From positions 21,552,493 through 21,616,492 of the forward strand of contig NC_052395.1 of the NCBI RefSeq assembly GCF_009389715.1: a stretch of DNA of 64,000 nt, written 5' to 3'. The notes beneath the pieces were generated by a model, which saw only the letters and a list, made by a program, of their open reading frames with translations, did no database searches and was not told where the DNA came from. Position 1 is the stretch's first letter, and each line of letters begins with the position of its first letter. The position numbers were made by a program, and so were the translations under genes. Source of the stretch: Phoenix dactylifera. Taxonomy: Eukaryota; Streptophyta; Magnoliopsida; Arecales; Arecaceae. Positions 1 to 64,000 of this stretch are shown piece after piece.

Positions 1-2523
1 AATGAAAAACAAACAGGCATGAGCTACACGGCTCAGTAAGTAATCCTACGTAATCCTATCGGATCAACTAATAGGCTAAACATGTTTATCAGGATTTCAG
101 AAGCTGACATGCATATTATCTAACAATTTATCATGGCATAATATGTATGCGAGGTAAACAGAGCAGTATTTCAAGTCACAAAATTTTCATAAAATATGCA
201 TATGAAACCGTGCCCCCGGCATGCCGTAGTTCATTCTCTAGGATGCTACTGCGAAGTCATTCTCGGCCACTGGCGGGGCCAGCTTAGTCATTCTCGGCCA
301 CTAGCAAGGCTAGCTTAGTCATTCTCGGCCACTAGTAAGGCCAGCTCAGTTGCATTCGATCAGTAGCATCTTTGAGTCCATTATAGTACCTCTTGGCTAG
401 ATAGGATTTCGCTATATTAACTTACATGCATGATTAAAATATCAGCATAATCATGGTGCATACATGGCCATAGTTTATGAGATCAGGCAAGTTACTTATC
501 CATCATAACATAGCATGCATGAATTATATATACTTAAAAAAATGCTTAGGAGGTGTTAGTAAACATGGCATGATTCATAACAGGATTAGAACAGGTTACT
601 TACAATAAGTTGTTATCAATTTCTTGAGTCCGGACGACGAGTCTTTGATTCCTAAAACCATATTATAAGACTCACATTATCCTCTATTTGTCATAAATTT
701 TAGTCCAATTGAAGTAAATTTGAGTCTACAAGGCCTAATTGGGCCTCTAATGGAAGGGTTGGGCCTGGTTTGTGGTTAGGTCCACTCTTTCCTAGCCAAT
801 TTGGCCTTCTGCCAATTTAATTGGGCCTGGTCTGGGCCTGATTTAGGGCTAATTGGGCCTGCTGGAGTCAACATGTTATGAACATGGTTCGGACCCAGCT
901 GAATTGAGTTTAATTGGGTTCAGGTTTAGCCCAATTTGCTTAATTTGGGTTCATTCAGGCTTGGTCAGGTTCAGACCCAACACTATTTAGGCTTAATTTG
1001 ACCCATTTAATTCGATTGGGCTTGGATCAACCCCTTTATTGGATTTACCCAAACCAATTCAGGCTATTTGGGCCTAACGGGTTTCGGACCCAAACTTGGA
1101 TCCGACCCGTTAGGCAGCCCATTAAGGGCTCTTCTCGGAGGTTCCAGAGGCTTCGGCCTCTTTCCGCCCGTGACTCTCTCTCTCCTCTGGTCTCTTCGTC
1201 TCCCTCGCTTTCCACTGAACCCCCCCCGCTCCGGCCGAAGCCCCTCCCCGGTCGCCTTCTCTTCCGGTTCCCTTCCGCCATCCGCCCCTTTTCTCTCCTT
1301 CCGCAGGCGACCGGGGAGATGCAGCGCCCCCCGATCCACCGGCCGAAGGGGTGCTCCTCCCTCGGGCAGCGGCGGCGGGAGGGCGGTCCCTTTTTCCCCT
1401 TCTCCGAAGTGATGCCGGAGAAGAGGGGGAAGGCCGGGAGGTGAGATCGAGGCCGGGCCTCCTCCGGGGGTCCTCACCGGCTCCGACCACGGCGAGGTAA
1501 GGCCGTGGTCCGAGGTAAGTACCCCCTTTTCATATTATGTTCCTTTTTTTTTGTTCTTCTTCATCTTCCGTTTACCCTCTTCTCCCTTTTTCCCCATTCT
1601 TTTTCTTTTTCTTTGTGGATGCCGCGCCACCACCTCTCGGCAGGTGGAGGGGTGGGGCTCGGCTGAGGCTGGCGGCCTTGAGGCCGCGTCTGTCGCCGGC
1701 ACGGCCAGACCCTGCGGCCCCTTGGCTGCCCCTCAGCCCTAGGGCGGCCGCGGCCAGGGTCGGTCACCCGCAGGCCGAGTCCGATTGGGCTCGGCCCGGG
1801 TGGATGTGGGCCTGAGCATGGCCGTCCTCGGGCCGGCCTGCGGCCGGTGGGTCCGGCCCGCAGCCCGTGGGTCCTCCTCCGATTTCCCCTGTCAATGTTG
1901 ATCCTCACTGTGCCGGTCTCCTCCTCTCTGTTTCGTTGATGAAACAGGGAGGAGAACACCCCACAGAGGGGTTTCTCCACCCCTTTCTTGCCTAGATCTA
2001 CCTACAAGGGTCTGTACCTTGTTGTGGCCGGTCGAAGCTGTGCAGAATCACTTCGGTACACTCCCTCCTTCCTCTCCTAAAGCTGCGGGGTCTCTTCTGC
2101 CTCCAGCTCCAGGGCTTAACTCTCTGGTACAGCAATTTCAGAGGGTTAGAGGCTTAGGAAGGTATATCAAAAAAACCAGAAGTTAGCAGGTTTTAGGGTT
2201 ATAAAAGCTTGGCTTAGGATTTGACCCTGAAGGAGAGGTGGCATCCTCTCCTTCCTCAATGTCCCGGGAGCCACCAGCTGCCCCTCCCCTTCAGGCCAGT
2301 TCAGAGCTCACCTGCTGAGGGGGAAAGGAGGTGGCGGGCTTCCGTTTTGCATGTCTGTGGGGGTCTCTCCGTTGGCCATCTGGTGGTCCTGTCCTTTCAG
2401 CCCTCAGGCGGGAGATGACAGTCATTCTTGGGCCAGTGTGGCCCGCTAACCCCTCCCTGGCCCAATACCCTCCAACTGGGCCCTATAGTATTGGGCCCGG
2501 TCTGTATTGGGCCCGGACATTAC
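1..2523. mobile_element. Long LTR of a retrotransposon, 5' end outside the window
   Basis: This segment ends in ATTACA at 2523, and kinase intron sequence resumes directly after it, matching intron 4 of the complete copy near 21085. Its first 350 bases resemble positions about 330 bp inside the LTR that starts at 6810: both hold a 'ctcagtaagtaa' stretch followed by a GGATCAA-type block. I infer a 2.5-2.9 kb LTR whose first few hundred bases lie left of the window. The middle (1100-1900) is GC-rich and gives several overlapping open frames on both strands with no recognisable domain; I treat these as chance. The segment from 720 to 1100 is rich in TTGGGCC/AATTGGG words. It sits inside intron 4 of the kinase relic that follows. 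Confidence 0.65.
256..348. repeat. 31-bp tandem repeat, three copies
   Basis: Three consecutive units start at 256, 287 and 318, each beginning GTCATTCTCGGCCACT. They lie inside the LTR. A related but unrepeated motif (GGCGGGGCCAGTGTTCGT) occurs in the LTR fragment near 5975, so the array is probably a local expansion of an LTR segment. Confidence 0.85.
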
Positions 2524-2592
2524 AAAAATAATCAATCTGAGGAATACTGATATTTCGTTTCTTTATTATTCGCACAAGTAAGGCTAAACTAA

Positions 2593-3468
<876 letters not shown>

Positions 3469-3600
3469 CTATTAGATCGAGAGTTTTTTTCCAACAAGAG
3501 CTTCCTCGGAAACCAAGTCATCAAAAAGCAAGACAAACTCAGCAAGTGTAAATGAATTATCGGTTACAATAGTTGAAGGTCGATGACTATTAGATCGAGG

Positions 3601-4164
3601 TGGTAAAATTTTTTCATACTAGAGACAAACTATGAAAAGTTCTCGTTCTTTCAGTGTCTATGCATTCCTTTGAACTATCTCAAGTCCTAATCACAAGTTA
3701 GTAGTCCATTAGTGTAAATTAGTTATACAAGGTGTTTTGTATAATATTTTGAAAATAATAAAAAAAAACTAAAAATTCAAATTGTTGTTCATCCAAAAGA
3801 AGACAACAAAGCAGATCCTCATTTAAATCTTAAAATAGTGACCATGAGGGAGAACTAAAATTTGTTGCTAGTTTGGATTCACTAGCTTAAAAATTGAAGC
3901 AGAATATCCTACAAATAGGGAAAATGACCATTTCCAAGATTCCTATGCGTAAATGACCAACATTTCTCGGATGATTGGTTCATGTATGAAATAAATGACG
4001 ATCAATTGGGGAAGAGCTCGGATGGAGACGGTTGACGATGAAAGGTAATTGGCCCATGGTAAGATGTAACATGGTACCAACTTTCTTTCTGGAGGAAAAA
4101 AGTAGTGACTTTGGGAACTTCAGCAAATTGCAATATCTTATTTCCATATGTTGACAGTTTATAT
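3601..4164. other. Shared 3' flank of A-type kinase units, no gene
   Basis: AT-rich non-coding sequence that aligns with the downstream flanks of the other units (22029-22604, 37903-38480, 52499-53079). It ends with the target-site copy GTTTATAT (4157-4164) of the next element. No coding region was seen. Confidence 0.7.
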
Positions 4165-4865
4165 TAGGCGTGTAAATAGGTCAGGTCGGACTGGGTCATG
4201 AGTGACCCCGACCCAACTCGGTTCCATGTTCATGTCCTAATTTTAGGCCCAGACCCAACCCAATAGAAGATTGGGTCGGGTCGGGTCCATAGCTACAAGT
4301 TTTGACCCAATGGGTCATTCGGATACGGTCGAGTCCATATATAACCTAGTCCCAACCTAGTCGGATCAATTCCGGACCCATTCAACTTTTCTTTTTTGTC
4401 TGATCCCTACTCCTCTACTCCCCTTTCGATATCGGGCCCCTTCCGACCCCCGCCGCCCTCCTCCTCGATCCCGCCACCGCCACCTGCTTCCGACTCCCCC
4501 TCTCCCCCTCTCCTCCACCGTGGCTTCTCCCCCGCCAGCCTCCTCTTCTTGCTCTCCGACAACCCCGACGCCAAGTCCCTCCTTCTCAACCCCCTCCCAG
4601 TGCTCTCCTCCCCGCTCCACCTAGCATCGAGAGTAATGAAAACAGACTCCAAGATGCTGAAATGCCAAAGGCGCTCGTCAGCAGCATCGGCAGCCCAGAG
4701 GAGACCCCCGAGCAGGAACGCTAGATCGGGAGGCAGGGAGAACCTCGGCCTCGATTAGAGAGACCCTCGTCATGGTGTTGCCCATGATGATGAAGACACC
4801 ATAGAGCCTAACGTGCGCCGATCAGATGCCTCCTCCTCATCGTCTTCATCATTAGCTCGAATAAC
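4165..4865. mobile_element. Non-autonomous hAT-like element, right end deleted
   Basis: It starts TAGGCGTGTAAATAGGTC after the 8-bp sequence GTTTATAT, the same insertion site as the full copies at 38481 and 53080. A C-rich interior (4390-4760) includes a 120-residue open frame rich in Pro and Ser on +, matched by similar sequence in the other copies. The element breaks off near 4865, where it is fused to a B-type kinase exon, so the inverted right end and second target copy are gone. The open frame may be a captured host fragment; I do not recognise it. Confidence 0.7.
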
Positions 4866-4871
4866 ATCATT

Positions 4872-5307
4872 AGCAATATTCTTCTTGATAAATAGATGAA
4901 TCCCAAAAATCTCAGACTTTGGTATGGTAAGAATTTTTGGAGGAGATGAGACAGAAGTAACAAGAAGAGTAGTTGGCACATAGTAAGTTTGATTTACAAA
5001 AATGTCTGAGACCCATTATGTTTTCACTATAAATGCCCATGGTTAATTTTAATTATTTTGTTGGTGAAATCTAGTGGATACATGTCACCTGAGTATGCAA
5101 TGGATGACGTTTTCACGGTGAAATCCTATGTGTTCAGCTTCGGTGTTTTAGTTTTGGAGATCATTAGAGGAAAGAAAAATAGAGGAGTTTATGTCCACTC
5201 TTCTCACCAAAATCTTCTTGGACATGTAAGTGTGGATCAAATTATTTCATTTGTGGGAACCTCTTCCTCAAATTTTGACATTGAATGGAATTTTGTTAGG
5301 CCTGGAG
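4872..5307 (+). pseudogene. B-type receptor kinase relic (part of exon 5, exon 6)
   Basis: Exon 5 remains from the SNILLDK motif to its donor near 4983 and carries at least three lesions relative to the 11807 copy: an in-frame TAG at 4893-4895, an extra A in the NPKIS codons, and small losses before the VVGT end. Exon 6 (5075-5225, 151 bp) is open and encodes [17 protein letters not shown] and [19 protein letters not shown], which places it in lineage B. Only the first 8 bases of exon 7 (5300-5307) remain before an LTR begins at 5308. Left of 4872 it is fused to a truncated hAT-like element. Confidence 0.88.
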
Positions 5308-5991
5308 TGCCACAACCCAGATTCGGAGCATGATTTGTCGCATCCTAGATCTGGAGCATGAATGGCCGTGCTACCGTAGGGTATTGTCCACAATAACACG
5401 AAGCCCATAATAACAAATCATAGAAAAATAGTATTTGTCCAACTTTCATTGCAAACTAAATAGAAGGAAGTATAGAGCATCTAAAAACCAACATCAATGC
5501 CAAATCCATCATTAGCTATACACTATTATAACTCTTCTACAAATTGCCAAGCTTGCTAGTGCGAATTCTACGCCTGGCCCAATCTTTGCCCCTACTGATC
5601 TTTTTTTTCGGGGAGAAAAATAAAAACAGAGGTATATGAGAAATAGCTCAGTAAGTAAATCTTTCACTACTTTATCGGATCAAGCATAAGATTTTTCATG
5701 TCAATGCATCATTTAAGAAAACTAACAGATATTCCAAAATAAGTATTTCATAATACGGTATAATAAAACAAGTCATAAAACTAATTATGCATGTATAAAT
5801 AATTCATATTTTATTTTTAAAATAAATAAATAAATCATTCTTCTATCATTTAGCCATATTATAGTTCAAAATATTGCTCACAGATATTTGTACTATGGTC
5901 ACTTTATACCTATGATAGAGCCAGTGTTCGTAATCGATATAGATTCATGTTTGTATGCCAACTTTATATCCGTTGGCGGGGCCAGTGTTCG
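5308..5991. mobile_element. LTR fragment inserted in a kinase exon 7
   Basis: It begins TGCCACAACCCAG inside exon 7 and follows the order of the LTR that starts at 6810: a 'cacaata(g/a)cacgaagccc' block, then the 'ctcagtaagtaa' block near 5650, then a GGCGGGGCCAGTGTTCGT motif. It stops where a different LTR-like sequence starts at 5992. No coding potential was seen. Confidence 0.6.
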
Positions 5992-6380
5992 TGTTAGAAG
6001 TATGTCCTAGAAGCCAATATGGCTGACACATATTTGTAATCTGGAGTACAAATTTGCAATTTGACTCTTATCAATAAATAAGATTGGGCAATTTGTTTTT
6101 TATTCATGTTTGTATATGTCCATGAATCGTCCAAAAAATTAATAAATGATGATACATATTCTCAAGGAGTTGAGAATTTGAGGCATATGTCATTAGGTAT
6201 TAATTTCTAAATGCTCATGATCGATGGATCCATCACGAGGGACGGTGATTGATCCAATGAGATTAGTGCACAGATTACTTAGTCAGATGGATGAGTCTCG
6301 AGTCCACAGTGTAGAAACACTGGAGTGATTATGCAAGTACTTGTTAGAGAACAAGGTACTGAGCGTGACCAAAGAAAGTA
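5992..6380. mobile_element. Copia-type LTR-like fragment (uncertain)
   Basis: Starts TGTTAGAAGTATGTCCTAG, which resembles the beginnings of plant Copia LTRs, and is nested in the LTR fragment to its left. The right border is unclear. No open frame. Confidence 0.35.
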
Positions 6381-6809
6381 GTCAAATGGCAACCAAGAAA
6401 GGCAAGTAACGAGCAATCCTAGGGGAAAGAACCTTGGCGATAATTTTACAAAGACTATTCGGTAAACAATAAGATCCTTGAGAGTGAGAACACATTTTAG
6501 AAATGACCTGATAGACTTACTGTCAGCAAGTGACCTTCCAGATATACTTAATGGTTAGCATATGCTTAGCTATATCTTTCGATTTTTCAATGAGGAACTT
6601 GTATCTTTCAACAGCCAACACAGGATTTCATCTACTATTGCCTTTGTGCTAGCTAAGTGCAAATCTGTAACTCCATTTTCTGTTTGAAGCATGAGGCACA
6701 TTTTAGTAAAGATTTTCTTTTTGTGTGCTCCAATTTTCATACTTCTCTACTTAGCAGTTAGAGATTTTTAGTTTGGTTCTTGGATAGTGCATTACCAAAA
6801 ATCTGAATC
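6380..6809 (-). pseudogene. LINE reverse-transcriptase fragment (weak)
   Basis: On the minus strand around 6405-6460 a short frame reads like the LINE reverse-transcriptase motif usually written YKIIAKIL.NRL, here KIIAKVLSPRIAR. The rest is too decayed to read. The call rests on this one motif. Confidence 0.35.
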
Positions 6810-7640
6810 TGTCACGCCCCGAATCCGGATATGATTTTTCGCACCCCAGATCCGATTTATGACACGGCCGTGCTATTGTAGGTTGCTGCCCACAATAGCA
6901 CGAAGCCCATGATAACAGTTTTATTTCATGAAATAAGACCCAATCTGATCAAATTTATTTACTAATCATAAAAAAGCAAGTACAGAGCATCTAAATCAAA
7001 TACTTGAGTTTGCAATATTACAACCTAAACTTATTAACATAGATATTTCTAAGAGTCCCTGTAACTATGCTTCAACTCCAATTTTCATTTACTCTTTTCC
7101 GCTCCTAATCGCCTTAATTATCTGAAATAAATAAAAGAAAACAACAGGAGGGGTATGAGCTTGCTACTCAGTAAGTAACCATGTACTATCTTATTAGATC
7201 AAGCATAATTTTTCTCATGCCAATGCATCATTTGAAGAACTTAACAGAAAATAAAGCATTTCACAGATAAATTATTCAAAACAAGTTATAAAGCAAAATA
7301 TGCTCCAACCATGCAAGTTCATAAACATGATAATGCAAGTCATATAAAAATGCTGCCATTCATCCATACTTTATAAATCTTACTCTCAGACGGATGTGCT
7401 GCTATGGTCACTATAATCCCATGACAGGGTTGGTATTCGTTGTCGACGAGTTTTATAACTTATTCTTATTCGTTACCAACTTTAACCTGTTGGCAGAGGG
7501 CCATATTCGTTGGATGCTAGCTCCAGGGGGGTCGACTGACCTCTATTTTTAGAGGTGGGCATAGCTATATGAGAGTTCATAAATTATTATTCTTTTTCAT
7601 AAATCATACTTCCATACATAGGTTGAAAAATGACAAATGG

Positions 7641-7850
7641 CATCGTAATGTATAAAATTCATGATCATGCCATAAATCTCATTTTCATGCAATTTATCAT
7701 AACCATAATTCATCGTAATGTATAAAATTCATGATCATGCCACAAATCTTATTTTCATGCAATTTATCATAACCATAATTCATCGTAATATTAAAATTCA
7801 TGATCATGCCATAAATCTCATTTTCATGCAATTTATCATAACCATAATTT
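7641..7850. repeat. 70-bp tandem repeat, three copies
   Basis: Units start at 7641, 7711 and 7781, each beginning CATCGTAAT and containing ATTCATGATCATGCCA and TTTCATGCAATTTATCAT. The third has a small deletion. The array lies inside the LTR. Confidence 0.88.
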
Positions 7851-8195
7851 ATACTCAAATATTCATGAAGGATGCAATTTAATCAGACTCATGAATCACA
7901 TGCAATCATATGCTTGATCATACTTTTAAGAAAATACATCATAACAAATATATTTTTCATTATTTTATTCTTACAATTAAATAGTAATTTTTTTAAAAAA
8001 TTAATAACATCAGTGCCAGGGTTACTTACCTCAATTTGCCCACACAACCCTAATCTCGTCTGTCAAATTCTCTATACCTATCAAACAGTTCCAGATGCAT
8101 TATTAAATTAAAACTCTAACATGGACCTGAATAAATCTCAAGTCCCAACCGGATAATTTGGACTAAAACCCTACGTATTCACTATTTATTTACGT

Positions 8196-8410
8196 TTTTT
8201 TTTCTTTTCTTTTTCTTTCCTTTCCTTTTCTTTTCCTTCTTTTCTTTTTCCTTCTTCTCTTTTTCTTTTCCTTCTCTTCTTTTTTTTTTTTTCTTTTCTT
8301 CTTCTTTTTTTTTTCCTCCTTCCCGAAACTTCTTCTCCTTCTTTCTTCTTTCTTTTTCTTCTCCTCCTCTTCTCTTTTTCCCGACTTCTTCTCCTCCCCC
8401 CTTTCTTGTT
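8196..8410. repeat. Pyrimidine-rich (CT/TTC) low-complexity tract
   Basis: About 200 bases almost entirely of C and T, within the LTR. It creates long artificial Lys/Glu/Arg frames on the minus strand. Confidence 0.85.
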
Positions 8411-9217
8411 CTTTCTTCGCTCGTGAAGGGAAGAGGGCGAGCTCGTCGGAATGCTCGGGGAGGAACGGGCAGCGGCCAGCGGCGCCCCCAGCGGGCCAAC
8501 GGCACCTGCAGTGCCTGCGGCGCTCGTGGCCGCAGCCGCTCCTGGGGCCGCGCTTGCGGCCCGTGGCCATGGCATGCGGCCGGCGCCTGCAGCAGCACGG
8601 CCGTGCCTGCGGCCGGCGCCCACGGTGAGTCCCCCCCCTTCCCTTTCTTCTCTCTTTCTTTCTTTCTTTCTTTCTTCTTCTATTTGATCTATCCTCCCGA
8701 GTGGATCGAGAGGAGGAAAGGCAGTAAAGAAAAGGAGGAATGGATGGATCTTACCTTACCAATGAGAGCAGGGGCGCGGGTGGTGAAGTCCGACGAGGAG
8801 AGGCGCTGGTGGAGGATACCGAAGGTAGAACCCAGCATGAGTGAGGACGGTGGCGAACATCAGGCTGCCGGAGTGCCTAGATCTGGCAACATCCTGGTCC
8901 GAGGAAAAGGAGAAAATAGGGAGGAGGGGGGTCTCGGATCGGGTGAGCTATCGGGGGCTTTTATATCCCTCTCCGGGGAAGAAAGAAAATGGCTGTGGCT
9001 CGTTCACCGCCGTGATGCTCGCGGTGGTTGAGCAGAATCAGAGGCCATTCAAGAGGCCACGATATTTCCGCTCCAGTCTCGCCCCCGTTACCCCGAGGAA
9101 GAAGACCAGAGGATCGCATCGCGATCCCTTGTCTAGTTCTCTTCTTCAACCATGGGCTGAAACCGGTTGGGTCCGCCGGCTTCGGCCCGATTGGCCCATT
9201 TTGGGCCGGTTATTACA

Positions 9218-10898
9218 TTCTCTCCTCCTTAATAAAAATTTCGTCCTCGAAATTTACAAAATCTAGTCTTTTCAAATTTAGCGATGTTCAGCCCATTGAG
9301 TAACATAAATCTATGATCTCATTCTCTTTGATCAAAATCAGTGAGATATATGACTCTTGGTTAAGTGTCAAAAATTTTATACATATGAGTAAGATTAGCA
9401 CTAGATAAGTGACTAACTAAAATCTAAGATTGCAATCATTATCTTGATGCAAGTTTATACTAGGTCAGATTGGGATCATTTCACAACAAGATTGATAAAA
9501 TTAATTGTATTTGAGATAGATCTCGGAATAAAATAGATTTCATGCACTTATTATGGTAGAGTACTAACCCCACAAAAAATACCGACCGGCCTTAATCAGA
9601 GTCAAATCATTAAATGGTTAGTAATGTGATTCACAAAATGAACATGTAATAATGATCATTAGACAGCAATGGATATCATGATTATCCTGAGAATCAACAA
9701 CATTCTTCTCCACTAGAAAACTAACTTAAGTTTTCCGAAAATTCTACTTATCAATACAACTTCATTATTAGATCTTATCAAAAGAATAAGGTACGATACT
9801 TTCAGATTTGATTCTTTTGGTAGGTGATTTAAATCAAACTTTTCTTTCCTAATCGAAAATCAACGTCTTAATTCTGAATAAAAACATCAAGTTTCTTTGT
9901 CAAAATATCAATTTCTCTCGATTAACCGATCTATCACAAGATTAGGTCATAAACAACTCTAATCCACCCTTGTTAGATATTCATTAAAGTCGATTGACAA
10001 CCTCAATTTCTTTTAATCAGATAGAAGGTTGATATTATTTGAAAAAAAAAAAATTCAAGCTTCAGATTTAGGAGAAAGGAGGTCTATACCAACATATTCC
10101 AGATCCAAGATCAAAATCGATGATCCATTAATTCTAGACAAAAGATGCTAAGAATTTTTTAGCACGACATAAAATTGGAGAACCCAAGATAGCACAGCGA
10201 CATCCAAAAAATCAAAACATTTTCCTTTTATTTATCCAGAAAGTCCTACTACATAAAAAAAAATAGATCAAATCTTTTATTATTAAAACTTTCCGAATCA
10301 AAGGGATAATACTTCCGACCAACTTAGATAAATAATTCAGACCACTATGTTTTTGCTGCGCACTCTGATTCAAAACATCAAAATCCTTTGGATTCACTAA
10401 TAACTTTTGATCAAAATACTACTTGTCTATGAATATTTAATACCTCATTTCTCTGCCTTTTGCATATCATTTTGATGAACTTGTTTCTCTTCTTTGATTT
10501 CTTCCTTGTTCGTAGTAGAAACCTTCTTTTTTTTTTTGGTCAAAACATCAACTAATATTTATTTGATTGATTTATTGCAGGATCATAAACTACTGCACTT
10601 TATCCATAGTAGAACATTTGAGCCTCAAATATTTTTCAAGATTGATAATTATTCTCAAAATTTACTAAATGACTTTCAATCAAAATACCAATTTTGCATT
10701 GTAATTTGAAAAGATCTAATATTTCATATTCCAAGTAAACAAAGGAAAAACTCTTAAGTTTCATCCTCAAATATATTTTCTTTCTATATAACAGTTTCAT
10801 GCATAATTGTCATTCATATTTCATCCTCGAAGAATATAAAATTTTTTTTTGTCCAAGTCTTAAACAACTTATGAATGAACCCAATCTCTGATACCAAA
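9218..10898 (-). mobile_element. Internal region of the non-autonomous LTR retrotransposon
   Basis: On the minus strand this runs from a primer-binding site at 10896-10886 (TGGTATCAGAG, matching the 3' end of plant initiator Met-tRNA as in many plant LTR elements) to the polypurine tract at 9230-9218. It is AT-rich, 1.7 kb long, and no gag or pol motif is visible, so it would depend on a helper element. It contains the TTTCGTCCTCGAAATTT word that often follows this kind of tract in plant elements. Confidence 0.6.
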
Positions 10899-11190
10899 TA
10901 TCACGCCCCCGCCTGCGCGGAGCATGTGAGGCACCCAGTGCCCACGTGGGGGCTACATGAGGGGGGAACACGGGGCTCCCCTGCCAGATATTGTCCGGTT
11001 TCGGGGCTTCACGCAAGCATCCTTCACCCCTCCCCGATTTTGTTTTTCACCCAAAACGCGTCTGCAGGATTAGGAGACACCCACCTCATATGCCCAGGCT
11101 CTGGAACGAGTCTTTCCGATGTGAGACTATTGGGCTTCACAATCTTTCCACCATCGGACAAGAGCTCTCCTCGGCTCTGATAGAATCTAG
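10899..11190 (-). mobile_element. LTR-like sequence next to the primer-binding site
   Basis: This occupies the place of the 5' LTR (minus strand). After TATCACGCCCCC it no longer matches the 6810 LTR. It contains AGATATTGTCCGGTTT, CGCGTCTGCA and a GATGTGAGACTATTGGG block, all of which look like a different plant LTR family. A second reversed primer-site-like word, CGGCTCTGATA, lies near 11174. The right border is uncertain. Confidence 0.45.
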
Positions 11191-11806
11191 ATAATTATGA
11201 ATAGATTTCCCTTGTTCTTAACAAAAGAATCAGTTGTTCTGAAGCCAACGTTGGTAGATCATGTAACGACACCGGTCCCTAGCCAAAGCCTTCCTAATGT
11301 ACACTCGGTATGGGACTAAACATATGCCTATACATGTCCTCACGTACTCCTCACATTTGATTAAGTGTTGGTGTTCTTGTCAGTAAAAGGGTCTAAACAC
11401 AAAAGCATGACTGGGTCATAACTATCCTAGAACGACCGGTGATGCAATGTCCATTAGCCATGTATGCCATGAGTGCGGTTGACTTCAATACAATTTATGA
11501 TGACTCAAGATTTCATCCAGAAAAACTATCCAGGAGATTATTATTTGAGGTCCTTTATCTTGTATTAATATCCAAAACCTCCCCAGCACACTCCTAATAT
11601 GGGACCAAACACACATCTATGTGGATCCACTAAGTTCAAATATCAGCAATAAAGGTTGTAAACTAATTCAAAAGATATATTTGATTATGGATTTGATCCT
11701 GATCCCATACAATAGGGAAGGGATCTATATGATCATGAGTTTACTAATGTTTACTTCATAAAGATTTTGCTAATGTTTTTGGTATGTTGATTGTGTTATT
11801 TACTAG
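11191..11806. other. Intron remnant with short LTR-like pieces, no exon found
   Basis: No exon 1-3 of the kinase that follows is visible here. The words TGGGACTAAACATATGCC and TGGGACCAAACACACATC, with CCCAGCACACTCC, resemble TRIM-type LTRs such as the one at 14309. The last roughly 150 bases run into the exon 4 acceptor TTTACTAG at 11806 and should be the end of intron 3. Confidence 0.5.
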
Positions 11807-12983
11807 GGTGAACTTGGAGATGGACAGGAAATTGCAGTGAAAAGACTAGCTAAAACTTCAGTACAAGGCCTCGATGAATTCAAAAACGAGGTTGTGCTAA
11901 TTGCCAAACTTCAACACAGGAATCTTGTGCGGCTGGTGGGTTGCTGCATTCGAGGAGAGGAAAGAATGTTGATATATGAGTATATGGTCAACAAAAGTTT
12001 GGATTTCTTCTTATTTGGTTTGTTTTTCTTTCCCATTTCCCTTCCTTTCATTAAATTATCACTATCATTAAATCAAGAAAAAAATCTAAGATCAGTGTAT
12101 ATCTTTGTATGCTTACCAGATAGAGAAAAAAGTGCATTATTGAATTGGCAAACCAGATATCATATCATTGAAGGGATTGCCCGAGGACTTGTTTATCTTC
12201 ACCAAGGCTCCAGATTTAGAATTATTCATAGAGATCTTAAAGCTAGCAATATTCTTCTCGATAAAGAGATGAATCCCAAAATCTCAGACTTCGGTATGGC
12301 GAGAATTTTTGGAGGAGATGAGACTGAAGTCAACACCAGACGAGTAGTTGGCACATAGTAAGCTTGATTAACAAAAATGTTTGCGACTCATTATGTTTTC
12401 ACTATAAATGCTCATGGTTAATTTCAATTATTTTGTTGGTGAAATTTAGAGGATACATGTCACCTGAGTATGCAATGGATGGCATTTTCTCGGTGAAATC
12501 TGATGTGTTCAGCTTCGGTGTTTTAGTTCTGGAGATCATTAGTGGAAAGAAAAATAGAGGAGTTTACGTCCACTCTTCACACCTAAATCTTCTTGGACAG
12601 GTAAGTGGGGATCAAATTATTTCATTTGTGGGAACCTCTTACTCAAATTCTGACATTCAATGGAATTTTGTTAGGCCTGGAGTTTATGGAACGGGGAGAA
12701 GAGCTTGCAGCTAGTTGATGAATCACTGGGATGCAACTTTTCTGCAAAAGAGGTAATAAAATGTATAAAGGTGGGTCTTCTATGTGTGCAAGAACACCCG
12801 GAGGATCGACCATTAATGTCATCCGTAGTGTTGATGTTGGGCAGTGATAGCGCGGCATTACCAAATCCTAAACAACCGGGATTTGTTACGAGAAGACTTC
12901 CTTTTGAAGTAGAGTCATCTTCAAGCAAGGAAGATTCATGTACAGTGAATGATATGTCCGTTACAATGTTACAAGGCAGATAG
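11807..12983 (+). pseudogene. B-type G-lectin receptor kinase, 5'-truncated (exons 4-7)
   Basis: Exons are 11807-12017 (211 bp, ATP lysine in [12 protein letters not shown] and helix-C glutamate in NEV), 12120-12357 (238 bp, [20 protein letters not shown]), 12450-12600 (151 bp, [17 protein letters not shown]) and 12675-12983 (309 bp, stop TAG). Lengths and phases equal those of the complete copies. The receptor part, membrane span and glycine loop (exons 1-3) are missing and LTR elements occupy the upstream region. The codon formed across the exon 5/6 junction is TA+A, a stop, where all other copies give TAT (Tyr). The coding frames are otherwise clean, so inactivation looks recent. It differs from lineage A in [12 protein letters not shown] and its 3' end. 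Confidence 0.88.
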
Positions 12984-13440
12984 CTTGATAGATTTTGTTG
13001 ATTTTTGTAGAAAATATGAAAGGTGAAGCTTGCTAATTAACTCAACGGAGCTTATCTGGACTAGACATGTCGAGGATTTGGATCATGTTGATTTTGGGGG
13101 AAGAGATTGTTGTAGGTGTATTTTCTTTTGTTCTTTATTTTTTTTTCACATTAAAGTCTAAGAAGTACTATATTTGGGTTAAAAAGTGAAGGCTTCTTTT
13201 TTTATAGCAATAGAGAGGTGCTGATTTTTCTTCAATTCACAATATGTTTCTCTGAAAATAATTTACAAAATTTCAGTCAGAAAAAGAAAATAATTTACAA
13301 TATGTTGGCAAGTTCAGGGGTTGATAACCATGAAATGTGCTTGCTGAGCGGCGTATGTTGCTACCTGCACCGAAATTTCTTTGCAAGCTTCCTCTGGCTA
13401 ACGCACGAATAACATTAGTTGATGTTCAGGGGGCCTATGG
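12984..13440. other. 3' flank of the B-type kinase, no gene
   Basis: Non-coding sequence whose first about 290 bases match the flank of the other B-type 3' end (24081-24370). Nothing else was recognised. Confidence 0.65.
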
Positions 13441-15250
13441 ACCTTTTTTTTTGGTAGCAGGGAAGCGAGCTCACTCATTACAAGGGAATAAAGGGGATTC
13501 CCCTTGCATCCACTCTGATAAAATAGGATGACATTCGAGGACAAGTCTTGAAACCAAACGTTTTCATCTTGCTCGATACCCGCAATATGGGCCGAACAAT
13601 CTGCTACGCGATTAGCTTCCTGAAGAACCTGTAGGCCGGAGAAGTTGGCCAATGTAGAACAGAGATGCTTGATATATTTCTCAATGCGGGATATTGTGAG
13701 TAAGAAAGAGCCGCCTTGAGCTGTGTTTGATTTCTTATTTTGGCCACACACATTCAGAATTAGAATCACACAATGGATAGCCTGAACTCACCGACCATCC
13801 TTTCTTGGCAATGACCTCTGCGGTATGAAGCCTGTTCTTCGATGCCAACCAAACAAATACTTTGATTTTCTCAGACAATGCCACTTTCCTAGTGACGCTA
13901 TAGTAATGGCAAAATAGACCACGGCTGTTAAAAATTTGTAATAGGAATCCGTGGTAAAGGATCCACTTTGAATAAGTTTTCATACTGGGTTATCAGCAAT
14001 CCTTGACGGTTTGATGTGGGCCAATAGGTCATGCAAGCTATCAAGCTGGGCCATCTGATATTTAGAAAGAGGTCCGAGCAGCTTAATGCTCCAACTGAGA
14101 TTTCTCAACTCCACTGAGAGGCTACTGAAATATTGATTTTAGTAGCACTAGAGAACATACTAGTTGTAACAACCCAGGATCTCACCCAAAATGGCTAGCC
14201 GGAAGGTATTGTTTGGGTTCCTTGATCCTGTATAAGTACCCAAGATCTACCCAGCGAATAACCGATATCGAACTAAACACACGCCCGCACGGGTCCTCAC
14301 ATAATTTATGCGAGGATCCGTGCGGGCGTGTGTTTAGTCCCACATCGGTTATTCGCTGGGTAGATCTTGGGTACTTATACAAGATCAAGGAACCCAATTA
14401 ATACCTTCCGGCTAGCCATTTTGGATCAGGTCCTGAGTTGTGATAAATGGTATCAGAGCGGACCCAGCCTATAACCTATGTGGACTAAAGGACATTGCAG
14501 CACGGATCCATTGGGGCTGACTACGGGCCAATCGTGGTGTTTGTGATTAGATTTGAATAGATTTGAACCCTTAGCCTGACGAGGACGTCAGGGCTTGAAC
14601 GAGGGGAATATGCGAGGACCCATGCGGGCGTGTGTTTAGTCCCACATCGGTTATTCACTGGGTAGATCTTGGATACTTATACAGGATCAAGGAACCCAAT
14701 TAATACCTTCCGGCTAGCCATTTTGGGTGAGGTCTTGAGTTGTGACACTAGTAAAAGGAAAGGGGCCAATCCAAGAGTTTTCCGAAAACCTGATATGATT
14801 AGCTTAACCCAATCGAAAACCTGTGTAATTCCACAATGCTGCGAGGTTCTTGCTGAATGCAACCATAGTTTCCATGCCCACTTAGCCAACAAAGCGCGGT
14901 TCAGGTTCCTAATATTGTTGATTCTAAAACCCTCTTCTTCCTTTGAGCGGCGAACGCTATTCCAACTCACAAGGTAATGAAATCCGCCGACACTGTCCTT
15001 TCCTTTCCAAAGAAAAACTTCCAATCTTGATCAATTCTGTTGACCGCCTATATCTAGGGTTTGAAGATGGACATGAGGTAGGAAGGGAATGCTGAGAGAA
15101 CGGAGTTGACAAGAGTGACTCTACCTCCCCAAGAGAGCAATCTCCCTTTTTATGCCGTAAGTCTGGTACTCATTTTCTCCAAGAGTGGCATCCAATATTG
15201 TTTTAGAATCTATTTATCGTACAGGGGTAAACCAATATGTGTGAATGGAA
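13441..15250 (-). pseudogene. L1-type LINE 3' region, split by a TRIM element
   Basis: Reading the minus strand from right to left, the pieces follow the order of a plant LINE ORF2: reverse-transcriptase tail (15240-15060), the FLWKGKDSVGGFH and NRALLAKWAWKLW segment (15024-14760), zinc-binding region KVFVWLASKNRLHTAEV (13880-13800), and an RNase H-like end with NRVADCSAHIAG (13640-13560). A run of T at 13443-13452 would be the poly(A) end. Stops and frame changes separate the pieces. Other relics of the same LINE occur at 24600, 41315-42440, 55680 and 57010. Confidence 0.75.
14165..14747 (+). mobile_element. Compound TRIM retroelement with three 137-bp LTRs
   Basis: A normal TRIM occupies 14309-14747: LTR 14309-14445, primer-binding site TGGTATCAGAGC at 14448-14459, a 165-bp internal region, a purine tract GAACGAGGGGAATA ending at 14610, and LTR 14611-14747. 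A third LTR of the same length lies inverted at 14165-14301, separated by 7 bases. The whole structure is flanked by one 5-bp duplication, CTAGT (14160-14164 and 14748-14752). It interrupts the LINE relic; the related LINE at 41880 lacks it. No protein is encoded. Confidence 0.9.
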
Positions 15251-15760
15251 GAAGCTGGTTTTAATACATTAGAACTACTAGAACCATATAGCAATTAGTT
15301 GCACTACGACTTGTAATATTACACCTTTTTTGAATTAGATGATAAGAACCTCACATCGATAATTCAAGCCATTGAATGCAATCTACTTCCTCTAAACTGC
15401 TCACACACATATACATGTATATAGTTTTTTGGTGTGCGAGAAATTTAGAGATAGTATAGTATATCCAATAGCTAGATCATTGATATGAGACCTCCATCGT
15501 CCGATCTATGACCTAACCAAATTTTAGTGGAGAACAATTCGAATATAGCCAAGTTTCTCTCTTTCTCTTGTAGAACGGTATGCTACTCGGAATAGATCGA
15601 TTGCGCCGATCCATAGTCCAGAATAAACATCAAACACAAAATAATATTTGCAGAGAATTGAGAGGAGAAAATTTGAGTGGAAGAAAAAAATAGGAGAGTA
15701 AATAAATATATTCAAAAGTAAATAGAAACCGAAATAATGAGTTCAAAATCTAGTTTAATT
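15251..15760. other. Spacer, no gene
   Basis: AT-rich sequence. Part of it (15540-15730) matches 25320-25510 and is also related to 42660-42800 and 57500-57660, so it belongs to the duplicated spacer that follows the LINE relic. No coding region was seen. Confidence 0.6.
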
Positions 15761-15764
15761 TAAA

Positions 15765-16293
15765 AGTTAATTTTGATGGCTCTGTAATGGATGATAAGGC
15801 TGTAGTAGGTTATGCTATTCGTGTTCACAATGGTCGGTTGATATCAGCAGCAAACAAACTAGTTTGAAAAATCTCAGTATCTTATGCAGAGCTTCTTGCA
15901 GCATGGTATGGTATTCACACATCCATATACACTTATGAAGCTTTGCAGGTGTGGGCTGAAGGAGATTCATCTACTATTATCTCCTGGCTCAATTCATCTT
16001 ATTCCAAAGTGCAGGTTAACCTAGTTTTGAAGGATATTTGGCAGTGGAAGTCTATTGCTACAAATTTCCAAGCCTCGATCCTATGTGTTTCGGCAGCGAA
16101 TCAAGCAGCTGATTGGATTGCCGCTCAGTCAATCAGATCTCATGAGGTTTCATACCAGGACTATCTCTCAACTCCAGCAGGATCCACAATAAAATTCAGT
16201 TGGATTTCGAAGAAGAAAACAGCATCTCGGATTCACTATTTTTTGCAGAAGGTGTGGGGAAAGTTTCCAAGCGAAGACATTTGCTTCAATTAA
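15765..16293 (+). pseudogene. LINE RNase H domain relic on the + strand
   Basis: One frame encodes an RNase H-like fold with its acidic residues in order: NFDGS (Asp), YAELLAAW (Glu), EGDSSTIISW (Asp) and NQAADWIA (Asp). An in-frame TGA lies near 15866, between the first and second of these. It would end at 16291-16293. This is the RVT_3-type RNase H found at the end of plant LINE ORF2. It is on the opposite strand from the LINE at 13441-15250, so it comes from a separate insertion or an inversion. Confidence 0.72.
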
Positions 16294-17682
16294 TCTGCAA
16301 AAAGTATCAGACGTGCTCTGGAGTCTAAGCAGGTTACTGTCGAGAATGGCTTGATGGTCAATGCAAGGAATTTGGGTACCCCTGGATCATTCGGTTCCCA
16401 CCAACCAGTTCCTGTCTACGGGCGCCCTTTTCCTTGGGACAATCAAAGTCGGCTTTGAAGATGCCGTAATAAAATAAATAGCAGGAGCTGGATTGCCCAC
16501 GTGTTTACAGGCCAGTTTGCCGAAAGCTACTACATTTTTGATCAATTTAATAAATAGATTAAGTTTGAATTGATATATTTTAAATCTATTCAATATTCGA
16601 TTCGGTCAATATTTTGTCGGGCCCAACGCACCTGTCAGCCCTAATAAAAAACATTACGTGTTGAGAGATTTGCCCCTCGTGACTCATCAAATTTAAGTGA
16701 GAAAACGATACATAACCTAATTATAATTGTGTCCCCAGTCCCCACCCAAACGAGCGTAGTTATGATAATCTCTGACTGACACCCAAAACCAGCTAACAGC
16801 AAAGGTGCAGTGTTGAGCCAATCTCCCCATCCACGCCACCGGTACCAAGCCCGCCTCGGAAGAACTTTGTCTCTAGGTCTAATTCATGCATCTTCTCCAA
16901 GATTCCTGATACAATGCATATGTAATAAGCCCTATGCATTCATAACCACTCAATCATACATGGACGACCTTGATCAGTCGGTCCTACGCAGAGCCGATCC
17001 GTAGTCCCCTTCAAAACTCCACAATAATTGATGTTAATGCGAAGCCAGAATACATAATTCCCACCACTAGCATGCAATCGCTTGTACATGTAGGCTTGCT
17101 CGGTGAAGGGCCAGGGGAGCCTACGGGCGCTCCACATGAATCGCAAGTGCCCCTTGACCCCGAGAACTGGCGTCTGACTTATTGACGCATGACAGGTATT
17201 AATGTCAAGATATGGTTGGTTAATCCGCAGAAAGTTAGGGCTTGTAGTTTCGTTTACGCAACGGCTATGCTTCTGCTTTTCCGATAGGTGTTGCGTCATC
17301 GGAGAATTGACAGATGAGTTCGGCTTGTATCTTTCCCGCGAAAGAATGGTTGAGCTTCTTTTCCGACGCTGTCCGTTCGATCTCCCCCAACACAGATATC
17401 AAAGCAATCGGACTCATCATTAAACAGGCTGCACGGATCCCGAAGTAAAGATTGCGTGATCCATTGGTGGATTCGTGCGAAGGAAGGTGAATCCTTCCGC
17501 GCGAAAAAGATGCAAACCCTACGACAAAATAGCTAGCCTTGACCCCAGACCATGTGGCTGGTTTGCGTTCACACCTCTGAACAACCCATTGCATTTTCTC
17601 CAACAAATCAACTCTCAGGGTAAGCAGTACTAGAAGCCTTATAACTTCAGAAGAGTCAAAAGTCCGTAACGTTTTCTTCGAC
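16294..17682. other. 5' flank of kinase copy D
   Basis: No gene was seen. Blocks align with the upstream flanks of E, F and G: a segment around 16800-17140 with CTCCAAGATTCCTGATACAA, and one around 17270-17680 with TTTTCCGATAGGTGTTGCGTCATC. The conserved part next to the gene is a candidate promoter region. Confidence 0.6.
17641..17645 (+). promoter_or_regulatory. TATA-like site upstream of kinase D
   Basis: The word CCTTATAACTT lies about 40 bp before the ATG. It is kept in copy F (near 47258) and G (near 59834) but reads CCTTGTAACTT in E. If it is the TATA box, the 5' leader would be very short, so the assignment is tentative. Confidence 0.3.
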
Positions 17683-22028
<4,346 letters not shown>

Positions 22029-22604
22029 CTGTTAGATCGAGGTGGTAAAATTTTTTCATACTAGAGACAAGCTATGAAAAGTTCTTGTTCTTTCAGTGTC
22101 CATGCTTTCCTTTGAACTATCTCAAGTCCTAATCACAAGTTAGGAGTCCATTAGTGTAAATTAGTTATACTAGGTATTTTGTATAATATTTTGAAAATAA
22201 TCGAAAAAACTATAAATTTAAATTGTTGTTCATCCAAAAGAAGGCAACAAAGCATATTCTCGTTTAAATCTTAAAATAGTGACCATGAGGGAGAGCTAAA
22301 ATTTGTTGCTAGTTTGGATTCACCAGCTGAAAAAAGAAGCAGAATATCCTACAAATAGGGGAAATGACCATTTCCAAGATTCCTATGTATAAATGGCCAA
22401 CATTTCTCGGATGATTGGTTCATGTATGAAATAAAAGTGGATCAATTGGGGAAGAGCTCGAATGGAGACGATTAACCATGAAAGGTAATGGGCCCATGGT
22501 AAGATGTAACATGGTACCAACTTTCTTTCTAGAAAAAAAAAATAGTGACTTTGAGAACTTCAGCAAATTGCAACATCTTATTTTCGTACGGTGACAATTT
22601 ATAT
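22029..22604. other. 3' flank of kinase D, no gene
   Basis: Non-coding, aligned with the 3' flanks of the relic at 2609 and of copies E and F. It ends in ATTTATAT, a variant of the GTTTATAT target site. Confidence 0.65.
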
Positions 22605-22740
22605 TAAGCGTGCAAACAGATCGGATCGGACGGAGTCATGAGTGATCCAGATCCAACTCGGCCCATGTTCAGGTCCCAATTTTAGGCTCAGACTCAACCC
22701 AATAGAAGATCGGGTCAGGTCGAGTCGGGTCCATAGCTAC
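22605..22740. mobile_element. Left end of a non-autonomous hAT-like element
   Basis: Begins TAAGCGTGCAAACAGATCGG at the same site as the elements at 4165, 38481 and 53080, and keeps about 136 bases before other sequence replaces it at 22741. Confidence 0.65.
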
Positions 22741-23846
22741 AAATCATAAGGCAAGGACTCGATCAGGGCTAGGGTTAACTAACATGGTTCATCAATTAAG
22801 GTTTCAAAGACATCGAGTCGGAGTGATCGGTCCAATAGGCAGCCCGGGCACCAGGACAAAATCGGGGCTTTTATAGGGATCAACTTGGATTTGTAGATCA
22901 AGTTGACAGGACCAGATATTGGGTTCCTTGGACATTCTAGAGAGAGAAAGTAGGAAGTGGAGAGAGGAGAAAGAAAGTAGAGAGAAAAAGTGGAGAGAGG
23001 AGGGTAGAGAGAAGAGAGAGGAAATAAGAGAGAGAGAGGGACCGGTCGGTCTCTCTGTCTCCTCCCCTTCTTCTTCTTCTTTAGTCCTTTCTTTCTTCTT
23101 TCTTCCTTCTTCCTCGGTAAAACGAAAGATAGAGAGGATGGCTTGGCTGTGGTCATGTGGTCCGGTGAGGTGACGACCGGAGATGGTGGAGGGTAGTGTT
23201 GGGCAGCTGGCGGCGGTGGCCGACCGGCCGAAGCCAACCCAAAACAGGGCCGAACAGGGAAGGTTTTGGGCTTGATTGTCCTCAAATACCCAGCCTGCTC
23301 GCCGGCGGCTGGGTATTGACTCCAACCCGGGGCAAATGCAAGGAAGGGCTGAGGCCCTCGGCGACGAACGCCGGCGGCGGCGGCGGTCGAATAAGGGGAA
23401 GAAAAACAGGGGAAAACCATGGTTCTCTTTGCCGGTCGATTTCCGGCTGCTTTCTCGGCCGGCGAACATGGATCCCAATCGTGGGAAGAAGAAGAAGAAA
23501 TGGAAGGGAGGCGAGAGCGTTACCTCTGCTCTAGTGGCATCTGACGGCCCTAATTTCTGGTGGCACAAGTTCGAGCAGCCGTGAGCTCTACCGGAGAAAA
23601 GAGAGAGGAGAGAAAAAGGAACAAAGGAAGGGAAGGAGAGGAGAACGGAAGGGAGATGGAGGAGGAAGAAGGAAAGAGGAAGAGGAGGAGGAAGAGGCCG
23701 TGGGAGATCGGTGGAGTCGGTGGTTTTTATACCCCACCCGGAGTGGATAAGGATGAATGGCCGTTGGCTGCTCGGACAGGGGATCACGATCCCTGTTCTT
23801 CCCTTCTTGTTTTTTTCTCTTCTAGCTTCTGAAGCAGAAGCAGGCT
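22741..23846. mobile_element. GC-rich LTR-like fragment between hAT and kinase pieces
   Basis: This block is absent from the other units. It has the composition seen in the 6810-9217 LTR: a GA/CT-rich tract (22930-23110), a GC-rich part with GGCGGCGG words, and a stretch near 23725-23800 (TTTTTATACCCC, then GGGATCACGATCC) that recalls 8950-9130. The long minus-strand frame over it (373 codons) has low-complexity composition and no domain, so I do not call a gene. Neither border shows clear LTR ends. Confidence 0.45.
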
Positions 23847-24080
23847 GCAAAAGAGGCAATAAATTGTATAAAGGTGGGTCATCCATGTGTGCAAAAACGC
23901 CCGGAAGATCGACCATCGATGTCATTTATAGTGTTTATGTTGGGTAGTGATAGCGCGGCATTACCAAATCCTAAACAACTTGGTTTTGTTACAGGAAGAC
24001 TTCCCCTTGAAGTAGAGTCATCTTCAAGCCAGCAAGATTCATGTACACTGAATAATATGTCAGTTACAATGTTACAAGGC
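23847..24080 (+). pseudogene. B-type kinase exon 7 fragment
   Basis: It matches exon 7 of the 11807 copy from AKEVIKCIKVG onward and keeps the KRPEDRPSMS and SDSAALPNPKQ segments. It ends at a TGA one codon earlier than the TAG used at 12981. The first about 70 bases of the exon and everything upstream are missing, replaced by the GC-rich block. It follows the hAT-like remnant, as the B-type relic at 4872 does, so both derive from one ancestral order: A kinase, hAT, B kinase. Confidence 0.85.
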
Positions 24081-24580
24081 TGATAGCTTGATAGATTTTG
24101 TTGATTTTTGTAGAAAATATGAAAGGCAAAGCTTGCTAATTAACTCAACGGAGCTTATCTGGACCAGACATGAGGATTTGGATCATGTTGATTTTGGTGG
24201 AAGAGATTGTTGTAGGTGTATTTTCTTTTGTTCTTTGTTTTTTTCCACATTAAAGTCCAAGAAGTATTATATTTGGGTTAAATGGTGATGATGTTTTTTT
24301 TTTTTGAACAATAGGGAGGAGCTGATTTTTGTTCCATTTAGAATCTGTTTCTCTAAAAATAATTTACAACATAGCTTTGGAGGGATATTGCGAGTATTCA
24401 TTGCCACTAATCCATGTCACCATAGTTTTGGATCTCCCTCCAAGATGTCCATACCAGGCAACCCTTCAAGCCAACCGCCGGCGATGAAACGCCATCAACA
24501 TCACTCGTAACCGCTTCCATCCTCTCCGTAACCGCGTTTCCTGAAGCTTTTACTTGGGGCCCATGGATCATGGTTGTTGA
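24081..24580. other. 3' flank of the B-type fragment, no gene
   Basis: The first about 290 bases match 12984-13280. The remainder (24370-24580) is unrecognised and non-coding. Confidence 0.6.
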
Positions 24581-24583
24581 GGC

Positions 24584-25400
24584 TTAATGAACTCCAAACG
24601 GGCCGGCAAGCCATGTTGGGCTGCACTTTGGGTCACAATAGAAGATGATGAGAGCCCACGTATTTACAGGCCCGTTTGCAGCAACCTCCATATGTGCATC
24701 TAGTTTGAGTAAGAAAGAGCCGTCTTGAGCTTCGTTTGATTTCTTATGTTGAGCAAACATCACATCTATGGGCTGCTGTATGAGGCTCTCACGCAAAGCT
24801 GACATGCAATACGATGTTTTCGATGTATCCAAAGATCCGTGTCAAATTTCACTCGGAATGCACGATCACTTTTTCATGAATTATTGCTCTCTCGACAATC
24901 ATCCTACATTGGATGCCATCTCATGTCAACCATTATATGCAGGGCCGGCCCAATCCTTAGGCGACTTAGGCGATCGCCTAAGGTCTCGGCCCAAAGAAGG
25001 TCCACCGTAGAAAACATTTTAAGAACAAATTGGAAAGGAAAACGGCCTTTCTATGAGTTTGTCTTAATCCGGCCTACTGTAAGGAAGGTCTCAAAGACCA
25101 AATAGCCTTAGGTCTCCAAATATATTGAGCTGTTCATGATCATATGTATATTTATTCTTCAAGAATTTAGAGTCAGAACTACACAATGATCAACTTGAAC
25201 TCAACGACCATTCTTTCTTGACGAGAACCTCTCCTGGATGAAGTCTGTTCTTCGATGCCAACCAAATAAATACCTTAATTTTCTCAGGCAATGCCAACCA
25301 AACAAATACTTTAAGTACAGACAAGTTTCTCTCTCTTTTGTAGAATAGTATGCTACTCTGAGTAAATCGATTGCGTCGGTCCATGATTCAGAACATACAT
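24584..25400 (-). pseudogene. Decayed LINE remnants
   Basis: Short minus-strand frames match the LINE at 13441: KKSNEAQDGSFLLK near 24740 (compare KKSNTAQGGSFLL near 13710) and KVFIWLASKNRLHPGEVL near 25290-25210, the zinc-binding region. The pieces are separated by unrelated sequence. Confidence 0.6.
24942..25130. mobile_element. Possible hAT-type MITE fragment
   Basis: Starts CAGGGCCGGCCCA and continues with CTTAGGCGATCGCCTAAGG, a pattern seen at the ends of some plant hAT MITEs. No matching inverted right end was found, so this is at most half an element. Confidence 0.35.
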
Positions 25401-26320
25401 CAAACACAAAATAATATTTACAGAAAATTGAAAAAATAATAATTATAATAGAAAAAAATTAGGAGAGTAAAGAAATGGATTAAAAAGTAAGTAAAGGCTG
25501 AAATAATGAGTTTGGTTCCCTTACAAAGTAGCCTTGAGCCTCTCTAAGACATTTTTTCTTATTAAAAAAAATCCTCTCCAACTTTTCACCTAACTCTTCT
25601 CCTTATTTATAAAAAATAAAAAGCAAATTTGAATATATTAAGCCTAAGGCCCTTCCTAACTAAAATGGACTAGTATTGAAAGACAATTTATTTCGACTAA
25701 TATTGAAGTAGAAAATAAAGATAAATTTGAAATATAATTTTAGTACAAAATAGACAAACAAAGGACCTCTCTGTCTCTCTTTATATATATATATATTTGA
25801 TTGGAATTTTATTGCATATCTTAAAGAAAGGTCTTAGCTTCTACTCTTTGATTCAAAGCAGATTTCATACAAAGATGAAAGAAAGGAAGAGGTAAATTTA
25901 GTCTATCTATTTTTAGGAGAGATTTTTATTTTTTTAAGGAAATAAGACTGAATTATTACGTATTTGGATCAAAGATTAGTCCGTTACTTTGGATTTATTT
26001 GATTCGGTGTAAGTGCTCTCATTAGGAGCTTACTTAACTGAGTTGGTCTTGCCTTCGTCATCATCCATATCACATCCAAACTAGTTATAATTGGAAGTCT
26101 CGTCTTTTGTGTGCAGTTTCTTCGTCACATTATGCTCTCTCTTCCATATTTGATGAACACCATGGCGGCCCAGCCTCCCCGCAGATCATTCTTGGACTTG
26201 TCTGGCCAGTGCGGTTCGGGGAGATGATCGTCTGAAGGAGCAAGCCATGGCACTGAAGTTTTCCCATGAGTACACCGACCGATCAGCACAAAGTCACTTT
26301 CAGATATATACTGGCAGGTA

Positions 26321-26393
<73 letters not shown>

Positions 26394-26574
26394 TATAATT
26401 AATTCTAGATCGAGCTAAATTATTTATTTAATAAAATAATTAAATTTGTTTTTTAATTTTAGATTAACCTAATAAATAGATTAGGTTTGGATTGGTATAT
26501 TTTTGACCAATTCTATATCCGATTCGGTCAATATTTTGTGGGCCAAACTAGCTGTCGTCCCTAATAAAAAATAA
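25401..26574. other. Unit spacer and 5' flank, no gene
   Basis: AT-rich spacer with segments shared by 42800-43170 and 57660-58260 (for example ATCTTAGCTTCTACTCTTT and GAACACCATGGCGGCCCAGCC). No open frame with a recognisable domain. Confidence 0.6.
26320..26393. repeat. (AAT)n microsatellite, about 24 units
   Basis: An uninterrupted run of AAT triplets of about 73 bp. Confidence 0.95.
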
Positions 26575-26890
26575 GATTTTTTTGCATGGATATCCTTCTA
26601 AATATCAGATTTTGCGTGAATACCCTTCCAAAATTGATATTTGCATGTATACCCTCGTAAAATACTTGTTTTGTTATTCTATCCATTTTTATTCTTATTT
26701 TTGCATATATACTTATGTCATCTAACGCCGTTAAAAAATTAACGGTTTCAAATTAAAATGACTAAAATACTCTTAATGGGTAGGCGTGCAAATAGAAATT
26801 TTTATAAGGGTATACAAGCAAATAATAACTTTACAAGGATATTCATACAATTTTCTATATTTAGAAGGGTATTTACGTAAAAAAACTAGT
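26575..26890. mobile_element. Inverted-repeat (MITE-like) unit of about 310 bp
   Basis: The left arm (TTTTTTTGCATGGATATCC...) and right arm (...GGGTATTTACGTAAAAAAA) are imperfect inverted repeats of each other for roughly 100 bases. Both are also inverted relative to 31260-31376. Repeated words such as GGATAT and GGGTAT spaced through an AT-rich body are typical of Mutator-like MITEs. No clean target duplication was found. Confidence 0.55.
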
Positions 26891-27660
26891 AGATCGAAAG
26901 AATTTAGATAAATTAATTAATGTGATAGCCTTTATAACCCTGTATTTATTAGGAAATGTATTTCGTTCTATGACTAAAAGTCTGTTTCTTTATCATGAAT
27001 AAAACAAAAATATATAATAAGATTTACAAATTGGTTGGATCTAGATTTATCCCGTAATTGATCTCATGATAGGATTAATATCATAAGGAGAGTAGAGTTC
27101 AAGCATGAAAGGATGGCAACAAGCATAGGTTCACAGAATCCAAAAGAATCTCGGCCCGTCAGGATTCTCTCTCTCTCTCTCGATCTATTACACTGTTGAT
27201 ACCTCTGGTGTCTCAGCAGGGTTTTTTTTTTCCTTCTATTTTTTGGTTTTTGTTTTTGTAACTTTTGAAGGGAGAAAGTGAGGGAACACTGAATGAAAGA
27301 TGGGTCGTGTCAGTTTTCTGCAATGAAATTGGATTTTGGAAGAAGGTCTGGGATTTTTTTTTGTCCAGGTGAGAGGGGAGCAGAGGGACGCCAAGTTCCG
27401 TCCAATCAGTCATGTAGATAAAAAATAGTGTGATATGAAATTTGGCTTGGTAAGTCATGGGTCATCTTTTCTGACTGAAGGTCAATTGCAAGTCTTTCAA
27501 GTTAGGGGTCACAGACCAGGGAGGAAGGAGGAAGGAGGAAGAAGATCTCGCCATCGCGAACGCCCGCCGGCAAATGCCGGCGATCGTGATCTCACGAGCG
27601 CGATCTTCCGATCGCGTCGCTCGCGATCCCGTGGAAGGGGGGTGTTGGCGGTGGGGGAAG
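26891..27660. other. Unrecognised sequence inside a unit-E-specific insertion
   Basis: No gene or element was identified. It is AT-rich to 27500, with a short (CT)n run at 27168-27182, and becomes GC-rich after 27500, where CGATCGTGATCTCACGAGCGC-like words occur. It is not present in the aligned part of the D unit. Confidence 0.45.
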
Positions 27661-27870
27661 CGGGGTGCGGGGGGTGGGGAAGATGGGTGTGGGGGGATTG
27701 GGCAGACGGGCGCGGTGGGAGGAGGGGTAGCCGAGTGCGGAGGGTGGGGAAGACGGGCATGGGGGGGTGGGCAGATGGGCGCGATGGGAGGAGGGGAAAC
27801 AGGGCGCGGGGGGTGGGGAAGACAGGCATGGGGGGGTGGTTGGGCAGACGGGTGTGGTGGGAGCGGGGAG
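27660..27870. repeat. G-rich minisatellite, about three units of 65-75 bp
   Basis: Units contain GGTGGGGAAGA(C/T)(G/A)GG, then TGGGCAGA(C/T)GGG and GTGGGAGGAGGGG. The array is interrupted by the hAT element and a short piece continues at 31133-31185. The long frames on both strands here are by-products of the repeat. Confidence 0.75.
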
Positions 27871-28542
27871 TAGAGTTGGGCAACGGGCCGTGCCGGGCCG
27901 GCCCGGACCAGGCCCACCGGGCCCGAGGACTAAACGGGCCGTGCCTGGCCCGGCCCGCTTATGAAGCGGGCCGTGCCGGCACGGCCCGTCCAGCACGGAA
28001 CGCCAGCCCGGCCCGGCCCCAGGCCCGTCTATTGGCGGGCCGGGTCGGGCTCGGCACGAGACGGGCCGTGCCAGGCACGGCCCGTAACGGGCGCAAACGG
28101 GCCGTGCCTGGCACGGCCCGTCTGGTGAGGGGGGGAGAAAAATAGCCGTTTTTAACGGCTATTTTGGGAAAATTCCAATTTTACCCCTCCCAACAGTCCA
28201 AAAACGGCTAAATTGAGGGGTATTTTGGGAAAAAAAATTTTTTGGGCTTCTATAAATAGCCCATTCATCCCTCATTCTCACCACACCAAACCAACTGTTC
28301 TCTCCTTCTCTACTGCTATTATTTCTCTCTTCTAAAGTGCTCTTCTAGCAATTTAATTTTTAGTTTGCATTTAGCAAGTGTTCAAGTGCTACACAAGAGG
28401 AGGTTCCTGTTGAGAAGAGAAGGTCGCTTCTGTTGAGAGCACAAGAGGAAGCTCAGAATCTTGGCTCTGCCTCTGCCCTCCGACCCTCTACTCAATTCCT
28501 CCTTGCGGTTAGTTTTTATTTTTTGAATTAATCAATTTAGAT

Positions 28543-30569
28543 ATGTCATCTTTTGAGGAAAGTCAGTTTGGCATTCCTCCTGTTTCTGAGGGAGAAGAAA
28601 CTAATCCCCAACCCCATGTTCCTAGTTCCTCTAGAACTAGTGAACCGAGTGAAGATCAAACCTCTTCTCGTAAGAGGACTAGTGCTGTATGGAATGAATT
28701 TGATAGAGTTATGGTTGATGGAGTCTGAAAAGCTAAATGTAAAAAATGTGCCAAACTTTATAGTTGTAGTAGTAGTGGGGGAACAGGGCATTTAAAAAGA
28801 TATCAAGAGAGTCATAGGATGCATGATTCTCATGCTCAAACTCAAAGTACCCTTAATATACAAGGGGGATTACTTGTAGGTAATTTTGCATATAATCATG
28901 AAAATCAAAGAAAAATACTTGTAAAATGGATAGTTAAGGATGAATTACCTTTTAGTTTATGTGAACCTTTTAATTTTGAAGAATATGTTCAATTAAACCT
29001 ACAACCTGCTTACAAAAGAACTAGTAGGCGTACATTTAGAAGAGTAGCTATGACTAACTTTTTAGCAATGAAACAAAGTTTAATTGAAACATTTTCTACT
29101 TTAAATGTAAAAATTTCATTAACTTCTGATATTTGGTCAGCATCTGTAGGTAGTAATTGTTTTATTGCCATTACTGCTCATTATATTGATAATGATTGGC
29201 AATTAAATAAACGTATTCTTGCTTTTCGTGCTTTTGATTTTCCACATTCTGGACAACAAATTTCAAATATCATTTATCAAACTGCATGTTCATATAATAT
29301 TAATGATAAAATTATGTCTATTACTTTTGATAATGCATCTAATAATAATTCTGCTGTTGCATTATTAAAAGACTCATTGCATCCCATGTTAGATGGAAAT
29401 TTATTGCATATTAGATGTGCATGTCATATCTTAAATCTTTCTGTTCAAGCTGGCATGGGCATGATTCAAGATGTGATTGGTAAAATTAGAAATGCAGTTT
29501 CTTTTATTCATGCTTCAAGATCAAGACTTCAAAAATTTAAGGAACTATGCATAAATCATGGTAAACGTTTTAAAAAATTTAAACTTGATGTAATTACTCG
29601 TTGGAACTCAACATATAGTATGATACATGATGCATACCCATATAAAAACTTATTAAGTGCATATATTAATGATCGTGGATTAGGCTTTACATTGACTGAA
29701 ACTGATTGGAATAAAGAAAAAATTTTGGAAGATTTTTTGCTTAGTTTTTATAATGCTACCAATGTTCTTTCTGGTATTTATTATCCAACTTCATGTTCAT
29801 TTTTACAACAAGCATATATAATTAGTCAAAAATTTTCAGAACATAGATATGATGATGTTTTAATGCCTATTATTGACCTAATGGAATCTAAATGGAATGA
29901 GTATTGGGACAAGATATGTCCTATGCATAACTTAGCTGCTGTATTTAATCCTAGAGTTAAATTAAATGGCGTGCTAATTTTACTTGATGCATACTGTGAA
30001 AATATGATTAAAGATCCTGAACCTGCTAAAAATGAGGTAAAACAACTTCTTTATGATATTTATGCTATATATGATGAAAAAATTCGTGGATCTAGAACAC
30101 AAATACAAACTTCTATTTCTTCTTCTAGTAGTTCTCGTTCGTCATCTATTTTTTCATTCATTGCACAGAGAAGACACACACATGCTTCAAGTTTATCTTC
30201 ATCTTCTTCATCTTTAAGTAGTGAACTAGAATTTTATTTACGAAATGATCTTCAGTCTGCATATGATGAAAATCAAATAGAGAATCTAGATGTATTATCT
30301 TGGTGGAAGAGTGTTAGAAATCAATATCCTGTTATGTCTGCAATTGCACGCGATATTTTAGCTGTGCCGATGTCCACGGAGCATCGGAATCCGCTTTTAG
30401 TGCAGGTCGGCGTGTTCTTGACGAAAAGAGAAGTAGGATGACGGGCGAAACGGTGGAGATGCTTCTCGGTTTCAAAGATTGGTTGGATGCTGAGGCAAGA
30501 CTTCAAGATAAAGGTGGACATAATACAACATCCTCTGATGATGATGATACAAATACTACTGAAGACTGA
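28543..30569 (+). pseudogene. hAT transposase (BED zinc finger, RICESLEEPER/Ac-like), two lesions
   Basis: The frame starts at ATG 28543. An in-frame TGA at 28726-28728 cuts it just before the BED finger cysteines (KCKKC), and the same frame then stays open to 30441. The catalytic core is readable: SLTSDIWSA, SITFDNASNN, CACHILNLSVQAG and VITRWNSTY. Near 30379 one base is missing relative to the family pattern, which shifts the frame just before the ASESAF segment (holding the third acidic catalytic residue); the original frame ends at 30567-30569. Both lesions would disable the protein unless read through. Codon use is AT-rich, unlike the surrounding element ends. Confidence 0.9.
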
Positions 30570-30640
30570 AGAGTGAATACTGATTCACTGAATCACTGAT
30601 GATTAGTAAGATTTCTTAATTTTTTATAATTGTACATTTT

Positions 30641-30724
30641 TATTGTATTCTGGAGGTCAGACCAAGGTCCAAACCTCGGCCCTTTCTTATTGTATTCTGG
30701 AGGTCAGACCAAGGTCCAAACCTC
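30641..30724. repeat. 47-bp direct repeat in the hAT 3' region
   Basis: TATTGTATTCTGGAGGTCAG is found at 30641 and again at 30688 with the same following bases (ACCAAGGTCCAAACCTC). Confidence 0.85.
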
Positions 30725-31259
30725 CCTTCATGTACCATTTTGATTTAAATTAATAAACTGGTAGGGGTCTATGCCAAACCCCCCACCATTAAGGTGGCTT
30801 TATATTCATAAATCCTTAGTTTTCAATATTTATTAATTTATTAAAAAAATGTATGAAGCATTAATTTTTATCGGGCCGGGCCGGGCCCAGGCCCGCGGGC
30901 CTAGAGCGGGCCGTGCCGGCCCAGGCCCGAAGCGGGCCGTGCCGGGCTCGGCCCGCGGGTCAGTACCCTGTGACCCAGCACGGCCCTCTTAAATGGGCCG
31001 TGCCAGGCACGGCCCGGCATTGTAGCTAGCGGGCCGTGCTAGGCACGGCCCGCTTCGTGCCGTGCTAGGCACGGCCCGCTTCGTGCCGGGCCGGGCCGGG
31101 CCGTGGGCGGCCCGGCCCAGTGCCCAACTCTAGCGGGGAGCCGGGCACGGGGGTTGGGAGGCAGATAGGCGGGGGAGGGAGAGAAAGCAAGGGTAATAAC
31201 TTCATTTCATAATTTAATTTTATTTTTAATAAATAAAAATATAATAGAACAAGAAGTAT

Positions 31260-31376
31260 TTGTGTAATAACAGAATTTTACGAAGATAATGCAAATACCA
31301 TTTTTTTTAAAATATTCATGCAAAATCTGATATTTAAAAAAATATCTATGAAATTTTTTTTTATAAAATATTTAAT
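31260..31376. mobile_element. Inverted arm matching 26575-26690
   Basis: Reverse-complemented, this stretch follows the left arm at 26575 closely (AAATATCAGATTTTGCATGAAT and GTATTTGCAT). The sequence just outside, TTGTCACTCATCAAAT, matches the D unit near 16675, so this is the right border of an insertion that begins near 26575. Confidence 0.6.
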
Positions 31377-33199
31377 CCATTTGTCACTCATCAAATCGAA
31401 GTGACAAAACAATATATAACCCATTTGTCACTTACGATAATCTCTGACAGACGCCCATTTATTTCAAGTTAGTTAGTGGATTGGTCGGCATGGCAAAAAT
31501 TAATAAATCTTGATCATATTGGTAAAATTTAATTTAAGATCATGATTGATCTGACGGTGGAAAAATTCCAGCACACTTGCAAACTATGAACGCGGACCAC
31601 CGTAATTATCTAGTCCAGAATATAGATATTTCAAAAGATCACAATGTTTTTCAAGTTTAAAATACAAAACCACTTATTAACAAAAGAAAAAAAAAAAGAA
31701 AGAAAAGAAGGTAGGTTATTATCCACGGAGTCCACCCAATTCATTATTGGCGAAGTCCGAAAGCCCAAAATGGGATGTGTACAACGTAGGTGCAGTGTTG
31801 AGCCAATCTCCCCTTCCACGCCACTGCCAAGGTGAGCGGCCAGCCTCGGAAGAACCTGGTCTCTAGGTCTAATTCATGCACCTTCTCCAAGATTCCTGAT
31901 ACAATATACATATAAATCCTATACATTCATAACCATTCAATCATACATGGACGACCGTGATTGATCAGTCTGTCCTATGCAGGCCGATCGGAAGTCCCCT
32001 CCAAAACTTCACAATAATTGATGTTAAGGCCGAGCTAATTAGCATATATGGTACGGACATGGTGATTGAATCAGAATACATAATTCCCATCACCAGTATG
32101 CAATCGCTTGTACACAAAATTGTGGCCGCGAGGGGCTTATGGCAGGGCCTGCTACTAAGGCAATTGTGGAATGTGGATGCCTGTTTCAAGAGAGTCGCAT
32201 GACTGGGATTGCTTTAATTGCTACGATGGAGCCTGTATTGCTTTAATTGCTATGATGGAGCCTGCAATGGAAACATATCCGTAGGAAGCTCAGCTTTTCC
32301 AACATCACCATCAAGGAGCCAGTTGCTTATGAGACTAGCTCTCTAATCTCCTAAAGGAGCTTTGTCTTTTTTCCCTCTTGCTGAGTTAAAAATACTTCTG
32401 TGATGTTTAGCAGATGTTGGAATAATGTGTGCCCCGGGTGAGCTTAAGAGATCACTGACATGCTTAGCTTTGGGGGAATTGTAGAACCATTTCGTTTTGC
32501 TGGAAAGGACTATTTAAATTCTGATATCAAGGCTATCTCGAAATAGAACGAGGATCCGCTTTCCAGGACTATTTAAATTCTGATATCAAGATTCAAGGCT
32601 ATCTCAAAATAGAACGAGGATCCTCCGTAGAGTTAAGTACCAGCATGGGTGGCTACAACATCCACCTCAAACATGGGCAACTTTATTTATCTCCAAAATG
32701 GAAAACATAGTAGCAGAGCTCTGTCGTGCAAAAGTTGCACCGCTAGGAGATTCCAACTCCTCAGAATATTGAGAAAGAAAGGAAGAGAAATAGTATGAAG
32801 ACCATAGTATGATGGGAAATGACTGGGACTTCAAGGTAGTGATGCTTCTGCTTTTCCAATAGGTGTTAAGTCATCCGAGAACTAATAAACGAGTTCACCT
32901 TGTATCTTTCCGGCGCAAGGATGGTTGATCCCCAGACCATGTGGCTGGTTCACAGTCGCACCTCTGAACAACCCATCGCGTTTTCTGCAACGAAAGGACA
33001 ATGATTTCGCCGTCGCACAGCATATTGGAATTTTGAATAGGTCCGACCAGATGACGTGGCCGAATACTCACCGCATGTCCTAATTTATCCAACAAATCAA
33101 CCCTCAAGGTATGAACTACTGCAAGCCTTGTAACTTTAGAAGAATCAAAAGCCGTATTGAATCCGCTGCCTTTTCTTCGATACGGAGCTGTTTGGAAAG
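31377..33199. other. 5' flank of kinase copy E
   Basis: No gene was seen. Blocks align with the F unit (45000-45860) and the D unit (16780-17130 and 17270-17650). The part from 32820 to 33190 is shared by all copies and includes TTTTCCAATAGGTGTTAAGTCATC. Confidence 0.6.
32507..32622. repeat. 59-bp offset direct duplication in the E flank
   Basis: GGACTATTTAAATTCTGATA and the roughly 50 bases that follow occur at 32507 and again at 32566; the F unit has only one copy (near 45591). Confidence 0.85.
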
Positions 33200-37902
<4,703 letters not shown>

Positions 37903-38480
37903 CTATTAGATCGAGGTGGTAAACTTTTCTCATACCAGAGACAAGCTATGAAAAGTTCTCGTTCTTTCAGTGTCTATGCATTCCTTTCTACTATCTCAAA
38001 TTCTAATCACAAGTCAGCAGTCCATTATTGTAAATGACTTATACTAGGTGTTTTGTATAATATTTTGAAAATAATGAAAAAAAACTAAGAATTCATACTA
38101 TTGTTCATCCTAAAGAAGATGGCAAAGTAGATCCTCCTCAAAATCTTAAAATAGTAACCATGAGGGAGGGCTAAACTTTTTTGTTAGTTTGAATTCATTA
38201 ATATAAAAATGAAGCAAAATATCCAGCAAATATGGAAAAAAATATCCATTTCCATGATTCCTATGAATAAATGACCAACATTTCTCACTTGATTGGTTCA
38301 TTTATGAAATAAAAGAGGATCAATGGGGGAAGAGCTCGAATGGAGACTATTGACCATGAATGGTTATGGGCCTGTGGTAAGATGTAACATGGTAGTGACT
38401 TTCTTTCTCGGGGAAAAATGTAGTGACTTTGAGAACTTCAGCAATGACACATCTTATTTTTGTATGTGGACAATTTATAT
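37903..38480. other. 3' flank of kinase E, no gene
   Basis: Non-coding and aligned with 22029-22604 and 52499-53079. It ends in ATTTATAT, the left target-site copy of the next element. Confidence 0.65.
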
Positions 38481-39695
38481 TAGGGGTGTAGATGGGTCGG
38501 ATTGGACTGGGTCCTAAGTGACCTCGACCCAACCTTGTTTCTTGTTTGGGTTCTAATTTTAGACCCAGATCCAACCCAATAGAAGATCGAATCGGGGCCA
38601 TGGCTACAATTTTTGACCAATGGAACATTCAGGTTGGGTCGGGCGCATGTATAACCGAGTTCCAACCTAAAAAATTTGAGTCTGGTTCGGGTCCAAACCC
38701 ATTCAACCTTTCTTTCCTGTCTGGTCCCAATTCCTCTACTCTCCCTCCGATGTTGGGCCCCCTTCAACCCCTACCGCCCTCCGCCTTCTCGATCTCGCCA
38801 CCCCCGCCTACTTCCAACCACCCTCTCCCCCGCCTCCGCCATGGCTTCTCCCCCGTCAGCCTCCTTTGCTTCCTCTCCAATGACCTCGGCACCAAGTCCC
38901 TCCTCTACTTCTTCCCCATGACTTGAAGATGTTGGGCCACCAGAGGCGCTTGTCAGTGGCATTGGCACCCCGGAGGATATCTCAGAGGGGGAACGCTGGA
39001 TCGAAAGGCGGAGAGCACCTCAACCTCGATTAGAGAGGCCCTTGTCTTGGTGTTGTCCTTGATGATGAAGACGCTGTAGAGCTTGACACACACCAGTCAG
39101 ACTCATCTTTGCCATTGTCGTCGTCGTCACCGACGAGGCTCATATCATGCAACTGAGGGTGGCGTCGCCGCTCATGAACAGGTTCACGCAAGGAGAAAGA
39201 GGAGGGGAAGTCGGAGAGAGTGATGAAAGGGAGGAGTAGTCACGGTTGCGATGGCTGACCACTGATGGGAGAGAGCGCTCTAACAGGAGAGGGAGGAAGG
39301 GAGAGAGAGAGAGATGGCCGATGGCAATGGAGAATGAATAGGGGATTTCAGTCTTTTCTTTCGTATTTGTGTTTTTGGAGAGACTGAGAGTGAGCCAGTC
39401 ATAGTTCCCGGAGGGACATGGCACATTGCGTGGATGGGTCGTACAGATGGGTCATGGCTCACGGGTCATGATTACGAGTATAACGGATTTTTTGAATTTG
39501 GGTCGAGTCTGGTCATAGGGTAAGAAATCTAAAATTGCCCAAAAAGGTAATGGGTCGGGTCGAGTAGGATCAGAATTTAGTAAACCCAAATCCGACCCGA
39601 AAATAGAACGGGTCTAATTTTAGAACCCGACTCATTCCTACAGGTTCTTTAAATCAAGTCGGGTCATGGGTCAACCCAACCTATTTGAAGCCTTA
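38481..39695. mobile_element. Non-autonomous hAT-like element, 1.2 kb
   Basis: Begins TAGGGGTGTAGATGGGTCGG and ends ...CCTATTTGAAGCCTTA; the right end read inward (TAAGGCTTCAAATAGG) is an imperfect inverted copy of the left. Flanks ATTTATAT and GTTTATAC are diverged copies of the 8-bp site that is perfect around 53080-54308. GGGTCGGGT-like words cluster at both ends. The C-rich interior (38740-39110) has Pro/Ser frames and could be captured host sequence. There is no transposase. Confidence 0.75.
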
Positions 39696-39719
39696 GTTTA
39701 TACCAGACTCGTGGAATTC

Positions 39720-40860
39720 CAACAAACTTAGTCTTGAAATTTGAAATCTTGTAGCTATCTCATCTAAATCCTGAATATTCTAATGGTCATATAATATTCC
39801 AAAATTAGTCTGGACATTGAGTCCACCTTGCTATCAATCTAAATTTCAAAAGAGCTGCAGTTTTTTTTTTTTTGATGAAACAGTAGAGTTGCAGTCTTAA
39901 TTACAACATAAAACTACTTGAGTTGATTCAGAAGGATCTTCAGACTTGATGTAGAGCATTTTGATCACTACGAGTAGTCCTGAATAGAGTTCAAAGGCAA
40001 GATCTGCACATCGGGAAAACGATATTTTTAGCTTTTTTGTACTAGAAATGTCTATTTTAAGAAAACGAGTCCTACTAGGACTAGAAAGAAGAATCCGACC
40101 CAAATTGTGTAAGGGCGAACCTCACATTATAGATAGAGGCTATTTACCTCATCATTTTAAGGATCAATGAAAGAAAAGAGGACTTAAAGATCAATTTTCA
40201 ATATTTCTCCATCTTCTTCTAGTTTTCTTTTGAGAGATTCGAGTTGAGCGGAATGAAGAAAATCTTCTTTCTCCCCGATCAAATCAAATTGGTATTAGAA
40301 CTTCAGTCCTATGAGAGCTTTAGTGCATGGTCCACATACGCGAGTGGTTTAAGCAATCAAGAGAAGGGTTATCCATGCTTGAACTACATTAAAGGACAAA
40401 GGCGAGTATGACTGCTATTTCTACCTCATGGATGAGGCGATGATAGAACATCCCATACAACTAGAGGAGAAGATAGCCCAACTCACTAAGATCGTGTCTC
40501 GATTGGCGACGTCATCAACAAAAGCACAAATAACTCTATCTTCGAGTAAAACCAAGCAGTTCAGGTACAAGGCAGGAAAGCAAGCGTTCCCCATCTTTAG
40601 TTCTTATTTAGTAGGAGCTAAATCCCTAAACAATGGGAGCTATGATCCAAGGGCATCACTAGACTTAATGTGGATCATCAAACTCGATGTGGACTAGTTT
40701 GGCCACTATGAGTATTCGGAAGAATCACCAAACTCAATGTGAACCAGTTTGGCCACTGCGAGTATTCAGGAGGATTATCGAACTTGATGTGGAATACTTT
40801 GGCCATTACGAGTATTTAGGATGACCACGAGACTTGACAACCATTGTACATTGGACACCA
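39720..40860 (+). mobile_element. LTR retroelement remnant: LTR, primer site, gag start
   Basis: A primer-binding-like site TGGTATTAGAAC lies at 40290-40301, next to the end of an LTR-like stretch. Beyond it a frame at 40428-40697 encodes MDEAMIEHPIQLEEKIAQLTK, a coiled-coil-like start seen in plant retroelement gag proteins. It then runs into a 50-bp tandem repeat. The rest of the element (pol and 3' LTR) is missing. The same remnant is at 54320-55680 in the next unit, so it predates the E/F duplication. Confidence 0.55.
40681..40830 (+). repeat. 50-bp tandem repeat, three copies, in a gag remnant
   Basis: Units start at 40681, 40731 and 40781 with AACTCGATGT or close variants and contain AGTTTGGCCACTA-like words. 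A related word also lies in the LTR-like part near 39935. Confidence 0.8.
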
Positions 40861-41314
40861 CCTCATGTCAATCATAGTATAGAATAGATAATTAAGTATT
40901 CTTTTGAGCTAGAAGGTGGGAGGCCATCTCACCTTTCATTAAATAAAATGACAAAAGAGAGAGATGAAAGAAGAAGTTAAAAAATAAGAAATTATAAAAA
41001 AATAGAACAGAGGAGAAGAAAAGATAGGAAAACTAATCAAGCAAATTCTCAGGCCAGCCCTAGAAAACTCACCCAATTAAATATAACAATATCAGGCGTA
41101 ATCCCACGATACAGTATAGTGGTAAGACCAACTTGATATTCTATTCTGCCCAACGAATTTGTCGGGGTTCCCGCAAAGCTAGCCAGCCCAGCAAAACTGC
41201 ATTCAAAATTCAAATAGAAAGAGTCCTTCATCCAGCTGGCTGTAATATATATTTCTTTTTCAGGAATTCAGGGAGAAGAAGAATCCTCCCCCGATTTATT
41301 GGATTAAAAGTATA
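40861..41314. other. Unrecognised A-rich stretch, no gene
   Basis: Present in the E unit but not in the corresponding place near 55670. It is A-rich with no coding potential that I can support. Confidence 0.4.
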
Positions 41315-42440
41315 TTACAAAGGACAAGAGGAGAATGTGCAGAGAATAATAGAAGAAAGATAGATAGCAAGGCCGATTACATAGGCGTAGAAGATGTCCT
41401 CGACCTTTAGAAGAACAGCGTCATCGCAAGTTGATCCTAGGCTCATGCACATTCCGGCTGAATTTTTCTTTTCCTCCATGAAGACCAGAGAGCACGGAAG
41501 TTGGTCAGCGAAGGTGCATTTAAGGAAAAGGTGAGACGCGGATTCAAAGTTAGAACTACACAATGATCAGCATGAACTCACCGACCATCCTTTCCTGGCA
41601 ATGACCTCTCCTGTGTGAAGCCTGTTCTTCAATGCCAACTAAACAAATACTTTGATTTTCTCCGGCACTGCCACTTTTCAAGTGACTCTATAGTAATGTC
41701 AAAATAGACCACAGCTGTTAAGAAATTTGTAATAGGAATCCATGGTCATGCAAGCTGTCAAGCTGTGCCATCTGATACTGGAAAAGAGGACCGTGCAGCT
41801 TAATACTCCAACTGCGATTTCCTCCAACTCCACCGAGAGGCTACTGAAACGTTGACTTTAATAGCTCCAGAGAACATATCACCAAACAAGAGGCATAAAG
41901 GAAAGGGGCCAATCTAAGAATCTTCACAAAATCTGATATGATTGCCTTTTTTCCCAATCAGAAACTGGTGCAATTCCAAAATGCTGCGAGGTCCTTGTTG
42001 AATGCGACAACAGTTTCCACGCCCACTTAGCCAACAGAGCAAGATTCATGTGACTAATATAGTTGATTCTAAGACCTCCTTCCTTCGGCAAATGCTATCC
42101 CACCTCACTAGGCAATGAAATCCGCTGACACTGTCTTTTCCTTTCCAAAGAAAAGCTCTTCTCGTCAGAACAATTCTATCGACCACCCATCTAGATTCTA
42201 GAGGGTTTGAAGATGGACATGAGGCAGGAAGGGAATGCTGAGAGAATGGAGTTGACAAGAGTGATTCTTCCTCCCCAAGAGAGCAGTCTCCCGTTTCGTG
42301 TCGTAAGTCTAGTACTCATCTTCTCCAAGAGTGGCATCCAACATTGTTTCAGGTCCTTGTTATAATATACGGGCAACCAAGATATGTGAATGGAGGGAGC
42401 TGGTCGTAATATATTAGAACTACTATAACCATCTAGCAAT
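41315..42440 (-). pseudogene. LINE ORF2 3' region relic
   Basis: Minus strand, in order: reverse-transcriptase tail with LEKMSTRLTTRNGRLLSWGG and LVNSILSAFPS (42439-42191); AFLWKGKDSVSGFH (42180-42100); the segment related to RNLNRALLAKWAWK (42050-41990); KVFVWLALKNRLHTGEV-like zinc-binding sequence (41650-41580); and ESASHLFLKCTFADQLP (41563-41480). Several frame changes separate these. It lacks the TRIM found in the 13441 relic and so serves as its empty site. Confidence 0.75.
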
Positions 42441-43184
42441 TAATTGGACTATTACATAGAATTACAACTTTTTTGAATTAGATAATAAGCATCCTACGTC
42501 AATGATTCAAGTTATTTCATGCAATCTGCTTTCTCTAAACGGCTCATACACATACACACGAGAGAGATTTTTGAAGTGGAGAACCCCAGCCTAGATCATT
42601 GCTATGGGACCCCCATCATCAGATCTACTACCTAACCGAATTTGAGTGGAGGACTATTTGAGTATATCTAAGTCTCTCTCCTTTATAGAATAACTCGCTA
42701 CCCAAAGTACATCGATCGCTCCAAAAACTAAAACAAACACTGCACATAAAATAATATTTGTAGAGAATTACAAGAAGAAAATATTAGTAGAAGAAAAAAA
42801 TTGGAAGAGAAAATAAATTTACTCAAAAAAAATAAAGGCAGAAACAAAATAAAATAAATTTTTATTCCGTATCTTAAAGAAGGATCTTAGCTTCTACTCT
42901 TTTACTCAAAGCAGATTACTTAAAATTTTTACGAGAGCATTTTTTTAAGGAAATAAGCTATAATCATTCACCTATTTGGATCCAGGATCAGTCCGTTACT
43001 TCGGATTTATTTGATTTGGTGTAAGTACCCAAACTAGTTATAATTGGACTTATCGCCTTCTGTGTGCAGTTTCCACATCACATTATACTCTCTCTTCCAT
43101 GTTTTATGAACACCGTGGCAGCCCAGCCTACCCGCGCATCGTAGTTGGACTCATCAGGCTCGTGCGGTTGGAAGAGAGTCTCAA
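42441..43184. other. Unit spacer, no gene
   Basis: AT-rich spacer that aligns with 57290-58257 and, in part, with 25400-26200. No gene was seen. Confidence 0.65.
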
Positions 43185-44209
43185 GGGCCGTTTGGAATAT
43201 GGTGATCGTCCCAGGATCAAGGATGATGTAGGTGGAGGTGATGAGATCACCGCATTTGGTTTCACCATAGTGATTCTACATGGCGGTGGTCCTAAATCTC
43301 CTCTACTCTTCAAATCACCGCTCAACCCGGTGATGAGATGCTCATCCTTAAGGTCGGAAATCCAAGATCACCACAGAACAGTGATCCTGGGTTGAAAGTT
43401 AAAGACAAAAATACCCCTCAATTTAGCAGAAAAATTGATATATCAATATACCATCAATATATTATGTCAATGTTATATATATATATATAAAATATTATGT
43501 TGATATTATATATTATATTAATGATATATATTATATTATAATATATTACTAATCATATTATTATCATATTATTATTTAAGGATAATTTTTAATTAAGTAG
43601 AAATATATTATTATATTTTATATTTATATAATGAAAATACTTAATATATTACTCCTATTTACCTTATTTTTCTAATAAAAAAATTATTAGTATTAAAAAA
43701 TCTATTATAAGTATAAATAAAAATATTAATTATATAATGAAAATAACATATTTTTATAAGATTAATAATTTATAGGAGTAATAAATATATTTTTTAGAAT
43801 ATATTAATGATTAATATATTGATAAATATATTAATATTTTATTATAATATATTTTATATGATTAATAAATATATGATAAAGGCTACTAAAAGTAGAATAT
43901 ATGACAAAATTTTAGAGCTATTATAGAAATTAGCATATTGACTTATATTTTTTATGCATGAAAATTAAAAACACATAAAAAATTCATCTAAGATATATCA
44001 GGAGTATTTGTGGTATTATGTGGTCGGTGATCTTGGATCTCTGTACCATACCAAATAAGTTACTCATGAATATCTAAAAATTTTTAATTACTGAATCATG
44101 ATCTATCAAATATATTGAACTTAGATTACTAGAGATCAAATTATCTCAGTATACGATTTACCGAGATCTTAAGTATCAGGGTGATCTTGCTGGGTTACCA
44201 AACGCCCCC
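43185..44209. mobile_element. Harbinger-like non-autonomous element, 1.0 kb
   Basis: Left end GGGCCGTTTGG, right end read inward GGGGGCGTTTGGTAACCC, both followed by GGTGATC-type words. The G unit at 58258 has the empty site GTCTCAAGGCATGG, which fixes the borders and gives a 3-4 base duplication (TCAA or part of it). The middle (43440-43990) is extremely AT-rich and non-coding. The end sequence and the short duplication suggest PIF/Harbinger, but hAT cannot be excluded. Confidence 0.75.
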
Positions 44210-46026
44210 TCAAGGCATGGAGCAAACCGCACTAAAGTTTGCAGGAGAACGGAGGCCGTACCTTTCGCTCGGAAGAACCGCACTTACTATTCTATTAAAC
44301 AAAAGCTCTGGTCCGTTTACAATAAGCCAGAAGAAGTTAAGTGGATTAGACGGTCAGGCATTGTGATCTTTATTTTCCTTTAAAAAAAAACATCCCACCG
44401 TAGGATCGGACTACGGACCCTAATTGTCCGGCCAAGTTACAACTGCAAAGAAGATTATTGATGAAGAATTCTTCTTTCATTTAGGAATGGTTGATTTTCT
44501 TTCCCAGCATCGACCTTTGGGTCCCACCATGCATAGATGTCAAAGCAATGCACATCCATCAAATCTAATTGACAAAACAATACATAACCCATTTATAATT
44601 TTGTCCCCACCAAGGGATGGCTGCTTTTCCAGCCTTCCTTATCAACGGAAAAAAAAAATAGTGTCCCCACCCAAAACCGGCTTAATTATGATAATATCTG
44701 ATGGACACTCATTTATTTCAAGTTAGGTGGATCGGTTGGCTCGACACAGCATCAATCAATAAATCTTGATCATATCGGTGCAACATAAGACCATGATCGA
44801 TCTGGAGGAACTCTAAAAGCCCAAAGTAGGATGTGCACAATGGATGTGCAATGTTAATCCAATCTCCCCATCGAGGCTACTGGGACTAACATGACTGGCC
44901 CAGCTTGGAAGAACTTGGTCTCTAGGTCTAGATCATGGATCTTCTCCAAGATTCCTGATACAATGTACATGTAAGTCCAATACATTCATTACCGTGATTG
45001 ATCAATGGGTCCTATGTGTACAATCCTCGAGTAGAGAGAATTCGAACTCTCCTCCAAAACTTCACAATTATTGGTGTTAAGGCGAAGCTAATTAGCATGC
45101 ATGGTATGGACATGGTACGTGATTGGATCAGAATACGTAATTCCCATCGCCAGTATGCAATCGCTTGTACATGTAGGCTTGCTCGGTGAATGGCCAAGCA
45201 ATTGTGGCCGCGAGGGACTTTTGGAAGGGCCTGCTACCAATGAAATTGTGGCAGGTGGATGCTTGTTTCAAGAGAGTTCCATGACTGGGTTTGCTTTAAT
45301 CGCTATGATGGAGCCTGTATTGCTTTGATTGCTATGATGGAACCTCTAACGGATGGAAACAAATCCGTAGGGAGCTCAGCTTTTCCGACATCACCATCAA
45401 GGAGCCAGATGCTTATGAGACTAGCTCTCTAATCTCCTCTAGGAGCTGTCTTTTTTCCCTCTTGCTGAGTTAAAAATACTTCTGTGATGTTTAGCTGATG
45501 TTGGGGTGATGTGTGCCCCGGGTGAGCTTAAGTGATCACCGACATGCTTAGCTTTGGGGGAATTGTAGAACCATTTCGTTTTGCTGGAAAGGACTATTTA
45601 AATTCTGATATCAAGGCTATCTCAAAATAGAACGAGGATCCTCCGTAGAGTTAAGTACCAGCATGGGTGGCTACATCATCCACCTCAAACATGGGCAACT
45701 TTGTTTATCTCCAAAATGGACAGCATAGTAGCAGAGTTCTGTCGTGCAAAAGTTGCACCGCTAGGAGATTCGAACTCCTCAGAATATTGAGAAAGAAAGG
45801 GAGAAGAGAAATGGTATGAAGACCATAGTATGATGGTAAATGACTGGGACTTTGAGGTAGTGAATGAAATATATGTATATTGCCGACGAATAAGTAATAT
45901 CACATCATTACAAACCGATATTGCCGTTGGGCAGGATTTAACCGGTGGAGCAGTGGCGAGCAGTGAAATTTTACCTTGTTGGAGGGGGAGAAATTAAGGA
46001 TGTAAGCATGAGGAGGTGAGAATAAG
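44210..46026. other. 5' flank of kinase F unit
   Basis: Aligned with 58258-59200 (G unit) and 31780-32830 (E unit). No gene was found. A short tRNA T-arm-like word at 45765-45781 lacks any cloverleaf. The segment from about 45863 to 47035 is absent from the E unit. Confidence 0.6.
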
Positions 46027-46892
46027 GGGTGGTTCTATATACACCCCCCCTATTGCTCAGGACACCCCCCAAAAATTAAAAAAAAATTAAATACTCTCTA
46101 CACCCCCCCATTTGCTAAGGACACCCCTAAAAAATTAAAAATTCCTAAATTACCCCCCACCCTTCCCACCCCCTCACCTAAATTGCTCTCTACACCCCCC
46201 AAACCCCCCCCACCCCGCTCTTCCCCTCCAAAACACCCGCCGGCTTCTCCCTTCCGCCCAAAAAACCTCGCCTCAAGCACCTCCCCGGCCATCTCCCAAG
46301 CAACGAGCACCTCGCCGGCGGAGGAGGAGGAGGGAGGCGGAGGAGGAGGACGGGGAGGCGGAGGAGGAGGACGGGGAGGCGGGGGGAGGCGGAGGGGGAG
46401 GTGGGGGATGGGGAGGAGGAGGAAGGAGGACGGGGAGGTGGGGGAAGAGGAGTGAGAGGAGGTGGCGGAGGAGGAGGGGGGAGGCGGAGGAGGAGGACGG
46501 GGAGGTGGAGGGGGAGGTGGAGGGGGAGGACGGGGAGGTGGAGGGGAGGAGGGGGGGGAGGTGGGGGATGGGGAGGAGGAGGAAGGAGGACGGGGAGGTG
46601 GGGGATGGGGAGGAGGAGGAAGGAGGACGGGGAGGTGGGGGATGGGGAGGAGGAGGAAGGAGGACGGGGAGGTGGGGGAAGAGGAGTGAGAGGAGGTGGC
46701 GGAGGAGGACGGGGAGGTGGAGGGGAGGACGGGGAGGTGGGGGATGGGGAGGAGGAGGAAGGAGGAAGGGGGGGTGTACTGAGAAAATTTCAAGGGCAAT
46801 ATGGTAATTACACTAAAGGTTAGTTTGGGTATTTTTTTTTTGGTTTTTGGGGGGTGTCCTGAGCAATAGGGGGGGTGTATATAGAACTACCC
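46027..46892. mobile_element. Mutator-like MITE with 44-bp inverted ends and 9-bp target duplication
   Basis: Left end GGGTGGTTCTATATACACCC; the right end is its inverted copy over 44 bases with a single mismatch (GGGTAG). GAGAATAAG flanks both sides (46018-46026 and 46893-46901), a 9-bp duplication as made by Mutator-like elements. Part of the terminal sequence is repeated once more inside the left end (46095-46130). The interior 46310-46780 is a purine-rich minisatellite. No transposase. Long Pro- or Gly-rich frames here are by-products. Confidence 0.92.
46310..46780. repeat. Purine-rich minisatellite inside the Mutator-like MITE
   Basis: Repeats of GGAGGTGGGGGATGGGGAGG and GAGGAGGAAGGAGGACGG in units of about 36-39 bp with variants. 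The + strand is almost free of pyrimidines over roughly 450 bases. Confidence 0.88.
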
Positions 46893-47311
46893 GAGAATAA
46901 GGGCACGCGACCACTGGCATCGCTCAAATCGACGAAATACGTCAAATATATCATTATTTTATTATTCTTCATTTCGGTAGCGTGTGCGGTATACATAATT
47001 TTAGGATTGGGCTTTTAGTTTCCTTTGGCCGATAGCGATGCTTCAGCTTTTCCGATAGGTGTTACGTCATCCGTGACAAACGAGTTCGCCTGGTATCTTT
47101 CCGGCCGAAGAATGACTGGCCTTCCTTCGCAACACCGTCCGTTGTAGAACATACGAAAATTTTGAATAGGTCCGACCAGATGACGCGGCCCAACTGCCAC
47201 CTTATCCTCTAATTTATCCAACAAATCAGCTCTCAAGGTTAGAAGTACTACAAGCCTTATAACTTCATAAGAATCAAAAGCCGTTTAGAGTCCACAACCT
47301 TTTTTTTCGAA
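46893..47311. other. Proximal 5' flank of kinase F
   Basis: From about 47035 this matches the proximal flanks of D, E and G. The TATA-like word CTTATAACTT lies at 47257-47266, about 45 bp before the ATG. No gene. Confidence 0.6.
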
Positions 47312-50300
47312 ATGGAGCTATTTGGGAAGATGTGCAGGCTCCCTGCTGCCCTACTATTTCTCTCCTTAATCCTTTCCTCTCTCTTCTCTCTCTCCATTGG
47401 AGGCGACGTCCTGACTCCAACCCAGCCCCTCTACGACGGCCAAATCCTGATCTCAGCGGGGGAGAGATTCACCTTAGGCTTCTTCAGCCCTATCAACACT
47501 AACAATCGTTACGTCGGCATATGGTACAAGGTCTCATCTCATACCATCGTGTGGGTTGCCAATCGCCAGCACCCAATCTCGGAGCGCAACGGCAGCTTGT
47601 CGATCACCGCTAATGGAACTCTCATTATCACCGACCAGAACTCTAAAACCATATGGTCCTCGGGCTCGTCGGGCCTCGCCAGTCCAATCGCGCAACTCTT
47701 AGACGACGGCAATTTCATCGTTAAAGAGGCTAAGGGCAATGGTAATATTGTTCCAGGGAGCCTTGCATGGCAGAGCTTCGACTACCCGACCGACACTATG
47801 CTCCCGGGAATGAAGCTCGGGTGGAACCTAACGAGTGGCCTCAACCGTAACATCACATCATGGGCCAGTCCTAGTGACCCAGCGCCGGGCCCCTACACCT
47901 TGTTTTTGGATCTTCGTGGTGACCCCCAAGGATTTTTATTGCAAGACTCAAAGCAACAGTTTCGCACCGGGCCATGGAACGGGCAAAGCTTCAGTGGCAT
48001 CCCAGATATTATACGTTATAAGGTCATCATAGTAAACTTTGTCATCAAGAACAACGAGGTCTTCTTCATGTACAACATCACCAGCACGTCCATCATCGCG
48101 AGGCATACGGTGAACTACACCGGCCAGGTCCAACGCCTTGTCTGGCTTGATGACAGCCAAATGTGGAGCGTCTACATGTCTAAGCCGAAGGACCTATGCG
48201 ACTATGTATCACAATGCGGGGCTTACGGGGTCTGTAATCCGGACGACTCACCGGTATGTACTTGTTTGCAGGGATTTAAGCCTAGGTCGCCGAGAAATTG
48301 GGATCTCAGAGAAGGGAAAGACGGGTGTGCGAGGATGACAGAGCTGGACTGCCAGAATGGGACTGATGGGTTTGTGACAATACAAGAAGTAAAGCTGCCG
48401 GACACATCGAGGTCGACGGTGGACTGGAGCATGGGATTGGATGAGTGTCGGGTGATGTGCTTGAGGAATTGTTCATGCACGGCCTATGTTAGTGCTTATA
48501 TCAACGGCACTGGATGTATAATTTGGACGACGGAGCTCACTGATATTAGGGTGTTTACCTTTGGTAGACAGGATCTCTACGTCCGACTAGCAGCAGCCGA
48601 TCTAGGTATGTACTGTTTCAGCTACTGAGATCAGCAACTGCACACTAGAAAGATTTATACCATTGGACCAATGCAAGCTGGAAATCGGCAGATGCCTGCA
48701 TCCCGGTGACGGTGTCGGTGCCGGTTTGTACTGGTTCAAGGGTGGACTTTGTATGCTATTATAGGGTGTACGCAGTCCAGTTTGTTCTGTTTGGTATGAG
48801 TCTGGCTTGGCTTAGGGTGGGTGTAGCTGACACACCTGTTGGTGGGGATATAGAAAATCAACTTGAGAAACCGATAGGATAGCTAACTAATCGTGTTTTC
48901 ATTTTAATTCAGGGGAAGATGACCATTGACTTTAACGTTTGCTATTTTAATGAAATTCTGAAAATTTGACTTGGTAGTTTGGGCTCAAAATGGACCCGAT
49001 TTGGCCGAAAAACCTCTTTACCACAGGTCGGCTTGAGAATTTTTTGAGATTTTGGATTGGGCATTTGCTCGAAAGCTTTTGAAAAATTTCAGCCAGAGCC
49101 CCGCCTGAGCATAGACCTGGGCTTGCCCCAAACCCAATGGAGCAGGCCCGAATTATCTATTGGGCTGAAAAGTAGGCCTGCCAACCCGATTCAAGCTTAA
49201 TCTCTCAATCATTCATATCGTTGCTTCACTTTTTTTTATGTAATACTATAGCTTTACATTAGCAACCATCTGATAATTAAAAATATGTTTATGAGAATAG
49301 CAATGAAGTTGGTCAAGCCACATAATAGGATAGAACCGAACTACTGTCTATTGAGAACGAGCTTATTTTGAAACTGAACCGAGCTGGGCCTAAGCCTAAA
49401 TTTGGGCTCTGTTTCGGTCCTTGTCCAGAATTGAGCTTCGGTCGGACCAAGGATAGGCCACTCACGCTCGGACAAAAAATAAATGGGCTTTATATTTAAG
49501 CCCAAAATCGGTCTTAATTCTTTCGGGCCTTGCCCGTAGCCTGACTTGAAGATCGGCCCCAACCATTTTCAGCCCTATTGGTAGTAGAGCATGAATCAAG
49601 GAATAGGACATGATCCACCTTTACATGGATTGCAGATGGACCAGGCCTAGTTTTTAACCATAAACAACAAAATATGATCCATAATATTTGATTGCTCGGG
49701 TGATTTTTTTTAAGTTCATAGTGTCACATGAAGTCCCATATATGAGTAGGTTTTAATTTTTTAAAACAATCATAATTTCGATTTAAATCCTATTACAAAC
49801 TATTTTTTTGCATTACAATCCGTGCTCATTATACCCATAAAATAAATAATACTACATTCAAGTATTTATTGTGGGACTGGAAGTGGGTCCAGGCCAGCCC
49901 GAGGATTGTCGGGCTGGGCCGACTTTGGCATGGGCTACCAACTAGAGCTTGTAGACTTTTCAGGCACACACACTAATCTGAAAGGAATCTTTAAGTAGGG
50001 TCGCTCAAAACACCATGCTCCTCGCTCAAATTAGAAGTTCTCTTGTCCCCATTTAAAAGTTTTGTTAAAAACCCAAAATCAAACAAACTAATTGATAACT
50101 TGGCCTAACCCATTTAAAGCTCGGGCTAAGTCAAGCAACCAATATTCATCCCAATTTATATATGGAACTTCTGGATGATCCAAAAACAAAAAAATAAATT
50201 CTAAAAAAACAAAAATAAAAACAAAAGAATGTTCATCATGTACTTATACAACGGTGCTGATGTTTCAGCCCTGGGATCAGGACATTCACGTTCACGTACT

Positions 50301-52498
50301 ATAGCTGGGATTGTGGTGGGCTTTGTTGCGGGGATTCTACTGCTTGCTGTGGTGGGTGTTTGCGTTCGAATAAAGAGAAGGAGAAGAACAGGTAAAATTA
50401 GTCCCCCATGCAATATGCAGCCATGACATGAGTAGTGATTACTAATTAATTGTGACTAGTGCAGCAACTACCTCAGGTGTCATTCCCTTCGCTAGTCACC
50501 GCAACAACGAATACAAGGACGGCAAGGACTGGGAGCTTCCTCTATTTGATCTGAGGACAATCATTGTAGCGACCGACAACTTCTCAATCCAAAACAAGCT
50601 TGGAAAGGGTGGCTTCGGTCCCGTGTACAAGGTAATTTCATAGTTTACCAACTGAACTTAGTAGAGCGTCACCATGTAGGTCTCAGTCGATGTAGGGCCC
50701 TAATTTCAGCACTATGAATACAATGTTGCATTTAGGGCTTTCGAACAGTTTGATACTGCCTCCAGATTTAGTACTCCTAAGTATAGCAATGCTGAATGTG
50801 GTGATTTCAGGGAATGCTTGGAGAGGAGCAAGAAATAGCTGTGAAGAGGCTTTCAAAGACTTCGGCACAGGGTGCTGATGAATTCATGAATCAAGTGATG
50901 CTGATTGCCAAGCTTCAGCACCGAAACCTAGTTCGGCTTCTTGGTTGCTGCTCTCAAGGAGAGGAAAGGATGCTGGTATATGAATACATGCCTAATAAAA
51001 GCTTGGACGCCTTCCTGTTTGGTTAGTTAATCTTTTGTTCTCTTTCTTATCTTTGTTTCCTCTTCCTGATTAGATTAATACAATCACAGCATAACCAATA
51101 CCTTCTAATGCTTAGTTCAAGAGTTCAAGAAAATACTCAGTTCAATAAATACTAACCTTTGCGCTAAATCAATAACCCACTTTTGCTGATCAGATGGAGA
51201 AGTACTGGAAATCGAAAAGACATAGCTGGGCACACTCATCTGAAAATGAACCTTGAAGTAGGGTTGCTCAAAGCACTACTCTTTAGGCTAAAATTAAAAG
51301 TTCTTGGAGATGACAATTAGGGAGTGGCAGGCCTTGTGGAGGTGGCCAACTTCTTGGGGCTTAAGCATGTTATAATGATTCTTCTGAATCTACCACCACG
51401 CAGTAACTACTCTTTGAAGACAAGTCAATACCAGGTTTTAACACTAACCGGCATATTTTTGTCCTAGTTTATTCAACTACTCTTGGGGTAAATGCACGTG
51501 TAAGCTTGCTTTATTTGCTAACTCTTGGGTTATATGCTTTATTTGCTTTATGTGTCAATCTGAGGCGGACTGATATTTCGTTTCTTTAATATTTTTGCAA
51601 GTAAGGCTAACATAAAGTAAACTTTGGGCAGATAAAAGTAAAGGTGCGTTACTGGAATGGCAAACCCGCTACAACATTATAGAAGGGATTGCTCAAGGTC
51701 TTCTCTACCTACATCGAGACTCGAGACTCAGAATTATTCACAGGGATCTTAAAGCGAGTAACATTCTTCCTGATAAAGATATGAACCCTAAAATATCAGA
51801 CTTCGGCTTGGCAAGAATATTTCGAGGGGATGAGACCGCACTAAATACTCGGAGAGTTGTGGGGACGTAGTAAGTATTATTTATCTTTCTTTGTTGTGAT
51901 ATTTATTCTTCAAAAAAAAAAAAATGTAATCATCTTAATGACAAAGGCAGTGGATACATGTCTCCTGAGTATGCCATGGATGGTGTCTTCTCGGTGAAAT
52001 CTGATGTATTCAGTTTTGGTGTTTTAGTACTTGAAATAATTAGTGGCAAGAAGAACAGAGGCGTTTCCATATCTGAGCATGAAGGAAACCTTCTAGCACA
52101 TGTAAGACTCGGAAAATAATAGTTAAATATCTTCATATATCCCTCTTGTTTTATATTAAATCATGATAGTGATGTAATATTTCTTTCAGGCATGGAGTTT
52201 ATGGATGCATGGTAATGGCTTGGAACTGGTGGATAAATCAATCAGCCACTTAATTTCCATGGTTGAAGCCTTGAACTGTATAAAGGTTGGCTTATTGTGT
52301 GTTCAAGAAAGTCCAAAAGACAGGCCGACGATGTCCTCTGTGGTGTTGATGTTGGGCTCCAAGGATGCATCCTTGCCAGATCCTAAACATCCTGGTTTTT
52401 TTCTAGCAAAAGCTTCCTCGAAAACCGAGTCATCAAAAAGCAAGACAAACTCTACAAGTATAAATGAATTATCGGTTACAATAGTTGAAGGTCGATGA
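47312..52498 (+). CDS. G-type lectin S-receptor-like Ser/Thr kinase, copy F (open, kinase core altered)
   Basis: Exons: 47312-48605, 50269-50391, 50465-50631, 50811-51021, 51632-51869, 51951-52101, 52190-52498, giving 830 residues with no stop. Signal peptide about 1-31, then B-lectin, S-locus glycoprotein, EGF-like and PAN domains, membrane span in exon 2, and the kinase. The glycine loop, K540, HRD D637 and DFG D655 are kept. Two core positions are changed: the helix-C glutamate in the NEV motif is Gln (CAA at 50892-50894, residue about 556), and NILLD in the catalytic loop is NILPD (CCT at 51769-51771, about 645). Phosphotransfer is therefore likely weak or lost, though binding at the outside could persist. 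Intron 1 is 1.66 kb. Closest relatives are E and G. Confidence 0.9.
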
Positions 52499-53079
52499 CT
52501 ATTAGATCGAGGTGGTAAAATTTTCTCATACCAGAGACAAGCTATGTAAAGTTCTCGTTCTTTTCAGTGTCAGATGCATTTCTTTCAACTATCTCAAATT
52601 CTAATCACAAGTCAGCAGGCCATTAGTGTAAATAACTTATACTAGGCGTTTTGTATAATATTTTGAAAATAATGAAAAAAATACTAGGAATTCATACCGT
52701 TGTTCATCCAAAAGAAGATAGCAAAGTAGATCCTCCTCTAAATCTTAAAATTGTAACCATGAGGGGGAGCTAAAATTTTTTGCTGGTTTGGATTCATTAA
52801 CAAAAAAATGAAGCAAAATATCCTACAAATATGGAAAAAGATATCCATTTCCATGATTGCTATGAATAAATGACCAACATTTCTCGCTTGATTGGTTCAT
52901 GTATGAAATAAAAGAGGATCAATGGTAGAAGAGCTCGTATGGAGACTGTTGACCATGAATGGTTATGGGCCTGTGGTAAGATGTAACATAGTACCAACTT
53001 TCTTTCTTGGGGAAAAATGTAGTGACTTTGAGAACTTCAGCAATGACACACCTTATTTTTGTATAGGGACAGTTTATAT
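52499..53079. other. 3' flank of kinase F, no gene
   Basis: Non-coding, aligned with the other 3' flanks. It ends in the target site GTTTATAT (53072-53079). Confidence 0.65.
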
Positions 53080-53864
53080 TAGGGGTGCAGATGGGTCGGG
53101 CTGGACTGGGTCCTGAGTGACCGTGACCCAACCTAGTTTCTTGTTCGGGTCCTAATTTTAGACCCAGACCCAATTCAATAGAAGATCGTATCGGGTCCAT
53201 GGTTACAATTTTTGACCAATGGAGCATTCAGGTCGGGTCGGGTGCATGTATAACCGAGTTCCAACCTAAAAAAATTGAGTCTAGTTCGGGTCCAAACCCA
53301 TTCAACCTTTTCCTGTTTGGTCCCTATTCCTCTACTCTCCCTCCAATGTTGGGCCCCCTTCGACCCCTGCTGCCCTCCTTCTTCTCGATCTCGCCACCCC
53401 CGCCATCTTCCAACCACCATCACCCCCCCTCTGCCATGGCTTCTCCCCTATCGGCCTCCTCTACTTCCTTTTCGATGACCCTGGCACCAAGTCCCTCCTC
53501 TACTTCTTCCCCATGACTTGTCGGGGGCATCAGCGGCCTGGAGGAGACCTCGGAAGGGGAACGCTGGATTGAAAGGTGGGGAGCACCTCAACCTCGATTA
53601 GAGAAGCCCTCGTCTTGGTGTTGTCCTTGATGATGAGATGCCGTAGAGCTTGACACACACCAATCAGACTCATCTTTGCCATTATCGTCGTCGTCGCCGA
53701 CGAAGCTAATATCACGCAACCAAGGGTGGCGCGCCGCTCATGAACGGGTTCACGCAAGAAGGAGAAGGAGGGGAAGTCAGAGAGAGTGACGAAAGGGAGG
53801 AGTAGTCACGGTTGCGATGGCTGACCGCTGATGGGAGAGAGCGCTCTAACGGGAGAGGGAGGGG

Positions 53865-53912
<48 letters not shown>

Positions 53913-54308
53913 CGATGGCGATGGGGAACAAATAGGGAATTTCAGCCTTTTCTTTCGTATTTTTGATTTGGGAGAGATTGAGAGTAAGCGAGTCACAGTT
54001 CCCGGAGAGAAATGGCACAGCGCGTGGATGGGTCGTACAGATGGGTCATGGCCCACGAGTCATGATTACGGGCATAACGGATTTTTTGAATTTGGGTCGA
54101 GTCGGATCATAGGGTAAGAAACCCAAATTGCCCAAAAATGTAATGGGTCGGGTCGAGTAGAAACAGAATTTAGTAAACCCAAATCCGACTCGAAAATAGA
54201 ACGGGTCCAATTTTAGAACCCGACTCGTTCCTACATGTCCTTTAAATCAGGTCGGATCGAGTCTAAATAGGTCGGGTCATGGGTCAACCCAACCTATTTG
54301 AATCCTTA
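53080..54308. mobile_element. Non-autonomous hAT-like element with perfect 8-bp target duplication
   Basis: Starts TAGGGGTGCAGATGGGTC and ends ...ACCTATTTGAATCCTTA. GTTTATAT flanks both ends (53072-53079 and 54309-54316). This is the best-preserved of four copies at one ancestral site. The interior carries C-rich Pro/Ser-coding-like sequence (53330-53520) and a (GA)n run. No transposase. Confidence 0.82.
53868..53908. repeat. (GA)n microsatellite, about 20 units
   Basis: An uninterrupted GA run inside the hAT-like element; the E copy has only a short run at the same place (near 39302). Confidence 0.93.
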
Positions 54309-54316
54309 GTTTATAT

Positions 54317-55680
54317 CGGACTCGTGGAATTCCAACAAACTTGTAGTCTTGAAATTTGAAATCTTGTAGCTATCTCATCTAAATCCTGAATATTCTAATG
54401 GTCATATAATATTCCAAGATTAGTTTGAACATTGCGTCCACGTTGCTATCACATCTAAATTTCAATAGAGCTACAGTTTTTTTTTTTTGATGAAACAGTA
54501 GAGCTGCAGTCATAATTACAAAAAAAAACTATTTGAGTTGATTCAGAAGGATCTTCAAACTCGATGTGGACCACTTTGATCACTACGAGTAGTCCTCGAT
54601 AGAGTTCAAGAGCGAGATCCGTCACATCAGAAAACCAAGTTGCAGGCCAAATTTCAGGTGGGTATAATTTGATCATACGATGCCCGATTGAGATGATTTT
54701 TTTAAACAAATTGGGTATCCTTTCAAGATCTACAACTTTGGGCCAACCACTTTGAAGGTTGAATCGAGCCGAAATTCTATCGTTTAAGCCTCAAAATAGG
54801 TTGATCAAATTGAAAGTTTTCTTTTCGAGTAATACTTTGACCAAGCGTTGCTCTCTATGTAATAAGAATTCGGTAGAGCGACAGAAGGCAGAGTTGATGT
54901 AAAAGTTCAGATATACCTCCTCGAGATTTTTAGCTTTTTTTACTAGAAATGTCTATTTTAAGAAAACGAGTCCTACTAGGACTAGAAAGAGGAATCCGAC
55001 ACAAATTGTGTAAGGGCAGATCTCACATTATAGATGGAGGCTATTTACCTCATTTTTTTTAAGGATCAATGAAAGAAAAGAGGATTTAAAGACCAACTTT
55101 CAATATTTCTCCATCTTTTTCTAGTTTTCTTTTGAGAGATTCGAGTTCAGCGGATTGAAGAACATCTTTCTTCTCCCCGATCGGATCAAATTGGTATTAG
55201 AGCTTCGGTCCTATGGGAGCTTTAGTGCATGGTCCACATACGCGAGCGATTTAAGCAATCAGGAGAAGGGCTATTCATACTTGAACTACATTAAAGAACA
55301 AAGGCAAGTATGGTTGCTATTTCTACCTCAACGGATGAGGCGATGATGGAACATCTTATACAACTAGAGGAGAAGATAGCCCAATTCACTAAGATCGTGT
55401 CTCGATTGGTGACATCATCAACACAAGCACAAACAACTTTATCTTCAAGTAAAACCAAGCGGTTCAGCTACAAGGCAGGAAAGCAAGCGTTTCCCATCTT
55501 TAGTTTTGATTTAGTAGGAGCTAAATCCCTAAACAATGGGAGCTATGATCCAAGGGCATCATCAAACTCAATGTGGATCACCAAACTCGATGTGGACCAG
55601 TTTGGCCACTACGAGTATTTGGAAAGAATACCAAATTTGATGTGAACCAGTTTGGCTACTGGAGTATTAGGAATCTATGG
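54317..55680 (+). mobile_element. LTR retroelement remnant: LTR, primer site, gag start
   Basis: Primer-binding-like TGGTATTAGAGC is at 55192-55203. The frame at 55310-55645 encodes a gag-like start, with EKIAQFTKIVSRLVTSSTQA followed by a KLDVDQFGHYEY segment. About 290 bases around 54640-54930 are not found in the E copy. No pol region remains. Confidence 0.55.
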
Positions 55681-56040
55681 TAAAGGATCAACTTTGAGTA
55701 CGTTTCCATACTGGGGCATCAGCAATCCTTGACGGCAGGATGTGGGCCAACAGGTCATGCAAGCTGTCAAGCTGTGCCATCTGATACTGGGAAAGAGGAC
55801 CGTGCAGCTTAAAACTCCAACTGCGATTTTCTCCAACTCCACTGAGAGGCTACTGAAACGTTGACTTTAATAGCTCCAGAGAACGTATCACCAAACAAGA
55901 GGCATAAAGGAAAGGGGCCAACCTAAGAATCTTCACAAAATCTGATATGATTGCCTTCTTTCCCAATCAGAAACTGGTGCAATTCCAAAATGCTGCGAGG
56001 TCCTTGTTGAATGCGACAACAATGAAATCCGCTGACAGAG
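55681..56040 (-). pseudogene. LINE relic, left part
   Basis: Aligns with 13960-14160 and 41800-42010 of the other relics (non-frame-keeping, minus strand). It stops near 56040 and the LINE resumes at 57010, so 970 bases of foreign sequence sit in between. Confidence 0.65.
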
Positions 56041-56157
56041 TGACTACCAATAAAAAAAAGCAATAAAAAAAAAGACCCTAATTTTTTCCTTCTAATCTTC
56101 ATTACGATAAATTAAGAAATCAAGAGATCTCATGAATTTCACAATGATATAACTTAC

Positions 56158-56292
56158 ATTGTTCAAATGCTCCGTTGCATCCTTGCCTAGAATGCCAATG
56201 CAACGCGTTGCAGTAATTGATCCAGCACCAGTCAAGAGAAGTACACTTAGGACTGGTACTGATGCAGTGATGAAAAGATTGAAGAGGCCCAT
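56158..56292 (-). pseudogene. Exon 1 fragment of a PIN-LIKES (PILS)-type auxin carrier
   Basis: The minus-strand frame begins MGLFNLFITASVPVLSVLLL and continues GILGKDATEHLNN, the pattern I know from the N-terminus of plant PILS proteins (first membrane helix plus the ILG.DA...LN motif). Directly after LNN comes GTAAGT (56157-56152), a good splice donor at the place where an exon would end. No further exon is present, because the LINE follows. This 45-codon piece is probably a captured or filler fragment. PILS proteins sit in the endoplasmic reticulum membrane and control auxin levels; this piece alone cannot work. Confidence 0.62.
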
Positions 56293-56674
56293 ATGGAAAT
56301 CAGCTGCAAGAGTTTCCCAACTAATTCTTCTGGAGAAAAGGATCCTGATCAGCTACTGTGGTAAAATTTCAACTACTGGAGAACAAGAAATTGATCATTT
56401 TGTCAGTTAAAAGTGGTTCTTTTAGTTGAATGTATGAAAATATTGTCTCTGATGAATCATGCCTAATTACATATTTTTCATCCTTTTTCTCCGATGGCCA
56501 AGCTTATCTTTGCTGATTTCTGCCGTTTTAAGTTCCTCACTACCATTGCAACCCATTCTTAGCTAACTCATTGATAACCCCAATTATATTCCCCGGCTCC
56601 ACAGACAGCATATAGCTTTCGAGTTCTGTTCTTTCATAAACACGCATCACACCAAGTAAGAGCACATATCCTCT
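56293..56674. other. Unrecognised sequence upstream of the PILS fragment
   Basis: It may be the 5' UTR or promoter carried along with the PILS exon. No repeat or gene was recognised. Confidence 0.35.
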
Positions 56675-57009
56675 AGGGGGCGTTTGGTAACCCCCACAGG
56701 ATCACCACGGTGATCTAAGATTCTTGATGATCCGAATGCTGGGGTGATTTGATTCCTAATGATCTAAGATCAATATGTTTGGTAGGCCATGGTCCAGTGA
56801 TTACAAATTTTCGGATATCCATGAGTAACTTGTTTGGTATGGTACGGGAATCCAAGATCACCGACCGCATAATACCACAAATACCCCTGATATATCTTAG
56901 ATGGATTTTTTATGTATTTTTAATTCTTATGAATCAAAAATATAAGTCAATATGCTAATTCGTATAACAGCTCTATAATTTTGTCATATATTCTACTTTT
57001 AGTAGCAAA
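56675..57009. mobile_element. Truncated Harbinger-like element
   Basis: Begins TAGGGGGCGTTTGGTAACCC and, reverse-complemented, follows the right part of the element at 43185-44209 (for example TATTTGTGGTATTATGTGGTCGG). It is cut at 57009, where LINE sequence starts, so only one terminus remains. Confidence 0.7.
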
Positions 57010-57290
57010 CAATTCTATTGACCACCCATCTAGATTCTAGAGGGTTTGAAGATGGACATGAGGTAGGAAGGGAATGCTGAGAGAATGGAGTTGACAAGAG
57101 TGACTCTTCCTCCCCAAGAGAGCAGTCTCCCTTTCCGTGTCATAAGTCTAGTACTCATCTTCTCCAAGAGTGGCAACCAACATTGTTTCATATCCTTGTT
57201 ATAATATACGGGCAACCAAGATATGTGAATGGAGGGAGCTGGTCGTAATATATTAGAACTACTATAACCATCTAGCAATTAATTGGACTA
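57010..57290 (-). pseudogene. LINE relic, reverse-transcriptase tail
   Basis: Minus-strand frame 57278-57030 with LLEKMSTRLMTRKGRLLSWG and LVNSILSAFPSYLMS, nearly the same as 42439-42191. It belongs with the piece at 55681-56040. Confidence 0.75.
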
Positions 57291-57864
57291 TTACATAGAA
57301 TTACAGCTTTTTTGAATTAGATAATAAGCATCCTACACCAATGATTCAAGTTATTTGATGCAATCTGCTTTCTCTAAACTGCTCATACACATACACACAT
57401 AGAGAGACTTTGGAGTGGAGGACCCCAGCTTAGATCATTGCTATGGGACCCCCATCATCCGATCTACTACCTAACAAAATTTGAGTAAAGGACTATTCGC
57501 GTATATCTAAGTCTCTCTCCTTTGTAGAATAACTCGCTACCCAAAGTAGATTGATCGTGTAGATCCAAAAACTAAAACAAACACTGCGCATAAAATAGTA
57601 TTTGTAGAAAATTACAAAAAGAAAATATTAGTAAAAGCAAAAAATAGGAAGAGAAAATAAATTTACTCAAAATAAAATAAAGGCCGAAACAATAAATTTG
57701 GCTCTTCTTACAAAGAAGTCTCAAGTCTTTCCAAGATATCTTTCCTCAGCTCTAAGTTTTCACATAACACTCTCTCTCTATTGTAAAACCACACTCTCTT
57801 TTCCATTACATGACAAAAATATCGCCATCTCCTACTAAAAGATGAGTAAAGGACTTCCGACATC

Positions 57865-57910
<46 letters not shown>

Positions 57911-59887
57911 TACATATGTATTTGCTTGAAATTCTTATTCCGTATCTTAAAGAAGGATCTTAGCTTCTACTCTTTCATTCAAAGCAGATTACTTAAAATA
58001 TTGAAAGAAAAGAAGAGATAAATCTAGCCTATCTATTTTTGGGAGAGCATTTCTTTTAGGAAGTAAGCTATAATCATTCACCTATTTGGATCCAGGATCA
58101 GTCCGTTACTTCGGATTTATTTGATTTGGTGTAAGTACCCAAACTAGTTATAATTGGACTTATCGCCTTCTGTGTGCAGTTTCTACATCACATTATACTC
58201 TCTCTTCCATGTTTCATGAACACCATGGCGGCCCAGCCTACCCGCGCATCGTACTTGGAAAGAGTCTCAAGGCATGGAGCAAGCCACGCACTAAAGTTTG
58301 CAGGAGAACGAGGCCAACCGCCCCTGCTATTCTACTAAACAAAGGCTCTGGTCCATTTACAATCAGCCAGAAGAAGTTAAGTGGATTAGACGGTCAGGCC
58401 TTGGGATCTTTATTTTACTTATAAAAAAAACATCCCACCGTAGGATGTGGACCACGGATCCTACGGTAATTACAACTGCAAAGAAGATTATTGATGAAGA
58501 ATTCTTCGTTCATTTTAGGAATGGTTGATTTTCATTCATAACATCGACCATTGGTCCCACCATGTATAGATGTCAAAGCAATTCACATCTATCAAATCTA
58601 ATTGACAAAATAATACATAACCCATTTATAATTTTGTCCCCACCCCCGGATGGCTGCTTTTCCAGCCTTCCTTATCAACGAAAAAAAAAAATAGTGTCCC
58701 TACCCAAAACCGGATTAATTATGATAATATCTGATGGACACTCATTTATTTCAAGTTAGGTGAATCGGTTGGCACGAAACAGCATCAATCAATAAATCTT
58801 GATCATATTGGTGCAACTTAAGACCATGATCGATCTGGGGGAACTCTAAAAGCCCAAAATAGGATGTGCACAATGGAGGTGCAGTGTTAATCCAATCTCG
58901 CCATCGAGGCTACTGGGACTAAGGTGACTGGCCCGGCTTGGAAGACTTGGTCTCTAGGTCTGGATCATGGATCTTCTCCAAGATTCCTGATACAAGGTAC
59001 ATGTAAGTCCAGTACATTCATTACCATTCCGTAAATGTTTGACGACCGTGATTGATCAATGGGTCCTATTTGTACAATCCTTGAGTAGAAAGAATTCGAA
59101 CTCCCCTTCAAAACATCACAATTATTGGTGTTAGGGCGAAGCTAATTAGCATGCATGGTATGGACATGATGATTGGATCAGAATTCAGAATTCCCATCAT
59201 CAGTACGCAATCGCTTGCACATGAAGGCTTGCATGACCATTCTGTAAATGACTAGGAGAGCTTGGCACACACCGATCACGCCCTTGTAGACAAGAAATTA
59301 TTAGAAAGTATACCTATTTTTCGGATAGGTGTTACATCATCGGACTTCAAGTCGTTTCTTTCCGGCAAAAAAACAATTAATCTTCTACCATGACATCGTC
59401 TATTAGATCGCACCCAGCACAGATCTCAAATCAATCTAAACATCATTAATTAGGCTGTATGGATCGATCTCGAAGCGATATTCGCATGATCTATCGGTGG
59501 ATTCACGCAAAGGAAGGTGAATACTTCAGCGCGAAGGATACAACCTCTGCCCTTGACGAAATAGCCAGTGTTTGGCCCCAGACCTCTTAATGACACATTA
59601 TCTTTTCTACAATGACCGGTCAACGCTCTTCTTGTTGCAGAACACATGGGGATTTTTAATAGGTCCGATCTGAGCAACCTATTAACTTTTTGGCAGTGAT
59701 AGGTCAATGATCTCGCCGTCGCAGAACATATGGGAATTTTGAATAGGTCCGGCTAGATGATGCGGCCCAACTGTCACCTTATCTTTTAATTTATCCAACA
59801 AATCAACCCTCAAGGTTCCAAGTACTATGAGCTTTATAACTTTAGAAGATTCAAAAATCGTATTGAGTCCGCACCCTTTTCTTCGAT
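57291..59887. other. Unit spacer and 5' flank of kinase G
   Basis: Aligned with 42440-43184 and 44210-45180. It has a (TA)n/(GA)n microsatellite at 57864-57910. From 59320 the proximal flank matches those of D, E and F, including TATAAC at about 59834. No gene was found. Confidence 0.6.
57864..57910. repeat. (TA)n-(GA)n compound microsatellite
   Basis: About 14 TA units followed by about 10 GA units. It is absent at the matching place in the E-F spacer. Confidence 0.92.
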
Positions 59888-62800
59888 ATGGAGCTGTTTG
59901 GGAAGATGTGCAAGCTCCATGCAGCCCTACTCTTTCTCTCCTTGATCCTTTCCTCTCTCTTCTCTCTCTCCGTTGGAGGCGACATCCTGACTCCAACCCA
60001 GCCCCTTCGCGACGGCCAAATCTTGATCTCATCTGGGGAGAGATTCGCCTTAGGCTTCTTCAGCCCTGTCAGCACTAACAATCGTTATGTCGGCATATGG
60101 TACAAGGTCCTACCTCGTACCATCCTATGGGTTGCCAATCGCCAGCACCCGATCTCTGAGCGCAACGGCAGCCTGTCGATCACCGCCAATGGAACTCTCA
60201 TCATCACCGACCAGAACTCTAAAACCATCTGGTCCTCGGGCCTCGCCAGTCCAGTCGCGCAACTCTTAGACGACGGCAATTTCATCGTTAAAGAGGCTAA
60301 GGGCGACAGTAATATTGTTCCAGGGAGCCTTGCATGGCAGAGCTTCGACTACCCGACCGACACTCTGCTCGCGGGAATGAAGTTCGGGTGGAACCTAACG
60401 AGTGGCCTCAACCGTAACTTCACATCATGGGCCAGTCCTAGCGACCCAGCGCTGGGCTCCTACACCGTGGTTGTAGATCTCCGTGGCGTCCCCCAGATAA
60501 TTTTGTTGGAAGACTCAAAGCAACTGACGCGTGCCGGGCCATGGAACGGGCAATTCTTCAGTGGCGACCCGGATATTAGGGCCATGGACGGTAATGTCTT
60601 CACAGCGGACTTTGTCATCAAGAACGACGAGGTCTTCTACATGTACAACACCAGCACGTCCATCATCACGAGGCTTACAGTGGACTACACCGGCCATATC
60701 CAACGCCTTATCTGGCTCAATGACAGCCAAATGTGGAGTGTCTACATGTCTAGGCCGAAGGACCTATGCGATTATATGTCACAATGTGGGGCTTACGGGG
60801 TCTGTAATCCGGACGACTCACCGGTATGTAGTTGTTTGCAGGGATTTAAGCCTAAGTCACCAAGAAATTGGGATCTCAGGGAAGGGAAAGATGGGTGTGC
60901 AAGGATGACAGAGCTGGACTGTCGAAACGGGACTGATGGGTTTGCGACAATAGAGAAGGCAAAGCTGCCGGACACGTCGAGGTCGACGATGGACAGGAGC
61001 ATGAGACTGGATGAGTGTGGGGCGATGTGCTTGAGGAATTGTTCATGCACGGCCTATGCTAGTGCTAATATCGATGGGACCGGATGCATAATTTGGACGA
61101 CGGAGCTTACTGATATTAGGGTGTTTACTTTTGGTGGACAAGATCTCTACGTCCGACTAGCAGCGGCCGATCTTGGTATGTATTGTTTCATTTACTGGGG
61201 TCAGCAACTGCACACTAGAAATATTTATACCATTGGACCAATGCAAGCTGGAAATCGGCAGATGTCTTCACCCCGGTGTTGGTGCCGGTGCCGGTGCCAG
61301 TTTGTACTAGTTCAAAGGTGGACTTTGTATGTTGTTATAGGGTGTATGCAGTCCAGTTTGTTCTGTTTGGTGTGAGTCTGGCTTGGCTTAGGGGTCGGGT
61401 GTAGTAAACACATTACCTGTTGGTGGGGACATAGGAAATCGACTTGAGAAACCGATGGGACAGCTAACTAACCGTGTTTTCATTTTAATTCGGGGGAAGG
61501 CGACCACTGACTTTAGCGTTTGCTACTTTAATGAAATTCCGAAAATTTGACTTGGTAGTTTGGGCTCAAAATGGACCTGGCTCAGGAAAACCTCTTTACC
61601 ACAGGCCGGCTTGAGAATTTTTTGAGATTTTGGATTGGGCATTTGCTCGAAAGCTTTTGGAAAATTTCAGCTAGAGCCCCGCCTGAGCATAGACCAGGGC
61701 CCGCCCCAAACCCAATGGAGTAGGCCTGAATTAACTATTTGGGCTGAAAAATAGGATTGCCAACCCGATTCAAGCTTAATCTCCCAATCATTCATATCGT
61801 TGCTTCACTTTTTTTTTATGTAATACTATAGCTTTACGTTAGCAACCATCTGATAATTAAAAATATGTTTATCAGAATAGCAATCAAGTTGGTCAAGCCA
61901 CATAATAGGATAGAACCAAACCACTGTCTATTGAGAACGAGCTTATATTGGAGCTAAACTGGGCTGGGCCTAAGCCTAAATTTGGGCTCTGTTTCGGTCT
62001 TTGTCCAAAATTGAGCTTCGGTCGGGCCAAGGAGGGCCATTTGAGCTTGGACGGAAAATAAATGGGCTTTATATTTAAGCCCAAAACCGGTCTTAATTCT
62101 TTCGGGCTTTGCCCGTCGCCCAACTTGAAGACCGGCCCAAACTCACTTTCAGCCCTATTGGTGGTAGAGCACGAATCAACGAATAGGACGTGATCCACCT
62201 TTACATGGGTTGCAAATGGACCAAGTCTAGATTTTGCCCATAAACAGCTAAATATGATCCATTATATTTGATTGCTCGGGTGACTTTTTTTTAAGTTCAT
62301 AGTTTCACATGAAGTCCCTTATACGAGTAGGTTTTAATCTTTTAAAACAATCATAATTTCCATTTAAGTCCTATTAGAAACTCTTTCTTTGCATTGCAAT
62401 CTATGCTCATTATACCCATAAAATAAATAATACTACATCCAAGTATTCATTGTGGGACTGGAAGTGGGTCCAGGCCAACCCGAGGATTGTCAGGCTGGGC
62501 CGACTTTGACATGGGCTACCGACTAGGCACGAGTAAATTTGGATCAGATTTGGAGTTAAAATTAGAGCTTGTAGACTTTTCAAGCACACACACTGATCTG
62601 AAAGGAATCTTTAAGTTGGGTAGTTTAAAACACCACGCTCCTCACTCACATTAGAAGTTTTCAGTCTTGTCCCCATTTAAAAGTTTTGTTAAAAACCCAA
62701 AATCAAACAAACTAATTGATAACTTGGCCTAACCCACTTAAAGCTCGGGCTAAGTCAAGCAACCAATATTCACCCCAATTTATATGTGGAACTTCTGGAC

Positions 62801-64000
62801 GATCCAAAAAGATAAAAAGAAATTCCAAAAAAACAAAAAGGAAAACAAAAGAATGTTCATCATGTACTTATACAACGGTGCTGATGTTTCAGCCCTGGGA
62901 TCAGATCATTCACATTCACATACCATAGCTGGGATTGTGGTGGGCTCTATTGCGGGGATTCTGCTACTTGCTGTGGCGGCCATTTGCGTTCGAATGAAGA
63001 GAAGGAGAAGAACAGGTAAAATTAGTCCCCCGCGCGATATGCAGCCATGACATGAGTGGTGATTACTAATTAATTGTGACTAGTGCAGCAGCTACCTTAG
63101 GTGGCATTCCCTTCGCTAGTCACCGCAACAACGAATACAAGGACGGCAAAAATTGGGAGCTTCCTCTATTTGATCTGGGGACAATCATTGCAGCGACCGA
63201 CAACTTCTCAATCAAAAACAAGCTTGGAAAGGGTGGCTTCGGTCCCGTGTACAAAGTAATTTTATAGTTTACCAACTGAACGTAGTAGAGTGTCACCATG
63301 TAGGTCTCAGTCGATGTAGGGTCCTAATTTCAGCACTCTGAATACAATGTTGCATTCAGGGCTTTCGAACAGTTTGATACTGCCTCCAGATTTAGTACTC
63401 TTAAGTATCGCAATGCTGAATGTGGTGATTTCAGGGAATGCTTGGAGAGGAGCAAGAAATAGCTGTGAAGAGGCTTTCAAAGACTTCAGCGCAGGGCACT
63501 GATGAATTCATGAATGAAGTGATGCTGATTGCCAAGCTTCAGCACCGAAACCTAGTTCGGCTTCTGGGTTGCTGCTCTCAAGGAGAGGAAAGGATGCTGG
63601 TATATGAATACATGCCTAATAAAAGCTTGGACGCCTTCCTGTTTGGTTAGTTAATCTTCTGTTCTCTTCCTTATCTTTGTTTCCTGTTCCTGATTAGATT
63701 ATGACAATCACAGCATAATCGATACCTTCTAATGCTTAGTTCAAGAGTTCAAGAAAATACTCAGTTCAATAAATACTAACTTTTGCGCTAAATCAATAAC
63801 CCACTTTTGCTGATCAAATGGAAGAGTACTGAAAATCGAAAAGACATAGCTGGGCACTCTCATCTGAAAATGAACCTTGAAGTAGGGTTGCTCAAAGCAC
63901 TACTCTTTAGGCTAAAATTAAAAGTTCTTAGTTGTGACAATTCGGGAGTAGCTGGCCTTGTGGAGGTGGCCAACTTCATGGAGCTTAAGTATGTTATAAT
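59888..64000 (+). CDS. G-type lectin S-receptor-like Ser/Thr kinase, copy G (3' end outside the window)
   Basis: Visible exons: 59888-61175, 62893-63015, 63089-63255, 63435-63645; exons 5-7 lie beyond the right edge and 63646-64000 is intron 4. The ATG ([15 protein letters not shown]) and signal peptide are intact. Domain order: B-lectin, S-locus glycoprotein, EGF-like and PAN in exon 1 (429 residues), membrane span in exon 2 ([16 protein letters not shown]), kinase start with [11 protein letters not shown]538 and the helix-C glutamate (NEV). A short loss in the WSSG...LASP segment and several changes in the S-locus domain ([11 protein letters not shown]) set it apart from E and F. The exon 3 donor is AAA/GTAATT instead of AAG/GTAATT, a weaker site. 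No lesion was seen in the visible part. Confidence 0.88.

Follow-up and report, generated by a model that had tools for sequence, protein, structure and literature searches.

Complex LTR elements have, as far as the excerpts available to us show, so far been explained by post-insertion recombination or by direct-orientation template switching. Sabot and Schulman (2007), in the part of the paper available, attributed complex elements of the Triticeae to aberrant switching between two packaged RNA templates (PMC1950507). The available text on Cassandra and Wukong describes tandem arrays, ascribed to recombination or template switching, and in Wukong the LTRs usually have the same orientation (PMC7215508, PMC4528315). 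The accessible sections of Gao et al. (2016) record tandem TRIM arrays in 35 of 43 genomes, a table total of 9 for date palm and, in maize, a Zma-SMART array "with two inverted TRIMs" and the TSD CTTCA; the arrays of their Fig. 2 were verified by PCR and sequencing (PMC4717578). The Fig. 2C legend does not give the relative arrangement of the maize TRIMs (head-to-head or tail-to-tail), and the sections accessible describe neither a junction nor a mechanism for them (PMC4717578). In an Arabidopsis study of EVD, again from the text available, LTR hairpins were sought and one nested antisense insertion was found (PMC11624286). Within the literature searched, and as far as the retrieved passages show, Gao et al. 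(2016) alone deal directly with inverted TRIMs, and no description of a head-to-head bias or of U3-U3 junctions was found. An inverted TRIM pair is already known from maize, and the head-to-head bias is the interesting part of the family described here.

The element under study lies in a window of 64,000 nucleotides of date palm (Phoenix dactylifera) DNA (NC_052395.1, positions 21,552,493 to 21,616,492 of the forward strand), the whole stretch that was analysed. It probably represents two cDNAs of a plant TRIM family that were joined head-to-head, at their sense-5′ (U3) ends, and integrated once as a compound.

Results

The compound occupies 14165–14747 of the window. It starts with a 137-bp LTR in inverted orientation (A), which a 7-nt spacer separates from a complete TRIM of 439 bp (LTR B, internal region and LTR C). 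A first-pass annotation had described three 137-bp LTRs, the first one inverted and joined to a complete TRIM, and both the arrangement (A, B and C have 137 nt each, with A reversed) and the span it gave proved exact, the target duplications themselves lying outside that span. LTR A (14165–14301, minus strand) has its U5/CA end on the left outer side and LTR C (14611–14747, plus strand), the 3′ LTR, has its own U5/CA end on the right outer side. The U3 ends of A and B face each other across the junction TAATTTA (14302–14308), made up of TA beside each U3 end plus ATT. LTR B (14309–14445, plus strand), the 5′ LTR of the complete TRIM, has TA instead of CA as its terminal dinucleotide. The internal region (14446–14610, plus strand, 165 nt) differs at 9–10 positions from the nearest of 71 other copies. 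Its primer-binding site, TGGTATCAGAGC (14448–14459, plus strand), starts 2 nt beyond the LTR and is presumably a match to the initiator-Met tRNA, and a polypurine-tract-like stretch, GAACGAGGGGAA (14597–14608, plus strand), is followed by TA and U3.

The internal region also contains, just past the primer-binding site, an inverted relative of LTR positions 6–53 (14462–14509, minus strand), which agrees with 14314–14361 of LTR B at 79.6% over 49 aligned positions. Across 72 internal copies the local score of this LTR-like segment had a median of 27 (16–39), compared with a mean of 12.5 and a maximum of 21 for shuffled sequence, and the segment could allow U3 to pair with the 5′ portion of the RNA. 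As a place for foldback priming this repeat (internal 17–64 against LTR 6–53) was dropped by eye, since the junctions are out of that register.

The outer ends of the compound are inverted repeats of 137 nt that are 91% complementary. The hairpin pointed out in the first-pass annotation is real, although calling it near-perfect was generous, as A matches B at 123 of 137 positions. The A–B stretch was predicted to fold with an MFE of −227.1 kcal/mol, whereas shuffled sequences averaged −74.6 (z −31.9). An Rfam scan of 13900–15000 at E up to 1 gave 8 matches, 5S rRNA not among them; the microRNA matches (mir-5880 and others) were all under gathering scores and were taken as the hairpin only. Stop-to-stop frames of at least 60 aa that overlap the element reach at most 117 aa, the longer ones extending into the flanks, and no Pfam match was obtained for 14677–15030, the sole frame scanned among them.

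The compound is bordered by CTAGT on both sides (14160–14164 and 14748–14752, 5 nt each), exact and at zero offset, so that a single duplication encloses all three LTRs as had been claimed. Neither part has a duplication of its own: the 5 nt flanking LTR A read CTAGT and TAATT, and those flanking the B–C TRIM read ATTTA and CTAGT. In a chance control with nine head-to-head compounds of the family, the window copy included, the flanks matched in 8 of 9 same-locus pairs and in 0 of 72 cross-locus pairs. Two paralogous segments without the element, in which the left and right flanks lie close together, were found within the window, and both have the same 18 nt, TCACCAAACAAGAGGCAT, between the flanks (41879–41896 and 55888–55905). 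Since 18 nt stand in the paralogous sites compared with six (CTAGTA) in the window, the pre-insertion letters are not directly readable. Integration of the window compound as one unit, which was among the origins first suggested for it, is supported by the one exact outer duplication, the lack of inner ones, the two element-free paralogs and the similar compounds with single duplications of their own that are described below.

The first-pass annotation had offered a second integration into the very end of the first element as the other possible origin. In such a scheme a first TRIM would have been reduced to solo LTR A and a second TRIM would have inserted exactly at its end. Comparison of the three LTRs, which had been proposed as a check, is in keeping with this idea, as A differs from B and C at 14 and 13 of 137 sites and B from C at 9, and the diagnostic states of A are different as well. 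The duplication predicted around the second element is absent, however; neither part has a duplication around it, and the 5 nt beside B are ATTTA and not CTAGT. The arrangement with a single outer duplication also recurs at loci with different flanks. The model of two insertions was rejected because the inner duplications are missing, and we consider it very unlikely.

The templates of the two arms were compared through diagnostic LTR positions. B and C both carry C at position 3, T at position 90 and G at position 134; A has the family states there. Among 118 comparison LTRs, taken from L009 and L011–L047 only, these three letters were seen in 0 of 109, 0 of 118 and 0 of 111 LTRs with a letter at the respective position. 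B and C thus share three states missing from A, which points to different templates or to later conversion between B and C. Arms were further compared by setting the mean opposite-strand difference against the mean difference to other loci. The values for the window were 0.099 and 0.073. The arms of L011 (0.063 vs 0.068), L012 (0.072 vs 0.069) and L013 (0.091 vs 0.068) showed a mutual closeness that was absent or hardly above that to other loci, values of 0.041 vs 0.050 and 0.044 vs 0.058 were obtained for L009 and L014, and closer arms were found at L015 (0.016 vs 0.045) and L016 (0.017 vs 0.039).

The mutually close arms of L015 and L016 would suit self-foldback of a single cDNA, in which the 3′ end of the minus strand folded back and was extended on its own LTR as template. 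The window junction, located at the U3 end with the arms 1 nt apart, and the short tip inversions around TA at L083 and L086 are also compatible with such an event. Because A lacks the B/C states, the arms in the window would not be one molecule unless B and C were converted later, and self-copying would not come to a halt precisely where the U5 of one LTR ends. Simple self-foldback was disfavoured for the window copy on account of the states common to B and C, and it appears quite improbable.

The family was surveyed in the date palm genome (773,078,369 bases, 2391 contigs). With the compound as query the best 40 of 5432 candidates were scored, and loci were taken from among the matches listed, which were part of a total of 196. 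The compound query contains an inverted LTR and favours head-to-head loci, so a sample obtained with the internal region only was added, for which the best 40 of 3441 candidates were scored; the counts given below are not from random samples. Seventy loci were annotated automatically, with units more than 40 nt apart left unchained, and some of them were chosen through a match to the U5-U3 pattern. Outside the 70 stand L010 (the same locus as L009), L048, L080 and L081 (refetches), L002–L008 (which overlap later ones) and L082–L087 (later additions via the U3-U3 pattern).

Among the matches listed, the 70 annotated loci contained 32 plain LTR-internal-LTR units, same-strand arrays with more than two LTRs at 24 loci, and a head-to-head strand change at 12 loci (L001, L009, L011–L016, L051, L060, L063 and L077), with no tail-to-tail change at any of the 70. 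With the window set aside, the internal-only sample, which has no LTR in its query and is neutral to orientation, gave head-to-head changes at 5 of 38 loci and tail-to-tail changes at 0 of 38, again among the matches listed. Relatives with 5-nt duplications include L021 (TCATC), L023 (TTGCC), L025 (GGCTG) and L027 (TCAAC), and several same-strand arrays have no duplication (for example L019, L031, L036 and L046). The same-strand pairs L019/L031, L052/L053 and L078/L079 look duplicated and were not merged in the counts. About 115 nt beyond the L076 array, and unchained to it under the 40-nt limit, lies a lone opposite-strand LTR fragment. A search for relatives outside the genome with one exact 21-mer gave 0 matches in the viral contigs and genome contigs collections, and a distant search of plasmids gave no match.

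It had been reasoned beforehand that ordinary two-LTR copies, together with a duplication belonging to the inverted LTR alone, would point to two separate events. Many copies are indeed ordinary; the inverted LTR has no such duplication. The genome search suggested at the same time did recover the arrangement elsewhere, with one TRIM and one inverted LTR as in the window at L011 (CTCCT) and L082/L085 (CATAC).

Fifteen head-to-head loci were counted as independent, the pairs L013/L063, L082/L085, L051/L080 and L083/L087 being counted once each; L063 and L013 have a common right flank (91%), and L085 and L082 have both flanks in common, in a comparison of flanks that took in neither L051 nor L077. 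An exact 5-nt outer duplication is present at 10 of the 15. It is exact at zero offset in the window (L001, CTAGT) and at L011 (CTCCT), L012 (TGGTC), L013 (TATAT, weak because it lies within a TA repeat), L014 (AAGAG), L015 (GTTTT), L016 (ATGCA) and L060 (TTACC), and exact also at L082 with its duplicate L085 (CATAC) and at L087, a compound of 3,625 bp (GATGG). No exact outer duplication was found at the other 5 of 15 (L009, L051/L080, L077, L084 and L086), among which an outer end is truncated or diverged only at L051 and L084. The L084 copy (G000:C14:4578500-4581500) is ∼70% identical and is an LTR head-to-head pair with the spacer TAAG.

The compounds vary in composition. The window copy has one internal region with three LTRs, L012 is a four-LTR array with one inverted LTR (TGGTC), two TRIMs, each with an internal region, are present at L009, L013 and L060, and more than one internal region is found in relatives such as L015, L016, L060 and L087. 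U5 forms both outer ends in all nine compounds tested for duplications (L001, L009, L011–L016 and L060) and in L082. The exception is L087 (G000:C9:4755500-4763500, 2727–6351), whose outer ends are U3 and U5 and not two U5, and in which the strand order +, −, + is contained within one GATGG duplication. One of its junctions is of the +/−, or tail-to-tail, type and leads from AATGGTATCA to inverted internal sequence, which makes the head-to-head bias strong but not absolute.

The 3.6-kb L087, where head-to-head and tail-to-tail strand changes are enclosed by the one GATGG duplication, raises an alternative: a single ordinary or tandem insertion could have been rearranged in place by inversion, gene conversion or unequal exchange, with the original duplication kept. 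In-place change inside family arrays such as L087 is possible, and L087 and the several same-strand arrays without duplication (L019, L031, L036 and L046) together indicate that such change probably occurs in this TRIM family. An internal inversion would keep an outer U3, as in L087, whereas the nine tested compounds have two outer U5 ends, and in the window A is without the states common to B and C. As an explanation of the window compound, in-place rearrangement is therefore regarded as unlikely.

Hairpins are difficult to assemble, and some loci have a second copy on another contig (L009/L010 and L082/L085), as might be expected of an assembly artefact or a misjoined haplotype. The units are bordered by exact duplications at several loci whose flanks differ, and duplicated contigs have the same or nearly the same junctions (CATTGG at L082, CATCGG at L085), which leaves such an artefact with hardly any likelihood.

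The junctions were then considered against the ordinary boundaries of the family, where TA precedes U3 at each of the 75 boundaries counted and U5 is followed by AATGGTATCAGAGC at 55 of 62. In genome-wide exact pattern searches, two facing U3 tips occurred at 6 places, with the spacers TAATTTA, CATTGG, TA, TAAG, CATCGG and TA, two of which (CATTGG and CATCGG) belong to the duplicates L082/L085; the reversed-pattern control gave 0 genome-wide. A U5-U5 pattern gave 0 places genome-wide with a pattern lacking ambiguity codes and stricter than that for U3-U3. The U5-U3 pattern occurred at 10 places and its control at 0 genome-wide, and the junction was AATA at 4 of the 10, two of which, L078 and L079, seem to be a single locus present in duplicate. 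AATA reads as if full cDNA ends had been joined, AA coming from the U5 side and TA from the U3 side.

At the head-to-head junctions found earlier, with L077 set aside, TA is retained at 5 of 8 U3 ends: both ends in L001 and one each in L009 (where it continues into the purine tract), L011 and L015. It is not retained at L014, L060 and L063. L077 was excluded from this tally for its U5-AATA-U3 junction beside a folded-back LTR fragment. Among the loci added later, L083 and L086 have TA at both U3 ends and as the whole spacer, L084 (spacer TAAG) has it at one of its two U3 ends, and L082 (spacer CATTGG) has it at neither end. In L083 and L086 a short stretch of the U3 tip is inverted around TA, the left arm departing from the tip after 10–11 nt, and the template changes at a shared GGATC or GGACCC, a pattern that looks like template switching. 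Other arms begin within the LTR, at internal position ∼43 or at the primer-binding site; in one case, L016, the right arm begins at the primer-binding site after a run of T. The left arms of L015 and L016, which have different flanks, end at the same internal position (GGGGACA, ∼43), perhaps reflecting a pause or a second purine-tract start. Since the junctions differ between loci, they represent separate events and do not go back to the spread of a single mobile compound.

From 2524 to 64000 the window is a tandem lectin receptor kinase array with units of ∼13–16 kb, and the domains B_lectin, S_locus_glycop, PAN_2 and kinase were detected in two frames scanned. Other features of the window are a diverged LTR relative at 11503–11614 (minus strand, ∼70% identical over 112 nt), a reverse-transcriptase-like (RVT_3) fragment near the insertion at 15868–16293 (plus strand, E 5e-5), a hAT transposase-like frame at 28729–30441 (plus strand), open over 570 aa, and a simple-repeat-like region at 46098–46886 with long frames on both strands.

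Discussion

The single insertion of the compound and the distinct states of A are well shown. The remainder of the origin that we favour, in which two cDNAs were joined at their U3 ends before integration, is inferred from the anatomy and from the established course of LTR-retrotransposon replication. Two different, co-packaged RNAs of the TRIM family would be copied into cDNA, and the 3′ end of a minus strand, at or close to U3, would become joined to a second minus strand, either by template switching with priming or by end joining. The joined product would have two intact U5 ends on the outside, and an integrase acting in trans, supplied by an autonomous element, would insert it like an ordinary element, leaving one 5-nt duplication. 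The single LTR of the left arm may be what was left after a full arm collapsed by LTR-LTR exchange, or a short cDNA may have been joined from the start. The junction tests do not separate the template-switching (polymerase) route from the ligase route; the AATA junctions may represent the joining of finished ends, and both routes may act.

A more tentative extension of this origin, possible but short of probable, is that reverse transcription in this family regularly yields head-to-head dimers as a minor product and that the resulting two-U5 molecule is what integrates. Minus-strand 3′ ends, some of them halted at the primer-binding site with the second strand transfer still to come, would prime on another minus strand or be joined to it. 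In retroviral end processing two bases are removed from the end. A U3 end processed in this way could account for the head-to-head bias, as its 5′ overhang TA is self-complementary and the U5 overhang TT is not; exactly TA stands between the U3 tips at 2 of the 6 U3-U3 places.

Recurrent inverted compounds that are nearly always head-to-head, mostly with two outer U5 ends, make a joining step of cDNA readable junction by junction. The compounds are natural inverted repeats near genes, in the window those of a receptor-kinase array. Inverted repeats are, in the text available, the type of structure that silenced Mutator in maize (PMC11624286). If head-to-head dimers are a regular product, each insertion would at once provide a hairpin locus directed against the family it came from.

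The window compound resembles the maize Zma-SMART array in having opposite orientations inside one target duplication and, going by the accessible description, differs from its two inverted TRIMs in that one arm is a single LTR and only one internal region is present (PMC4717578). With the Triticeae complex elements it shares the extra LTR and the one 5-bp duplication; in the sections available those elements have three LTRs, two complete cores and a shared internal LTR in direct orientation, whereas the extra LTR of the window compound is inverted (PMC1950507). Like Cassandra and Wukong, as described in the excerpts available, it belongs to a TRIM family with more than two LTRs per element (PMC7215508, PMC4528315). 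Unlike Cassandra, the window element has no 5S rRNA-like sequence in the Rfam scan. Inverted-repeat outer ends and a short target duplication are features in common with MITEs and foldback transposons, from which the compound is set apart by relatives that are direct-LTR elements with a primer-binding site and a purine tract. The 2-LTR circles of LTR elements contain U5-U3 junctions. The U5-U3 junctions of the date palm family are like them in that AATA, with both two-base ends kept, is found at 4 of 10 places, and unlike them in that they sit inside integrated elements.
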